This document shows positions 1 to 54,607 of a DNA stretch of 54,607 bases, in pieces (positions within the stretch are counted from its first letter, which is position 1; each line of letters opens with the position of its first letter). The DNA lies in the NCBI GenBank assembly GCA_016197225.1, contig JACPWC010000117.1, positions 1-54,607 of the forward strand. Reading direction: 5' to 3'. The stretch is from Chloroflexota bacterium. GTDB taxonomy: Bacteria > Chloroflexota > Anaerolineae > Anaerolineales > VGOW01. A program made the position numbers and the translations under genes. The notes beneath the pieces were generated by a model. It did not search any database, had not been told where the DNA came from, and was given only the letters and a program-made list of their open reading frames with translations.

Positions 1-47
1 AGAGGATTTTACATGGATCAACTGGACAGAGCCGTGAGGCAGTTTTG

Positions 48-88
48 AATCCCAAAGGAAATCTCTGCAAAAGATTTCCTTTGGGATT
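48..88. repeat. Perfect 17-bp inverted repeat (hairpin)
   Basis: Arms at 48-64 and 72-88 (AATCCCAAAGGAAATCT and its complement) are perfectly paired around a 7-nt loop. There is no T-run, so a simple rho-independent terminator is unlikely. It is one of the many intergenic palindromes in this window and lies beyond the broken rplT gene. Confidence 0.6.
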
Positions 89-142
89 GAAGAATGCGGG
101 ATTGGGTACGGAAGCGGAACGGAGCAGAAGGGAAAGGGAACG

Positions 143-412
143 TCATGTTTTGCGGAACAGTTCGTCTTTTTTGAGCGTGTCCATGAACAGGAGCGCATCA
201 GGAACGACGATGCTGCCGCCGCTCCAAGCGGGTCGATGTTTCGGACTGAAATCCAAGATATCGAGCTTCGGGCCACAAACCGGTGTGCGGTATCTCTTCG
301 AGGCTTTTGAAAAACCACCGTGGCTGTGGTACTCACCTCCTGCCGAGTAGTACTCACTGCGCGGCACGTCGAGTAGATATTCTTCGAGGGCGTAAGGATA
401 AACGCGTGTACC
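143..412 (-). CDS. Unrecognised C-terminal reading frame abutting broken rplT
   Basis: On the minus strand, immediately beyond the point where L20 similarity stops, a frame different from that of L20 stays open for about 90 codons. It ends in a sequence such as [20 protein letters not shown]. The composition looks like genuine protein and unlike the third frame, which stops quickly. I do not recognise a family and see no start codon, because the frame runs back into the rplT N-terminal region. If real, it is the 3' end of a gene whose 5' part was removed by the rearrangement or misassembly that cut rplT. It could also be chance. Confidence 0.25.
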
Positions 413-414
413 TT

Positions 415-609
415 GATGCGGGCGATCCACAACCGGCGCAAGTCGCGCTTGCGGTTGCGGCGGTCGCGGAAGGCATACTGCCCGGCGTGCATCCAGGCTT
501 CGTGGGATTTCTTCCACAGAAGCTTGCGCGAGCCGTAGTAGCCAGCGTTGGCCTTCAATAATTTCTTGCGACGGCGGCGAGTCACAAACCCGCCCTTTAC
601 ACGAGCCAT
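415..609 (-). pseudogene. rplT: 50S ribosomal protein L20, N-terminal 65 codons only (broken)
   Basis: Translation from ATG 609 begins [16 protein letters not shown] and runs through the L20 signature to RRLWIARI, residue 65. A good ribosome binding site (AAGGAG) precedes the ATG. After codon 65 the frame stays open but turns into non-L20 sequence in every frame, so roughly the last 50 residues of a normal ~115-residue L20 are missing. The gene follows infC and rpmI in the usual order, so this was the native locus. A fragment matching the L20 C-terminus (LDRKMLADLAARDANAF) lies at 18783-18875 on the opposite strand. L20 acts in early 50S assembly and is normally indispensable, so an intact copy must exist elsewhere or the assembly is chimeric here. 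Confidence 0.85.
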
Positions 610-687
610 TGTTTCTCCTTTGCGTTCCCCTGCCGCCCGCGAGATTGCATTCGCGCGTTCACGCGGCAGACGATTGCGACAGCGTCC

Positions 688-722
688 CAGACTTCCGAAG
701 TTTTGGAAACTTCGGAAGTCTG
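688..722. repeat. 16-bp inverted repeat between rpmI and rplT
   Basis: Arms CAGACTTCCGAAGTTT (688-703) and the complement (707-722) pair perfectly around TGG. The hairpin sits in the 119-bp gap between rpmI and the rplT start, inside the ribosomal operon. No T-run follows it on the minus strand. It may modulate read-through or be a parasitic palindrome. Confidence 0.6.
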
Positions 723-728
723 AGTCTC

Positions 729-980
729 TTACGACGATGGGTTAAGTTTGTGGCGGCGCAGATAGGGCGCGAGCCGCTTGACGCGCTTGATGATGCTGGG
801 GGCTTTCACTTCAATGGTCTCGGCCAGCAGGGCTTTGGTGCGCTTGGATGTGTTCCGGCGCAAGTGGCCCTTGCCGCCTTTCGTCCGCATCAGTTTGCCG
901 GAGCCGGTCATCTTGAAACGTTTGGCCGTGGCCCGGTGGGTCTTCAACTTGTATTTGCCTTTTGGCGCTTTGCGGGGCAT
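729..980 (-). CDS. rpmI: 50S ribosomal protein L35
   Basis: This 83-residue basic protein has the L35 pattern: [19 protein letters not shown] near the N-terminus, then the [16 protein letters not shown] region and a C-terminal [10 protein letters not shown]. It is a little longer than the usual ~65 residues, with an extra lysine-rich stretch of about eight residues at the N-terminus and a short tail. It lies between infC and rplT on the same strand, the standard IF3-L35-L20 operon order. It is a structural component of the large ribosomal subunit. Confidence 0.93.
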
Positions 981-1062
981 TGATTTCTCCTTACTTCATT
1001 TCATGAGACCTGTGAGGTCCGCTTCGCGAAACATCACTGGTCGTGAATTTTGCAGGGCGATA

Positions 1063-1692
1063 TTAGACTTCCGCCTCGTCATCATCGTCGTCCGGGTCTG
1101 GCGGCGTAGGGCCGACAGGTTCGGGCGGTCGTTCCTTTTCCGGCTTGCCCGGCTTTTCACCCGGTTTGGCCGCCGGCTTTTTACCCGGGGCCAAAATCAT
1201 GAGCATCGTCCGGCCTTCCATGTCGGGCGCAACTTCCACCACAGCCACGTCGGCCAACTCGGTGGCTACCTCACGCAACTCCTCGCGCGCAATTTGCGGG
1301 TAGGTGATCTCACGCCCGCGGAAGCGGATGCGCACTTTCACCTTCATCCCCTCCATCAGCCAGCGCCGGGCGTCGCGCACTTTGAAGGAACGGTGGTGAT
1401 CGGTCGTCTTGGGGCGCAATCGAATTTCCTTGACCTCGATGGTCTTCTGCGCCTTCTTGGCTTCCTTTTCCTTCTTGGCCTTTTCGTACAGGAACTTGCC
1501 GTAGTCGAGAATACGGCAAACCGGCGGACTGGCATTGGGGCTGACTTCGACCAGGTCTTTCTCAGCCTCGCGGGCGACCCGGAGCGCCTCTTGCACGGTA
1601 ATGACACCCAGGTTTTCGCCGTTCGGCCCAATGACCCGGAGTTCGGGGACGCCGCGGATACCTTCGGTGATACGATAGTCTGATGCGCTGAT
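1063..1692 (-). CDS. infC: Translation initiation factor IF-3, probable AUC start
   Basis: The ATG at 1596 would remove the IF3 N-domain. Upstream in the same frame the codons read DYRITEGIRGVPELRVIG, a clear IF3-N start, and no ATG, GTG or TTG lies between the in-frame TAG (1710-1708) and this point. An ATC codon at 1692-1690, preceded by AAGGAAGG, is the best start and gives 209 residues. A rare AUU/AUC/AUA start is a known feature of infC that allows self-regulation by IF3. The body contains PPVCRILDYGKF and the C-domain. The protein ends in an unusual lysine/proline-rich tail followed by five aspartates. It discriminates initiator tRNA and start codon on the 30S subunit. Confidence 0.9.
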   Translation of the reverse strand: MSASDYRITEGIRGVPELRVIGPNGENLGVITVQEALRVAREAEKDLVEVSPNASPPVCRILDYGKFLYEKAKKEKEAKKAQKTIEVKEIRLRPKTTDHHRSFKVRDARRWLMEGMKVKVRIRFRGREITYPQIAREELREVATELADVAVVEVAPDMEGRTMLMILAPGKKPAAKPGEKPGKPEKERPPEPVGPTPPDPDDDDDEAEV

Positions 1693-1851
1693 ATGGCCTT
1701 CCTTTTTCTAAGCCGTGAGTGAATACAAAAAGATAGCCGCCCCGAATTGCCGGACGGCTGATTACTGGCGGGCAGATGATAACATGACTTGCTGGAAATC
1801 GTCAAACACGACAGACACCAAGTGTCTCGCCCTCTCCGCCTCGCTCCGGGT

Positions 1852-1895
1852 CGCCCGCGAGGACGCGGGCTATGAGCTTATTTCCGATAAGGTCT
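1852..1895. repeat. Partial copy of a multi-hairpin repeat (family of 38064-38181)
   Basis: These 44 nt are the exact reverse complement of 38063-38106, covering the outer arm and first hairpin (GCCCGCGTCCTCGCGGGC) of the full-length element there. The copy lies in the gap between infC and the next gene. A separate small palindrome, AGACACCAAGTGTCT, lies at 1813-1827 and recurs with one change at 8508-8522, directly behind the dnaA stop. The rest of the 1693-1896 gap shows no gene. Confidence 0.75.
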
Positions 1896-1896
1896 A

Positions 1897-2742
1897 TTAA
1901 ACATCCTCGCTGCCGCGCCGGGTGTCGTACAGGCGCTCCAGGTCGAGGCGCAACCGGCGAGCCAGCGTCTCACGCTGGGCGTCAGGAACCGGGAAGTGTT
2001 TAAGCAAATCGGCGGCGACCCCGGCCACGTCCGAGCGCGAACGGTTGTTGTTGATCAAAGCGTCCATCTTGCGCCCGGCCAGCTTGAGGTAGTTCTGCGT
2101 CCACTTGAGGCTCTCTTTATTCGTCGGCTTGCCGCGGCCGGGCACAATGGTTTTGGCCGGGAACCTCGCCTTGCGGAGTTCATTCAGACTCTCCAGCCAC
2201 TGGCCGATATCGGCGTTGCCGAGATGCAGGTGCGTCTCGGTCACTACCGCGTCGCCGGTGAAGACGACGCCTGCTTTGGGAATCATTACCCACACCGCGC
2301 CCGGCGCCGAGCCGGGCATGTGGCGCAAGACAATTTCGTGATCGCCCTTGAGCAAAACCAGCTCGTGGGAAAAGGTGATCTGCGGCGGCAGGACGCGTAC
2401 CCCGGCAAACTCCCGGGCCATTTCAAAATCCATCACCGCGTCCGGCATGTTGCCCTTGAGAATTTCGGGATATAGCCGCAGGCGTTCGCCGGTGAAATGG
2501 TGGGCGATGACGGGCGCATCGAACCACTGATTGCCCAGCACCCGGTCGCGATGATGATCAGTGTTGATCACGTACAAGATGGGTTTAGACGAAAGCTGAC
2601 TCAATTTCGTCCGCCACTTCTGGGCGTCCGCCGGGTGGCTGGGAGTGTCCACGCAAATGAGGCCCTGCCTGGTGACGATGACGCCGACGGTGACGCCGGG
2701 AAACGACGAGTCGACGTAGATGTTGGAGGGAAGTTTGTGCAT
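1897..2742 (-). CDS. Metallo-beta-lactamase-fold protein with degenerate metal site
   Basis: This 281-residue protein has the MBL-fold layout: the N-terminal GVTVGVIVTRQGLICVDTP strand pair, a central motif at about residue 62, a GDAVV aspartate region and a VPGRGKP segment. The metal ligands are largely replaced. The usual HxHxDH motif reads DHHRDR here, the second His region (HMPGSAPGA) lacks the usual His, and the VPGHG-type His is Arg. It may therefore be non-catalytic or use one metal. The upstream gene on the same strand encodes AlaX, with an 84-bp gap filled by a palindrome, so co-transcription is possible. The true substrate is unknown. Confidence 0.75.
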   Translation of the reverse strand: MHKLPSNIYVDSSFPGVTVGVIVTRQGLICVDTPSHPADAQKWRTKLSQLSSKPILYVINTDHHRDRVLGNQWFDAPVIAHHFTGERLRLYPEILKGNMPDAVMDFEMAREFAGVRVLPPQITFSHELVLLKGDHEIVLRHMPGSAPGAVWVMIPKAGVVFTGDAVVTETHLHLGNADIGQWLESLNELRKARFPAKTIVPGRGKPTNKESLKWTQNYLKLAGRKMDALINNNRSRSDVAGVAADLLKHFPVPDAQRETLARRLRLDLERLYDTRRGSEDV

Positions 2743-2749
2743 GAGAGTA

Positions 2750-2796
2750 AAACGTCAAACGTGGACCGTCAAACGTAAAGGTTACGTTTGACGTTT
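2750..2796. repeat. AAACGTCAAACGT-family inverted repeat
   Basis: AAACGTCAAACGT at 2750-2762 pairs with its complement at 2784-2796; a third CGTCAAACGT unit lies between. The same motif builds the intergenic palindromes at 16231-16298 and 23825-23867, so this is a dispersed family. Confidence 0.7.
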
Positions 2797-2826
2797 GTCG
2801 TTCGCGCTCTTTTCGCGGGTTGTGCC

Positions 2827-4029
2827 TTACCTTTTGAACAATTCACTTTCTGCTTGCCTGAGCGCGCTTTCAATTTGCGCCGCGTCGGCGCTTACGCCGC
2901 CGCCCTGGGCCAGTTTGGCATTTCCGCCGCCGCGCCCGCCAAACATCGCCAGCGCCGTTTTGAGGGCGGCGTTCATGTCGCCCGGCGCATCCTCGGCACG
3001 GGCAAACACCAAATGCGCCTTCGCGCCCGCCGTGCCCAGCAAGGCCACCGTGCCCGGCAGAGCGGCCAATTGCACCGCCAGACCGCGAACCTCGTTGGGA
3101 TCGCGATCGGCCCACGCCTGGCGGATCACTCGCCGGCCGTTCAGCGCCGGGGAGGCCGCCGCCAGTCCGTCTGCTTCGCGCGCCAACAGAGTCTCTCGCG
3201 CCGCTTTCAGTTCTTTGTGATATGACTGCGCCTCAGCCCGGAGTTTGGCGACCGACTGAGTCACTTCGCTAATGCCGCAGGTGAAGTCGGCGGCCAGTTG
3301 ATTGACGAGGGTGTTCTTGAGACGGTAGTCGGCCAGGGCGCGCGCGCCGCACCGGAACTCAACTCGCGTCGCCTTCTTCTCGCGCTCGACCTTCAGAATT
3401 TTGATCAGCCCCACTTCGCCAGTGTGGGCCACGTGCGTGCCGCCGCAGGCGTTGGTGTCAAACTCGCCGATGGCCACCACCCGCAACGGCCCGTCAACGT
3501 CCGGCGTTTTGCGGAGCGGGAGACTCGCCAATTCGTCGGGCGCTGGGAACCAGGCCCGCACCGGCAGGTTGGCCGTCACGGCCTCGTTGGCAATCGTCTC
3601 AGCCGCCTCCAGCGCCGGGGCCGAAAGTTTTTCGGCGTTCAAATCAATCGTCACCGATTCCAGGCCGAGATGAAAGCTCACGGTTTCGGCGTTCGCGGCG
3701 CGCAGAAAAGCCTGCGAGAGAATGTGCTGGCCGGTATGCTGTTGCATGTGGTCGAAGCGGCGAGGCCAGTCAATCTCGCCCGTCACCTCGTCGCCCTCAA
3801 CCGGTTGACTCAGCCAGTGGAGAACGGCTTTGTCGGACTCCCGGATTGCCACGTCCACGACGGGTGACCCGTGGAGGCGGCCCGTGTCGAAGGGTTGGCC
3901 GCCGGAGGCCGGGTAGAACAGGGTTCTATCAAGAACGAGGGCAGGGCGATCTTCAAAAGTCAATCGCTCCAGCACATGCGCGGTGAATTGCCGGGCGTAG
4001 GAGTCGGAATAATAGAGGCGATCAGTCAT
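2827..4029 (-). CDS. Alanyl-tRNA editing protein (AlaX-L type)
   Basis: This 400-residue protein resembles the free-standing editing module of alanyl-tRNA synthetase. The HTGQH metal motif is at about residue 95 and the CGGTH motif at about 196. The C-terminal third is DHHA1-like, with a coiled segment and GGRGGGNAKLAQGGG. There is no aminoacylation core. Members of this family hydrolyse Ser- or Gly-tRNA(Ala) in the cytosol. The start codon directly abuts the stop of the upstream histidine kinase (4030), so the two are probably co-transcribed, though a functional link is not evident. Confidence 0.88.
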   Translation of the reverse strand: MTDRLYYSDSYARQFTAHVLERLTFEDRPALVLDRTLFYPASGGQPFDTGRLHGSPVVDVAIRESDKAVLHWLSQPVEGDEVTGEIDWPRRFDHMQQHTGQHILSQAFLRAANAETVSFHLGLESVTIDLNAEKLSAPALEAAETIANEAVTANLPVRAWFPAPDELASLPLRKTPDVDGPLRVVAIGEFDTNACGGTHVAHTGEVGLIKILKVEREKKATRVEFRCGARALADYRLKNTLVNQLAADFTCGISEVTQSVAKLRAEAQSYHKELKAARETLLAREADGLAAASPALNGRRVIRQAWADRDPNEVRGLAVQLAALPGTVALLGTAGAKAHLVFARAEDAPGDMNAALKTALAMFGGRGGGNAKLAQGGGVSADAAQIESALRQAESELFKR

Positions 4030-6102
4030 TTACTCTTTTACCGGCAGGGTGAAGCTGAAGACCGCGCCCTGCACCGGGGCGGCGTCTACCCAAATTTTGC
4101 CCTGGTGGGCCTCGACCGCCAGTTTGCAAAAAGCCAGCCCCAGGCCAATGCCTTTGACCGAGCCGGAGCGTTGCAGGCGGGTGAACTTGTCGAAGATGCG
4201 GGAGTGTTCGGCTTCGGGGATACCCAGGCCGGTGTCGGCGATGCTGACGACAATATGGCCGCCATCCACGCGGGCGGCGGCGGTGATGGTTCCTTCGCCG
4301 GGCATGTACTTCACGGCGTTCTCCAGCAGGTTAATGATCACCCGCCGGATCATATCGGCGTCCACGCTCGCGGTAGGCAAACGCAGGGGCAGGTCGAAGC
4401 GCAGGGTGATGCCCTTGCCTTCGGCCAGCGGGTGAACGTGCTCGGCAGATTCGAGAATGAGGGCCGAGATGGAAATGTCGGTCTTGTGCAAAGTGGCCTG
4501 CCCGGACTCGAGGCGGCGAAGGTCGAGCAGAGAGTCCACCAGGCGCGAGAGGTGCTGGCTGGAGCGAACGGCTATGCCCAGAATGGACTGATGCGCGTCG
4601 TCGCCTTTGGGGAACGACGATTGAAGCAGGGTGAGGCTGGAGATGACGTTGCCCAGCGGCGAGCGCAGGTCGTGGAAGATCATCGAGATCAGGTCTTCGC
4701 GCATTTCTTCCATATGCAGGCGCTCGGAAATGTCGCGCTCGATCCATTGGATGAACTCGTCGTCGCCGGTGGAAATGCGCTTGGCATGAACTTCCACCGG
4801 GATGTCGTGCCCGCCTCTGGTGGTCACGTGATTCTCAAAAGCCATCTCAATGCCGCGCGCCAGTTCCGAAAATTTCTTCTCGTTCAACGGCCCCAGGCCC
4901 AAAGTGTGAATCTGGTGAATGGACATGCCCATCATTTCGGCGCGGGTGTAGCCGAGGGTGATGGCCGCCTTGTGATTCACGTCGGTGATTGTGCCTTTGA
5001 GGTCGGTGATGATGATCGGGTCGAAGCTGTCTTCAAAGAGGCCCGCGTAGCGTTCTTTGACCGTTTCGGTGAAGGTGAATTGCTGGGCGTGAGCGATGGC
5101 GTTGCCGGCCAGGCTGGCGATGCCGGTGAGCAAAGGCAGGGTGTTGCGGTCGAAGGTTCCCGGCGCCGGGTTGAGACCTTCGACAATGCCGATGGTATAG
5201 CCTTCAAACTTGATCGGGGCGCACAGCACGGCGCGGGTGTTGAAGCCGGTTTGCTGATCGATCTGCGAATAGAAGCGCGGGTCGCCATGCGCTTCAGGCA
5301 CAATGATGGGCTGGCCGGTTTGAGCCACCCAGCCGGCGATGCCCTGCCCCAGCTTGAGTCTCAGCCCCACCATTTTTGCCGCCGAGGCCCCCGCCGCCAC
5401 CTGAAAAACCAGCTCCTGATTCTCCATGTCCGTCAGCGCAATTGAGGCGGCTTCCAGACTCAGCAGGCGCACCGTTTCCTGCAGGAGCAACTGCAACAGC
5501 TTGTCGGGGTCGAGGGTGGAGCTAAGAACTTGAGCCACTTCCACCAGGCTTCGCAGGTTTTGCGTCTGGCGGCGGCTTTCGCGAAGCAGGCGAGCGTTTT
5601 CCACCGCCACCGCCGCCTGCTCGGCAATGGCCCGGATGAGGTGCTGGTGGTCGTCGGTGAAATAGTTGGGCTGAGGGTGAACCAGGGTGAGGACACCCAG
5701 CACGCGACCGACAAAAATGAGCGGCGCGGCCAGGGCCGATTTGGAGATTGTGACTTCCGGGTTTCCGGCGGGCTGCCAGCGTGTGTCGAGGGCGGTGTCT
5801 GGCAACACGACCACCTGGCGCTGGCGCATGGCCCAGCCGGCCAGGCCCCGTTCGAGTTGGGGGCCAAGCTGGGCTTCGGTGTCGGGAACGAGCGCCCCGT
5901 CAATGATCAGGGCGGCGTCGTAAACGACGCCCTCGTCGGAGACCAGAATGAGACTGCCGTTTTCGGCGTTGAGGCTTTCAGAGGTTAAGCGCAGAATGCG
6001 CTCGATCAGCTCACGCAAATCAAGCCGGCTGCTCAACTCGCGGCTAATGTGGTAGAGCAGTTCAAGATGACTGCTCTTAATCTGCGTTTTTGTGGAAATC
6101 AT
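4030..6102 (-). CDS. Cytosolic GAF-GAF-PAS sensor histidine kinase
   Basis: This 690-residue protein has no membrane segments. The order is a short helix, GAF (about 10-175), GAF (about 190-345), PAS (about 350-460), the HisKA phospho-acceptor helix with FHDLRSPL (His near 476) and HATPase_c with NLLENAVKYM, DTGLGIPE and GIGLGLAFCK. It should autophosphorylate in response to an intracellular ligand bound by the GAF domains. No response regulator is adjacent, so it is an orphan. It is immediately upstream of the AlaX gene with no gap. Confidence 0.92.
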   Translation of the reverse strand: MISTKTQIKSSHLELLYHISRELSSRLDLRELIERILRLTSESLNAENGSLILVSDEGVVYDAALIIDGALVPDTEAQLGPQLERGLAGWAMRQRQVVVLPDTALDTRWQPAGNPEVTISKSALAAPLIFVGRVLGVLTLVHPQPNYFTDDHQHLIRAIAEQAAVAVENARLLRESRRQTQNLRSLVEVAQVLSSTLDPDKLLQLLLQETVRLLSLEAASIALTDMENQELVFQVAAGASAAKMVGLRLKLGQGIAGWVAQTGQPIIVPEAHGDPRFYSQIDQQTGFNTRAVLCAPIKFEGYTIGIVEGLNPAPGTFDRNTLPLLTGIASLAGNAIAHAQQFTFTETVKERYAGLFEDSFDPIIITDLKGTITDVNHKAAITLGYTRAEMMGMSIHQIHTLGLGPLNEKKFSELARGIEMAFENHVTTRGGHDIPVEVHAKRISTGDDEFIQWIERDISERLHMEEMREDLISMIFHDLRSPLGNVISSLTLLQSSFPKGDDAHQSILGIAVRSSQHLSRLVDSLLDLRRLESGQATLHKTDISISALILESAEHVHPLAEGKGITLRFDLPLRLPTASVDADMIRRVIINLLENAVKYMPGEGTITAAARVDGGHIVVSIADTGLGIPEAEHSRIFDKFTRLQRSGSVKGIGLGLAFCKLAVEAHQGKIWVDAAPVQGAVFSFTLPVKE

Positions 6103-6191
6103 TTAAAAGACGGCGCTTCTCCAGCAAACCCAGGCCAGTAGCTTGGAGGCGGATTATAGCACCCCGTTACTTTTTTGCCGCCAGTCCCTTT

Positions 6192-7211
6192 CTACCACTC
6201 AATCTGTTCCTGCTTTGCCCAGGCAATCAGCGTCTCGTCGGTCAGGGCCAACAGGGTTTCGGCCTGCCGGGCGCGCTCGGCAAACTGCCCGCCGCTGGCC
6301 TTGCCGGTGGCCTGTCTGAACTTCAACCACGGCTCCGGCGTCTCCTTCAGGTCGCGGACGCTGGCCGCCATCGTATGCTCCATCAGCCATAAGGTGTTGA
6401 GGGCATGACCTTCGGCGATGAGGGCGCGAAAGCCGCGTTCGTAATAGCCGCGCTTGAGCGGCTGAATAGCCGGGCCGGCGGCCCCGCGCTGGTTGGCCGC
6501 CTTGTACAGAGCCAGCCAGTCGGCCAAAAATGATTCGATCTGATTTGGATCGAGATCGGCAACTCCAAGCGCGGCCAGGAATTGAGAATAGAGTTCGGGA
6601 TTCAAACGGCGGGCCGCCGCCTCGAACCGGACCATCAACTTCCGCCCGCCCACGGCCTCCGGTTGACCCGTCAACAAAATGGGCGACAGGGCGGCCAGAT
6701 AAAGCGCCTGATGAAAGTTGAGCAAATCGTTAATCGCCACATCGGCTGGCGAACTGTCTTCAAGGAACGGTGTCAGACTGGCAAAGGATTGGAGGGCGGC
6801 GTTGTGGGCCGAGCGAGCGCGGGCATAAATGTGATCAGGCCGGTTGTAGGGCGCGCGAATAGCGGCTTGCAAAAGATCAAAATAGTGGCGCGGGTCGTGT
6901 AGAGGCAGGGCATCGTTGAGCGCCGGCGCGAGGAGGTGGTGTGTGCGCGCGGCCTTGCGATCGGCAAAATCGGCGGTTCGAGCGTAGGCGGCGTCAATGA
7001 AAACAAACTCCGAAAGCCGGACGGTTTCAGTCGGCGGGTCGGGGATAAAGTCGTCAATCAGCAAAATGTCGAGGTCAACCGCGTCGCCCAGCGCCGGTTC
7101 GCCGCGCGCCACCGAGCCGGTGAGCAGGACGGCTTTGAGCGAAGGCCGTTCGGCGGCCTTGCGGGTTGCGTAGTCGCGGGCCAGACGGAGGAGTGTTTGC
7201 TGTTCGAGCAT
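6192..7211 (-). CDS. Nucleotidyltransferase-domain protein
   Basis: In this 339-residue protein the N-terminus carries the polymerase-beta-like motif GSVARGEPALGDAVDLDI, i.e. GSxxRG followed by DxD, with metal-binding aspartates at about residues 45-48. The remaining 250 residues are helical and may be a HEPN-like or substrate-recognition region. Such proteins transfer a nucleotide to an unknown target. The gene is divergent from the rRNA methyltransferase at 7249, with a 37-bp shared promoter region. Confidence 0.75.
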   Translation of the reverse strand: MLEQQTLLRLARDYATRKAAERPSLKAVLLTGSVARGEPALGDAVDLDILLIDDFIPDPPTETVRLSEFVFIDAAYARTADFADRKAARTHHLLAPALNDALPLHDPRHYFDLLQAAIRAPYNRPDHIYARARSAHNAALQSFASLTPFLEDSSPADVAINDLLNFHQALYLAALSPILLTGQPEAVGGRKLMVRFEAAARRLNPELYSQFLAALGVADLDPNQIESFLADWLALYKAANQRGAAGPAIQPLKRGYYERGFRALIAEGHALNTLWLMEHTMAASVRDLKETPEPWLKFRQATGKASGGQFAERARQAETLLALTDETLIAWAKQEQIEW

Positions 7212-7248
7212 GTGGGCAGATTATACAGGCATGTTAGAATGAATCCCG

Positions 7249-8046
7249 ATGCTGATCACCAGTCTGCAAAACCCCAAAGTCAAACACGCCCTCAAATTGC
7301 GCGAGCGCCGCCAGCGCAAGCGCGACGGGTTGATGCTGATTGAAGGCTATGACGAGCTGAGGCTGGCGTTGGCCAGCAATGTCCGTTTGCAAACCTTGTT
7401 CTTCTGCCCGGCTTTTTTTGGCGCGGTGGAGGAAGCCGCTCTTTTGGACCCGGCCCGACAAACCGAGGCCGAGATGCTTGAAGTGAGCCGGGACGTTTTC
7501 GAGAAGATGGCTTATCGCGAGAACCCGGACGGTTGGCTGGGCGTTGCGCCCGCCGCGAACAACACACTGGCCGACTTGAGCCTGAGCGCCAACCCGTTGC
7601 TGGTGGTGGCTGAAGCGGTGGAGAAGCCTGGCAACCTGGGCGCTATTTTGCGCTCGGCAGATGCGGCGGGCGTGGAGGCTGTGATTCTTTGCGATCCGAC
7701 AGTTGACATCGGAAACCCGAATGTCATCCGGTCGAGCCGGGGAACGGTCTTTAGTGTGCCGGTTGTTGAGGTGACCAGCGCCGAAGCCCTGGCCTGGCTG
7801 GGCGAACGTGGAATCAAAGTGGTGGCCGCCACCCCGGAGGCGGCTTCACCGTTTACCGAAGTGGACTTCACCGGGCCAATTGCCATCGTCGTCGGAACGG
7901 AGCGCGAGGGTCTGAGTCCAATCTGGCGAGAGCAGGTGGCGGTGAAAGCTCACATTCCAATGCTGGGCAAAGTCAACTCTTTGAATGTGGCAACAGCGAC
8001 AACGTTGTTCATTTATGAAGTTCTTCGTCAACGGAAGTTTGTGTAA
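7249..8046 (+). CDS. TrmH/SpoU-family RNA 2'-O-methyltransferase
   Basis: This 265-residue protein has an N-terminal substrate-binding domain (SLQNPKVKHALKLRERRQRK) and a C-terminal SPOUT knot. Motif 1 is EKPGNLGAILRSADAAGV, motif 2 is IVVGTEREGLSP, and motif 3 is IPMLGKVNSLNVATA. It is expected to methylate a ribose in rRNA or tRNA using S-adenosylmethionine. A possible -10 element (TAGAAT, ending 9 nt before the ATG) suggests a very short leader. A second SpoU enzyme is at 34499-35317. Confidence 0.9.
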   Translation: MLITSLQNPKVKHALKLRERRQRKRDGLMLIEGYDELRLALASNVRLQTLFFCPAFFGAVEEAALLDPARQTEAEMLEVSRDVFEKMAYRENPDGWLGVAPAANNTLADLSLSANPLLVVAEAVEKPGNLGAILRSADAAGVEAVILCDPTVDIGNPNVIRSSRGTVFSVPVVEVTSAEALAWLGERGIKVVAATPEAASPFTEVDFTGPIAIVVGTEREGLSPIWREQVAVKAHIPMLGKVNSLNVATATTLFIYEVLRQRKFV

Positions 8047-8522
8047 AAACTTTTCCCATGTCTCTCCCGAATCAATATTATTCGTATTCGTAGTAGGGGC
8101 TTGGGATATGTGGAGAGACTTGGAGCGGCCTCAAAACAACCCTAGATTTCGGGTCGCGCGCCAGCTCAAACCCACCCCTGCCGCTTTCTTGCCAATAATT
8201 TTTCCCCAGGCTTGCTGTGGATAAATTGGGATAACCTGGGAAAGCGAATTTGGCAGACAGAGAACCCCGCCAGATGCATCCACTTATGGCATAAAGAGGT
8301 ATATATATCCGATATTTGGGGGTACTGCTTTTTTTTCAAAATATAGTTGGCTGAAGTTGTCCCCAAAAGGGGGTGCTTATCCACAGTTTCCCGCCACTTA
8401 TCCACAGAACCCGGAAATTTATGACAACTTGTTTGCTAAAACAGAGCCAATTTAACAAAAAAACAGGCTGGTCTTCTGTGGAAAACCCTGCCTGTTGCTT
8501 CCTGGCCAGACACCAAATGTCT
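8047..8522. other. Replication origin, segment downstream of dnaA
   Basis: This 476-bp AT-richer gap contains perfect DnaA boxes TTATCCACA at 8377-8385 and 8398-8406 (same strand, 21 bp apart) and an inverted box TGTGGATAA at 8216-8224. Weaker boxes lie near 8226-8234 and 8477-8485. Between them is an AT-rich tract (about 8297-8345, with TATATATA and a T8 run) that could be the unwinding element. No gene is visible. A small palindrome (8508-8522) abuts the dnaA stop. Confidence 0.75.
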
Positions 8523-9914
8523 TTAGACCATCACGCCATGATCCGAATATAGCTGTTCACGAATGGAGAGGAATTGGCGGCGGATGCTGTCGTCGGTTTC
8601 GATGAGGTTGCTGATTTTGTCGCAACCGTGAATGATGGTGGTGTGGTCGCGCCCGCCCAGAATTTGCCCGATCTCAGGCAAAGAGGCGTCGGTCTCTTCG
8701 CGGACAAGGTACATCGCCATCTGCCGGGGAACCATGACTTCTTTGCTCCGGTCGCGGCCAATCAAATCCTCCACGCTCACAGTGTAGAAACTGGCTACGG
8801 TGTTCAATATTTGCTCCGAGGTGAGGGTGTGGCGGCGCGGGAGCAAATCGGCGATGGCCTGAGCGGCAGTTTCCACGTTGAGCGGCTGGCCGAGCACGTC
8901 GGCGTAAGCGCACACCCGGTTGAGCGCGCCCTCCAACTCGCGAATGTTGCTCTGAACGCGGCGGGCGATGATCTCCAGAACGTCGTGCGGCACCGGGCGG
9001 CGCATCAGTTCGGCCTTGGCTTTGAGGATGGCCGTCCGGGTTTCAAAGTCCGGCGGCTGGATGTCGGCAGTAAGGCCCCATTCGAAGCGCGAGCGCAGGC
9101 GATCTTCCAGCGTCACCAGCGACTTGGGCGGCCGGTCGGACGAGATCACCACCTGCTTGCTCTGGCCGTGCAGAGCGTTGAAGGTATGGAAGAATTCTTC
9201 CTGGGTCGCTTCCTTGCCGGCGATAAATTGAATGTCGTCAATCAACAGCACGTCAATCGTCCGGTACTTGTCGCGGAACGATTCGGTCACGTGTGAGCGG
9301 ATGGAATTGATGAGGTCGTTGGTGAACTGCTCGGCCGACACATACAACACGCTCAGGCCGCGGCCCACGCAAGAGTTGCCGACTGCTTGAAGCAGGTGGG
9401 TCTTACCCAGCCCCACGCCGCCGTACAAGAAGAGAGGGTTGTAAGCGCGAGCCGGATTCTCGGCGGCGGCCAGCGCCGCCGCGTGCGCCAGCCGGTTGCT
9501 TGGCCCGACGACGAACGAGTTGAAGATGTACTTGGGATTCAGATTGTGCGACGGCGTGTGATTGTTATTAGAAGAAGTGGATGTTTCCATTTTAACTTTA
9601 ACGGGGATGGCCGGGGCAACCGCCTCGGGCGCAGGAGGCGGCATCACCGGTTCGGCCTCCGCCGGCTCGTTATTCCAGACCACGAAGCGAATCTCAACAG
9701 CCCGGCCGGCGATCCCGGTCAACGTCCGCTTGATCGTAGACATCAACCGGTTATCGAGCCAGTCTTTGGCATAAGCATTTTCGACGCCGACGATAAACGT
9801 GCCGTCTTCATGCGAAAGCAAAGACGTGTCGCGCAACCAAGTGTCAAATGTTGATTTGGTGAGTTGCAGTTGCAGTTCGCCGAGCGTGGCTTGCCAAACT
9901 TGATCGGGTCGCAT
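8523..9914 (-). CDS. dnaA: Chromosomal replication initiator DnaA
   Basis: This 463-residue protein starts at [18 protein letters not shown], with an AAGAGG-type binding site 4 nt upstream; an in-frame 27-residue upstream extension lacks family similarity. Domain I (1-85) is followed by a Pro/Ala-rich linker, then the AAA+ domain with [10 protein letters not shown] (about 167), [10 protein letters not shown] and arginine sensors, and C-terminal domain IV with the DnaA signature [15 protein letters not shown]. It binds the flanking DnaA boxes and opens the origin. dnaN and recF do not follow it, unlike in many bacteria. Confidence 0.97.
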
Positions 9915-10550
9915 AATCCTCTTCCCCCTCTTGCGACAACCTGGCGAGAGCGCGGGACAAAAAGCCAGCCGCGTCCTGGCTGGCCGTGCTCTCAAAATCC
10001 GGTTGTGATGTGTGCAAAGAAGGTTATTGTTGTTAGAAGGTTGGACGTGAGAGATGTCCAGTTCGATCTTGTCGATCTAAGTTCTTCTCAACAGCACTAG
10101 CATTCTAACAAGAAAGCGAAACTCTTACAATACCAAAACCCGGTCTCTGTGTAAAAAGATTCGATGTTTTAAGGATGCTTAACCTTAACCTCAACACCAA
10201 CCTCTGGCCGCACCGCTTCGATGATCGCCTGTCTGAGCCTGGCATTGGCTAACGATGAATTTGCCCAAGATGTGCCAGTTCGACATGAGGTCAGGCCTGT
10301 ATATGGGACTGCGTTGTGATAAACGATGCTTCCTCTACGCGAACTTTAAAACGGCGGAAGAGAAAAGAATCTTCTTCAGTATCATTCGAAGGGCGAGTCA
10401 CAAGGCTTCAAAATAAAACAGCAAATTTTGTTGACAGCCTGTGGATAAGTCTAAGGTTTTCTGTGGATAAGCCGGGTAAAATGTGGATAACATCTGGGGA
10501 TAACGGTATGAAAAACCGGCCTGAAGTTGGGGATAACGAGTGGATAAAAA
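9915..10550. other. Replication origin, segment upstream of dnaA, with six-box DnaA cluster
   Basis: The 110 bp at 10440-10547 carry six DnaA boxes in the same orientation. Three are perfect (TGTGGATAA at 10440-10448, 10462-10470, 10482-10490) and three have one mismatch (10495-10503, 10528-10536, 10539-10547). The AT-rich flank at about 10330-10435 could be the unwinding region. The last box ends 3 bp before the PHP gene. Between 10120 and 10330 no convincing gene is seen, only a short start-less open frame. Together with 8216-8485 this makes a bipartite origin around dnaA. Confidence 0.8.
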
Positions 10551-11390
10551 ATGATCTCTCGCGTTGACCTGCACGCGCATTCAACCGCCTCCGACGGGCG
10601 ATTGTCTCCGACCGAAGTTGCGCGGTTGGCCGCCTCTCGCGGGGTGCGTTTGCTGGCCCTCACCGATCACGACACCACCGCCGGTTGCGCTGAAGCGCAG
10701 AGGCAAGCGCAGGCGTCGGGCATCCGACTGATTGCCGGAGTCGAAATCAACACTGACTCTGAGTTGGGTGAAGCGCATTTGCTCGGCTACTTCGCCGGTC
10801 TCGATCATTCCGAGTTGCAGGCCGCCCTGACCAGGATTCAGATCGAGCGCGCGAAACGCGCCCAGGCTATTGTCGAAAAGCTCAACACGCTTGGCGTGGC
10901 GATCACAATGGAACAAGTTCAAGCCCAGGCGAACCACACCGTCATTGGTCGTCCGCACATCGCGCGGGCGTTGGTTGCCGGCGGCTGGGTCGGCAGTCCG
11001 TCGGCGGCGTTTGAGCTTTACATTGGCCAGGGGCGGCGTGCTTACATCCCGCGCTATGTCTTTTCGCCGCAGGAGGCGATTGGCCTGATTCGCAACGCCG
11101 GTGGCGTGGCCGCGCTGGCTCACCCGGTTCGTTCCGGCAATGAGCAACACATTTCCCAATTAGTTGAGTTTGGCCTCAACGCGCTTGAAGTTTACTACTT
11201 CGATCACGCGCCGGACGATGTGGCCCGCTTGCGAGAACTGGCGAAACGCCATGGCTTGCTTGTCACCGGCGGCTCGGATTTTCACGATCTGCCCAAAGGA
11301 GGCGGCGATGGCCGACGCGGGCTTGGCTCGGTTTGGGTTCCTGAGGAAGACGGGGAACGTTTGTGGGAGAGGGTCAACGGATTGAACTGA
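10551..11390 (+). CDS. PHP-domain phosphoesterase (YciV/RNase AM-like)
   Basis: This 279-residue protein has the PHP metal motifs: DLHAHSTASDG at the N-terminus, LTDHDTTAGC, GVEINT, an HPVR region and the C-terminal GSDFHD. Relatives hydrolyse 3',5'-nucleoside bisphosphates or act as 5'-3' exonucleases that mature rRNA. The ATG lies 3 bp after a DnaA box, so DnaA binding may affect its expression. Its last codons and stop (VNGLN) are encoded by the left arm of an intergenic palindrome. Confidence 0.85.
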   Translation: MISRVDLHAHSTASDGRLSPTEVARLAASRGVRLLALTDHDTTAGCAEAQRQAQASGIRLIAGVEINTDSELGEAHLLGYFAGLDHSELQAALTRIQIERAKRAQAIVEKLNTLGVAITMEQVQAQANHTVIGRPHIARALVAGGWVGSPSAAFELYIGQGRRAYIPRYVFSPQEAIGLIRNAGGVAALAHPVRSGNEQHISQLVEFGLNALEVYYFDHAPDDVARLRELAKRHGLLVTGGSDFHDLPKGGGDGRRGLGSVWVPEEDGERLWERVNGLN

Positions 11391-11433
11391 TTGAACAGAT
11401 TTCCAATCCGATAAATCCGTTCAATCCGTTGAC
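11373..11433. repeat. GTCAACGGATTGAAC inverted repeat between convergent genes
   Basis: Perfect 15-bp arms lie at 11373-11387 and 11419-11433, with a partly self-complementary centre. The left arm encodes the PHP protein's last residues and the right arm encodes the S-T-D-stop of holB. Copies or half copies recur at 12445-12465 and 18863-18886, and a degenerate one at 24640-24697. Confidence 0.75.
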
Positions 11434-12434
11434 GAGACTTTCGGCAAATCCAACAACAACACTTCCAGCGCCAGCCTGGCATTTGCATTTCGGGTCATCA
11501 TCGCCAGAGTCCGTTGAATGGCCTCGACGGCTTTGGCGGCAGAGTCCAGGCCAGTTTTTTGCGCGGCGCGGCGGAGCGACTCCATTTGGTCAATGTTGAT
11601 CGGCTGCGTCGTCGCCTCAGAAGCGACGAGCAGAACATCACGCCACCAGCCCAGCCACAGTTCGAGCGTCTCGCGCAAGGCTTCGCGGTCGCGGGCCAGG
11701 CCGTCGGCGTACGCAAAGCGCGCCGCCCGCGAAGCTGAAAGCAGAGTCCGCAGTTCGTTCAAGCGCCCTTCGCGCCGTTCCAGCGCTTCGTCGTCGTTCG
11801 CCGCCTTCACCGCCCAGCCCAGCCGCCCGCCGGCCAGGTGCGCCAACAACTCCGCTTTTTCACTGGAGACGCTCCATCGTTCGATCAACGCACTTTGAAT
11901 AACAATCGTCGGCAGTGGGCGCAGGTGGATCGGTTCGCAACGTGAGATGATGGTGGGCAGGAGCGCCTCGGTCTGGTCGGTAGTGAGGATGAGAATGGCC
12001 TCGCCGGGCGGCTCCTCCAGCGTTTTGAGGAAAGCGTTGGCGGCCTCTTCGTTGGCCGTCTCAAAGTTGGTGACCAGGGCAATGCGGCGCGTTGCTTCCA
12101 CCGGCTTGAGCGAGAGGGTCTTAATCAATTCGCGGATTCGATCAATCGTGATCTTCTCGGTCTTGATGATCTTGCCGCTCACGACCGGCGCGACGCCGAT
12201 CACGTCCGGGTGAGTGCCGTGCGCTACCAGCTTGCAAGCGCGACATTCGCCGCACGGCGCGTTCGCCTGCCGGCACAACAACGCTTGAACGAAGGCCGTC
12301 GCCAGCGCCCGCTTGCCCACCCCGGCCGGCCCGGCGATGAGATAGGCGTGGCGCAGTCGTCCGGTGACAATGTCACGCGCCAGCGACGTGACCGCCCACT
12401 CGTGGCCTACAAGACCCCAATTATTTACGGTCAT
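11421..12434 (-). CDS. holB: DNA polymerase III subunit delta'
   Basis: This 337-residue clamp-loader ATPase fold has GPAGVGKRAL at about residue 33, a zinc-knuckle region with three cysteines (CRQANAPCGECRAC), LVTNFETANEEAANAFLKTL and the SRC motif. It works with HolA (38188-39219) and tau/gamma to load the sliding clamp. A normal thymidylate kinase neighbour is absent. The C-terminal SSTD and stop come from the palindrome at 11373-11433. Only 16 bp separate it from the upstream CorC-type gene. Confidence 0.92.
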   Translation of the reverse strand: MTVNNWGLVGHEWAVTSLARDIVTGRLRHAYLIAGPAGVGKRALATAFVQALLCRQANAPCGECRACKLVAHGTHPDVIGVAPVVSGKIIKTEKITIDRIRELIKTLSLKPVEATRRIALVTNFETANEEAANAFLKTLEEPPGEAILILTTDQTEALLPTIISRCEPIHLRPLPTIVIQSALIERWSVSSEKAELLAHLAGGRLGWAVKAANDDEALERREGRLNELRTLLSASRAARFAYADGLARDREALRETLELWLGWWRDVLLVASEATTQPINIDQMESLRRAAQKTGLDSAAKAVEAIQRTLAMMTRNANARLALEVLLLDLPKVSSTD

Positions 12435-12450
12435 ACCTGCAATAATCCGT

Positions 12451-13779
12451 TCAATCCGTTGACCCTTCCACCTTATTTTGCATCAATGACAATCGCGCGA
12501 TCCGCCGCCCGTCCAGGGCTTCGACCTTGAGGCGGACGCTGTCGGCGTCTACAGTGTCGCCGACGTTCGCCAGGCGGCCCAGCCGCCCCAGCACAAACCC
12601 GGCGATGGTGTCGTAGTTCTCATCCTTCAACTTCAAATTGAAGTGGTCGTTGAAATCCTCGATCAGCATCAGACCATCCACCAGCGCCGTGCCGTCGGGC
12701 AGGCGTTGCACTTCGGGCATGGACTTGTCGAACGAATCGCTCACCTCGCCCACGATGCGCGAGATCAGATCGTCCAGCGTCACCAGCCCGGCCGTGCCGC
12801 CGTACTCGTCAAGCACAATCGCCAGATGTTGCTTCTTCATCCGGAACTGTTGGAGCAAGGCGTCGAGGCGGATGGTGTCGGGCACAAACAGCGCTTCACG
12901 CATCAGGCCCCGGAGGGCGGCCGCCCGCCGTTCGTCGTGCTGGACTCGCACCAAATCCTTCACGTGAGCAATGCCGACGATGTGATCAATGTCGCCCTCG
13001 AACACCGGGATTTTGGACAGGGGATGTTTGATCGCCAGATGAATCAGGGCCTCGAGCGGCTCGTCGGCCTCTACAGCCACCATCTCGGTGCGGGGAACCA
13101 TCACCTCCCTCGCCGTCGACTCGCCAAAGTCGAACACGGCGTGAATCATCTCGCGTTCGGTGTCCTGCAACACGCCGCTTTCTTCCGAAGCCTCCACCAG
13201 CATCTTCAACTCCTGCACCGAATGCACCAATGGGTGGCCGCCGGCGCTCACCCCGATGAGCCGGAGCAGAAAGTTTCCGGTCCCGTTCAACGCCCAGATC
13301 GCGGGTTTGAAAACAAGCAGGGCCAACAGGGTAGGCTGAGCCACAAACAGCGAAGTCTTTTCGGGGTTTTGCAGGGCCATGGACTTGGGCATGAGTTCGC
13401 CGACGACGACGTGCAAAAAAGTGATGGCGGCAAAGGCGATGGCCGCCGAGATCGAATGGCTGGCCAGGCCCACCCAGGCCTCGGGCAACAAATCCAACAC
13501 CGGCTCGATGAAGTGAGTAAGCGCCGGTTCACCCACCCAGCCCAGTCCCAGGCTGGCAATGGTGATGCCAAGCTGGGTGGCGGCGATGAAACGATCCGGG
13601 TCTTCCAGCGCCTTCTTCACAAAGCGGGCGCCGAGGTTGCCTTGTTGCAGAAGTTCGTCCACGCGGGTGCGGCGCACGCTCACCAGGGCAAACTCGGCGG
13701 CCACAAAGAAACCGTTGGCGAACACCAGCACCACCACACCGAGCAGGCGGAGAATGTCAAGTGTGGTTTCAGGATTCAT
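12451..13779 (-). CDS. HlyC/CorC (CNNM-CBS) family membrane protein
   Basis: The start at ATG 13779 (MNPETTLDILRLL) gives 442 residues; the upstream in-frame extension overlaps the preceding gene and lacks family similarity. The domains are a CNNM/DUF21 region with about four membrane segments (1-200), two CBS domains (about 220-340, with the VMVPRTEMVAVEADEPLEAL motif) and a C-terminal CorC/HlyC domain. Relatives export or regulate Mg2+/Co2+. The start overlaps the MEMO gene by 11 bp, suggesting translational coupling. The GSTD end is repeat-encoded. Confidence 0.9.
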   Translation of the reverse strand: MNPETTLDILRLLGVVVLVFANGFFVAAEFALVSVRRTRVDELLQQGNLGARFVKKALEDPDRFIAATQLGITIASLGLGWVGEPALTHFIEPVLDLLPEAWVGLASHSISAAIAFAAITFLHVVVGELMPKSMALQNPEKTSLFVAQPTLLALLVFKPAIWALNGTGNFLLRLIGVSAGGHPLVHSVQELKMLVEASEESGVLQDTEREMIHAVFDFGESTAREVMVPRTEMVAVEADEPLEALIHLAIKHPLSKIPVFEGDIDHIVGIAHVKDLVRVQHDERRAAALRGLMREALFVPDTIRLDALLQQFRMKKQHLAIVLDEYGGTAGLVTLDDLISRIVGEVSDSFDKSMPEVQRLPDGTALVDGLMLIEDFNDHFNLKLKDENYDTIAGFVLGRLGRLANVGDTVDADSVRLKVEALDGRRIARLSLMQNKVEGSTD

Positions 13780-14668
13780 CAGTGTGTCGCTGCTGGTTGG
13801 ACGTTGTAGGTTCAACGTCTTTCCAAATGACGGCGGCCCCGTAGCCCACCACCGAGTCGTAGTCATGAGTCACATCGCCTGAGGTGGCGTGTTTGAGGAC
13901 GCGGGCGTTCGTCGCCCCAAGTTCGCGCGCCGCCCACAGCGTGGCGGCGATGGCTCCGTGCCCGCAGGCAAAGCCGCGCCCGGCCGCTTCGGCCTTGAGC
14001 ACACCATCCGGGTCAAAAGCCTCAATCTGCCTCAGCATCTCGGCGTCGAGTTGCCGAGCGACGGCTTGCGAGTAGAAGTGCGAGAGATCGGAGCTGCCGA
14101 CGATGAAGGCCCGGCGGCCCGCCGACTTGAGCACGTTGGCCAGCGCCAGGCCGAGCGCGTGCGTCACGCGCCGCGTTTGATCACGAAGCATGATGGGCAC
14201 GAGCGCAAAGCCTTTGGGCAGGGCGCGTTGTAGAAACGGCAGTTCAATTTCAATCGCATGTTCGCGGTCGCGTTTGATGGCGACGAGCGTTTCCGATTCC
14301 GGCGAGTGAAGCGCCGCCGCCAGCTCAGCCCGCAACCGGTCAACGGCTTCGCGATCCACCGGCGTCTCGCCGAGCGGCGTAGCGTAAGCGTCGTGGCCGC
14401 TGGTGAGCAGGGGCGCATCGTCGTGAAAGTGGCTGGGGCATAGAATGATGATCAACTCCAGATCGCGGCCCTGGATGATTTTGAAGGCATGGGCGGCTAC
14501 CGCTCCAGAATAACGGTGACCGGCGTGCGGGGCCACCACTGCCACCGGGCCGCCCGGCACGGTTGGGGCGACGGCCTCTTGCAAATAACCATCCACAGTT
14601 GCCGAAAGTTGAGCCGGGTTGCCGGGATACCACTGGCCGGCGATGGGTGAAGGGCGAACGTCGAACAT
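13769..14668 (-). CDS. MEMO1 / AmmeMemoRadiSam system protein B
   Basis: The start at MFDVRPSPIAGQWYPG (ATG 14668, preceded by GGGAG) gives 299 residues. It shows the MEMO family core: VVAPHAGHRYSG, ILCPSHF and GSSDLSHFYS, with conserved histidines. MEMO proteins adopt a dioxygenase-like fold with uncertain activity and often co-occur with AMMECR1 and a radical SAM protein, neither of which is adjacent here. It overlaps the CorC-type gene downstream. Confidence 0.88.
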   Translation of the reverse strand: MFDVRPSPIAGQWYPGNPAQLSATVDGYLQEAVAPTVPGGPVAVVAPHAGHRYSGAVAAHAFKIIQGRDLELIIILCPSHFHDDAPLLTSGHDAYATPLGETPVDREAVDRLRAELAAALHSPESETLVAIKRDREHAIEIELPFLQRALPKGFALVPIMLRDQTRRVTHALGLALANVLKSAGRRAFIVGSSDLSHFYSQAVARQLDAEMLRQIEAFDPDGVLKAEAAGRGFACGHGAIAATLWAARELGATNARVLKHATSGDVTHDYDSVVGYGAAVIWKDVEPTTSNQQRHTDES

Positions 14669-14705
14669 GTCTGCTCCCTTAAAATTAGAATAGACTTGGG
14701 CCAAC

Positions 14706-14732
14706 GTAGAGCGATTTGCCAAATCGCTCTAC
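14706..14732. repeat. GTAGAGCGATTT hairpin
   Basis: Twelve-bp arms (14706-14717 and 14721-14732) flank GCC in the gap between the MEMO and rhomboid genes. The layout resembles the GTAGGGCGAATT hairpin at 51834-51862 and the degenerate one at 53376-53415. Confidence 0.65.
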
Positions 14733-14816
14733 AATTTGCTCACGACTCGGCAAACTGCCTCGTCGGTTTCTGGGGAAATGCGTAAGCCCAATTAGATTCT
14801 AGCACGGAGGGGCAAA

Positions 14817-15566
14817 CTATTTTTTCAGGGCGGCGGTCACGGCAGTGACCGCGCCGAGGGCCAACGACACGGCAAACACGGCCAACCAATGCTGAAGGCC
14901 AAAACGGTTCCGGTCGGCGATGACGGGTTGACCGGTGGAGTCGGCTTCGACGCCGAAGATGGGGCCGATGAGCCAGGCGAGCGTTGCCCCGCCCAGCAGG
15001 CCGCCGACGTGTCCCCAGTTATCAATGCCCGGCGAGAGGCCAATGACCAGATTGATCCCGGCCAGAGTGAGAATCTCCAGCAACCGGCGGCGGCCCATGT
15101 CGCCAAAGGCCTGGCGGTGACGAAACAAATAGATCAACAACGAGCCGACCAGGCCAAAGATTGCGCCCGAAGCGCCGACCGAGGGTTGCGGGCTGAGGGC
15201 GAAGCTCAACACCGCCCCGCTCACGCCGGAGAGCAGGTAGATGAAAAAGAAGCGACGGTAACCAAAGACGGCTTCCACCTGCGGGCCGAAGATGTAGAGG
15301 GCGTACGAGTTGAACGCGAGGTGAACGAGATTCGCATGAAGGAACATGGGCGTGATCAGCCGCCACCATTCGCCGGCCACGATGAACTCGTTGATCTTTG
15401 CGCCGAAGAAGAACCAGGCCTCTGCGTTCGTAACCGTTTGCAACAGGAAGACGACGATGTTGATGGCGAGGAAGACGAACGTGAACCGGGGCCGGACGGT
15501 GGGGATGGGCAGGTAGCGGGGCCGGGACGCGTCGTTTGGGCCGGAGGGCGGCGGCGCGCCGTTCAC
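14817..15566 (-). CDS. Rhomboid-family intramembrane serine protease
   Basis: This 249-residue protein has at least six hydrophobic segments. The HxxxN motif in loop 2 reads HANLVHLAFN, the catalytic Ser is in GASGAIFG (about 132), and the His is in GHVGGLLGG (about 184). It cleaves single-pass membrane proteins within the bilayer. The start is a GTG at 15566 that overlaps the gmk stop (GTGA), so translation is probably coupled to gmk. The N-terminal 25 residues are proline-rich and cytosolic. Confidence 0.92.
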   Translation of the reverse strand: MNGAPPPSGPNDASRPRYLPIPTVRPRFTFVFLAINIVVFLLQTVTNAEAWFFFGAKINEFIVAGEWWRLITPMFLHANLVHLAFNSYALYIFGPQVEAVFGYRRFFFIYLLSGVSGAVLSFALSPQPSVGASGAIFGLVGSLLIYLFRHRQAFGDMGRRRLLEILTLAGINLVIGLSPGIDNWGHVGGLLGGATLAWLIGPIFGVEADSTGQPVIADRNRFGLQHWLAVFAVSLALGAVTAVTAALKK

Positions 15567-16180
15567 AGCGTCACCACGCGGGGTTTGACGCGATTATGTT
15601 CGGCCTCAATGATGGCCAGAATGGAGTCAACGGCGGCGTCGAGGTGGAATTCCGGGTTGATGACGCAATAGTCAAAGTCGGCAATGCGTTTCATTTCGCG
15701 GCGGGCGGTGGCAATACGCAGTTTGAGGCCTTCGGGCGTCTCGGTCTTGCGGGCCGTCAGGCGTTGCACCAGTTCTTCTTCCGACTCGGTGGTGACAAAG
15801 ATGAGGAGCGCGTCGGGGCACAGTTTGCGAATGGTGGCCGCGCCCTGCACGTCAATCCGCAAAATCACGTCGTGGCCGCTTTCCAGCGCCTCGCGCACCT
15901 GTTGTTTGGGAATTCCTTTGTAGTCATTGTAGACGATGGCATGTTCCAGTAGTTCGTTTTGCTCGATCATCTCGGCGAACTGATCGTTGGAATAAAAGAA
16001 ATAATCCACCCCGTTTTTCTCGCCGGGTCGGGGAGCGCGGGTGGTGGCCGTCACCACAAAGTGCATGGGCACACCGCGCTCGCGCATGCGCTGGAGCACC
16101 GTGTCTTTGCCCACGCCCGACGGGCCGGAGATGACGATGAGGAGAGGTTGGCGCTGACGTTGGAAGAGAAATTCACTCAT
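15563..16180 (-). CDS. gmk: Guanylate kinase
   Basis: This 205-residue protein starts at ATG 16180. It carries GPSGVGKDT (P-loop, about 20), TTRAPRPGEKNGVDYFF (GMP site) and the R-rich lid region. It phosphorylates GMP to GDP in the cytosol. Asp replaces the more usual Ser/Thr after the P-loop lysine, but this is within family variation. The common rpoZ neighbour is not present; the rhomboid gene follows with overlapping codons. Confidence 0.95.
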   Translation of the reverse strand: MSEFLFQRQRQPLLIVISGPSGVGKDTVLQRMRERGVPMHFVVTATTRAPRPGEKNGVDYFFYSNDQFAEMIEQNELLEHAIVYNDYKGIPKQQVREALESGHDVILRIDVQGAATIRKLCPDALLIFVTTESEEELVQRLTARKTETPEGLKLRIATARREMKRIADFDYCVINPEFHLDAAVDSILAIIEAEHNRVKPRVVTL

Positions 16181-16229
16181 GGCAGTATTATAGCAAACCG
16201 AAGTTGCAGAGCAGTGTGCTAAAATTTGG

Positions 16230-16298
16230 CAAACGTCAAACGTGAAGCGCAACTCATCGTCGCTCAATGTCGTTTGACGTTTGACGCTTCACGTTTGG
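16230..16298. repeat. AAACGTCAAACGT-family compound palindrome
   Basis: CAAACGTCAAACG near 16230 pairs with CGTTTGACGTTTG near 16271, and CAAACGTGAAGCG pairs with CGCTTCACGTTTG near 16285-16297. It lies just upstream of the FmdB-type gene's ribosome binding site and is related to 2750-2796 and 23825-23867. Confidence 0.65.
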
Positions 16299-16307
16299 GA
16301 GGTAGCT

Positions 16308-16703
16308 ATGCCAGTCTACGAATACCGTTGTCAATCCTGCCAGCAAAAAGTTGGCATTCGCCTGTCGTACGCCGAGTACGACACGGCCAAACCCAAGTGT
16401 CCGCTGTGCGGCAGTGCGGACCTCAAGCGCGTTATCGGGCGGGTGCGCATTGCCAAATCCGAAGAGGCCCGCATGGAATCCATGGCCGACCCCTCCAACT
16501 TCGGCGACGTGGACGAGAACGATCCCAAATCGGTGGCCCGCTTTATGCGCAAGATGGGATCCGAGGCGGGTGAAGAGCTTGGTCCGGAGTTTGGCGAAGT
16601 GGTGGATCGGTTGGAGTCTGGCGAGTCGCCCGATTCCATTGAACAGTCCATGCCCGACATGGGCGGGGCGATGCCCGGCATGCCGGACTTGGGAGATGGG
16701 TGA
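16308..16703 (+). CDS. FmdB-type zinc ribbon protein
   Basis: This 131-residue protein starts MPVYEYRCQSCQQK, preceded by GGGAGG. Two CxxC pairs (CQSC and CPLCG) form the zinc ribbon in the first 45 residues. The remaining two thirds are acidic and Met/Pro-rich, with GELGPEFGEVVDRLE-like helices typical of this family. The role is unknown; it is often called a putative regulatory protein. Its stop overlaps the next gene's ATG (TGATG), implying coupled translation with the secreted protease. Confidence 0.85.
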   Translation: MPVYEYRCQSCQQKVGIRLSYAEYDTAKPKCPLCGSADLKRVIGRVRIAKSEEARMESMADPSNFGDVDENDPKSVARFMRKMGSEAGEELGPEFGEVVDRLESGESPDSIEQSMPDMGGAMPGMPDLGDG

Positions 16704-18751
16704 TGTCTCGTAATTCAATCATCGTCGTTTCCATTGTTGGCCTGTTGCTTTGCTGTTGTATCGTCGCCCTTTGTGTGGGCGGCTTTCTTGTCTTCCAGGT
16801 TGTTTCAGTGCAGGGCACGCTCTTCGCCCAGATCGCGACCGAGATTGCCGTCACGCCGCTTTCAATCAGCACGCCTACCCCGGCGCCCGTCATCGTCACC
16901 ACGCCCGTGCCCACGCCTTTGCCCGGCGCGCAGGACACGTTGCAAACGCTGGAAGAAGAACTTGCGCCGGAGAACAACTTGCGCGAGTTGACGACGCGAC
17001 TGCTTGGCGTTCAAGACATCCCCGAAACGGTGAGCGACACGCCTGCCGACCACGCGCTCGGAACCGAACTGGTCTTCAACGCCTCCAACGCCGACACCCA
17101 CGACAATTTCACCGTCACCGCCGAGCTGGTTTACAAGACCGACAACGTTTATTTCTTTGTCCAAAAGGGCGTGGACGTGGATCAGGGCGCGGTGGAAAAG
17201 ATGGTGGACAATTTTCAGAACGAGACTTATCCCACCGACCGCGAATTTTTTGGCAGTGAGTGGAATCCCGGGGTTGACGGCGACCCGCGCCTCTACATCC
17301 TTTTCGCGCGCGGCCTCGGTGCGACCACCGGCGGCTATTACACCTCTTACGACGAATACTCGCGGCTGGCCCGCGAAGAGTCCAACGAAAAGGAAATGTT
17401 CTATATCAACGCCGACGGCACCTTCCCCGGCGACCCGTATCTCGACAGCGCCCTGGCCCACGAGTTCCAGCACATGATCCACTGGTATCACGATCACAAC
17501 GAAGAGTCGTGGATCAACGAAGGCTCGTCGGTGCTGGCCGAATTTCTCAACGGCTACGGCTCCACCGGCGTCGAGTTCGCCTACGTCAACAACCCCGACT
17601 TACAGTTGAACACCTGGACGGAAGGCACGGCAGGCGAGAACACCGCTCACTACGGGGCCGGGTTTCTGTTCATGGCATACTTCCTCGACCGCTTTGGCGA
17701 AGAAGCCACTCAGGCGCTGGTGGCCGACCCGGCCAACGGCCTGCGTTCGGTGGAGGATGTGCTGACCGAGCAGAACCTCAGCGATCCGCTCACCGGCGGG
17801 CCGATCACAATGGTAGACGTGTTTGCCGACTGGGTCATCGCCAACTACCTGGGCGACCCCGACGTGGCCGATGGCCGTTACGAATACAACAACTACCCGG
17901 ACTCGCCCACCATCAGCGCCCCCACCGATTCGTTTTTCAGTTGCCCCGTCGCCAACACTTCGGCCACCGTGCGCCAGTTCGGCGCGGACTACTACGAGAT
18001 CAATTGCGACGGCCAGATCACCCTCAACTTCACCGGCTCGCAACAGGTGAGTGTTGTGCCCTCGGAGCCGCACAGCGGGCGCTACGCTTTTTGGGGAGGC
18101 CGCACCGACCAGAGCGACACGACCCTCACCCGCGAGTTCGACCTCACCGGCCTGACCAGCGCCACGCTCAACTACTGGGCTTTGTGGACGATTGAAGAGG
18201 ATTTTGATTACGCCTACGTGCTGGCTTCAGCCGACAACGGCGAGACTTGGGAGATGCTCGAAACGCCGGGCGGCACCGACGCCGACCCGAACCTGAGCAA
18301 CTTTGGCTGGGGTTACACCGACAACTCGGGCGGGGGCGAGACTCCGGTTTGGGTGGAAGAGACGGTTGACCTGTCGAAATACGCCGGGAAGAAGATCACC
18401 ATCCGCTTTGAGTACGTCACCGATCCCAACACCAACCGCGCCGGTTTCATGGTGGACGACGTCTCGATCCCGGAACTGAACTACAGCGCCGACTTTGAAA
18501 CCGACGACGGCGGCTGGGACGGCGCGGGCTTTGTGCGCATTGACAACATTCTGCCGCAGAATTTCGTGGTGCAGGTCATCAAGCAGAGCGGGGACAGTTC
18601 TGAGACAACGGTGGAGCGCCTGGCGCTGGATGCGGCCAACAGTGGCTCGCTCACTCTCAACCTTGGCAAAGGCGAAAAGGCGGTGCTGGTGGTGTCGGGC
18701 GCGACCCAGTTCACGACCGAAGTGGCGAGCTATCAGTTTGAGATCAAATGA
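16703..18751 (+). CDS. Membrane-anchored or secreted zinc metalloprotease, M6/immune-inhibitor-A-like
   Basis: This 682-residue protein has an N-terminal hydrophobic segment (about 8-33, with CCC) followed by a Thr/Pro-rich linker, then a catalytic region with HEFQHMIHWYHDHNEE (HExxH at about 252) and a downstream ESWINEG glutamate. The C-terminal half is beta-rich: a MAM/jelly-roll-like domain (GRYAFWGG to MVDDVSIP) and a final beta domain. Such proteins are extracytoplasmic proteases with a sugar- or protein-binding C-terminus. The gene ends about 30 bp before the displaced L20 fragment, so one rearrangement breakpoint lies directly behind it. Confidence 0.8.
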   Translation: MSRNSIIVVSIVGLLLCCCIVALCVGGFLVFQVVSVQGTLFAQIATEIAVTPLSISTPTPAPVIVTTPVPTPLPGAQDTLQTLEEELAPENNLRELTTRLLGVQDIPETVSDTPADHALGTELVFNASNADTHDNFTVTAELVYKTDNVYFFVQKGVDVDQGAVEKMVDNFQNETYPTDREFFGSEWNPGVDGDPRLYILFARGLGATTGGYYTSYDEYSRLAREESNEKEMFYINADGTFPGDPYLDSALAHEFQHMIHWYHDHNEESWINEGSSVLAEFLNGYGSTGVEFAYVNNPDLQLNTWTEGTAGENTAHYGAGFLFMAYFLDRFGEEATQALVADPANGLRSVEDVLTEQNLSDPLTGGPITMVDVFADWVIANYLGDPDVADGRYEYNNYPDSPTISAPTDSFFSCPVANTSATVRQFGADYYEINCDGQITLNFTGSQQVSVVPSEPHSGRYAFWGGRTDQSDTTLTREFDLTGLTSATLNYWALWTIEEDFDYAYVLASADNGETWEMLETPGGTDADPNLSNFGWGYTDNSGGGETPVWVEETVDLSKYAGKKITIRFEYVTDPNTNRAGFMVDDVSIPELNYSADFETDDGGWDGAGFVRIDNILPQNFVVQVIKQSGDSSETTVERLALDAANSGSLTLNLGKGEKAVLVVSGATQFTTEVASYQFEIK

Positions 18752-18782
18752 CTCAACCCAAACGTTTTTGAGCATCTGTATC

Positions 18783-18875
18783 GTCCTTGACCGCAAGATG
18801 CTGGCCGACCTGGCCGCGCGCGACGCCAACGCCTTTGCCAAAGTGGTGCAGGCGGCGAAGGGGTCAACGGATTGA
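18783..18875 (+). pseudogene. rplT: Displaced C-terminal fragment of ribosomal protein L20
   Basis: Thirty codons encode VLDRKMLADLAARDANAF followed by AKVVQAAKG, the conserved L20 C-terminus (typically xxDRKxLADLAxxDPxAF). No start codon or L20 N-terminus precedes it. The N-terminal 65 codons lie at 415-609 on the opposite strand, and about 20 central codons are missing from both pieces. The last residues, STD and stop, come from the GTCAACGGATTGAAC repeat. Confidence 0.75.
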
Positions 18876-18886
18876 ACTGATTGAAC
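18863..18886. repeat. GTCAACGGATTGAAC repeat, single arm
   Basis: These 24 nt are identical to 11373-11396. The copy supplies the stop codon for the L20 fragment. The remainder of the gap to 18909 shows no gene. Confidence 0.7.
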
Positions 18887-18909
18887 GGCTGGATATAAAG
18901 GATGTCTGC

Positions 18910-19794
18910 TCACCTGCGTTGATACTGAAAATCGATATAGTTCGACATCGCAATCCGGGTATTTGTCGATGGAACATACAGGGAAATTTGAAATTGCGCG
19001 TCATGTTTGCCTTTAGCCAAATGCAGTTCGTTGTAAGGCATAAATAATCGGAAGTCACTAAAGGCTGTGCTCACATAATTAGGCACGAATTCTTCACCGA
19101 CAGCGACTTGACCATCGCCAGCTCGGTATGAATTGTTACTGTCATACAACTTCTGACCCGAACGAAAACGAAAGTAGGCGGCCGCGCGACAAATTGCATC
19201 TTTCAAATTACGCACATTAAACTTGATGTGAATGGTCATGCCTTTTTTCTGACCTGAGTGGACATTGTGTTCTACCCAAACTTGTTCAACCTCTCCCTGT
19301 GGCTTTGAAGTGCGAACGCTGGAGGTGGCAGGCGGGGGCAACAACAGCCGAGTCGGTGGCGGGTTGAGTAGTCTATCGGTCTGGATATAAATGCCTATGA
19401 AAGCTTCTCCGAGAGGGCGAAACACCGGTCGGTATCCGATCACGACGAGAACTTTATCGAGATTGTCGAACAAAGGCCACATTGGCTGAAGATACCGAGA
19501 CAGCGCAGGATCATGCTCGTGCTTACTTATTGCCTTTTTCGTTCTTTCGAGATTTTTTATGATGGCTCGCGTGGGTTCCTTGTAGTCAAGGAGTGAGATG
19601 CCGACTCTTTCAGCATGCTCAATATACTTTTCCCACATTGAGCTCAATCGGGTAAGATCTCGTGCCACTTTGTCTAACGGCTCGTCCGAAGCCTCTTCTA
19701 ATAGAATCTCACTCTTTTCTTGCAGTGTGTACATCCACCTTAGAAACTGGTTTGCGTCCTTAGCATTTGGAGGCATAATATTCCTATCCATCAA
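18910..19794 (-). CDS. Hypothetical protein with helical N-terminus and C-terminal beta-sandwich-like domain
   Basis: The 294 residues divide into a helical, charged region (1-130), a short Pro-rich linker (about 145-160) and a C-terminal domain (about 165-290). The latter contains VWVEHNVHSGQKKGMTIHIK, YFRFRSGQKLYDSNNSY and FMPYNELHLAKGKHDAQFQI. I recall this C-terminal pattern as a beta domain appended to caspase, TPR or other multidomain proteins, but cannot name a family. The gene is visibly AT-richer than its neighbours and starts next to the L20 breakpoint, suggesting acquisition by transfer. No function is assigned. Confidence 0.7.
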   Translation of the reverse strand: MMDRNIMPPNAKDANQFLRWMYTLQEKSEILLEEASDEPLDKVARDLTRLSSMWEKYIEHAERVGISLLDYKEPTRAIIKNLERTKKAISKHEHDPALSRYLQPMWPLFDNLDKVLVVIGYRPVFRPLGEAFIGIYIQTDRLLNPPPTRLLLPPPATSSVRTSKPQGEVEQVWVEHNVHSGQKKGMTIHIKFNVRNLKDAICRAAAYFRFRSGQKLYDSNNSYRAGDGQVAVGEEFVPNYVSTAFSDFRLFMPYNELHLAKGKHDAQFQISLYVPSTNTRIAMSNYIDFQYQRR

Positions 19795-19881
19795 CTAGAC
19801 GGATCATCCTTTTACCTGCCAAGTATAAACCGCACCGGCTAAAGCGCAACCACAAAAGGCCGCCGGCCTCAAGGGAATCCG

Positions 19882-20841
19882 TCACGAGCGCGCGGTTGCC
19901 AGCTTGAGTTTCAGCAAGACCCAGGGCGCAAGAAAAATCACGCTCCACACCAGCAAGGCGTATCTCCCGAAACGGAAGATTAGCCGGATCGCTTCCGGCT
20001 CGCGCGGGGCGAGGGCGCGCAGGCCAAACCATAGTGTTCCACCGATGAGGCCGCCGGCGATCAACCGGACGACCCGCGCCCGCAGTGGCCCGCCGGACTG
20101 GAATCGCGCCCAGCGCGAGGCCATGGCCAGGCCGATGCCCAGCCCGAAGAATGCTCCAGCGTCAACGGTGATCGAGTCCAGCCGCCGCGCCCCGGCGGCG
20201 AAACTGGCCCACGAGTCAGGGTCGGGGATTCCGGCGACGGCCCAACGCAGGAGAAGGCTCATCACGATGATGCCCGCCGCCACCGCAGTGACGGCCATCA
20301 CCTGCCCCCGGAATCCGATCCCCCAGAGCCACCGAGTCGCTCTCGGTTCGATCCGCAGGAAGGCGAACAGGAACAGGCCGCCGAATATCCAGCCGCCCAC
20401 TACGTCGGTGATGAAATGCACGCCGAGATACACACGCGAGAGGGAGATGAGGAAGACGATGAGGCCGGCGGCGGCCCAGCCCCATTTCTTTTGCAAGGCG
20501 CTGGCGAGGAAGAACCAGACGCCCGTCGCATTCTGAGCGTGGCCGGACGGCAGGCCGTAGTCGGCGCTGGAGTGAAAGGGTTGCACCCGCGAGTCGATCC
20601 AGTAAGGGCGCGGCGCGTGGAAGGCGATCTTGAGCGCCCAGTTGAAGGAGTCGTTGAGGAGCAGAACCAGCGCCAGCCGCGCGCCCGTGTTTGCGTCGAG
20701 GCCGAGGTAGAGGATGGGAATCAGGACGATGAAAAATTCCTCGAAGCCGAGTTGCGAAAGCCAGTCCATCGGCGTCCTCAAAAACGCCAATCGTTGAAAG
20801 GCAACGATGAACGGGATTTGAAGTTGAAGCAGGGCGTCCAT
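19882..20841 (-). CDS. PAP2-family phosphatase (second tandem copy)
   Basis: This 319-residue multi-pass membrane protein has the PAP2 triad: KIAFHAPRP, then PSGHAQN with the catalytic His, and SRVYLGVHFITDV. After the phosphatase domain come four more hydrophobic segments of unknown role. The start ATG overlaps the stop of the preceding paralogue (TGATG at 20841). Length and motif spacing match the paralogue, so this is a tandem duplication. A longer open frame upstream is only a shadow of the first gene. Substrates are probably lipid phosphates or undecaprenyl pyrophosphate. Confidence 0.88.
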   Translation of the reverse strand: MDALLQLQIPFIVAFQRLAFLRTPMDWLSQLGFEEFFIVLIPILYLGLDANTGARLALVLLLNDSFNWALKIAFHAPRPYWIDSRVQPFHSSADYGLPSGHAQNATGVWFFLASALQKKWGWAAAGLIVFLISLSRVYLGVHFITDVVGGWIFGGLFLFAFLRIEPRATRWLWGIGFRGQVMAVTAVAAGIIVMSLLLRWAVAGIPDPDSWASFAAGARRLDSITVDAGAFFGLGIGLAMASRWARFQSGGPLRARVVRLIAGGLIGGTLWFGLRALAPREPEAIRLIFRFGRYALLVWSVIFLAPWVLLKLKLATARS

Positions 20842-21800
20842 CAGGAGCGCGACTCGGCCAGGTTGACTTTTAGAAACAGCCAGGGCGCGAGGAAGACCAC
20901 CCACCAGGTGGCAAGCGTGTAGCGAACAAAACGAAAGAAGAGCGCAACCGCTTCCGGCTCTTGAGGGAAGATCGCTTTTAGTCCGGCCCAGAAGATCAAC
21001 ACGCCGATGAGGCCGATGACGAAGCGGGTGGCGCGTTTGCCCAACGGCCCGCCGGCGTTGAACTTCGCCCAGCGGTTCGTCATCGCCAGCCCGACGCCCA
21101 CGCCAAAGATTGACCCGGCGCCGGTGAAGAGTCCGTCCAGCGCTCTGGCTCCGGCGGCGAAGGAAGCCCAACTGACAGGATCGGGCGATGAGGCGACGAA
21201 ACCCCGCACGACCAGGCCGATGACGATGACCAAAGCCGCCACTCCAGTGGCGGCGACCACTTGTCCTCCCAGCCCGATCTTGTTGAGCCACTGAGTCGCT
21301 TTCGGCTCCAACCAGAAGAACGCCGCCAAGAACAATCCACCCACCAGCCAGCCGCCGATCACGTCCACCGGAAAGTGCACGCCGAGGTAGAGGCGCGAGA
21401 ATGAGATGAGGGCAATGACGACGAGGGCGGCGACCCAGGCCCACTGTTTTTTGATTGCGCCGGCGAGGAAGAACCAGACGCCGGTTGCATTCTGGGCGTG
21501 GCCGGAGGGCAGGCCGTAGCTGCCTTCGGCGGCGAGCGCCTGCACGCGCGCGTCGAACCAGTACGGGCGCGGCAAGTGGAAGGCGAGCTTGAGCATCCAG
21601 TTGAGCGAAGCGCTGGACAGAAGCACCAGCGCCAGCCGCGCGCCCAGGCCGGCGTCAATGCCGAGATAGATGAGCGGAAAGAGAATCAGAAAGAACTCTT
21701 CACTACCGAAGAAGCTGAAGAGGGCCATTGGCGCTTTGAGCGCGGCGAGTTGTTGCAGGGTGAGGATGAAGGGGATTTGGGATTGAAGGAAGGCGTCCAT
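20841..21800 (-). CDS. PAP2-family phosphatase (first tandem copy)
   Basis: This 319-residue protein has KLAFHLPRP, PSGHAQN and SRLYLGVHFPVDV as the three PAP2 motifs, on a membrane scaffold with a C-terminal hydrophobic extension the same length as in the downstream copy. It lies first in a two-gene unit, with coupled translation to 19882-20841. It is expected to dephosphorylate membrane lipid phosphates at the outer face. Confidence 0.88.
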   Translation of the reverse strand: MDAFLQSQIPFILTLQQLAALKAPMALFSFFGSEEFFLILFPLIYLGIDAGLGARLALVLLSSASLNWMLKLAFHLPRPYWFDARVQALAAEGSYGLPSGHAQNATGVWFFLAGAIKKQWAWVAALVVIALISFSRLYLGVHFPVDVIGGWLVGGLFLAAFFWLEPKATQWLNKIGLGGQVVAATGVAALVIVIGLVVRGFVASSPDPVSWASFAAGARALDGLFTGAGSIFGVGVGLAMTNRWAKFNAGGPLGKRATRFVIGLIGVLIFWAGLKAIFPQEPEAVALFFRFVRYTLATWWVVFLAPWLFLKVNLAESRS

Positions 21801-21859
21801 GTTATTGATGACAAAGCGATTGCATGTAGACCTGGTGTCTTTGTGGCTTCGTGCTGAAA

Positions 21860-22633
21860 TTAGGCCACATGCTTATTAATGAAGGCGGCGGCGCGCTCGA
21901 AGAGAATGTGCCGCTCCAAATCTTCGGTGACGATGTGGCCGCTCTGTTCGAGCCAGAGCATCTCTTTGTCCTTCGAGCCAATGTGTTCGTAGATGTAAGG
22001 CAGGTTATGAGGCAGAATGAAAGTGTCGCCTTTGGAATGAATAAGCAGGGCCGGGGCGGCCACGCGCGGCAAAGCCTCGTCGGTGACGCGCAAGTAATTT
22101 GCGAATTGCTTGAGGGCCGTCGTCGTCCACGCCGCGTAACTTACGTGCTCGACGAGCCTCGCCAGTTCGGCGGGGTCGGCTGGCTCCTTTTTGATGTAAG
22201 GCTGAAAAAGCGCGATCAAGTTGGCGAAGTTCATGCGCCAGTCGGTTTGAACCTTGAGCGGCGTGCTCATGGTGACAATGCCCGCCACCTGCTCTGGGTA
22301 TTGCGCCGCCAGATTGATGGCCGTCATGCCGCCCATCGAAAGCCCCAGCACAAACACCTGTTTACACTGATCGCGCAACAACTTCAAGCCGTCCACCGCC
22401 GAGCCAAGCCAGTCGCGCCAGTGCAGACGGCGCAAATCGTCGGGCGTGGTTCCGTGCCCGGCCAGCCGCGCCCCCAGCACGGTGTGCCCTTGCCCGGCCA
22501 GATATTCGCCAAGCCGGAACACCTCGCGCGGCGCGCCGGTGAATCCGTGAAGAAGTAAACATCCGATTGGCCCGCCGCGAAAGAAAAACGGCTCGCCGCC
22601 GGGCATGTAAGAAAATTTGTGGTTTTGAGTCAT
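21860..22633 (-). CDS. Alpha/beta hydrolase, carboxylesterase type
   Basis: This 257-residue protein has the fold's markers: LLLHGFTGAPREV (oxyanion), GLSMGG (nucleophile Ser near 97), SKGDTF (Asp) and SGHIVTED (His). It resembles the small bacterial carboxylesterase Est30 and monoacylglycerol lipases. It is cytosolic with no signal peptide. It lies upstream of the PAP2 pair on the same strand, with a 59-bp gap, so it could be co-transcribed with these lipid-active enzymes. Confidence 0.88.
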   Translation of the reverse strand: MTQNHKFSYMPGGEPFFFRGGPIGCLLLHGFTGAPREVFRLGEYLAGQGHTVLGARLAGHGTTPDDLRRLHWRDWLGSAVDGLKLLRDQCKQVFVLGLSMGGMTAINLAAQYPEQVAGIVTMSTPLKVQTDWRMNFANLIALFQPYIKKEPADPAELARLVEHVSYAAWTTTALKQFANYLRVTDEALPRVAAPALLIHSKGDTFILPHNLPYIYEHIGSKDKEMLWLEQSGHIVTEDLERHILFERAAAFINKHVA

Positions 22634-22635
22634 TG

Positions 22636-22699
22636 ATACATGTTGCGTATTGCGTAGTCCGTATTCCGTATCGTGTTACGCAATACGCGCTACGCAATA
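22636..22699. repeat. GCGTATTGCGTA palindromic repeat
   Basis: TGTTGCGTATTGCGTA on the left is matched by TACGCAATACGCGCTACGCA on the right, giving an extended inverted repeat in the 69-bp gap. Sixteen nt of the left arm recur, in frame, inside the radical SAM gene (25380-25400). Confidence 0.7.
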
Positions 22700-22702
22700 C
22701 TT

Positions 22703-23806
22703 TCAATCCAATCTCGTAAACTCTCGCGGCAACGTCGTCATCGTCTCCGCGCCGGTCTCGGTGATCACCATGTCGTCTTCAATCCGCGCCCCGCTCTTGC
22801 CGGGGATGTAAACGCCCGGCTCGACGGTGAAGGTCATGCCCGGCTCCAGTTGCATCGTCTCGCTCTCTTTCATGTCCGGCTCCTCATGGCCTTCGAGGCC
22901 CAGGCCGTGGCCGGTGCGATGGGTGAAGTATTGACCAAAGCCGGCTTCGACGATGACGGCCCGCGCCGCGCGATCCACGGCCTGGCCGGTGGTTTTCGGT
23001 TTGGCCGCCTCGGCCCGTCCGGCTTCGTTCGCCAGTCTCACCGCCTCGTAAGCCCGGCGCAGTTCTTCGCTCACTTCGCCAATCGCGAAAGTTCGAGTGA
23101 GATCGGAGAAGTAGCCGTCGGCTGACGCGCCCCAGTCAATCGTAATCAAATCGCCGGGCCGCACCTTGCGGTCGGTGATGAAGGCGTGAGGCAGTGAGCC
23201 GTTCTCGCCCGAGGCGATGATCGGCTGAAACGGCAGTTCGCCCGACCCGGCCCGCAGAGTCTGCACCATCAACTCGGCGGCGATCTCACGCTCGCTCACC
23301 CCGGCTTTGACGAAGGGCAAGGTTGTCTTGAGAGCGCGTTGGGCGATGTCAATCGCCTTCTTCATTGCCGCCAGTTCGCCAGCGTCCTTTCGCATTCGCA
23401 GTTGGGCGATGAGCGGCTCGGCCATTTCGTATTTGATCCCGCTTGCGAACTCGTCGAAGTAGTGCGTTTCGAGCACGCGCATCCGCCGCCCTTCAACGCC
23501 CAGCAAAGCGCCCTTCAGCTTGAGAGCGGCGCACGCCTGTTGAAACGCTCCCGCCGGGCCGCGCTCGTCGGTGTAAGTAAACTTCTGCATCGGGAACGGG
23601 GCGTGGTCGGGCTTGTCGGCTTCGAGCGCGGGCAGGATGATGGCCGGTGTCTGGCCGGGAGCGAAGATGGCGACAGTAGGCCGTTCGCTCAAATGAAATT
23701 GCAGGCCAGTGAAATAGATCATGTTCGGGCCGGGGACGAGGGCAACGGCGGCCAGCCCTTGTGAGGCGGCGTGGGATTGAAGTTTTTGGATTCGGGCGAG
23801 GGTCAT
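22703..23806 (-). CDS. Xaa-Pro aminopeptidase / M24 family metallopeptidase
   Basis: The start at MTLARIQKLQSHA (ATG 23806, GGAG 5 nt upstream) gives 367 residues. An N-terminal creatinase-like domain (1-125) is followed by the pita-bread fold with ligands in DWGASADGYFSDLTRTF (two Asp), HRTGHGLGLEGHE (His), EPGVY (Glu) and ARIEDDMVIT (Glu). It removes N-terminal residues ahead of proline. Cytosolic. Confidence 0.92.
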   Translation of the reverse strand: MTLARIQKLQSHAASQGLAAVALVPGPNMIYFTGLQFHLSERPTVAIFAPGQTPAIILPALEADKPDHAPFPMQKFTYTDERGPAGAFQQACAALKLKGALLGVEGRRMRVLETHYFDEFASGIKYEMAEPLIAQLRMRKDAGELAAMKKAIDIAQRALKTTLPFVKAGVSEREIAAELMVQTLRAGSGELPFQPIIASGENGSLPHAFITDRKVRPGDLITIDWGASADGYFSDLTRTFAIGEVSEELRRAYEAVRLANEAGRAEAAKPKTTGQAVDRAARAVIVEAGFGQYFTHRTGHGLGLEGHEEPDMKESETMQLEPGMTFTVEPGVYIPGKSGARIEDDMVITETGAETMTTLPREFTRLD

Positions 23807-23824
23807 GGAGTCTCCGTGAAATGA

Positions 23825-23867
23825 CAAACGTCAAGCGACAATGACGTTTCACGTTTGTCGTTTGACG
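23825..23867. repeat. CAAACGTCAAGCGACA-type palindrome in divergent promoter region
   Basis: ACAAACGTCAAGCGACA is mirrored by CGTTTGTCGTTTGACG across a short centre. It is related to 2750-2796 and 16230-16298. It lies between the divergent peptidase and SDR genes, directly before a -10-like TATACT (23870-23875) for the SDR gene. Confidence 0.6.
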
Positions 23868-23881
23868 ATTATACTATCCTC

Positions 23882-24637
23882 ATGCGACTACAAGACAAAG
23901 TGGCTCTTATCACCGGTGGCACGTCCGGCATTGGCGAAGCGACGGCGCGGCTGTTTGCCGCCGAGGGCGCAAGGGTGGCTTTCACCGGACGGCGCGTCGA
24001 ACTCGGCCTCAATCTCCAACCCCTAATCTCCAATTCTCATTTCATCGTTGCCGATCATCGCAAGCTGGAAGACTGTGAACGCTCGGTGGCCGAAACGATG
24101 GCGGCCTTCGGGCGGATTGATATTCTGTTCAACAACGCCGGCATCGTGCCCGGCGGCACGGCGGAAGAAACGTCTGAGGAAGTTTGGGCCGAGACAATGT
24201 CTCTGAACGTCACCGGCGTCTGGCGAATGAGCAAGCTGGCCGTCCCGATCATGCGGGCGCAGGGCGGCGGCGTCATCGTCAACAACGCCTCAGACTGGGG
24301 GCTGGTGGGCGGGCCGAAGGCGGCGGCCTACGCCACCTCGAAGGGCGCGGTGGTGCAGTTGACGCGCTCGATGGCGCTTGATTATGCGCGCGAGAACATT
24401 CGCATCAACGCCGTCTGCCCCGGTGACACGTTTGTGGCGCGTTGGACAGAGAAGGACTACTTCCGCAATGCCGGCAACATGGAAGAGGCACTGGCCGAGA
24501 TGGGCGACGACCTGCCGATGGGCCGGGTGGGCCAGGCTGACGAGATCGCCCGCGCCGTGCTCTTCCTTGCTTCTGATGATTCTAGTTTTATGACCGGCGT
24601 GGCCCTGCCGGTGGATGGCGGGAATACGGCGCAGTGA
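23882..24637 (+). CDS. Short-chain dehydrogenase/reductase
   Basis: This 251-residue classical SDR has GGTSGIG (about 12, cofactor), NNAG (about 90), a catalytic Ser in NNASDW and YATSK (Tyr near 149). Substrate unknown. The ATG at 23882 is about 6 nt after a TATACT -10 box, so the mRNA is probably leaderless. Residues about 43-54 (LNLQPLISNS) are encoded by sequence shared with intergenic palindromes at 32623-32667 and 39790, an in-frame insertion in the loop after beta-strand 2. Confidence 0.9.
   Translation: MRLQDKVALITGGTSGIGEATARLFAAEGARVAFTGRRVELGLNLQPLISNSHFIVADHRKLEDCERSVAETMAAFGRIDILFNNAGIVPGGTAEETSEEVWAETMSLNVTGVWRMSKLAVPIMRAQGGGVIVNNASDWGLVGGPKAAAYATSKGAVVQLTRSMALDYARENIRINAVCPGDTFVARWTEKDYFRNAGNMEEALAEMGDDLPMGRVGQADEIARAVLFLASDDSSFMTGVALPVDGGNTAQ
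24012..24037. repeat. Intergenic-type repeat embedded in SDR coding region
   Basis: The sequence CCTAATCTCCAATTCTC matches one arm of the palindrome at 32623-32667 (the complement of GAGAATTGGAGATTAG). It is translated in frame as LNLQPLISNS at a surface-loop position of the SDR fold. Confidence 0.6.
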
Positions 24638-24699
24638 GGACAACGGATTTGGCGAATTGATCGGATTCTGATCCGCTAAATTCCACACATCCGTTGTTC

Positions 24700-24727
24700 T
24701 TGACTATTGACACATCTGTTCTACAAT
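24700..24727 (+). promoter_or_regulatory. Promoter of radical SAM gene (leaderless)
   Basis: TTGACT (24700-24705), a 16-bp spacer and TACAAT (24722-24727) make a good sigma-70-type promoter. The predicted start of transcription is 1-3 nt before the ATG at 24736, so the transcript should have essentially no 5' leader. Confidence 0.6.
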
Positions 24728-24735
24728 CATCCTCG

Positions 24736-25953
24736 ATGGACACCGAGACCAAGTTCCAACTCGTCTCATCGGAGATGCAATTTGAACCGGCAGAAGAAAC
24801 GCCTCTGACCGGCAATCCCGGATCGCAAATCCAAAATCCGCAATCGAAAGGCCCCTGCGGCGTCTCCCCCGCCGACTGGCAGAAACTCACTCGCGGCCAA
24901 AAGGTCTTCGCCCCCATTCACATGGCGGCCATGCCCGGCGGCCAACGCCTGCCCATGCTCAAGACCATGCTCACCACGGCCTGCGAGCGCGACTGCTTCT
25001 ATTGCCCGTTCCGCGCCGGTCGTTCGTCAATGCGCCGCGCCACCCTCAAGCCCGACGAGATGGCGAAGACCTACGCCGAACTTAATCGTGGCGGCGTGGC
25101 TCAGGGCATCTTTCTCAGTTCCGGCATCATCAAAGGCGGCGTCAGCACGCAGGACAAGCTGATTGACACGATTGAGATTCTGCGGCGCAAGCACAATTAT
25201 GGCGGCTACGTTCATCTCAAGATCATGCCCGGCGCGGAAAAGGATCAGGTCTTTCGAGCCATGCAGTTGGCTGACCGCATCTCGGTGAACCTCGAAGCGC
25301 CCAACGAGAAGCGCCTGCCCGCTCTGGCCCCGCCCAAAATTTTCTTCGACGAACTGCTCCAGCGTTTGCAATGGGCAAACGAAATACGCAATACGCAACA
25401 CGCCTCGCTCGGCTGGAAAGGCCGCTGGCCCTCCCTCGTCACCCAGTTCGTCGTCGGCGCGGCGGGCGAGTCCGATCTGGAAATTCTTTCGACCACCGCT
25501 TACCTTACCAAACAGTTGCGCCTCGCCCGCGCCTACTACTCGGCCTTCCACCCGGTGCGCGACACGCCGCTCGAAAACACGCCGCCCGAAGACCCCTGGC
25601 GCGAGCACCGCCTCTATCAATCTTCGTTCCTGCTTCGCGATTACGGTTTTGATCTCGAAGACATGCCCTTCACCCAGACCGGCAACCTGCCGCTGGATGT
25701 TGACCCCAAGCTGGCCTGGGCCAGCCAGCATTTGGCCGACTCGCCGGTGGAAGTGAATCGCGCCGACCGCCGTTCTCTCCTCCGCATCCCCGGCATCGGC
25801 CCCAAAACCGCCGACTCGATCCTCGCCGCCCGCCGCCGGGGCGCACTCCGCGATTTGCGCGACCTCAAAGCCATCGGCGCTCTCGCTAATCGCGCCGCAC
25901 CGTTTGTGTTGTTGGATGGCAAGAGGCCGGCGTTGCAGATGAGTTTGTTTTAG
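24736..25953 (+). CDS. Radical SAM protein with helix-hairpin-helix domain
   Basis: In this 405-residue protein the iron-sulfur motif CERDCFYC is at about residue 78-85, followed by the radical SAM barrel (FLSSGI, HLKIMPG, SVNLEAP). The C-terminal HhH (LLRIPGIGPKTADSILAAR, about 345-375) suggests nucleic acid binding, so a DNA or RNA modification/repair role is plausible. Relatives are annotated as putative DNA modification/repair radical SAM proteins. Two stretches, SQIQNPQSKG (about 30-40) and EIRNTQHAS (about 216-224), are encoded by repeat sequence also found between genes. An alternative start is ATG 24775. Confidence 0.85.
   Translation: MDTETKFQLVSSEMQFEPAEETPLTGNPGSQIQNPQSKGPCGVSPADWQKLTRGQKVFAPIHMAAMPGGQRLPMLKTMLTTACERDCFYCPFRAGRSSMRRATLKPDEMAKTYAELNRGGVAQGIFLSSGIIKGGVSTQDKLIDTIEILRRKHNYGGYVHLKIMPGAEKDQVFRAMQLADRISVNLEAPNEKRLPALAPPKIFFDELLQRLQWANEIRNTQHASLGWKGRWPSLVTQFVVGAAGESDLEILSTTAYLTKQLRLARAYYSAFHPVRDTPLENTPPEDPWREHRLYQSSFLLRDYGFDLEDMPFTQTGNLPLDVDPKLAWASQHLADSPVEVNRADRRSLLRIPGIGPKTADSILAARRRGALRDLRDLKAIGALANRAAPFVLLDGKRPALQMSLF
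24822..24845. repeat. Repeat embedded in radical SAM gene (first)
   Basis: ATCGCAAATCCAAAAT within the coding region is the complement of ATTTTGGATTTGCGAT at 35323-35340, between the SpoU methyltransferase and FtsK-like genes. Translated as SQIQNPQS near the N-terminus. Confidence 0.6.
25380..25400. repeat. Repeat embedded in radical SAM gene (second)
   Basis: ATACGCAATACGCAACA is the complement of one arm of the palindrome at 22636-22699. It is translated in frame as EIRNTQHA in a loop between two conserved segments of the barrel. Confidence 0.6.
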
Positions 25954-26193
25954 AGAAGCCACTCAGCCGGGAAGGAACGAATTCGTTATATCCTTGAATT
26001 CGTTGTAGTGTGGAACGAGCCTGAGCAGTTGCGTTGAGGTGGGGCGCTCTAATCCGCCCACAACCCCTGGTTCTAAGTTGCCCTTGATTCTGCCGGGGCG
26101 CTTCCCCTACAGAACCAAAGGTAGTGTTTTGAACAACGCTGCCCAGCGGATTAGAGAACTCAACCCGGCCTCAACCTTAGCTTTCAAAGCAGT

Positions 26194-26221
26194 TTGCCCC
26201 CTCCAACATTTCGAGTATGAT
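26194..26221 (+). promoter_or_regulatory. Promoter of KAP-FGE gene
   Basis: TTGCCC (26194-26199), a 16-bp spacer and TATGAT (26216-26221) precede ATG 26228 so closely that the mRNA would begin at or next to the start codon. The rest of the 25954-26193 gap has an open frame in phase with the gene but no domain similarity. Confidence 0.5.
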
Positions 26222-26227
26222 CACTTC

Positions 26228-28414
26228 ATGCCCCACCTCCTCACCCCGCGCATCCTCCACGACCTGCCGCTCGACCAGCCGGACGACGTGGCCGAGTTCA
26301 ACTTCCACGAATACACCAACACCTTCGCCCGCCTGATTGCCGACCCGGCCACGCGCACGCCGCTGGTCATTGGCGTGAGCGGCAAGTGGGGCAGTGGCAA
26401 GACGACGCTCCTGCGTACCTTGCAAGCCAAGCTGGACGAGACTCAGGCCCTCAAAGAAAATCTGTCGAAGCTCTCGTTTGCCAACGACGACGACGAGAAC
26501 AAAAACTTCCGCCGATGCCGCACGGTCTGGTTCAACGCCTGGAAATACGCCGACGAGGACGAACTGCTGGTGGCGCTGGTGCGCGTGATCGTGCAGACCA
26601 TGTCGGAAGATAGTATCGTCTCTCAAGTTTTGAGCAAATTGAACGACCCGGCCTATCCTCGCCGCGACGTGGTCGCCACCGTGCTCAGTTGGTTCGCCAT
26701 CAAACTGCCCGGCGATGTCGAAGTTGGCCTGAACACCGGCACGCCCAAAGAAACGCCCTTCGCTCAAAAGACGGCCCTGCTCGATTTGTTCATGGAAACG
26801 TTCGATCACTTGTTGGCGGTTTGGGTGAGCGGCAACCTGTTCGAGAAAAAGATTGACCCGAAGCGCAGTGTGGTAGCCGTGTTCATTGACGACCTTGACC
26901 GTTGCCTGCCCGACAAAGCGGTGCAGGTGCTGGAAGCCATCAAGCTCTTCCTCGACCGGCCCGGCGTGGCCTTTGTGCTGGCCGCCGACGAAGACGCAGT
27001 GCAGGCCGCGATTGAAGCGCACTATCAAACACAGAAGATAACCGGTCAGCGCGCCGCCGACTATCTCGAAAAGATTTTTCAGGTTCGCTTCGGCTTGCCG
27101 CCGCTTTCTTCCTCGCAGGCCGCCGGTTATCTTGCCACGAACCTGGGCAAGCTGGACGATCAACTTACGCAGAACCTGGACTTGATCATTGCCGGGGCTG
27201 AAGCCAACCCCAGACTGCTCAAAACCTTCGTCAACGACCTCAACGTCAACTGGGCAATCCTGCAAAACGCCGGGCTGGCCGAGGGCACTTCGCAAGCCGA
27301 CTTTATGCGCTGGCTGGCCCTCAACCGGGTCAGCCCGGCCTTTGGCCTGAAAGTCCGCGAATTGCACAAGGACTCGCGGCTCGACTTCATTCGCGACGCG
27401 GCCAAGTGGGTGGACGACCGGAGCCACAAGACCGGCGAGTTTAGCGAGTGGGAAGGCTACGAGCACCGCCGCCTGCGCGACGTGCTAAAACGGATTGCGT
27501 TTTCGGCAACCGTGACGCCGGATGTTTTGGATCGGTTTATCTTCTGGGGCGCGCCAGTTGTACAAACACTAGTGGAAAAGGAGGGAGCAATCTCGGCTGG
27601 GGTCGGGTTGAGCGGCGAAGTGTCAGTGACTCGCGCCGAGGCCGAAGTGAGACGCACTGTAGAACTTGCCCGCATTGCCGCCGACCCCTCCCTGCCCGAT
27701 TATTGGATTCCAATTCCCGCCGGCAAATTTGTGATGGGTAGCCGAGACGACAACAAACAGGCGCGAGATGACGAGCGCCCACAGCACACAGTTGAGATTC
27801 CTTATACTTATCGCATCGCCCGCTATCCAGTCACCAACGCCGAGTTTGCCGAGTTTGTTCAAGCGGCAGGTTACAAATCCGATGCAGTGAAAGCCGACTT
27901 GCCCGATCATCCCGTCGTCAACGTCTCCTGGCGCGACGCGCAGGCTTACTGCAAATGGTTGACTGAGAAGCTTCGCGCTGAGGGAATAATGGGCGCAAAA
28001 GAGATTGCCCGCTTGCCGACCGAGGCCGAGTGGGAGAAAGCGGCACGTGGTGAATATGGCAAGGAGTGGCCGTGGGGCGACGAGTGGGATGCAAGCAAAT
28101 GCAACTCCCGCGAAGGCGGGCCGGGAACGACAACACCCGTTGGAAAGTATTCCCCTCAAGGCGACAGCCCTTACGGCGTGGCCGACATGGCTGGCAATGT
28201 GTGGGAGTGGTGCCAATCGAAATATGCACCGTATCCTTACAAGGTAGACGATGGCCGAGAAGATTTAGCTGGCGACGAACGCCGGGTGTTGCGGGGCGGT
28301 TCCTTCTTCGGCTACGTTGGGGGCGCCCGCTGTGCTTTCCGCTACGGGCACTACCCGTACAGCAGGTTCAGGAACCACGGTTTTCGGGTGGCGGCGTCCC
28401 CGTTCCAACTCTGA
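26228..28414 (+). CDS. KAP P-loop NTPase fused to FGE-sulfatase (C-type-lectin fold) domain; putative DGR target
   Basis: From ATG 26228 the protein has 728 residues; a longer in-frame start (26039) adds unsupported sequence. Residues 1-370 are a KAP NTPase: GVSGKWGSGKTT (Walker A, about 52), VWFNAWKY, VFIDDLDRC (Walker B, about 216) and NPRLLKTFVNDL. Residues about 490-728 form a formylglycine-generating-enzyme-like domain (PAGKFVMGS, RYPVTNAEF, RLPTEAEWEKAARG, NVWEW, VLRGGSF, GFRVA). The end of this domain carries an aromatic-rich patch with NNC codons, the hallmark of regions diversified by diversity-generating retroelements. KAP-FGE fusions are known from NTP-dependent conflict systems. 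No membrane segment is obvious, although KAP proteins often have one. Confidence 0.88.
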   Translation: MPHLLTPRILHDLPLDQPDDVAEFNFHEYTNTFARLIADPATRTPLVIGVSGKWGSGKTTLLRTLQAKLDETQALKENLSKLSFANDDDENKNFRRCRTVWFNAWKYADEDELLVALVRVIVQTMSEDSIVSQVLSKLNDPAYPRRDVVATVLSWFAIKLPGDVEVGLNTGTPKETPFAQKTALLDLFMETFDHLLAVWVSGNLFEKKIDPKRSVVAVFIDDLDRCLPDKAVQVLEAIKLFLDRPGVAFVLAADEDAVQAAIEAHYQTQKITGQRAADYLEKIFQVRFGLPPLSSSQAAGYLATNLGKLDDQLTQNLDLIIAGAEANPRLLKTFVNDLNVNWAILQNAGLAEGTSQADFMRWLALNRVSPAFGLKVRELHKDSRLDFIRDAAKWVDDRSHKTGEFSEWEGYEHRRLRDVLKRIAFSATVTPDVLDRFIFWGAPVVQTLVEKEGAISAGVGLSGEVSVTRAEAEVRRTVELARIAADPSLPDYWIPIPAGKFVMGSRDDNKQARDDERPQHTVEIPYTYRIARYPVTNAEFAEFVQAAGYKSDAVKADLPDHPVVNVSWRDAQAYCKWLTEKLRAEGIMGAKEIARLPTEAEWEKAARGEYGKEWPWGDEWDASKCNSREGGPGTTTPVGKYSPQGDSPYGVADMAGNVWEWCQSKYAPYPYKVDDGREDLAGDERRVLRGGSFFGYVGGARCAFRYGHYPYSRFRNHGFRVAASPFQL
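28304..28378 (+). other. Putative DGR variable region within KAP-FGE gene
   Basis: Between the conserved RGGS and GFRV, the codons TTC TTC GGC TAC ... TTC CGC TAC GGG CAC TAC ... TAC AGC ... TTC ... CAC keep C at the third base while the first two vary. This is as expected if AAC codons of a template were mutated at adenines. The encoded residues are mainly Phe, Tyr and His, as in diversified lectin-fold surfaces. No template repeat or reverse transcriptase is visible in this window, so a DGR would have to act from elsewhere. Confidence 0.5.
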
Positions 28415-28472
28415 ACTCTGGCTACTCTGAACTCTGGGGACTCTGGGCCGCTGGTCTCTGAGGGGGTGGGGT

Positions 28473-28499
28473 CTGGGGCGGGGGTGTCCCCCGCCCCAG
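28473..28499. repeat. 12-bp GC hairpin downstream of putative variable region
   Basis: CTGGGGCGGGGG (28473-28484) pairs with its complement (28488-28499) around TGT, 59 bp after the KAP-FGE stop. Known DGRs need a hairpin just behind the variable region for efficient retrohoming; this may be its counterpart, or simply a GC-rich terminator without T-run. Short CTCTGAACTCTGG repeats lie between the stop and the hairpin. Confidence 0.5.
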
Positions 28500-28539
28500 C
28501 GGTGAAGATGATTTGAAGTAGTAAGGAGTGGGTAGCTGG

Positions 28540-28651
28540 CCCCTACCCCGGCCCTCCCCCGCTGGAACTGCACCAGCAGGGGAGGGAGTTGACTCCCCTC
28601 CCCTGTCCCGCGTGATGTTCGCGGGACGGGGGAGGGGCTGGGGGTGGGGGC
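28540..28651. repeat. Multi-hairpin repeat, copy A, left of DUF559 gene
   Basis: A 112-bp element has outer arms (CCCCTACCCCGGCCCTCCCC with GGGGAGGGGCTGGGGGTGGG), an inner hairpin GCTGG/CCAGC, a second hairpin of purine/pyrimidine tracts (AGGGGAGGGAG/CTCCCCTCCCCT) and a third (GTCCCGCG/CGCGGGAC). It is a direct repeat of copy B (29051-29158). The third stem differs in sequence from copy B but stays paired, which indicates structure is maintained. Confidence 0.85.
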
Positions 28652-28670
28652 AGTACGCGGTAAATCAACT

Positions 28671-29042
28671 ATGCCCAATCAACCTCCCAAACGCATGCGC
28701 GCCCCTCGTGTGATCCAGGAACGCGCCCGGCAACTGCGCCGCGAAATGACGCCCGCCGAAAAGAAATTGTGGGCGCGGCTCCGTTTCGACCAGCTTGACG
28801 GCTTTCAGTTCCGGCGGCAACACGCCGTCGGCAACTTCATCCTCGATTTCTTCTGCGCGAAGGCCAAGCTGGTGGTGGAGTTGGATGGCGACTCACATGC
28901 CGATCAGGTTGAGTATGACGAAGAGCGAACGAAGTGGTTGAACGAGCAGAAGCACTACCGAGTCATCCGGTTTACAAATCGTGAAGTGAATGAGAATATT
29001 GAGGCAGTGGTGGAAAAGATAAGAGAAGAGTTGAAGGGGTAA
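28671..29042 (+). CDS. DUF559 endonuclease-like protein flanked by structured repeats
   Basis: This 123-residue protein starts at ATG 28671. The core is the DUF559 pattern: LRREMTPAEKKLWARLR, GFQFRRQHAVGNFILDFFC and LVVELDGDSHADQ, followed by RFTNREVNENIEAVV. This is a Vsr/restriction-endonuclease-like fold with conserved E..D/E acids. The gene fills the space between two direct copies of a ~110-bp multi-hairpin repeat almost exactly (19 bp before the start, 8 bp after the stop), which makes the trio look like one mobile unit. A nuclease acting on the repeats is an inference. Confidence 0.85.
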   Translation: MPNQPPKRMRAPRVIQERARQLRREMTPAEKKLWARLRFDQLDGFQFRRQHAVGNFILDFFCAKAKLVVELDGDSHADQVEYDEERTKWLNEQKHYRVIRFTNREVNENIEAVVEKIREELKG

Positions 29043-29050
29043 GGCAACAG

Positions 29051-29158
29051 CCCCCACCCCGGCCCTCCCCCGCTGGAAGAACGCCAGCAGGGGAGGGAGC
29101 GGACTCCCCTCCCCTGCGACGTGTTCCTCGTCGCGGGGGAGGGGCTGGGGGTGGGGGC
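29051..29158. repeat. Multi-hairpin repeat, copy B, right of DUF559 gene
   Basis: Same layout and orientation as copy A: CCCCCACCCCGGCCCTCCCC outer arm, GCTGG/CCAGC, AGGGGAGGGAG/CTCCCCTCCCCT, then GCGACG/CGTCGC instead of copy A's third stem, and GGGGGAGGGGCTGGGGGTGG as the closing arm. It begins 8 bp after the DUF559 stop and ends 22 bp before the next gene. Confidence 0.85.
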
Positions 29159-29180
29159 CGAGTCGCGGAGACCAACAGTT

Positions 29181-29855
29181 ATGATCGCCCTCATCGGCGG
29201 CAACGAATTTAGAGAGAACTGTCGCGAGATGGATCGAGCGCTCTTAGCTCGACTCGGCACGAGCGCGCGGGTGCTGGTGATTCCAACAGCCGCCGCCAAC
29301 GAGTCGCCGCGGCAGGCGGCCAACAACGGCGTGGCCCACCTCAAACGGCTGGGCGCGAAAGCCGAGCCGCTCTACGTCATTCAGCGCGACCACGCCCAAG
29401 CGGACGAGATGGTTGCCGCTATTCGAGAGGCGAAGGGCGTGTACTTCAGCGGCGGCGACCCCGTGCATCTGTTGGAAACTCTGCGCGGCACGAAAGTGTG
29501 GCGGGCCGTCGTCGAGTTGAGCGAGCGCGGCGGACTGGTGGCCGGGTCGAGCGCGGGGGCGATGGTGATGGGCGGCCAGATGTGGACGCCGGGGGCGGGA
29601 GCCGGTTGGCGCGAGGGGTTGGGCCTGGTTCCAGGGCTGGCCGTCATTCCCCACCATGCCACCGTAGCAACCCGCTGGAACGCGGCCAAAATGCGAGAGT
29701 CGCTCGCCCCCGAAGTCACGCTGGTCGGCATTGACGAAGCGACGGCGGTCTTGTTCCCCGATCATTTGGTGCTGGGCGAAGGTGAAGTGACGGTCTACAC
29801 GTCCGAGCCGAAAACTTATGCCTCAGGAAAGTTAGTTGCGGAGAAGTTGGATTGA
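29181..29855 (+). CDS. Peptidase S51 / cyanophycinase-like protein
   Basis: This 224-residue protein starts at MIALIGGNEFRENC. It has the S51 class-I amidotransferase-like fold with VLVIPTAAANES, YFSGGDPVHLLETL and nucleophile GSSAGAMV (Ser near 121), then IPHHATVATRWN (His). Relatives are dipeptidase E and cyanophycinase, which cleave Asp- or Arg-Asp-containing dipeptides; the substrate here is unknown. The upstream region is occupied by repeat copy B, so the promoter may lie inside the repeat. Confidence 0.82.
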   Translation: MIALIGGNEFRENCREMDRALLARLGTSARVLVIPTAAANESPRQAANNGVAHLKRLGAKAEPLYVIQRDHAQADEMVAAIREAKGVYFSGGDPVHLLETLRGTKVWRAVVELSERGGLVAGSSAGAMVMGGQMWTPGAGAGWREGLGLVPGLAVIPHHATVATRWNAAKMRESLAPEVTLVGIDEATAVLFPDHLVLGEGEVTVYTSEPKTYASGKLVAEKLD

Positions 29856-29992
29856 TGCGAATCTCTAATCCGCCCCTTGACCGGATTCTTTCATTGCCTT
29901 TGGTCAACACCGTGTAAAGAACCCCCAACTACCTAACCACCCAACAATCCACTTCCTACCACCTCCGCCGCTTTTTGGCTATACTTAACCGC

Positions 29993-31297
29993 ATGACAGC
30001 ACTCGACCCGGCGCGTGAAAACGCGGATCTCAAAGCTCAAGTTGCCCTGCTGGCCCGCCTGGTCGAAGTCAGCGTGACTCTTAGTTCGACTCTGGATCAG
30101 CAACAACTCATCACCTACATCATCAGCGCCGCCGCCGAACTCCTCAACTCCGAGACGGCTTCCATTCTGCTCTACGACTCCAAACTCAACGAATTGCGCT
30201 TCGCCGCCGCCACCGGCACCGACCCCAAAGAGCTGGCCAAGATTCCGGTGCCGCTCGACGGCAGTATCGCCGGCTCGATCTTCCGCGAGAACAGGCCGGT
30301 GATCATCAACGACGTGAGCAAAGACACCCGCCACTTCCGGCAAGTGGGCGACAAAGTTAACTTTCAATCGAAGTCGCTGGTGGGCGTGCCGATGCGGATC
30401 AAGGATCGGGTGACGGGCGTGCTGGAGGCCCTGAACAAGAAAGACGGCCGGACCTTCACCGAAGCCGACTCGCGAGTGCTGGCCATTCTCGCCTCCCAGG
30501 CCGCCGTCGCCATTGAAAATGCGCGGCTGATTGACGCTCTGCAAAAAGCCTACAACGATCTCGGCAAGCTCGACAAGATGAAGGGCGACTTCATCGCCAT
30601 CGCCTCACACGAACTGCGGACGCCGCTCGGCGTGATTCTGGGCTACGCCACGTTTTTGCGCGAAGAGGCCAAAGGTGAAGCGGGCGAGTACGCCAAAGCC
30701 GTGCTCGACTCGGCCATTCACATGCGCAAGCTCATCGAAGACATGACCAACCTGCGCTTCCTCGAAGTGGGGCAAATGTCGCTCCGCCGCGAGCCGGTGG
30801 ACATGCGCCGCTTGATGACCGAAGCCCGCAACGAAATGCTCTCCCTGGCCGACGCCAAGAATCAAACCATCCTCGTCCAGAACGGGCAAGGGCCGCTCAT
30901 CGTCCACGCCGATCGCTCCAAGCTGGCGGCGGTGATGTCCAACCTGCTCACCAACGCCATCCGTTACACACAGGAAGGCGGAAAGATCGAAATGAGCGGG
31001 TTCATGAAAGGCAACGAAGCCTGGGTGGCGGTCAAGGACAACGGGCGCGGCATTCCCAAGCGCGATCTGGAAAATATCTTTCAAGGCTTCTTTCAGGTGG
31101 AAGACCACATGGTTCGCAAGAGCGGCGGCATGGGCCTGGGTCTGTCCATCGTGCGCGGCACGGTGAAACTGCACGGCGGGCGGGTGTGGGCCGAGAGCGA
31201 AGGTGAAGGCAAGGGCGCCACGTTTATTTTCACCCTGCCCATGGCCGGACACACCGGCATTCTGCCTCAGCCGTCGAACATCTTCGAGCAAACGTAA
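29993..31297 (+). CDS. GAF-domain sensor histidine kinase
   Basis: This 434-residue protein starts at MTALDPARENADLK. An N-terminal coiled segment, one GAF domain (about 20-180), HisKA with SHELRTPL (His near 205) and HATPase with NLLTNAIRYT, DNGRGIPKRD and GMGLGLSIVRG are visible. No membrane segments and no neighbouring response regulator, so it is an orphan cytosolic kinase. TATACT ends 7 nt before the ATG, suggesting a leaderless mRNA. Confidence 0.9.
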   Translation: MTALDPARENADLKAQVALLARLVEVSVTLSSTLDQQQLITYIISAAAELLNSETASILLYDSKLNELRFAAATGTDPKELAKIPVPLDGSIAGSIFRENRPVIINDVSKDTRHFRQVGDKVNFQSKSLVGVPMRIKDRVTGVLEALNKKDGRTFTEADSRVLAILASQAAVAIENARLIDALQKAYNDLGKLDKMKGDFIAIASHELRTPLGVILGYATFLREEAKGEAGEYAKAVLDSAIHMRKLIEDMTNLRFLEVGQMSLRREPVDMRRLMTEARNEMLSLADAKNQTILVQNGQGPLIVHADRSKLAAVMSNLLTNAIRYTQEGGKIEMSGFMKGNEAWVAVKDNGRGIPKRDLENIFQGFFQVEDHMVRKSGGMGLGLSIVRGTVKLHGGRVWAESEGEGKGATFIFTLPMAGHTGILPQPSNIFEQT

Positions 31298-31332
31298 GGG
31301 CGTATTTCAAGTCGGCGGCAAAGGTTTGTATT

Positions 31333-31371
31333 AGACCGACGCGGTACGCTAGGCGAAAACCGCGTCGGTCT
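31333..31371. terminator. Bidirectional hairpin between convergent genes
   Basis: AGACCGACGCGGT (31333-31345) pairs with its complement (31359-31371). It lies between the histidine kinase stop and the convergent DUF711 stop. The stem is strong but there is only a weak T-rich tail, so termination efficiency is uncertain. Confidence 0.45.
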
Positions 31372-31380
31372 CCTTGCAAC

Positions 31381-32604
31381 CTACGTCGCCCGGTGCGCCA
31401 GATCGAACGCCTCGTCCCCGCCCAGCGCGCCGCCCAACGGGCGCGACTTGTGAGCCAGCACTCTCCCGTTCGCAAAAAAAGGAAAACTAAATGACAGCTC
31501 GTCCCCGGCCTGCTTGCCAGGCATGGGCATGAGCCGCGCCGTGAGCGGCTTGTTCAGGCGCAGGGCCAGCGCGGCCACGTCGAGCAAAATGGGGGCCAGC
31601 TCGGCGGGCGAAATATCGCCGGGCAGGGGAACCGTATCCAGCCCCGTGCCACACACGGCGGAATACAACAGCAAGTCGGAAACCCCCATCAACCCCTCGG
31701 CGCTTCTTGCCGCCAGCACGTTGTCCTCCAGCACCGGCAGGAACAAACCGGAGAACCCGATCCGCTGAAACCGGGCGCGTTGCAAAGCGTCGGTGATGAA
31801 AGCCGCCGCCGCCAGCGTGCCGGATGCGCCCGCCGCGCCCACGCCCAAAGCCTCTATCGCCGTTCCAATGGATTTATCGGACGACGGAAACGGAGCCGGC
31901 GAAAAATCAATCCCCGCAAACCGCACACTCTTCGCCCCGCCGATCTTCTTGGCGACGCTGTGGATTCGCCGGGCCTGATCCTCGATGGACTCGATCAGGC
32001 GCGAACGCGCCTCGGCCAGCGACTTGACTCCGGTGAAAGCCGTCACTGCTAAATCAGCCGACTCGGTCGCAATCCCGAACGAAGCCGGGCCGCCCTCGTG
32101 GTAGCCCGACGGCATGAACGGGATGCCCGGCTCCACGTTGGCCAGGGCGGCAAAACGCAAGTTGCCCAAACCGTCCGGGCTGATTGCCGCGCAACGGTGA
32201 ATGATCTTCGCCGCCAGTTGAATGGCTTGCAGGCTGATGCCGCTGAGCGGCGAGGCAATTACGCCGGCCACGAAAATATTCTGGGTGGCGGCGATCACGT
32301 CGGGGATCATGTCGTAGTAGGCCGCCGGGTCGGAGGGGCGAGCCACCCCGAGCGAGGCGTAGTCAATGCTGTGGACGAAACAGATCGCCTCCAGGTCTTG
32401 CGCGTACTTCACCGCCTCGCCGATTGACGTTTTGCCGAAAGTGCGCCAGAGCGGCGGCAGGGCCAGCCGGGTGGTCTGCACATTGAAGCCGGCCGCCTCG
32501 AAGGCCTGGCGGGCCTCACCCAAAAACCGCCCGGCGTAAGCAATGCGGCTCTCGTCGAGCGGAAAATCGGAATCGGTGAAGTAGGTGATGGAGCGGATGT
32601 TCAT
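31381..32604 (-). CDS. DUF711 (UPF0210) family protein
   Basis: This 407-residue protein begins MNIRSITYFTDSDFPLDE and contains the family's Gly/Ala-rich stretches (GVGAAGASGTLAAAAFITDAL) and AVCGTGLDTVPLPGDI. Structures of related proteins show a pyruvate-formate-lyase-like barrel without the glycyl radical; the function is not established. It stands alone, convergent with the histidine kinase. The 3' end is close to the hairpin at 31333. Confidence 0.82.
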   Translation of the reverse strand: MNIRSITYFTDSDFPLDESRIAYAGRFLGEARQAFEAAGFNVQTTRLALPPLWRTFGKTSIGEAVKYAQDLEAICFVHSIDYASLGVARPSDPAAYYDMIPDVIAATQNIFVAGVIASPLSGISLQAIQLAAKIIHRCAAISPDGLGNLRFAALANVEPGIPFMPSGYHEGGPASFGIATESADLAVTAFTGVKSLAEARSRLIESIEDQARRIHSVAKKIGGAKSVRFAGIDFSPAPFPSSDKSIGTAIEALGVGAAGASGTLAAAAFITDALQRARFQRIGFSGLFLPVLEDNVLAARSAEGLMGVSDLLLYSAVCGTGLDTVPLPGDISPAELAPILLDVAALALRLNKPLTARLMPMPGKQAGDELSFSFPFFANGRVLAHKSRPLGGALGGDEAFDLAHRAT

Positions 32605-32622
32605 GGGCTTAGAGATTGGAGA

Positions 32623-32667
32623 TTAGAGAATTGGAGATTGGACGCCTTCCAATCTCCAATTCTCTAA
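32623..32667. repeat. Perfect 20-bp AATTGGAGATTGG-type inverted repeat
   Basis: TTAGAGAATTGGAGATTGGA (32623-32642) pairs perfectly with 32648-32667 across a 5-nt loop, in the gap between the DUF711 and S9 genes. Related sequence is at 39790-39820 (gap) and inside coding regions at 24012-24037 and 34718-34752. Confidence 0.8.
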
Positions 32668-32671
32668 GTCT

Positions 32672-34489
32672 CTATTTCAAATGCCTCTTCAATAACCTCA
32701 ATTGCCTCTGATAAGCCGTCAGCTTGTTCTTCAGCTTCAAAAAGCCGTGCCCCTCGTCCGGGAAGATGATGGTCTCGTGGATTTTGCCCAGCCGCTTGAG
32801 TTCGGCCTCGGCCTTTTCGGTTTCGGCGGCGGGGCAACGCGGGTCGTGCGCCCCGGCCAGCATTTGCACCGGGGCGTTGATGCGGTGCAGAAAGAACATG
32901 GGCGAGGCTTCGCGGAATCGATCTTCGTCAATCTCCGGGTCGCCCATGTTTTGCAAGTCCCAGTAGCGCAAGTCTTCGCGCTCGCTGGCAAACTCGGTGA
33001 ACCAGTCGAGGAAGGGCACGACGGCTGAACCGGCGGCAAAACGGTCGGGATAACGAGTCAGGCCGGCCATCGTCATGTAACCGCCGTAGCTCGCACCGGT
33101 GATGGCGATCTGTTCTGGGTCGGCCAGCCCTTTGCGGATCAAAAAGTCGGCCCCGGCCACGATGTCGGCGATGTCGGCCCGGCCCAGCACAAAGCGATTG
33201 GCGGTTTGGAATTCTTTGCCGTAGCCGGTGCTTCCGCGATAGTTGGGGCAGAGCACGGCCCAGCCCTCGGCCAGCCAGGTTTGGATGAGCGGCGACCAGA
33301 CGATCATGCTCTGCCACGAGGGGCCGCCGTGAATGTAGAGAATGGCCGGGCGGCGTTTGGCCCTGCCTTTCGGTTGAAACAACAGGCCGGGAATCGTCAG
33401 GCCGTCGGGCGCTTTCCAGCGGACGGGTTGGGGCAGAATAAAGTCGCCAGGTTTCACCTCGGCGGGAGCGGAGTGGGTGAGTTGAGTCCACCGGCCCGAT
33501 TTGAGAGACAGTTTCCACAGGTCGCCGGGTCGGCGCGAGTTGTGAAAGACGCAAACGATGGAGTCGCCACTCGCTTCGCTCAGCGTGAATTGAGGATCAC
33601 TGTGATAGCCGGATTCGATGGCGAACTTTTTGCGGCGGCCCGACTCGATCTGGACGACGTTCAGCGACACGTCGCCGTCGCGGTTGACAGTGTAAACAAT
33701 GGCGCCGCCATCCGGCGACCAGGCCGGGTTCTCTTCATCCCATTTTTCCGTCGCCACCCAGTCAATCTCACCCGACTCCAATTCCCACACGCCGATGTCG
33801 GCATTGCCGTTCGGCCAGCCCACGAAGGCCAGGCGTTTGCCGTCGGGCGACCAGCACGGCGTGGCGGCGTCAAGGGGGCCGGACTTGTCGGCCAGCGCGC
33901 GAAGTTCGCCGCCGCGCGCGGGAACAATAAAAATGTTGCTATCCTGCCCCTGAGTATGCGCGGTGAGGGCGATATGTTCGCCGTCGGGCGACCAGGCCAC
34001 GTCGGTGTCTGAGTAGGGATGATTGACGACGCGGGCGAGTTGGCCGGTTGCCACCTCAAGCGTGTGAACGGCAAAGCGCCCGCCGCGATTGCTGATCAGG
34101 GCAATGTGCCTGCCGTCGGGCGACCACGAGAATTTGTCGTAGAGCGCGTCGGGCGTGTCGGGCATGGCGTTGCGTGTCTCACCCGTCGCCAGGTCGTAAA
34201 TGTGAATGTCGAAGTTTTCGTCGCCTTCGTGATCCTGCAAGTAGGCGAGCCGAGACCCGTCCGGCGAGAAGCGTGGAGCGGTCTTGCTCTCCCAGCCGCC
34301 GGTGATCTTCTTTGGCCTCTTCTGGCCCGCCTGAGAACCGGCAAGCGAGACGAGCCAGATTTCCCACGAGCCGGTCTTGTTCCAGTTGACGGCGGCGTGC
34401 TGGCCGTCGGGTGAGACACTGAGGCCGCCGCCCCACGAATAGACGTTTGGGATGCGGAGGAGTTTGGTGAGGGAGTGTTTTTTGGGCAT
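32672..34489 (-). CDS. S9 family prolyl oligopeptidase/acylaminoacyl peptidase
   Basis: The 605 residues divide into an N-terminal beta-propeller of TolB/PD40-type repeats (recurring WSPDG motifs, about 20-330) and a C-terminal alpha/beta hydrolase domain with GASYGGYMT (Ser near 466), AGAHDPRC (Asp) and DEGHGF (His). It lacks a signal peptide, so it is a cytosolic oligopeptide hydrolase. The neighbouring methyltransferase gene lies 10 bp upstream on the same strand. Confidence 0.92.
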   Translation of the reverse strand: MPKKHSLTKLLRIPNVYSWGGGLSVSPDGQHAAVNWNKTGSWEIWLVSLAGSQAGQKRPKKITGGWESKTAPRFSPDGSRLAYLQDHEGDENFDIHIYDLATGETRNAMPDTPDALYDKFSWSPDGRHIALISNRGGRFAVHTLEVATGQLARVVNHPYSDTDVAWSPDGEHIALTAHTQGQDSNIFIVPARGGELRALADKSGPLDAATPCWSPDGKRLAFVGWPNGNADIGVWELESGEIDWVATEKWDEENPAWSPDGGAIVYTVNRDGDVSLNVVQIESGRRKKFAIESGYHSDPQFTLSEASGDSIVCVFHNSRRPGDLWKLSLKSGRWTQLTHSAPAEVKPGDFILPQPVRWKAPDGLTIPGLLFQPKGRAKRRPAILYIHGGPSWQSMIVWSPLIQTWLAEGWAVLCPNYRGSTGYGKEFQTANRFVLGRADIADIVAGADFLIRKGLADPEQIAITGASYGGYMTMAGLTRYPDRFAAGSAVVPFLDWFTEFASEREDLRYWDLQNMGDPEIDEDRFREASPMFFLHRINAPVQMLAGAHDPRCPAAETEKAEAELKRLGKIHETIIFPDEGHGFLKLKNKLTAYQRQLRLLKRHLK

Positions 34490-34498
34490 AGTTGGAAG

Positions 34499-35317
34499 TT
34501 AGAGGTTGGAAGTTGGAGGTTGGATGTCGTTTCTTTGCCGCACTGCTTCAAACAAGATCACGCTTCCGGCAACCGCCGCATTGAGCGACTCGGTTTCGCC
34601 GGGCATGGGAATGAAAACGGACTCCGCCGCGCAGGCGCGGGCGGCTTCGCTGGGGCCGTCGGCTTCACTGCTGATAATGAAGGCCGAGGGTTGAGTCCAG
34701 TCGGCTTGGTCATAAGAAATTTGAGATTTGAGATTGGAGATTGGAGATCGAGCTTCGGCCATACGAACCTGTAGCCCTTTCACCTTCTCGCCGATTTTAT
34801 CCCAAGTGAGCGACTCGATTGGCAGGCGAAAATGCGCGCCCATTCCAGCGCGGACGACTTTGGGATTGAAAGCGTCCACCGTGCCGGGCGCGAGCAAGGC
34901 GGCGTCCACGCCGGCGGCGGCGGCGCTTCGCAAAAGTGTGCCGAGGTTGCCGGGGTCGGAGAGGCGGTCGCAAATAACCAATAACCAATTACCAGCTTTT
35001 AGTAATTGGTTATTGGTTATTGGTAAAACTGCCAGCACGCTTTGCGGATGCTCCGTGTCCGAGCAGGCTTTTATCACTTCGGGCGACACTTCGACGAGGG
35101 TCGCGCCGCGCCGGCGCAGTTGGCCGAGCACGGCCCGGGCGCGGTCGTCGAGATCGTTGGTGTGAAGGGCAAAGTCAACGGGCGCGTTTGCCCTCAACGC
35201 CTCTTCCACCAGACGCGCGCCCTCAACCACAAACTGGCCTTCCTTTTCACGGGCCTTGCGCTGGCTTTGCAGGGCGCGGACGAGTTTAACGCGGTCGTTG
35301 GCAAGGCTGGTGAGCAT
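34499..35317 (-). CDS. SpoU-family rRNA methyltransferase invaded by repeats
   Basis: The start at MLTSLANDRVKLVRALQ (35317) gives 272 residues; upstream open frame is repeat sequence. The family motifs are present: DPGNLGTLLRSAAAAGV, FIISSEADGPSEAA and IPMPGETESLNAAVAGS. Three segments look repeat-derived: ITNNQLLKAGNWLLVI (encoded by a perfect 20-bp inverted repeat at 34973-35021), SPISNLKSQIS (34718-34752) and the C-terminal NDIQPPTSNL. The catalytic knot itself is intact, so the enzyme may still work. Confidence 0.88.
   Translation of the reverse strand: MLTSLANDRVKLVRALQSQRKAREKEGQFVVEGARLVEEALRANAPVDFALHTNDLDDRARAVLGQLRRRGATLVEVSPEVIKACSDTEHPQSVLAVLPITNNQLLKAGNWLLVICDRLSDPGNLGTLLRSAAAAGVDAALLAPGTVDAFNPKVVRAGMGAHFRLPIESLTWDKIGEKVKGLQVRMAEARSPISNLKSQISYDQADWTQPSAFIISSEADGPSEAARACAAESVFIPMPGETESLNAAVAGSVILFEAVRQRNDIQPPTSNL
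34718..34752. repeat. GAGATTTGAGATTGGAGA repeat inside SpoU gene
   Basis: Purine-rich repeat units of the 32623-32667 type lie in frame and encode SPISNLKSQIS between two conserved parts of the methyltransferase domain. Confidence 0.65.
34973..35021. repeat. Perfect 20-bp inverted repeat inside SpoU gene
   Basis: AATAACCAATAACCAATTAC (34973-34992) pairs perfectly with 35002-35021 across 9 nt. It is wholly within the coding region and translated as ITNNQLLKAGNWLLVI directly before the DPGNLGT motif, i.e. at the edge of the Rossmann-like knot. Confidence 0.85.
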
Positions 35318-35412
35318 CGAGATTTTTGGATTTGCGATTTTGGATTGCGAATTGAAAACGGATACCTGAGGATTGTAGCATGGGCAAGCCGGAAAAAGCC
35401 AAAAATTGCCCG

Positions 35413-35459
35413 TTGACAAGGGTTCTAATAGAGGTGTATATTTTAGAACACAAGTTCTA
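35413..35459 (+). promoter_or_regulatory. Promoter and multi-half-site operator of FtsK-like gene
   Basis: TTGACA (35413-35418), an 18-bp spacer and TATATT (35437-35442) form a strong promoter. Three half sites overlap it: GTTCTA at 35422-35427, TAGAAC at 35444-35449 and GTTCTA at 35454-35459. The last two form TAGAAC-ACAA-GTTCTA and the last reaches the A of the start codon. A dimeric repressor bound here would block the -10 and the start. No regulator gene is adjacent. Confidence 0.65.
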
Positions 35460-36484
35460 TGACCCAACAAGTGACTTCTGACTACCTGAATTTTCAGGCC
35501 GACCGCATCGAGCGGGTGCTGGCCTCTCACCGCGTGCCGGTTCGGGTGCACGGCGGCCTGGTTTCGTCGCGCTGGATGCGCTTTCTGGTAGCCGTCGCCC
35601 CGGGCGCGAAGATCAGCGTCGTGCGTAACCTGAGCGAGGAGATCGCCCTGGCCCTCGGCGCGGACAACGTCCGCATCTCTCGCGAGGGGAGCAACCTGGC
35701 GGTAGAAGTGCCCCGCCCGGACTCCGAGCCGGTCTTCCTGATGACTCTGCTTCGAAGCCTGCCGCCCATGCCGCCGCACACGGCCTGCCTCGGTATGGCC
35801 GACGATGGCCGCCCTCTCCTTCTCCGCCTGCCCTCGCCCGACGTAACCCACGTGCTAGTGGCCGGGATGACCGGCTCTGGTAAGACGGAATTGATCCGGG
35901 CCATGGCCCTCAGCCTGGCGATTGGCAACCGGCAGTCGCAGTTGCAGTTCGCCCTCATTGATCCCAAGTCGCGCGGCCTTGCCCCGCTGGCGGGCCTGCC
36001 GCACCTGATGGCCCCACCCGCCTCCGACGCCGTCTCGGCGATGGCCCTGCTCGACCGCCTCAACGAGGAAATGGATCGCCGCGATCTCGAAGGCGTTTCC
36101 CAGCCGCGCATCGTCGTCATCATTGACGAAGTGGTGGATTTGCTAATGTCGGGCAATAAGTTGATCGAGGCGGCCATCACCCGGCTGGCCCAGCGCGGGC
36201 GTGAGGCCGGCATCCACCTCATCCTCGGCGCGCAGAAACCCTCCTCAACCGCGCTCGGCTCGCACATCAAAGCCAACCTGCCGGTGCGACTGGTGGGGCG
36301 CGTGGGTAGTGTCGAAGATGCGCGAGTGGCGGCCGGCGTCTCGGCCACCGGCGCAGAAAAACTCGGCGGGCGCGGCGACTTCATCGCCGTGGCCGGCGGG
36401 CAGATCACCCGTTTTCAATCGGCTTACGTCCCGGCTCGCGAATGGCACAACCTGCCCAACATTCTGCGCGACGGGCGGAGATAA
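35459..36484 (+). CDS. FtsK/SpoIIIE-type DNA-pumping ATPase, soluble
   Basis: This 341-residue protein has no membrane or gamma domain. GMTGSGKTEL (Walker A, about 140), VVIIDEVVDLL (Walker B) and the FtsK-like GIHLILGAQKPSS and LPVRLVGRV segments identify it. The first 110 residues resemble the alpha domain of FtsK. Short soluble FtsK-like ATPases are typical of plasmids, integrative elements and their transfer systems rather than chromosome segregation. It heads a three-gene unit (to 37151) with its own operator. Confidence 0.85.
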   Translation: MTQQVTSDYLNFQADRIERVLASHRVPVRVHGGLVSSRWMRFLVAVAPGAKISVVRNLSEEIALALGADNVRISREGSNLAVEVPRPDSEPVFLMTLLRSLPPMPPHTACLGMADDGRPLLLRLPSPDVTHVLVAGMTGSGKTELIRAMALSLAIGNRQSQLQFALIDPKSRGLAPLAGLPHLMAPPASDAVSAMALLDRLNEEMDRRDLEGVSQPRIVVIIDEVVDLLMSGNKLIEAAITRLAQRGREAGIHLILGAQKPSSTALGSHIKANLPVRLVGRVGSVEDARVAAGVSATGAEKLGGRGDFIAVAGGQITRFQSAYVPAREWHNLPNILRDGRR

Positions 36485-36486
36485 CC

Positions 36487-36912
36487 ATGAAGACTTTCAC
36501 CTTCAAGATGATCATCACGTTGTCTCTGCTGGCTTTTGCGATCACACTGGCAATCGTGATCGGCCAGCGGATGTCGTCGGAGGCGATGGCAGTGCTCATG
36601 GGCGTGGTGGCCGGGGTAGCCGCGAGCATCCCCACCAGCCTGATCGTGGTCTGGATCGCCGCCAAGTTTATGCTCAAGCCAAACGAACCGGCTCCGGTTG
36701 AGCCGCCGCGCGTGGTGGTGATGCAACAACCCGCGCCGGCGCCCCAATCGGCTCCGGCTTATGGTTATCCCACGCCCCAGCCCGGATACGGTTGGGGCGG
36801 CGGCCCCGCTTACCCGGCAGTGGCGGCGCCCCCGATGCCGCGCCGGTTCACGGTGATCGGCGGCGCGGGCAACCTTGAAGAGTCGTCTTTGCAAAGTCTG
36901 GAGGTCGAATGA
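36487..36912 (+). CDS. Small membrane protein with proline-rich tail
   Basis: This 141-residue protein has two hydrophobic segments (about 7-26 and 36-60), then a cytosolic or external Pro/Gly/Tyr-rich region (PAYGYPTPQPGYGWGGG). No family recognised. It starts 2 bp after the FtsK-like stop and overlaps the next gene by 4 bp, so the three are co-transcribed. It could anchor the FtsK-like ATPase to the membrane, which is inference only. Confidence 0.7.
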   Translation: MKTFTFKMIITLSLLAFAITLAIVIGQRMSSEAMAVLMGVVAGVAASIPTSLIVVWIAAKFMLKPNEPAPVEPPRVVVMQQPAPAPQSAPAYGYPTPQPGYGWGGGPAYPAVAAPPMPRRFTVIGGAGNLEESSLQSLEVE

Positions 36913-37151
36913 TCAGCGCCGAAGTCATCAACATGACGGCCAAAGAACATGGCTACTTCCCCAAATCGTTTTTGTGGCGCGGTCGGCGTCATGCCGTGAA
37001 AGCGGTGGAGCAATGCTGGACGGTGTCGCGCCGCGACTGGCTGAGGCGCGTGGAGCGCCATTGCTTTCGCGTGCGCACCAACGAGGCGACGTTTGTGGTG
37101 TATCATGATCTGGCCCGCAACACCTGGTATCTGGAACGGGCGATGAAGTGA
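36909..37151 (+). CDS. Small conserved basic protein, DUF6504-like
   Basis: This 80-residue protein begins MISAEVINMTAKEHGYFPKS and contains FLWRGRRHAVKAVEQCWTVS and RTNEATFVVYHD..TWYLER. This pattern resembles the small DUF6504 domain, which can be linked to DNA polymerase IV-like proteins. It overlaps the membrane protein gene (ATGA) and is followed by a terminator, closing the unit. Confidence 0.65.
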   Translation: MISAEVINMTAKEHGYFPKSFLWRGRRHAVKAVEQCWTVSRRDWLRRVERHCFRVRTNEATFVVYHDLARNTWYLERAMK

Positions 37152-37182
37152 TCACCTGCGCTCTTGAACAAATCGAACTGAC

Positions 37183-37232
37183 GCCCGCCACCCGTCTCTG
37201 AAAAGAGGCCGGGTCGGCGGGCGGCATTTTTA
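37183..37232 (+). terminator. Rho-independent terminator of FtsK-like operon
   Basis: GCCCGCC-ACCCG-TCTC pairs with GAGG-CCGGGT-CGGCGGGC around an A-rich loop, followed by ATTTTTATT. It lies 31 bp after the last gene of the unit. Confidence 0.75.
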
Positions 37233-37258
37233 TTCGTTGCCCTCAAAAGTTCCGCGAC

Positions 37259-37369
37259 ATGCCGGACGACTGGGTTCCCTGGCAAGTCATTGCCGGCAAC
37301 AGCTCCGAGCATTATCACGATCACAGCCGGACCCTGCGCGCCTGGCTGGATAAAACAAAATCTGCCTGA
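37259..37369 (+). CDS. Possible 36-residue small protein
   Basis: ATG 37259 opens a frame encoding MPDDWVPWQVIAGNSSEHYH and ending WLDKTKSA. The frame is open upstream to 37202 with protein-like composition (GGIFIRCPQKFRD) but overlaps the terminator and has no other ATG. It may be the remnant of a longer gene or a genuine small protein. No family recognised. Confidence 0.3.
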   Translation: MPDDWVPWQVIAGNSSEHYHDHSRTLRAWLDKTKSA

Positions 37370-37383
37370 CGGAGACTTCTGCG

Positions 37384-37956
37384 ATGACCGATCTACCTCA
37401 AAACCTCATTGACGATTTTGTGGGCAACGCCCACGGCAACTTTGCCCGGGTGAAGGAATTGCTGGAACAACACCCAAACCTGCTCAACGCCAACGCCTCC
37501 TGGAACGAACACGCCATTGAGGCCGCCTCTCAGGTGGGGAGCGTGGAGATCATCCATTACCTTTTGGCGGCTGGCGCACCCACCGGCATTTGCACCGAAG
37601 CAGTGCTCGGCCATCTCGACAACGTCAAAGCCTATCTCGACTCGGATCCAACTCAAGCCAACGCCAAAGGCGCGCACGGCATCACGGTGCTCTATCACGC
37701 CATCATCCGCGCCAACAAAGAGATCGCTGAACTGCTTCTGGCGCGCGGCGCGGACGTGAACGCCGGCGCGGGCGGCAGTCCGCCCATTCACGGCGCAGTC
37801 ATGTTCAACCAGCCGGAAATGGTCGAGTGGTTGCTGGCGAAGGGGGCGGATGTCAACAGCAAAAACTACGAAGGCAAGACTCCGCTCAAAGCCGCCGCCG
37901 ACGGCGGCAAGGCGGCCATCGCTGACTTGCTTCGCAAACACGGCGGCGCTGAATAG
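37384..37956 (+). CDS. Ankyrin-repeat protein
   Basis: This 190-residue protein comprises about five ankyrin-type units, e.g. HAIEAASQVGSVEIIHYLLA, TVLYHAIIRANKEIAELLLA and TPLKAAADGGKAAIADLLRK, with an N-terminal helix. There is no signal peptide. It is a protein-binding scaffold of unknown partner. It is preceded by GGAG and followed by a long hairpin. Confidence 0.85.
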   Translation: MTDLPQNLIDDFVGNAHGNFARVKELLEQHPNLLNANASWNEHAIEAASQVGSVEIIHYLLAAGAPTGICTEAVLGHLDNVKAYLDSDPTQANAKGAHGITVLYHAIIRANKEIAELLLARGADVNAGAGGSPPIHGAVMFNQPEMVEWLLAKGADVNSKNYEGKTPLKAAADGGKAAIADLLRKHGGAE

Positions 37957-38000
37957 GAACTGATGAACAGTGAGACTCTTCCAACGGATTGCTTTCAGCA

Positions 38001-38045
38001 AAACGGAAAAGCGGATGAGGCGCGTCGCCATCCGCTTTTCCGTTT
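38001..38045. terminator. 17-bp hairpin behind ankyrin gene
   Basis: AAACGGAAAAGCGGATG (38001-38017) pairs perfectly with 38029-38045, and the flanks CAACGGATT/AATCCGTTG extend the symmetry. The stem ends in TTTTCCGTTT, so it could act as a terminator; it also resembles the window's palindromic repeats. Confidence 0.5.
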
Positions 38046-38063
38046 AAATGAATCCGTTGAAAA

Positions 38064-38181
38064 GACCTTATCGGAAATAAGCTCATAGCCCGCGTCCTCG
38101 CGGGCGGCCAACCGCGTCCCACCGGGATGCTTCGCGAAGGACGCGGTTGGGGAGCGTCATATTGTTATTCCCGACAAGGTC
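38064..38181. repeat. Full-length multi-hairpin repeat (CCTTATCGGAAATAAG family)
   Basis: This 118-bp element has outer arms GACCTTATCGGAAATAA and TTATTCCCGACAAGGTC (15 of 17 paired), an inner hairpin GCCCGCGTCCTCGCGGGC (38088-38105) and a second, CCAACCGCGTCC/GGACGCGGTTGG (38108-38150). Partial copies are at 1852-1895 (44 nt identical, inverted) and 47131-47200 (70 nt, one difference). It lies between convergent genes. Confidence 0.85.
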
Positions 38182-38187
38182 TAAAAT

Positions 38188-39219
38188 TCATGCCGTCAAC
38201 CCGGCAATAAACGTATCAATCGCCGTCGTGTCTTCGGCCCCGCCGGACTTGAGCGTGAGGTCGAGATCGAGCAGGCGGCGGTAGATCGTCTCAAGTTTTG
38301 AAAGAGTGAAGTTGCGAGCCTGCTTCACCAGTTTCTCTGCCGGATAAGGTTTCTGATTGAGAGTCTGCATCACCAGCGTGGTGTTGCCGCCGTTGTCTAA
38401 AATCTCCCGCACCAGCAACAACAACCGGAACTGCCGGACGATCATGCCGAAGATGGCGAACTGATCCTGGCTGGGCATGTTCAACAGGGTGTGATACTTG
38501 TTGATCGCCAACTGCGCGTTGCGCGTCCCCAGCGCGTCCACCAGGTCCCAAATCTCGGCTTCGCCCGCCGCCGGGGTGAGTTGCTCCACGTCGGCCTTTT
38601 CCACCGGGCGCGCCCAGTTCACGTAAGCCAGCAGTTTCTCAATTTCATGAGCCAGCATGCGCGGCTCGTCGCCAACCGCCGTCGCCAGCGCCTCGGCTCC
38701 GGCGGGCGAAAATTCGCCGCCGCCCGCTTTGGCCCGGCGAATGATCCACTGCATCATTTGTGGCCCCTGCGGCACGTCGAACTTTTTGATTTCAACGCCC
38801 GGCGCTTTCTCTGCCGCTTTGAGAATGCGGCTTCGCTCATTGACGGCTTTGGGTTCGACCAGCGCCAGCGCAGTGGACGGCATCAGTTCGGGGAAATAAG
38901 CAATGAGGCCGTCCACAAAATTTTGTGAGGATGCGCCAGCACCAGCCGCCTCTTCTGCGGAGTGGCCCGCGTCATCCGTCGTCTTGCCCGTCAGACGGGT
39001 CAGCAGGCCGCGAACGATGATGAGCCTTTTTTCGGTGAGGAAGGGCATGGTGTCGCACGCCCCGCGCAGTTCGGCCAGGGTGATCGTTTTGCCGTCGAGT
39101 TCGGCGATGTTGAGCGAGGCCAGCGACGGATCGCCCATCTCGGCCTTTAGCTCAGTCACGCGCCCGGCAATGGCGAAGTCGTCGTCGCCGTGAAGGATGG
39201 CTAGTTGCGGGAGGGGCAT
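38188..39219 (-). CDS. holA: DNA polymerase III subunit delta
   Basis: The start at MPLPQLAILHGDDDFAI (ATG 39219) gives 343 residues. It matches the HolA fold: an N-terminal degenerate AAA+ domain (LHGDDDFAI replaces a P-loop; GACDTMPFLTEKRLIIVRGL) and C-terminal helical domains with FAIFGMIVRQFRLLL. It opens the sliding clamp together with HolB. Upstream open frame is encoded by a GACGATGGACGA-type repeat and not included. Confidence 0.88.
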   Translation of the reverse strand: MPLPQLAILHGDDDFAIAGRVTELKAEMGDPSLASLNIAELDGKTITLAELRGACDTMPFLTEKRLIIVRGLLTRLTGKTTDDAGHSAEEAAGAGASSQNFVDGLIAYFPELMPSTALALVEPKAVNERSRILKAAEKAPGVEIKKFDVPQGPQMMQWIIRRAKAGGGEFSPAGAEALATAVGDEPRMLAHEIEKLLAYVNWARPVEKADVEQLTPAAGEAEIWDLVDALGTRNAQLAINKYHTLLNMPSQDQFAIFGMIVRQFRLLLLVREILDNGGNTTLVMQTLNQKPYPAEKLVKQARNFTLSKLETIYRRLLDLDLTLKSGGAEDTTAIDTFIAGLTA

Positions 39220-39284
39220 GAAGAGACGATGGACAATGGACGATAGACGATGGACAAACCGAAGTCGTCCGTCGTCTTTCGTCG

Positions 39285-39788
39285 TCAGCCGCGTGTTTCG
39301 ATGCGGTGCATGACGGCGGGCGAAGTGCTCACCTTCTTCACCGACGCAATTTCCATCTCGCCCATCACACCGTTTGTGGTGATCTCGGCTTGCAGGCGCA
39401 GGCCGACGGGCTGGGCAAAGACGATGGCGGCCGTGGCGAAAGCCAGGGTGAGCGGCAGGCGCTCCAGCTTGTCGCGCCACGTTCGCGCCCCGATCAACGA
39501 CACAAAGGCGGCCAACCCGGCGAAGGTTCCGGCGGTGACAAAGTTTGTGCCGCAGTTGGGATGAATCGCCAGATCATGCTCCCCGCCTTTCATCCGTTTC
39601 AAAGCTTCGTGGGCGGCGGCTTCCACTTCGTCGGTGGGCAGGTCGCCCAGGAGCCAGAAGCCGTTAGCGTCCGAGTAGCCGGCCATGCTCCGGCGCTTGC
39701 GGGCGGTGAGGACGTGAATGGTGGCGTGCTCCAGGCCGTGGTTGCGGCGGACGCGGGCGATGGGTTGGAGGGTGAGGAGGGAGTTCAT
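39285..39788 (-). CDS. DUF6391-like membrane protein
   Basis: The start at MNSLLTLQPIARVRRNHGLE (39788) gives 167 residues. HGLEHATIHVL, HPNCGTNFVTAG and two hydrophobic segments in the second half define a small conserved family known mainly from Cyanobacteria and Chloroflexi. Function unknown; the conserved HxLEHA and HPNCGTN could bind a metal. An upstream in-frame extension is repeat-encoded. Confidence 0.7.
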   Translation of the reverse strand: MNSLLTLQPIARVRRNHGLEHATIHVLTARKRRSMAGYSDANGFWLLGDLPTDEVEAAAHEALKRMKGGEHDLAIHPNCGTNFVTAGTFAGLAAFVSLIGARTWRDKLERLPLTLAFATAAIVFAQPVGLRLQAEITTNGVMGEMEIASVKKVSTSPAVMHRIETRG

Positions 39789-39789
39789 G

Positions 39790-39852
39790 GGATTGGAGAT
39801 TAGAGAATTGGAGATTCTCAATTGCGCATTGAGAATTGTGAATTGTGCATTT
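39790..39852. repeat. GGAGATTAGAGAATTGGAGA plus AATTGTGAATTGTG repeats
   Basis: The left part repeats the 32623-32667 motif; the right part (TCAATTGCGCATTGAGAATTG) is self-complementary. It overlaps the 3' end of prmC and encodes that protein's final residues, HNSQFSMRN. Confidence 0.7.
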
Positions 39853-40695
39853 CAATCAGGAGCAGTCTATCCAAACCAGCCAAATCCTTGTGAACTTCCA
39901 CTCGCGCTGAGGGGAAGTAGTGGCAGGCCAGGGATGCCGCCGCTTTGCCTTGTGTGGCCGCAGTTTCAGCCAGCAGTGCGCCTCCGGGCAGGAGATGATC
40001 GCCTGCGGTTGCCAGCAAACGCTCGATCACGCGCAAACCGTCCGGGCCGCCGTCGAGGGCCAGAGCCGGCTCGTGCCTGGCGACGGGCAAGGTCTCAAGT
40101 TCGGCGGTTGGGATGTAGGGCAGGTTGGCGCAAATCAGGTTCACCTTATCCACGCCCTCCAGCAGATCGCCGTGAATGAATTGTACCCGGTTGGCGACGC
40201 CGTGCGCAACAGCATTTGCCCGCGCCACATCCAGCGCGGCGGCAGAAATGTCAGTGGCGACGATGTGAGCATGAGGAAGCTTGACGGCGAGCGTTACGGC
40301 GATGATGCCGCTTCCCGTTCCCACGTCAACGACAGTGAACAGTGAACCGTCACCAGTGCCCTGTTCTCGCTCACTGTTCACTGCCCACTGTTCACTGATC
40401 ACTATTGCTTTTTCTACAAGCAACTCAGTCTCAGGTCGTGGAATGAGAACGTCGGGCGTGATTTTGAAGTTGAGGCCGAAGAACTCCCACTGGCCGAGCA
40501 GGTAAGGCAGAGGTACGCCATGTTCAGCCTGCTCAACAAGCTTGGCGAAGCGTTCGCCTTGTTCGGGCGTCAGTTCGGCTTCGGGGTGGGCCAGCACCCA
40601 CTCGCGGCTCTGGCCGAGAGTGTGGGCGAGGAGGAGGGCGGCTTCGCGATGAGGCAGTGGGTTGATGAACATTGAGAGTGCGGCGCGGACGCTCG

Positions 40696-40699
<4 letters not shown>
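39818..40699 (-). CDS. prmC: Peptide chain release factor N5-glutamine methyltransferase
   Basis: In this 293-residue protein the N-terminal helical substrate domain (AALLLAHTLGQSREWVLA) precedes the Rossmann methyltransferase with IPRPETELLVE, VVDVGTGSGIIAVTLA and a catalytic loop reading NLPY instead of the usual NPPY. It methylates the GGQ glutamine of release factors, and the prfA gene overlaps it by 4 bp (ATGA), as expected for its substrate. Residues about 100-117 (VISEQWAVNSEREQGTGDG) and the last nine residues are encoded by palindromic repeats. Confidence 0.9.
40333..40383. repeat. CAGTGAACAGTGA inverted repeat inside prmC
   Basis: CAGTGAACAGTGA (40333-40345) pairs with TCACTGTTCACTG (40371-40383); further CACTGTTCACTGATCACT units follow to about 40402. 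All of it is in frame within prmC, in the linker before the GTGSG motif. Confidence 0.8.
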
Positions 40700-41757
<1,058 letters not shown>

Positions 41758-41768
41758 GGCGGTCACAT

Positions 41769-41793
41769 AAAAAATCCCACAGCGGGTGGGAGG
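41769..41793 (-). promoter_or_regulatory. Terminator-like hairpin in prfA leader (possible attenuator)
   Basis: On the minus strand TCCCAC-CCGCT-GTGGGA is followed by six T, ending about 3 nt before the GTG alternative start and 12 nt before the ATG. TATAAT (complement of 41802-41807) lies just upstream, so this hairpin would be the first thing transcribed. No gene upstream on this strand needs it as terminator, suggesting regulation of prfA. Confidence 0.4.
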
Positions 41794-41950
41794 GTGAAAC
41801 GATTATAACACTGAAGGAATAGGAGGAATGGATTTATCGAAGGTGACGGGAAATAGGAGTAAGGTTGTTGTATTTTTCCTTTATTAGCATACAATCGTGT
41901 CAACAACCGGGGAACTCAGAACGCCAGTGCCTGCCTTCGCCAATCGGGTA

Positions 41951-41977
41951 TATAATGTCACCACATTTGTAGTCACA
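41951..41977 (+). promoter_or_regulatory. Promoter and operator of toxin-antitoxin operon
   Basis: TATAAT (41951-41956) overlaps a 22-bp near-palindrome (41956-41977) with TGT(C/G)AC and CACA/TGTG half sites, placed 13 nt before the antitoxin ATG. This is the usual site for autoregulation by an antitoxin or toxin-antitoxin complex. A convincing -35 is not visible. Confidence 0.6.
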
Positions 41978-41989
41978 ACGGAGTCTGAG

Positions 41990-42265
41990 ATGCAAAAAAC
42001 ATTGCGCGCGAATACGATTGGAGTGCGTGAACTGCGCCTGAGCGCTAGCAAGATTCTGCGCCGCGTGCGCGAGAAAGGCGAAGCGATTGACATCACTTAT
42101 CGCGGGCAGGTGATCGCCCGTATCATTCCCGCCGCTCCGACCAAACCTGATCCGCAAGTGCTCGGGGCGATCTGGGCTGATCTGGATCGGGTGGCCGAGG
42201 AGATCGGCCAGCGCTGGCCCGCCGGGTTAAGCGCCGCCGAGGCGGTGAGCGTGGAGCGGCGCTGA
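41990..42265 (+). CDS. Phd/YefM-type antitoxin
   Basis: From ATG 41990 the protein has 91 residues, with GVRELRLSASKILRRVREKG and ITYRGQVIARIIP, the Phd/YefM DNA-binding fold. The C-terminal helix region (WADLDRVAEEIGQRW) should wrap the toxin. Its stop overlaps the toxin ATG (TGATG). An open frame extends upstream to 41897, but promoter and operator lie inside that stretch, so the 41990 start is preferred. Confidence 0.85.
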   Translation: MQKTLRANTIGVRELRLSASKILRRVREKGEAIDITYRGQVIARIIPAAPTKPDPQVLGAIWADLDRVAEEIGQRWPAGLSAAEAVSVERR

Positions 42266-42675
42266 TGAGGGCGGCGGTGGTTGACGCCAGCGTGTGGGTC
42301 AGCCGGTTGGTGCCGGTGGATGTTCATCATGCGGCCAGCCGCGCCTGGCTGGAGACTCAGGCCGCGAGCGGCGGGCAATTTGTTGCGCCGACGCTGGTAT
42401 TGAGTGAAATTGCCGGCGCAGTGTCGCGGCGCACGGGCAACTCCCGATCCGCCCATGATGCCGTTGCCATTATCACCCGTCTTCCAACGCTGCGATTCGT
42501 GTCTGTGGACAGCAATTTGGCGCAAACGGCGGCGCGGTTAGCCGCCGACCACGCCTTGCGCGGCGCGGACTCGGTTTATGTGGCGCTGGCGCTTGAACTG
42601 GGTCTGCCATTGATCACTTTGGATCAAGAACAACTTGCGCGAACAGGCGGCATCATCACTGCGTCTAAACCGTAG
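42265..42675 (+). CDS. VapC-type PIN-domain toxin ribonuclease
   Basis: This 136-residue protein shows the PIN acidic residues: VVDASVWV (Asp 7), LSEIAGAV (Glu near 49), RGADSVYVALA (Asp near 100) and TLDQEQL (Asp near 117). VapC toxins cleave tRNA or rRNA and are neutralised by the partner antitoxin encoded directly upstream with overlapping codons. The module separates prfA from the STAND genes. Confidence 0.88.
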   Translation: MRAAVVDASVWVSRLVPVDVHHAASRAWLETQAASGGQFVAPTLVLSEIAGAVSRRTGNSRSAHDAVAIITRLPTLRFVSVDSNLAQTAARLAADHALRGADSVYVALALELGLPLITLDQEQLARTGGIITASKP

Positions 42676-42802
42676 TTCAAATTCAAGGACATTTCGTGAC
42701 TACTCAGGCCAAGAAATCGGGATGCGGATAAACACGGATACAACCAAAAAAGGATCGGCGAAAATCTACGTTCTGATTTTTTTGCTCTGAAAGAAGGCTG
42801 TT

Positions 42803-43975
42803 ATGGCCGAGGAAACACAACCTGATACCACTCCCCCCGCTGGATCCGTCCAAGAGGGCGGCGTCTCCATCGGCGAGAATGCGCAGATCACCGTCGGCAG
42901 TGGCGACGTGACCGGCGGCGACAAGATCACGGCCGGCGGCCACGTCATCCAGGCCGCCGCCGGGGCCACAGTCATCATCGGCGCGCCAGCGGCGGCCCCC
43001 GACGCCGTCGGCGAAGGTCTGGCCGCCCTGCACGAATTGATGGAGCGCTCCTCCGACGTGCGCAATGCCGTCATCGCCTTCGGCACCGACTTCACGGCGG
43101 CGCGCGATCAGGTGGATATGCTGGGCGACTACAAAGACCTGCACGACCTCCTGCACCGCTTGCAATTTCACTGCTACAGTGGCATCACTCAAGCCGCCGC
43201 CCGTTTCCCCGACGACGAGATGGCCCTCGACAATCTCACCGACTACCTGCTCACCCTCGAAGGCATCGTCGCCGAACTGCGCCAGGTGGCCGAGCGCCCG
43301 TCCGCGCCCAAGCAAGATGTGCAGTGGATTGAAGAAGTGGCGCTGGCTCGCGCCGACCTCAGCACGGCCATCGAGAAGCTGGACGCCAAACAACTCAAGC
43401 AAGTGACCTGGCGGTTGAACCGCCTCCTGTCCGTTCAGCCGTCGCGGATCAACACCCTTTTGAATCAAGCCGCGCGCGCCATGCGCCTGCCGGCCCTCGT
43501 CCAAACCCTTTCGCAGGTAAGCGAGAATCTGGCCTCGCTCGACCTCGACGCTGAAAAAGTCGGCCAATTTAAAACCGGCGTCGAGGCCCTGAGCAACCTC
43601 GACCACGCCTTGATTGCGCTCGTGGACGAACACGATCATTGGCAGGATATTGACGTCGAACTGCGGCGGCTCGAAGCTGCCATTGAACAAGACCTGGAAG
43701 AACTTGAAATGTCGTGGCCCGACTTGAAGACCAAAGCCACCCCCTTGTACGACGGCCTCACCGACGAATGGGCCGTCGCCATCAAAAAAGAAGGCGATGG
43801 CTTGGATGAAACCCTGGCCGCCAACAATCCAGTCAAAGTCAAACGCACCTTCCGCAGTTATCGCCGCCGGGCCGGGGATCGTTTTTATCGCGTGGACGTT
43901 GACTTGAAAACCTTGTGCGGCGAACTTCGCAAGATCGGCGCGCCGCTGGCCTCTGTGCTGGGGATGATCGAATGA
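42803..43975 (+). CDS. STAND-associated protein with beta-repeat N-terminus and helical body
   Basis: In this 390-residue protein residues about 15-62 form a Gly/Val/Ile-rich beta-repeat stretch (VSIGENAQITV, GDVTGGDKITAGGHVI, GATVIIGAP), of the GGDK type often seen next to STAND and other signalling NTPases. The remainder is helical and charged with coiled-coil character. No enzymatic motif is seen. The stop overlaps the STAND ATG (ATGA), indicating a fixed two-gene system. It may be the sensor or adaptor. Confidence 0.7.
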   Translation: MAEETQPDTTPPAGSVQEGGVSIGENAQITVGSGDVTGGDKITAGGHVIQAAAGATVIIGAPAAAPDAVGEGLAALHELMERSSDVRNAVIAFGTDFTAARDQVDMLGDYKDLHDLLHRLQFHCYSGITQAAARFPDDEMALDNLTDYLLTLEGIVAELRQVAERPSAPKQDVQWIEEVALARADLSTAIEKLDAKQLKQVTWRLNRLLSVQPSRINTLLNQAARAMRLPALVQTLSQVSENLASLDLDAEKVGQFKTGVEALSNLDHALIALVDEHDHWQDIDVELRRLEAAIEQDLEELEMSWPDLKTKATPLYDGLTDEWAVAIKKEGDGLDETLAANNPVKVKRTFRSYRRRAGDRFYRVDVDLKTLCGELRKIGAPLASVLGMIE

Positions 43976-46900
43976 ACAACACCCAAACTCCAACCACCGA
44001 CGACGTTCGCTTCCCATCGCTGGATGCGATGCGCGCCGCCTATCGCAACCTGCTCAAGCGCCAGCGCGATAAGGCCAAAACATCCGACCTGCGGGCTGAG
44101 GCCGAGGCCTTCATCTTGAAGGGGCGGGCCACCGGCGCTCTACTCGCCGAAGATAACGACCGTCAGGCGGCCCAGGGCTTCCTCGACTACTGGAGCACCC
44201 GCCTCTACCGCCCCGGCTACGAGCCGCCCGATGCCACCCTGGCCGAGTTCGACTCCAATCTCGCCCCCGAACTGGACGATGCCCTCTGCCCTTATGTGGG
44301 CCTGGAGGCGTTCGGTGAAACGAATAAGGGCGTGTTCTTTGGGCGGACGCGTTTGGTAAAAGACCTTGTAGCCAGGCTGAAGAAATCTCCTCTGCTGGTC
44401 GTGTTAGGCCCCTCGGGCAGTGGCAAGTCGTCGCTGGTGCAGGCCGGGTTGATTCCGGCCCTCAAGAGCGGCGCGCTTCCCGATAGCGCCGGTTGGCACT
44501 ACTTCCCGCCCATCGTGCCCGGCTCGAACCCGCTCGCGAATTTGTCCGAGTTGACTCGCCCGTCCAATACCGACTCGGCAGAGTGGGCGGGCGAGCAGGT
44601 CAAGTTAACTCTCGAACGACCGGGCCACCTGACTCAATTGATTGCCAGCCACTTCACCGGCGGCGTCGTCATCGTGGTGAATCGGTTTGAAGAGGCCTTC
44701 ACCCTCTGCGCCGACGATGGGCTGAGGCAAACCTTTGTGGACAGCCTGGTGAGCTTGACGAATGCCGGGCAGGTCGTCATCCTCACCATGCGCACCGACT
44801 TTGAAGCGCAGGTGGCGCGCCTGCCCGACTTCCAAAAGCTTTTCGAACAAGCGGCGGTGCGGGTGGGGCCGCTCAACGCCGGCGAACTGCGTGAGGCGAT
44901 TGAAGCGCCGGCGGCGATGATCGGTCTGAAGTTCGAAGAAGGCGTGGTGGATGATTTGCTCAACGACCTTCTGGGCGAACCGGCGGCCCTGCCGCTCTTG
45001 CAGTTTACCCTGCTCAAGCTGTGGGAGCGCCGCGATCACAATCAGATCACGTGGGAGGCCTACCGCAAGCTGGGCGGAGGCCGCCAGGCTCTGGCAAACA
45101 CCGCCGACGAGTTATACAACAACCTGACTCCCGAAGAGCAGGCCACGGCCAAGCGCATGTTGCTCAAAATGGTCAAGCCGGGCGAAGGCGCGGAAATGAC
45201 CAGCAACCGTGTGCGGCGCGGCAGCCTCTACCACAAAGACGAAGCCAATGACCGGGTTGACGGCGTGCTGGACAAATTGATTCGCGCTCATCTGGTACGT
45301 ATGACTCCCGGCGAGTCCGGGAGCGAGGCGCAGGTGGAAATAGCGCACGAGGCGCTGTTGCGCAACTGGCCGCGCCTGGTGGATTGGCTGGACGAGGAAC
45401 GCATCACTCTACGCCAGCGCCACCGGCTGACCGCCGCCGCCGAACAATGGCTGAGGTTGAGCAAAGACCCCAGCGCATTGCGGCGCGGCGCTCTGCTGGC
45501 CGAAGCTTTGCAGTATGACGATTTGAATCTGCTGGAGGCCGAGTTCGTCAAAGCCAGCCGGGATGCGGAAGAAGCCGCCGAGCGTCACAAGGAAGCCATC
45601 CGCCAGCGTGAACTGGACGACGCCCGGCGCATCGCCGAAGTGGAAAAGCAGAGAGCCGAGGAGCAGGAACAGGCCGCACGCCGTTTGCGGCTGGGCAACC
45701 GGATCATCACCGCCGTGGGCGTGGTGGCCGTTATCCTGGCCATCGCCGCCGCTTTTTTTGGTAATCAGGCCAACATTGCGGCGGGCGGCAACGCCACGCT
45801 CGCCGCGATGAACGCGGCCAATGCCGGCACGGCTCAGGCCGCCAGCACCCAAGCTGTCGCGCAACAGGGAATCGCTGAGGCCGCCAGCACCCAAGCCGTC
45901 GCCCAAAAGGGCACTGCCGAGGCCGCCAGCACTCAAGCGGTTGCCCAGCAAGCCACTGCCGAATCCGAGCGTGACCGCGCCGATAAGAATTCTCAGCTTG
46001 CCCTCTCACGCCAGTTGGCTCTGCAAGCGTTGGACTTGGCCGGCCAGCAACCCGGCCTGGCGCTGTTGTTGAGCGTGGAGGCCAACCGGCTGACCGATAC
46101 AGATGATGTGAAGAACGCACTGCTGGGCGTGTTCAAGACCAATCCGACTCTGCTCGGCTATTTTTACGGCCACACCGACCCGGTCACCGGCGTGGCCCTC
46201 AGCGCTGACAGCACGGTGTTGGCATCGGGCGATGAGACGGGCACGATCATTTTGTGGGATGTTGCCACCGGCCAACAAACGAGCCAACTCACCGGGCACA
46301 CTGGCGGCATCACCGGCCTCGACTTCAGCGCCGACGGCAAGCAACTCGCTTCAAGCAGTCTCGACGGCACAGCGCGATTGTGGGATGTGGCAAGCCGCGC
46401 GGAGCTTGCGCGGCCTGACTATGGAGACGCGCCTTTCGAGTTCACCGAAGTTTTAGGCGTGGCTTTCAGAGCCAATAACCGGACTCTACGTATCATCGGT
46501 TGCGCCAGACCAGCGGGGACATCTGCCGCATGCAACAACCTCTACGTGTGGCAGTGGGACATTGTCACCGGCCAACGCACCGGCGGCCTGTTGTTATACA
46601 ATGGCGAAATTCTGCCTGGCCTTACCTTCCGCGCCGACGAGAAAATGGTGGCCTATAGCCGTCAGAACAAAATCATTCTGGCAAACGTCACTGTCGGGCC
46701 GCTGGAACAGATCGAACCTCGCCTCGACGATCACACAGACGAAATCACCGGCCTCGCCTTCGGCCTGGATGGCCAGTTACTGGCCTCCAGCAGTTTGGAT
46801 AACACCGTCCGCCTGTGGGACGTGAACCGGCGAAAACAAATCGGCCTGCCGCTCGTTGGGCATAGAGGCGCGGTGCGAAGTGTGGCCTTCAGCGCCGGCG

Positions 46901-47118
46901 ATACCTTCGTCTCTGGCGGCGACGATAACGCCGTCATCCTGTGGAGCGCCCCGACAATACAACCTAACGAGGATGTGAGCGACGCGAATAACTTTGCGCT
47001 GTTGAACGCGCGCGCCTGCCAGACTGCCGGCCGCAACCTGACCCAGGCCGAGTGGGCGCAATACCTGCCCGGCACGCTCTATCGCAAAACCTGCGAGCAG
47101 TGGGCTGAGGGGGAATGA
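43972..47118 (+). CDS. nSTAND NTPase with membrane segment and WD40 propeller
   Basis: The domain order in this 1048-residue protein is as follows: helical effector-associated-like region (1-100); STAND NTPase with YVGLEAFGETNKGVFFGR, GPSGSGKSS (about 148), VVIVVNRFEEAF and winged-helix part (to about 480); coiled region; one membrane segment (about 580-603); 12-residue repeats AEAASTQAVAQ (about 620-665); WD40 repeats (about 720-1000, LASGDETGTIILWDVATG, LASSSLDGTARLWDVA). A C-terminal cap with AGRNLTQAEWAQYLP follows. STAND-WD40 proteins are ligand-triggered switches, several of which act in phage defence. It is co-translated with the beta-repeat partner. Confidence 0.9.
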   Translation: MNNTQTPTTDDVRFPSLDAMRAAYRNLLKRQRDKAKTSDLRAEAEAFILKGRATGALLAEDNDRQAAQGFLDYWSTRLYRPGYEPPDATLAEFDSNLAPELDDALCPYVGLEAFGETNKGVFFGRTRLVKDLVARLKKSPLLVVLGPSGSGKSSLVQAGLIPALKSGALPDSAGWHYFPPIVPGSNPLANLSELTRPSNTDSAEWAGEQVKLTLERPGHLTQLIASHFTGGVVIVVNRFEEAFTLCADDGLRQTFVDSLVSLTNAGQVVILTMRTDFEAQVARLPDFQKLFEQAAVRVGPLNAGELREAIEAPAAMIGLKFEEGVVDDLLNDLLGEPAALPLLQFTLLKLWERRDHNQITWEAYRKLGGGRQALANTADELYNNLTPEEQATAKRMLLKMVKPGEGAEMTSNRVRRGSLYHKDEANDRVDGVLDKLIRAHLVRMTPGESGSEAQVEIAHEALLRNWPRLVDWLDEERITLRQRHRLTAAAEQWLRLSKDPSALRRGALLAEALQYDDLNLLEAEFVKASRDAEEAAERHKEAIRQRELDDARRIAEVEKQRAEEQEQAARRLRLGNRIITAVGVVAVILAIAAAFFGNQANIAAGGNATLAAMNAANAGTAQAASTQAVAQQGIAEAASTQAVAQKGTAEAASTQAVAQQATAESERDRADKNSQLALSRQLALQALDLAGQQPGLALLLSVEANRLTDTDDVKNALLGVFKTNPTLLGYFYGHTDPVTGVALSADSTVLASGDETGTIILWDVATGQQTSQLTGHTGGITGLDFSADGKQLASSSLDGTARLWDVASRAELARPDYGDAPFEFTEVLGVAFRANNRTLRIIGCARPAGTSAACNNLYVWQWDIVTGQRTGGLLLYNGEILPGLTFRADEKMVAYSRQNKIILANVTVGPLEQIEPRLDDHTDEITGLAFGLDGQLLASSSLDNTVRLWDVNRRKQIGLPLVGHRGAVRSVAFSAGDTFVSGGDDNAVILWSAPTIQPNEDVSDANNFALLNARACQTAGRNLTQAEWAQYLPGTLYRKTCEQWAEGE

Positions 47119-47130
47119 GAGCCACGGAGT

Positions 47131-47200
47131 CCGCGTCCTCGCGGGCGGCCAACCGCGTCCCACAGGGATGCTTCGCGAAGGACGCGGTTGGGGAGCGTCA
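47131..47200. repeat. Partial copy of multi-hairpin repeat (family of 38064-38181)
   Basis: Seventy nt match 38090-38159 with one difference and include the CCAACCGCGTCC/GGACGCGGTTGG hairpin. It lies between the convergent STAND and histidine kinase genes; the outer arms are lost. Confidence 0.8.
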
Positions 47201-47221
47201 AATCGGCCAAAACTCGATTTA

Positions 47222-48337
47222 TCAAACAGGCTCTAACGGCAAGGTAAAACGGATCGTCGTGCCCTGGCCCGGCGCGCTCTCGGCGACGATTTCCCCGCCA
47301 TGAGCCGCCACTAAATTTTTGGCAATCGCCAACCCCAACCCCGTCCCGCGCGACTCGACGGACTTGTAGAAGCGATCAAAAATGTGGGGCAAGTCGTCGG
47401 GGGCGATGCCCGAGCCGGTGTCGCCAACAGAGACGGCGACACCGTTTTCGGTGGTGGCTGCCGTCACTTGCACCCTGCCGCCGCGCGGCGTGTAACGCAG
47501 GCCATTCGCGATCAAGTTCGAGAGCACTTCCCGAATCCGGACCGGATCAATTTCCAGCAGTGGCAAGTCCGCCATCAAGAGGCTCAGTTCAATATTCGCC
47601 GCGTCAGCCTGGGTTTGAAAAGAGGCGACGGCTTCGCCAAGAAGCACATCCAGATCAGTTTGCTCGCGCTGGAGTTTGAGCATGCCGCTCTCGGCCAGCG
47701 CCAGCGTTCGCAGGTCGTCTATCAGGCGCGAGATGACGCGAGTCTCTTCGAGGACGGGCGAGAGGTGGGCCTCGTCCGCCGGGTAGACTCCGTCGAGCAG
47801 GGCCTCGAGGTTGCCTTGCACCACAGTCAGCGGCGTGCGCAGTTCGTGAGTCACGTCGGCCAGCAGGTTGCGGCGCTGGGCTTCGTTCTTCTCCAGTCGC
47901 TCGGTCATAGCGTTGAAAGCGCGAGTCAGGGCGCGCACCTCACGCGGCCCGCGCTCGGCGACGCGGGCGGTGTAGTCGCCGGCTTCCACCCGGCCGGCCG
48001 CTTCCATCAGATCGTCCACCGGCAAAGCGGTGCGCCTCAGCGACCGTCCGATCAACGTAAACGCCATGACGACGATCACAAAACTGCTGAAGCCGAGGAA
48101 GGGCACTGCGCCGCGCGGGATGTGAAAGCGTTCGGCGCCGACAAACGCCAGCCAGAATGCCAGCGAACAGCCGCCGACGGTGAACATAGACAGGAGCGCA
48201 AACAGGCCACCCAGCCGCCAGAAGAATCGCCCGCGCATGTTTCGCCAGACACGCAGGCCCGGCGGCCCCATCGGCGGCCAGGGTTCGTCGTTGGGCCACC
48301 AGGGCGGGCGGCGGCGGGGGAAGCGGCGGAAGTGCAT
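47222..48337 (-). CDS. Membrane sensor histidine kinase
   Basis: The start at MHFRRFPRRRPPWWPNDEPW (48337) gives 371 residues; upstream in-frame codons come from a GACGATGGACGA repeat. Two membrane segments (about 40-62 and 75-95) with almost no external loop, HAMP (about 97-150), HisKA THELRTPL (His near 162) and HATPase with NLIANGLRYT, DTGSGIAPDD and GTGLGLAIAK. The small external part suggests sensing within the membrane. It lies downstream of its response regulator. Confidence 0.9.
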   Translation of the reverse strand: MHFRRFPRRRPPWWPNDEPWPPMGPPGLRVWRNMRGRFFWRLGGLFALLSMFTVGGCSLAFWLAFVGAERFHIPRGAVPFLGFSSFVIVVMAFTLIGRSLRRTALPVDDLMEAAGRVEAGDYTARVAERGPREVRALTRAFNAMTERLEKNEAQRRNLLADVTHELRTPLTVVQGNLEALLDGVYPADEAHLSPVLEETRVISRLIDDLRTLALAESGMLKLQREQTDLDVLLGEAVASFQTQADAANIELSLLMADLPLLEIDPVRIREVLSNLIANGLRYTPRGGRVQVTAATTENGVAVSVGDTGSGIAPDDLPHIFDRFYKSVESRGTGLGLAIAKNLVAAHGGEIVAESAPGQGTTIRFTLPLEPV

Positions 48338-48339
48338 TG

Positions 48340-48411
48340 GCAAGTTGACGACGGACGGCAGACGATGGACGATAACCCTTCCGTCGTCCATCGTCTGCCG
48401 TCGTTCGTCTA
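48340..48411. repeat. GACGATGGACGA / TCGTCCATCGTC inverted repeat
   Basis: ACGACGGACGGCAGACGATG is mirrored by CATCGTCTGCCGTCGT across GGACGATAACCCTTCCGTCGT, in the gap between the response regulator and kinase genes. A related copy (GACGATGGACAATGGACGAT) precedes holA at 39224-39290. Confidence 0.7.
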
Positions 48412-49092
48412 AGTATCGGCGAACTTGTAGCCCACACCATAGACCGTCAGCACGTAACGCGGCTGGCGCGGGTTCGGTTCGATCTTGCGGCGGATGTTTT
48501 TGATGTGGGTGTCTATGGCGCGCTCGTAAGATTCAAAGGCCACGCCGCGCACGGCGTCGAGCAGTTGGGCGCGGGTGAAGATGCGGCCCGGCTGGGCGGC
48601 CAGCGCCGCCAGCAATTGAAACTCGGTGGTCGTCAAGTCAACAGGTTGATCTTTGAGCGTCAACCTCATGCGAGGCATGTCTAGCGTCAGGTCGGCGGCG
48701 CGGATGATCTCAGCGGTAGTTGTCCCGGCGGCTTCAGCCCGGCGCAACACAGCCCGGACGCGGGCAACGAGTTCTTTGGGGCTGAAGGGTTTGGTGATGT
48801 AGTCGTCGGCGCCGAGTTCGAGGCCCACCAGCTTGTCGCTTTCCTCGCCGCGCGCGGTGAGCATGATGATGGGCACTTGCGAATCTTTGCGTAAGGTTCG
48901 AGTCACATCGAGGCCATCCATTTTGGGCAAGCCGAGATCGAGGACGACGAGATCGGGTTTGGCCGAGCGGGCGGCGGCGAGGGCGGTTTGGCCGTCGTGG
49001 GCGGTGACGACGCCAAACCCGGCGTGCTCCAGATAATCGCGCGCAAGCTGGGTGATCTTGGATTCGTCGTCAACCACGAGGATCGTTTTCAT
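48409..49092 (-). CDS. OmpR/PhoB-family response regulator
   Basis: This 227-residue protein has a receiver domain with VDDE, phospho-acceptor in VVLDLGLPKMDG (Asp near 52), MLTARGEE and K in ITKPF, then a winged-helix DNA-binding domain (TTTEFQLLAALAAQPGRIFT, DTHIKNIRRKIE, VYGVGYKF). It pairs with the kinase at 47222-48337, forming a complete two-component system. It may control the neighbouring small membrane protein. Confidence 0.95.
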   Translation of the reverse strand: MKTILVVDDESKITQLARDYLEHAGFGVVTAHDGQTALAAARSAKPDLVVLDLGLPKMDGLDVTRTLRKDSQVPIIMLTARGEESDKLVGLELGADDYITKPFSPKELVARVRAVLRRAEAAGTTTAEIIRAADLTLDMPRMRLTLKDQPVDLTTTEFQLLAALAAQPGRIFTRAQLLDAVRGVAFESYERAIDTHIKNIRRKIEPNPRQPRYVLTVYGVGYKFADT

Positions 49093-49145
49093 TGGGCAAC
49101 GCTATTTAACCGCAAAGACGCCAAGAGCGCAAAGGCAAAAACTTT

Positions 49146-49210
49146 GCCACGAATTACACGAACTTTACGAATTGAGATTCCTTATTCGTGTAATTCGTGA
49201 AATTCGTGGC
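49146..49210. repeat. GCCACGAATTACACGAA palindromic repeat
   Basis: CACGAATTACACGAA (49148-49162) pairs with TTCGTGTAATTCGTG (49185-49199) and the ends GCCACGAATT/AATTCGTGGC also pair. A short AACCGCAAAGACGCCAAGAG-type stretch precedes it. It lies between the response regulator start and the small membrane protein stop. Confidence 0.75.
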
Positions 49211-49235
49211 TGGACTTTCTCGCGTTCAGAGCCTC

Positions 49236-49685
49236 TCAGCTTTGCGGCGGCTCTTGCGGCGGTGTGGGCTGTTCACCGTGCGCCCGCTTGTGCCACTCTT
49301 CAAACATCGGCGGCGCGCCCTTGTTCCACGGGCCGTGCCCGCCGTGATGTCCACCCCAGCCCCAGGGTCTGCGCCAACCGAAGAGTCCGCGCAGGAGGCT
49401 GAAGAAGAGGAAGAAGAAGATTAGCGGGAAGAGGCATTGGAGGAAACCAAAGCCAAAGCCGAACGGCCCAAAGCCAAACGGGCGATGGTGAAAGCCGTAA
49501 TAGGGATAGGCGAATGCAGGCGCGCCTCCCTCAGGCGCAAAGCCCTCGCCGCCCGGCAGAACCAGCTTGCCGCTATCGGCCAACCCCTGAGCCACGCCAG
49601 CCCGGTAGGCTGTCGCGCCGATGGCCACTGCGCCCGCCAGCAAGAGGAGCGCCAGCAAGACACCGAAAATAATTCTCCTGTTCAT
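49236..49685 (-). CDS. Small membrane protein rich in Gly/Phe/His
   Basis: The start at MNRRIIFGVLLALLLLAG (49685, AAGGAG upstream) gives 149 residues. One N-terminal hydrophobic segment, a Phe/Gly-rich middle (GFGPFGFGFGFLQ) with a second hydrophobic stretch FPLIFFFLFF, and a His/Gly/Trp-rich end (GWGGHHGGHGPWNKG). No family is recognised; the His-rich tail may bind metal. It lies upstream of the two-component operon on the same strand and divergent from the sigma factor gene. Confidence 0.7.
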   Translation of the reverse strand: MNRRIIFGVLLALLLLAGAVAIGATAYRAGVAQGLADSGKLVLPGGEGFAPEGGAPAFAYPYYGFHHRPFGFGPFGFGFGFLQCLFPLIFFFLFFSLLRGLFGWRRPWGWGGHHGGHGPWNKGAPPMFEEWHKRAHGEQPTPPQEPPQS

Positions 49686-49826
49686 GTTTTCTCCTTGTTG
49701 AAATTTGTGATGACGGGAGTATCGGGCAGAATTGTGGATCAATTATGAAGCGAGCATGGAGAGGTTGAGGAAAAAAGGCGGCCAGGTTTGACGCATCAAC
49801 CGCGTTGGAGTATCCTGTCTTCACCC

Positions 49827-50483
49827 ATGAACGATTCAACCATCACTCAAATGGACGACGTAACCCTGCTGGCCGCCCTGCGCCGGGGCGACGAATCGGC
49901 CTTTGCGACTCTGGTCGAGCGCCATCATGCCTCACTGGTGCGGCTGGCGATGATGTACGTGCCCGACCAGGCCGCCGCCGAGGACGTGGCCCAGGAAACG
50001 TGGCTGGGCTTGTTGAAAGGGTTGGATCGATTCGAGGGGCGGTCGTCGCTCAAGACCTGGCTGTTCACCGTCCTCACCAACCGGGCCAAGACTCGGGGGC
50101 TACGCGAGAGCCGCTCGACGCCATTTTCGGCCCTGGCTAAGAGTGAACTTGACACCGACGAACCGTCGGTGGCCTCCGAACGATTCCTGCCGCCCGACCA
50201 CTCGCAGTGGCCGGACGAGTGGGGAACGTATGTCTCAGCCTGGGATGAGATACCCGAGGAAAAATTTCTGACAGGGGAGACGATGGACGTTATTCGGCAG
50301 GCAATTGCCGCCCTGCCTCCCGCCCAGCGCGAGGTGATCACCCGGCGCGACATTGAAGGCTGGCCGGCGCAAGAAGTTTGTAATATTTTGGCGATCACTG
50401 AGACCAATCAACGGGTTTTGCTACATCGCGCGCGCTCCAAAGTGCGGCAGGCGCTGGAGCAATATTTGAATGAAGGACTGTGA
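49827..50483 (+). CDS. ECF-type RNA polymerase sigma factor
   Basis: The start at MNDSTITQMDDVTLLAALRR gives 218 residues. Region 2 contains FATLVERHHASLVRLAMMYV and DVAQETWLGLL; region 4 contains AIAALPPAQREVITRRDIEG and QRVLLHRARSKVRQAL. A loop of about 55 residues between them is longer than usual. It directs RNA polymerase to a stress regulon when released by its anti-sigma factor, whose ATG overlaps its stop (TGATG). Confidence 0.9.
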   Translation: MNDSTITQMDDVTLLAALRRGDESAFATLVERHHASLVRLAMMYVPDQAAAEDVAQETWLGLLKGLDRFEGRSSLKTWLFTVLTNRAKTRGLRESRSTPFSALAKSELDTDEPSVASERFLPPDHSQWPDEWGTYVSAWDEIPEEKFLTGETMDVIRQAIAALPPAQREVITRRDIEGWPAQEVCNILAITETNQRVLLHRARSKVRQALEQYLNEGL

Positions 50484-50755
50484 TGGCTGAAGAGATAACC
50501 TGCAAAGAGCTGGTGGAACTTGTCACCGACTATCTGGAAGAGGCTTTGCCTACGGAGCAACGGGCGCGCTTTGAAGCTCATCTTTCCCGGTGTGAGGGCT
50601 GTCAAAGCTATTTCGCGCAAATGCGGCGAACCATTTTGCTTCTGGGCCGCCTGACAGAAGATACCGTGCCGCCAGCCGCAAAAGCTGAGTTGTTGACATT
50701 GTTCCGCAACTGGAAGGAAAGCGGAGAGAGTGATCCACCGGCCCCGGCAGAGTAG
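50483..50755 (+). CDS. Zinc-finger anti-sigma factor
   Basis: In this 90-residue protein CKELVELVTDYLEEALP followed by HLSRCEGCQSY is the ZAS/zf-HC2 pattern (HxxxCxxC). There is no membrane segment, so it is a soluble anti-sigma factor, possibly redox- or metal-responsive. It is translationally coupled to the ECF sigma gene upstream. Confidence 0.88.
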   Translation: MAEEITCKELVELVTDYLEEALPTEQRARFEAHLSRCEGCQSYFAQMRRTILLLGRLTEDTVPPAAKAELLTLFRNWKESGESDPPAPAE

Positions 50756-50767
50756 CCGGGGTTTTGT

Positions 50768-51766
50768 TTACAAGCTCGGCGTCTTCATCCAGGCCGCCGA
50801 GTTGTGAAAGTTGACCAGCGCGCCGCCAGGCGGGTTGATCGAGTCACAGGCGACCCGTTCCTCCTCGCCCAACGTCATTTCCAACACCGGCAACAAGTCC
50901 TGCAACTGCTCCATCGTTCGCGGCCCCACCACCGGCGAGGTGACGCCCGGCTGATCTTTGCACCAGGACAACGCCAGTTGGCCGGGTGTCTTCCCAAACT
51001 GTTTCGCAATTTTGGCAAATTTTTCCCCGGCCTCGATGCCGAGTGGCGTGACGCGGTCGGCGTAGACACTGCCCGGCTGTTGCCCGGCCCGCGAATCGGC
51101 AGGCACAGAGCTTGCCGATGAATAGCGCCCGGCCAGCACGCCCTGCGCCAGCGGCGCCCAGGGCAGGAGCGCCAGGTTGTAGCGCAGAGCCAGCGGCACA
51201 AGTTCATTCTCTATTCGACGATCCAACAAATTGTAGGGCGGCTGTTCGCTCACGTAACGGGCGAAACCGAATCGCTCACTCACCGCCAGCGCCTCCATCA
51301 CCCTCCAGGCCGGGTGGGTGGAGCAACCGATGTAGCGCACCTTGCCGGCCCGCACCAAGTCGGTCAGCGCGCCCAGCGTCTCGTCCACCGGAATCTCCAG
51401 GCTGGGCCGGTGAACCTGATAGAGATCAATGTGATTGACGTTCAAGCGACGCAGAGAGTCCTCACAAGCCTTGAGGAGATGTAAGCGCGAGTTACCGCTG
51501 TCGTTTGGGCCGTCACCCATTTTGAAATGAACTTTGGTCGCCAGAAAAACCTTGTCGCGCCGGTCGGCGATGGCCTTGCCCACAATGACTTCGCTGGCTC
51601 CGGCGTGATACATATTGGCCGTATCCACAAAATTGATGCCGGCGTCGAGGGCGGCATGAATGATGCGAATCGAGTCGGCTTCAGCGGTGGGGCCGCCGAA
51701 GTTTAACGCGCCCAGGCACAACGGCGAAACTTTGACTCCGGTTCGGCCAAAGAGGCGGTAGTTCAT
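50768..51766 (-). CDS. Aldo/keto reductase
   Basis: This 332-residue protein has the AKR catalytic residues: NFVDTANMY (Asp, Tyr), VFLATKVHF (Lys) and [10 protein letters not shown] (His). [19 protein letters not shown] and [14 protein letters not shown] fit the NADPH site of the AKR11-13-like group. It converts carbonyls to alcohols; the substrate is not predictable. Convergent with the anti-sigma gene, divergent from the helicase gene. Confidence 0.92.
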
Positions 51767-51833
51767 GAGTTGACTCCTTTGGTGTTTGTTTTGCTTTCCC
51801 CGTCCGGCTGTGTCATAATCGCCTCAGCTTAGG

Positions 51834-51862
51834 TGTAGGGCGAATTGGCAATTCGCCCTACA
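51834..51862. repeat. TGTAGGGCGAATT hairpin upstream of helicase
   Basis: Perfect 13-bp arms (51834-51846 and 51850-51862) flank GGC. Located 33 bp before the helicase ATG in the divergent promoter region. A related, decayed element is directly behind the helicase at 53376-53415. Confidence 0.75.
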
Positions 51863-51894
51863 GACTCCTGGCAATCAACGATTTGGAGAAATGA

Positions 51895-53370
51895 ATGTCA
51901 CCAACCAACCGCGGCGCGGCCACAACCGGCGACGCTCTCATTGAAGAACCTGATAATACCCTGCTTGAAATAACGGCGGAACAATTGCCGCCACGCCTGC
52001 GCGAAGCCGCCGCCCGCGCCGGCTGGACGGCGCTGATGCCGGTGCAAGCCAAAGCCATCCCTTACCTTTTGGCCGGGCGGAACATGATGATTCAATCGCG
52101 CACCGGTAGCGGCAAGACCGGCGCGTTTATCCTGCCCATCCTGGATCGAATTGACCCGAGGCGCAATGAATGTCAAGCGCTGGTGCTGGTTCCCACCCGC
52201 GAGTTGGCCCGGCAGGTGGCCCAAGAGGCCGAGATGTTGTGCGGCGACTCGGGCGCGCGCACGGCGGCGGTCTATGGCGGCGTGCGCTACGGCCCGCAAA
52301 TTGAAGCCTTGAAGCAGGGCGCGCATCTTGTCGTCGGCACGCCGGGGCGCGTGCTCGATCACTTGCTCCGCCGCACCCTGTCGCTGGAGCACTTGAAGAT
52401 TCTGATCTTCGACGAAGCCGACCGCATGTTGTCTATGGGCTTCTACCCGGACATGAAGCAGGTGCAACGCTACCTGCCCTCGCGTCCGGTCAACGCCTGC
52501 ATGTTCTCGGCCACCTTCCCGCCGCACGTCATCGGCCTGGCCCGCGAATTTCTGCGCCACCCCGAAACCCTCAGCCTCAGCCGCGATCACGTCCACGTCA
52601 CCGACACCGAGCACGTTTATTACACCGCGCCCGGCATGGACAAAGATCGGGCCTTGATTCGCATCATCGAGATTGAAAACCCGGACTCGGCCATCATCTT
52701 CTGCAATACCAAGACCAAAGTCCACTACGTCACCGTCGTCCTGCAACGCTTTGGCTACGACGCCGACGAGTTGAGTTCCGACCTGGCTCAGGGCGCTCGC
52801 GACAAAGTGATGGAGCGCGTGCGGCAGGGAACTCTGCGCTTCCTCGTCGCCACCGACGTAGCCGCGCGCGGGCTGGACATCCCCGAACTCTCGCACGTCA
52901 TTCAATACGAGCCGCCCGAAGACCTCGAAGCCTACATTCATCGCGCCGGGCGCACCGGGCGGGCCGGGGCCAGCGGCGTCGCCATCTCGCTCGTGGCCGG
53001 GGTGGAAAAATTTGAACTGGATCGTATTGCTAAACGATTCGGCATTGATCTGCAAGAGCGGCCTCTGCCCACCGACGAGGACGTGGAAGCCATCGTCTCT
53101 CAACGCCTGACGGCCTTGCTCGAAGCCCGCCTGCGCGACCGCGACAAATTGCAAACCGAGCGCAGTCAGCGGTTTGTGCCACTGGCCCGAAGCCTGGCCG
53201 AGAATGAAGATGAGACCGATCTGATCGCTATGCTGTTGGACGACAATTACCAACAGACTCTGCACGCCCCGCCGCCTCACCCTTCCGGGGAAGCCGCCCC
53301 GGCGCCCGGAAGCCGGGAGCCAAAATCCGGCGGGCGGCGCAACCGGAGTTCCCGCTCCCGCCGACGATGA
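51895..53370 (+). CDS. DEAD-box RNA helicase
   Basis: This 491-residue protein, with GGAG 8 nt upstream of the ATG, has the helicase motifs in order: MPVQAKAIPYLL (Q), SRTGSGKTGA (I), PTRELA (Ia), GTPGR (Ib), DEADRM (II), FSAT (III), IIFCNTK (IV), ATDVAARGLDIP (V) and HRAGRTGRAG (VI). A C-terminal basic Arg/Ser tail (GGRRNRSSRSRRR) probably binds RNA. It remodels RNA structures in ribosome assembly or decay. Confidence 0.94.
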   Translation: MSPTNRGAATTGDALIEEPDNTLLEITAEQLPPRLREAAARAGWTALMPVQAKAIPYLLAGRNMMIQSRTGSGKTGAFILPILDRIDPRRNECQALVLVPTRELARQVAQEAEMLCGDSGARTAAVYGGVRYGPQIEALKQGAHLVVGTPGRVLDHLLRRTLSLEHLKILIFDEADRMLSMGFYPDMKQVQRYLPSRPVNACMFSATFPPHVIGLAREFLRHPETLSLSRDHVHVTDTEHVYYTAPGMDKDRALIRIIEIENPDSAIIFCNTKTKVHYVTVVLQRFGYDADELSSDLAQGARDKVMERVRQGTLRFLVATDVAARGLDIPELSHVIQYEPPEDLEAYIHRAGRTGRAGASGVAISLVAGVEKFELDRIAKRFGIDLQERPLPTDEDVEAIVSQRLTALLEARLRDRDKLQTERSQRFVPLARSLAENEDETDLIAMLLDDNYQQTLHAPPPHPSGEAAPAPGSREPKSGGRRNRSSRSRRR

Positions 53371-53375
53371 TTTAG

Positions 53376-53415
53376 GTAGGGGCGTTCAATCGGGCGATTC
53401 GTGAATCGCCCCTAC
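53376..53415. repeat. GTAGGGGCG/CGCCCCTAC repeat encoding PrsW C-terminus
   Basis: Outer arms GTAGGGGCG (53376-53384) and CGCCCCTAC (53407-53415) enclose an inner hairpin GGCGATTC/GAATCGCC (53393-53410). The last residues and stop of the PrsW-type gene (VGAIHESPD) lie within it. Confidence 0.75.
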
Positions 53416-54607
53416 CGCCGTTTCTGCTTTACGCAAACGGTAGCCAATCATCCCCAACGCCGCCAGCCCGCCCAGCACCAACCCCAAAACGATCAATGCG
53501 CTGACCGCGACCAACAGGCCGGGCACAATTTGTTGCATCACGTCCACGCCCGGCGTGAGCAGAGGCAAACTGCCAAACGAAACGGCCACCACCGCGCCAT
53601 TCCACAGGCCGTGAATGGCGACGGCGGCCAGATACGAAACAAGAAGCCGCCACGGTTTTCGTGTCGCCGCCAACTGGCCCCAACCCCACCCCACCAAACC
53701 GGCGGTCAACCCGTGCATGATCATGGTGCCCATGCGAGCCGTCACCAGCGCCAGCCAGCCCTCGCGAGTCGCGCCCAGGTTGGCCAGACTCTCCACCACG
53801 GCAAAGCCGAGGCCGCCCAGCACGCCGCCGAGAAAAGCCGCCATCGGCGTGGGCCGACGCCGCAACATCAAGATCACGCCCAGCGGCTTGATCAACTCTT
53901 CGAGGGCTGGGAGCAGACCGGCGGCCACCACCAGGGTGGAGACGATTACCCAGGGCTTGAGAACAAACTCGCTCAGCCGTTCAAGGTCGCCCGTAAGTTG
54001 GACGGCGCGAAAGAGGCCGAGCAACTGATCGAATTCATCGGGAGCGACGACGGATAGCAGGCTCAGCCCGGCCACGGCCAGCAGGCCGATGAGGATCACT
54101 TCGGCGGCGAAGGCAATGACAATAGCCAGCCACGCGCCGCTAATAAAATGTCCCCAGGCCCGCAACCGGCTGAACCCGGCCCAGCCGCCCGCCGTGAGCG
54201 CCAACAGAAATGCCGCCGCGCCGAGCACGGCAAAATATTGGGCCAGCCCGATCAGCACGTCGGGCGCGAGATTGAGACTCAACGAAGCCTGCCCGCAAGC
54301 CAACGAAGCTACGACCAGCAAGCCGCCAACCATCAGCCAGCGCAAGTTGGCTTGCCATATAAAAGAAGCGCGGCCGCGCAAAGCCTGCGCCGCCTCCCAA
54401 ACGAGTGGCCCGCCCAGCAAGCCCAAACCAAAAATTGTCACGACGGCCACCAGATCGAGTCCCTGGCGATTCGGAGTCAGACTCAAAGCCAGCGCAACCA
54501 AAGCGGCCAGACCGACTCCGCCCACGAGGCCGCTCAACCCCAGCACCAGCGCCAGCACCTCCCAGGCTGTAGTTTTCGGTTTGGCCGCCTCCAGCGGGGC
54601 AACAGTG
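53386..54607 (-). CDS. PrsW-type intramembrane metalloprotease (5' end beyond window)
   Basis: About 407 codons are visible and the frame is open to the window edge, so the start is missing or lies just outside. There are at least nine hydrophobic segments. FVLKPWVIVSTLVVAAGLLPALEELIKPLG carries the EExxK motif of PrsW/CPBP-like proteases, and later His residues (MIMHGLTAGLVGWGWG, AIHGLWNG) complete the metal site. Such enzymes cleave anti-sigma factors or other membrane proteins. The terminal VGAIHESPD is repeat-encoded. Confidence 0.82.
   Translation of the reverse strand, partial: TVAPLEAAKPKTTAWEVLALVLGLSGLVGGVGLAALVALALSLTPNRQGLDLVAVVTIFGLGLLGGPLVWEAAQALRGRASFIWQANLRWLMVGGLLVVASLACGQASLSLNLAPDVLIGLAQYFAVLGAAAFLLALTAGGWAGFSRLRAWGHFISGAWLAIVIAFAAEVILIGLLAVAGLSLLSVVAPDEFDQLLGLFRAVQLTGDLERLSEFVLKPWVIVSTLVVAAGLLPALEELIKPLGVILMLRRRPTPMAAFLGGVLGGLGFAVVESLANLGATREGWLALVTARMGTMIMHGLTAGLVGWGWGQLAATRKPWRLLVSYLAAVAIHGLWNGAVVAVSFGSLPLLTPGVDVMQQIVPGLLVAVSALIVLGLVLGGLAALGMIGYRLRKAETAVGAIHESPD

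Follow-up and report, generated by a model that had tools for sequence, protein, structure and literature searches.

A KAP-NTPase/FGE protein of a Chloroflexota bacterium carries a probable DGR variable repeat with no matching template found in its assembly

Introduction

Diversity-generating retroelements (DGRs) of clade 5D in multicellular bacteria act on target proteins that combine a STAND NTPase, sometimes a KAP NTPase, with a CLec domain, and DGR-diversified NTPase-CLec proteins have been put forward, as a proposal only, as antigen sensors (Dore et al. 2024, PMC10907252). In FGS-domain counter-invader systems, a KAP ATPase can take the place of STAND (Kaur et al. 2021, PMC8195603). Lectin tips diversified by a DGR and carried on a KAP NTPase are not new to the literature (PMC10907252; architecture in PMC8195603). 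In CLec variable proteins of solved structure, the variable residues face the solvent, and formylglycine-generating activity has been judged unlikely for DGR variable proteins (PMC6328139). At the target site of the BPP-1 DGR a hairpin is required, the stem sequence of which may vary (Guo et al. 2011, PMC3240598). By its own account, a large metagenome survey used an approach that would miss DGR targets far from their retroelement (PMC8144416).

Here, we analyze a KAP-NTPase/FGE gene from a Chloroflexota genome and argue, from comparison with relatives and paralogues, that its stretch 28301-28399 is very probably the variable repeat of a DGR target. The locus offers a KAP-NTPase receptor with a tip that, judged by relatives that keep their templates, appears to be a DGR product, and a case in which diversified receptors seem to outlast, or sit apart from, the machine that generates them.

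Results

The window, i.e., the whole stretch of DNA that was analyzed (54,607 nucleotides), contains an open reading frame at 26039-28414 (791 aa; stop codon 28412-28414). Alignment with relatives places the start of the gene probably at ATG 26228, and the encoded protein divides as follows.

26228..28414, + strand: KAP-NTPase/FGE gene, 728 aa from ATG; the open reading frame opens at GTG 26039
26306..27247, + strand: KAP P-loop NTPase domain (Pfam PF07693, KAP_NTPase; residues 90-403 of the 791-aa frame, 4.2e-46)
27704..28393, + strand: FGE-type C-type-lectin-fold domain (Pfam PF03781, FGE-sulfatase; 4.9e-57 to 1.1e-56)

Assignment to the KAP family is predicted from a PF07693 score of 158 bits against a cut-off of 20, and the NTPase resembles the PADLOC models of QatA, PDC-S20, and PifA in profile matches. 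Pfam and PDB sequence matches likewise predict a C-type-lectin-fold scaffold: among PDB entries the FGE enzymes score highest, and the Treponema denticola DGR variable protein 2Y3C is also matched (1.1e-9). The apparent tie to formylglycine-generating enzymes is one of family match only. Pfam recognized no effector or adaptor domain in the protein, which ends in SFFGYVGGARCAFRYGHYPYSRFRNH-GFRVAAS. Its closest match among named genomes comes from a metagenome-assembled genome that carries the label Anaerolinea thermophila (45%; the match spans residues 5-665, up to the end of the contig there). Downstream of the gene, two similar GC-rich stretches (28540-28650 and 29045-29160), perhaps a mobile or palindromic repeat, lie on either side of a small open reading frame at 28644-29042; an Rfam search over 28000-29200 gave no match.

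The candidate variable region lies at the extreme C-terminus, between RGG and GFRV (28301-28378, SFFGYVGGARCAFRYGHYPYSRFRNH).

28301..28399, + strand: probable DGR variable repeat, in ungapped register with the templates of G002, G124, and G273 and with the paralogue on contig C71; variable codons 28307-28378
28379..28401, + strand: conserved 3' end of the variable repeat (GGTTTTCGGGTGGCGGCGTCCCC), place of a possible IMH; near-identical in C71 and in the G124 and G002 templates

A sequence-only reading of this DNA had pointed to the wealth of Phe, Tyr, and His in NNC codons here. The observation holds, with 15 of the 23 codons counted in 28301-28378 ending in C, yet it is a weak signal alone against 41.2% third-position C upstream in the gene; since third positions are already 41% C, we dropped NNC density by itself as proof of DGR action. 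Codon-level comparison with the C71 paralogue was more telling. Twenty codons of the two repeats differ in the encoded residue, and their mismatches fall on codon positions 1, 2, and 3 in numbers of 16, 12, and 2, compared with 80, 84, and 90 over the 117 codons upstream of the repeat. In an ungapped comparison, on which this figure rests and for which both repeats are of equal length, the third base thus differs in 2 of 20 residue-changing codons versus 90 of 117 upstream (Fisher 1.4e-8). A MAFFT alignment that places a gap inside the repeat weakens the third-base effect to p values of 0.006 (window and C71), 0.0004 (window and C65), and 0.07 (C71 and C65).

The differences also concentrate where a DGR would put them. 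Of the 99 bases compared between the window repeat and that on C71, 31 differ, and with each of four third-party templates 19-20 of the differences fall on the template's adenine sites, which number 27-29 (one-sided p of 1.9e-7 to 2.1e-6). With the correctly registered templates of relatives (nine of ten; G273_C103 was left out), the window repeat differs more at adenine sites than elsewhere in all nine comparisons, from p 1e-5 with G124 (19 of 28 adenines and 14 of 71 other bases) to p 0.04 with G010. The C71 repeat behaves more weakly than the window repeat against the same nine (p<0.05 in four). As a control, the FGE tail on C7 gave p >=0.17 with eight templates and 0.04 with G054; the tail on C31, which bears the sequence tract described below, showed the adenine bias with all nine. 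The window repeat is collinear and gap-free with the templates of G002, G124, and G273, and it is with relatives' templates only that the concentration at adenines was obtained.

Protein-level variation follows the same division. Thirteen KAP-FGE tails of equal length share several invariant scaffold residues, and their mean entropy is 2.47 bits at the 11 template-Asn positions versus 1.13 at the 19 others (Mann-Whitney 0.002), a contrast part of which is to be expected from any lectin loop. This set omits L183 (contig end), L185 and L190 (tail not found), L187, L189, L198, L201, and L206.

Relatives of the locus were then compared at increasing distance. Among 61 genomes (the own genome and 60 relatives), DNA similar to the window repeat occurs in nine and a reverse transcriptase of the type encoded on the own contig C116 (E 1e-40) also in nine, the own genome being counted in both. 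Of 301 genomes sampled from the order, the own one among them, 40 contained a relative of the KAP-FGE protein (E 1e-60), and of the 27 genomes chosen next, 13 contained a DGR-type reverse transcriptase (E 1e-25). Three scans for template/repeat pairs returned 8 of 12, 8 of 26, and 1 of 18 loci, respectively. Two of the pairs in the first scan are the same locus, with 3 non-adenine mismatches, and the other six have none in 70 bases; the own C116 gave no pair. Other matches in the second scan were simple repeats or mirror images. Including one pair on the own contig C59, 17 distinct pairs were obtained, two of them in KAP-FGE proteins. The KAP-FGE protein of G273 (Pfam KAP + FGE; 47-48% identical to the window protein) has a reverse transcriptase, Avd, and template behind its gene, and over 33 codons 14 of 29 adenines and 0 of 70 other bases of the template are changed in the repeat. 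In G124 (Pfam KAP + FGE; 38%), the template follows the gene at a distance of 344 bases, and the repeat departs from it at 9 of 28 adenines and at 2 of 71 non-adenines. Together with the footprint in the window repeat and a DGR-type reverse transcriptase in the own genome, these two relatives with adjacent, adenine-biased templates lend good support to the proposal of the sequence-only reading that the KAP-FGE protein carries a DGR-diversified lectin surface.

Reverse transcriptase fragments turned up downstream of KAP-FGE genes in both G214 and G257. Two contigs, at L233 (start of G243 C143) and at L098 (contig end), stop immediately ahead of a KAP-FGE variable repeat, as though the assembly had broken at that point; in G243 the end lies exactly before the first variable codon. 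One contig of G017 (C18; L080, L081) holds six or more FGE genes of NACHT, caspase, or KAP type bearing such tips and tracts, and no DGR reverse transcriptase was detected in that genome at E 1e-25. Two pattern matches arose in a search for relatives in viral contigs, none of which was confirmed.

The own genome (4.8 Mb, 126 contigs, 97.95% complete) encodes four RVT_1 proteins. One exceeds the NCBIfam group II intron cut-off and two, best matched by group II or retron families, stay below the cut-offs; a retron-like reverse transcriptase below NCBIfam cut-offs lies on C114 (L003:1261-2301). The fourth, on C116, has a full open frame and the motif LPIGNLTSQ, which we take to be typical of DGRs. 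It matches the PHROG 1423 reverse transcriptase family at 8.5e-119, the same family as the enzyme of the complete cassette in G002 (same genus), and has sub-cutoff matches only in NCBIfam. The search of the genome for a DGR-type reverse transcriptase that the sequence-only reading had called for thus returned one. Behind it lie an Avd with an open frame of 67 aa and one half, the 3' one, of a template; all three stand at L017:15395-16724. This Avd is the only match of its kind in the genome (residues 1-79 of 121, with stops), no other being found at E 0.1; judged by eye against G026, the truncated Avd and the half template were apparently fused by one deletion. The C116 contig ends upstream of the reverse transcriptase in sequence that looks hairpin-like, and C55 stops within an FGE gene, short of the repeat (both by eye). 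In the 54.6-kb window, tblastn with DGR reverse transcriptase and Avd queries gave no reverse transcriptase and a single Avd match at E 0.089, in agreement with the earlier statement that the window contains no reverse transcriptase.

The other search called for, that for a genomic template equal to the repeat except at A positions, came back empty. With 28200-28480 as query, the own genome yielded at E<0.1 only the window itself, C71 (76%), and C65 (73%), the latter two matches extending beyond the stop codon; the C116 template region found nothing but itself below E 0.1. A query with the G002 template retrieved a template-like stretch on C59 (L025:4736-4806; 90% over 51 bases), 148 bases behind a NACHT-FGE gene (L025:1405-4587) with which it forms a pair (changes at 13 of 18 adenines and at 1 of 53 non-adenines). 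No reverse transcriptase was detected by tblastn in the surrounding 6.5 kb, the gene that follows presumably encodes an Obg GTPase, and the sequence behind the template resembles the stretch between template and reverse transcriptase in G026. Neither stretch is the template of the window repeat, because 7 of 33 non-adenine bases (codons 14-30) mismatch for C59 and 17 of 38 for the C116 remnant, and both were discarded as its source. Since no cognate template was found in the assembly, we call the variable repeat an orphan.

Two elements follow the repeat.

28409..28460, + strand: YTCTG-repeat tract, six copies, between variable repeat and hairpin
28473..28499, no strand assigned: GC hairpin, perfect 12-bp stem and 3-nt loop

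An inverted repeat downstream of the variable repeat, as seen in DGR targets, is present as the hairpin at 28473-28499. It begins 58 bases behind the stop codon (59 bp in the sequence-only reading, which had recognized it correctly as real and of the expected kind) and 73 bases from the repeat, and folds as DNA at -17.1 kcal/mol (shuffles mean -9.4, z -4.05). Its shape and place agree in the window, C65, and both G002 targets, while the stem letters differ. Perfect stems of at least 7 bp were present within 220 bases of 10 of 20 repeats, two of them beyond 140 bases, and no hairpin was found behind the G273 KAP-FGE repeat. The hairpin is less general than the YTCTG tract.

The tract is distinctive: out of 1982 windows of 110 bases on both strands of the 54.6-kb window, the only one with at least four YTCTG copies is the tract at 28409-28460 itself. 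Behind the repeat, the first 110 bases carry at least two copies at 16 of the 17 paired loci and at least four at 12, and behind the template they carry at most one (Wilcoxon 1.3e-4); in the background of the same loci (696 windows), none has four copies and 12 have at least two. Tracts follow the own-genome FGE genes on C117 (KAP), C71 (NACHT-like), C59 (NACHT), C31 (caspase), and C65 (N-terminus without assignment), and no copy occurs on C7, C48, C83, and C85, in a survey of the genes with an available 3' end, to which those on C38 and C55 do not belong. The C31 gene (L019:1494-3338) encodes a caspase-like (Peptidase_C14) protein with an FGE tip, which, given its adenine bias against nine templates and its tract, is likely another DGR product. 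Elsewhere, at least two copies were found in 2 of 70 FGE tails from named loci (one Chloroflexi, one Planctomycetota genome from metagenomes), and among 24 FGE relatives with a readable end, 13 have at least three copies and about six have none. The tract is common, not universal. We found no description of it in the literature, including a full-text search for CTCTGA, although a motif text search that leaves figures and supplements uncovered is weak evidence.

Discussion

The footprint, the DGR-bearing relatives, and the flanking elements all emerge from sequence comparison, which makes a DGR origin of the repeat very probable, in the following scenario. A DGR reverse transcriptase would have taken as its template an adenine-rich stretch of the type SFNNNxRNARCAxRNNNxPxNRNNNxGFR, replacing adenines at random, and the cDNA would then have replaced 28301-28399 in the KAP-FGE gene. 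Adenine mutagenesis of this kind would scramble the first and second codon bases, preserve the third, and leave the scaffold residues of the lectin unharmed. The site would be marked by the hairpin, perhaps also by the YTCTG tract ahead of it, and 28379-28401 may act as IMH. The product would be a lectin-fold tip with randomized residues joined to a KAP NTPase. We infer that binding of a ligand to the tip, perhaps one of phage or foreign-cell origin, may cause the NTPase to assemble or signal in defence; ligand binding and its relay by the KAP NTPase to a response belong to this proposal, as would any present activity, and not to what the comparison shows. The window copy is an orphan here: either a cassette absent from the assembly serves it in trans, or it became a fixed receptor once its DGR had decayed.

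Explanations diverge on how the orphan came about. We favor fixation after decay, at about an even chance, because the template is missing and Avd is truncated: an ancestor's DGR would have made the repeat, its cassette would have been lost or broken, and the protein would now be an ordinary fixed receptor. The truncated Avd and half template on C116, the C59 template without reverse transcriptase, and the absence of a cognate template from the assembly fit this account, and G214 and G257, where reverse transcriptase fragments follow the KAP-FGE genes, exemplify such decay in other genomes. Against it, the C116 reverse transcriptase retains its full open frame, and assembly gaps fall at suspicious places, namely the hairpin-like end of C116 and the end of C55 before a repeat.

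These same points, and the G243 contig end before the first variable codon, also permit a live remote target, a reading we hold as possible though doubtful. A matching template would then lie in an unassembled part of the genome, and a reverse transcriptase of C116 type or another would act in trans, as has been argued for in Thiohalocapsa (PMC10907252). At 97.95% completeness, however, neither a template nor a full Avd appeared, and contig ends near repeated sequence also have other causes. The earlier proposal of a remote DGR target is kept in part: the adenine footprint and the genomic reverse transcriptase back a DGR-diversified surface, and a working remote target stays conjectural, like the effector or assembly response suggested with it, as searches of the assembly yielded no template, the C59 and C116 stretches do not fit, and the only Avd found is truncated.

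That the tail is an ordinary FGE domain shaped by family consensus and GC-rich codon usage, with no DGR involved, is highly improbable: the scaffold RGG..R....P..R....GFR does recur in the tract-less tail on C7, and third positions are 41% C anyway, but C7 lacks both tract and, with eight of nine templates, adenine bias, while the window repeat combines third-base conservation, concentration at adenine sites, and a YTCTG tract, and has KAP-FGE relatives with template/repeat pairs.

Within the preferred reading of 28301-28399 as a DGR variable repeat, the YTCTG tract is the least explained part of the locus. Tentatively, it may be an undescribed target-recognition element of this DGR lineage, placed behind variable repeats and not behind templates, and the five tract-bearing FGE genes of this genome would then form a DGR-made receptor repertoire kept after decay of the machine. 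If so, orphan and remote DGR targets could be found from sequence alone, without a template, including the distant targets that the survey approach misses (PMC8144416).

Comparison with known systems

The hairpin likens the window to the target of Bordetella phage BPP-1, where a GC-rich hairpin also lies downstream of the repeat. The phage examples given there have stems of 7-10 bp, 4-nt GRNA loops, and distances of 4-34 bp from the repeat, whereas the window hairpin has a 12-bp stem, a 3-nt loop, and a distance of 73 bases with a repeat tract between (PMC3240598). Treponema denticola variable protein 1 (PDB 2Y3C), an FGE-subtype CLec DGR variable protein, is matched by the window domain at 1.1e-9 but is described as a single domain with no NTPase, unlike the window protein (PMC6328139). 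The FGS counter-invader systems share with it the pairing of a KAP-type NTPase with an FGE/FGS domain; as far as the protein itself is compared, the window protein differs from the systems described there in having no effector or adaptor domain by Pfam (PMC8195603).

Closest are the clade 5D targets, with which the window protein has in common a central NTPase and a C-terminal FGE/CLec domain that bears the variable repeat (PMC10907252). That paper names the KAP NTPase, counts filamentous Chloroflexi among the hosts, and describes incomplete loci and candidate remote targets. Unlike the clade 5D targets it presents, the window repeat has no template among the assembled contigs, which makes it an orphan, and is followed by a YTCTG tract.
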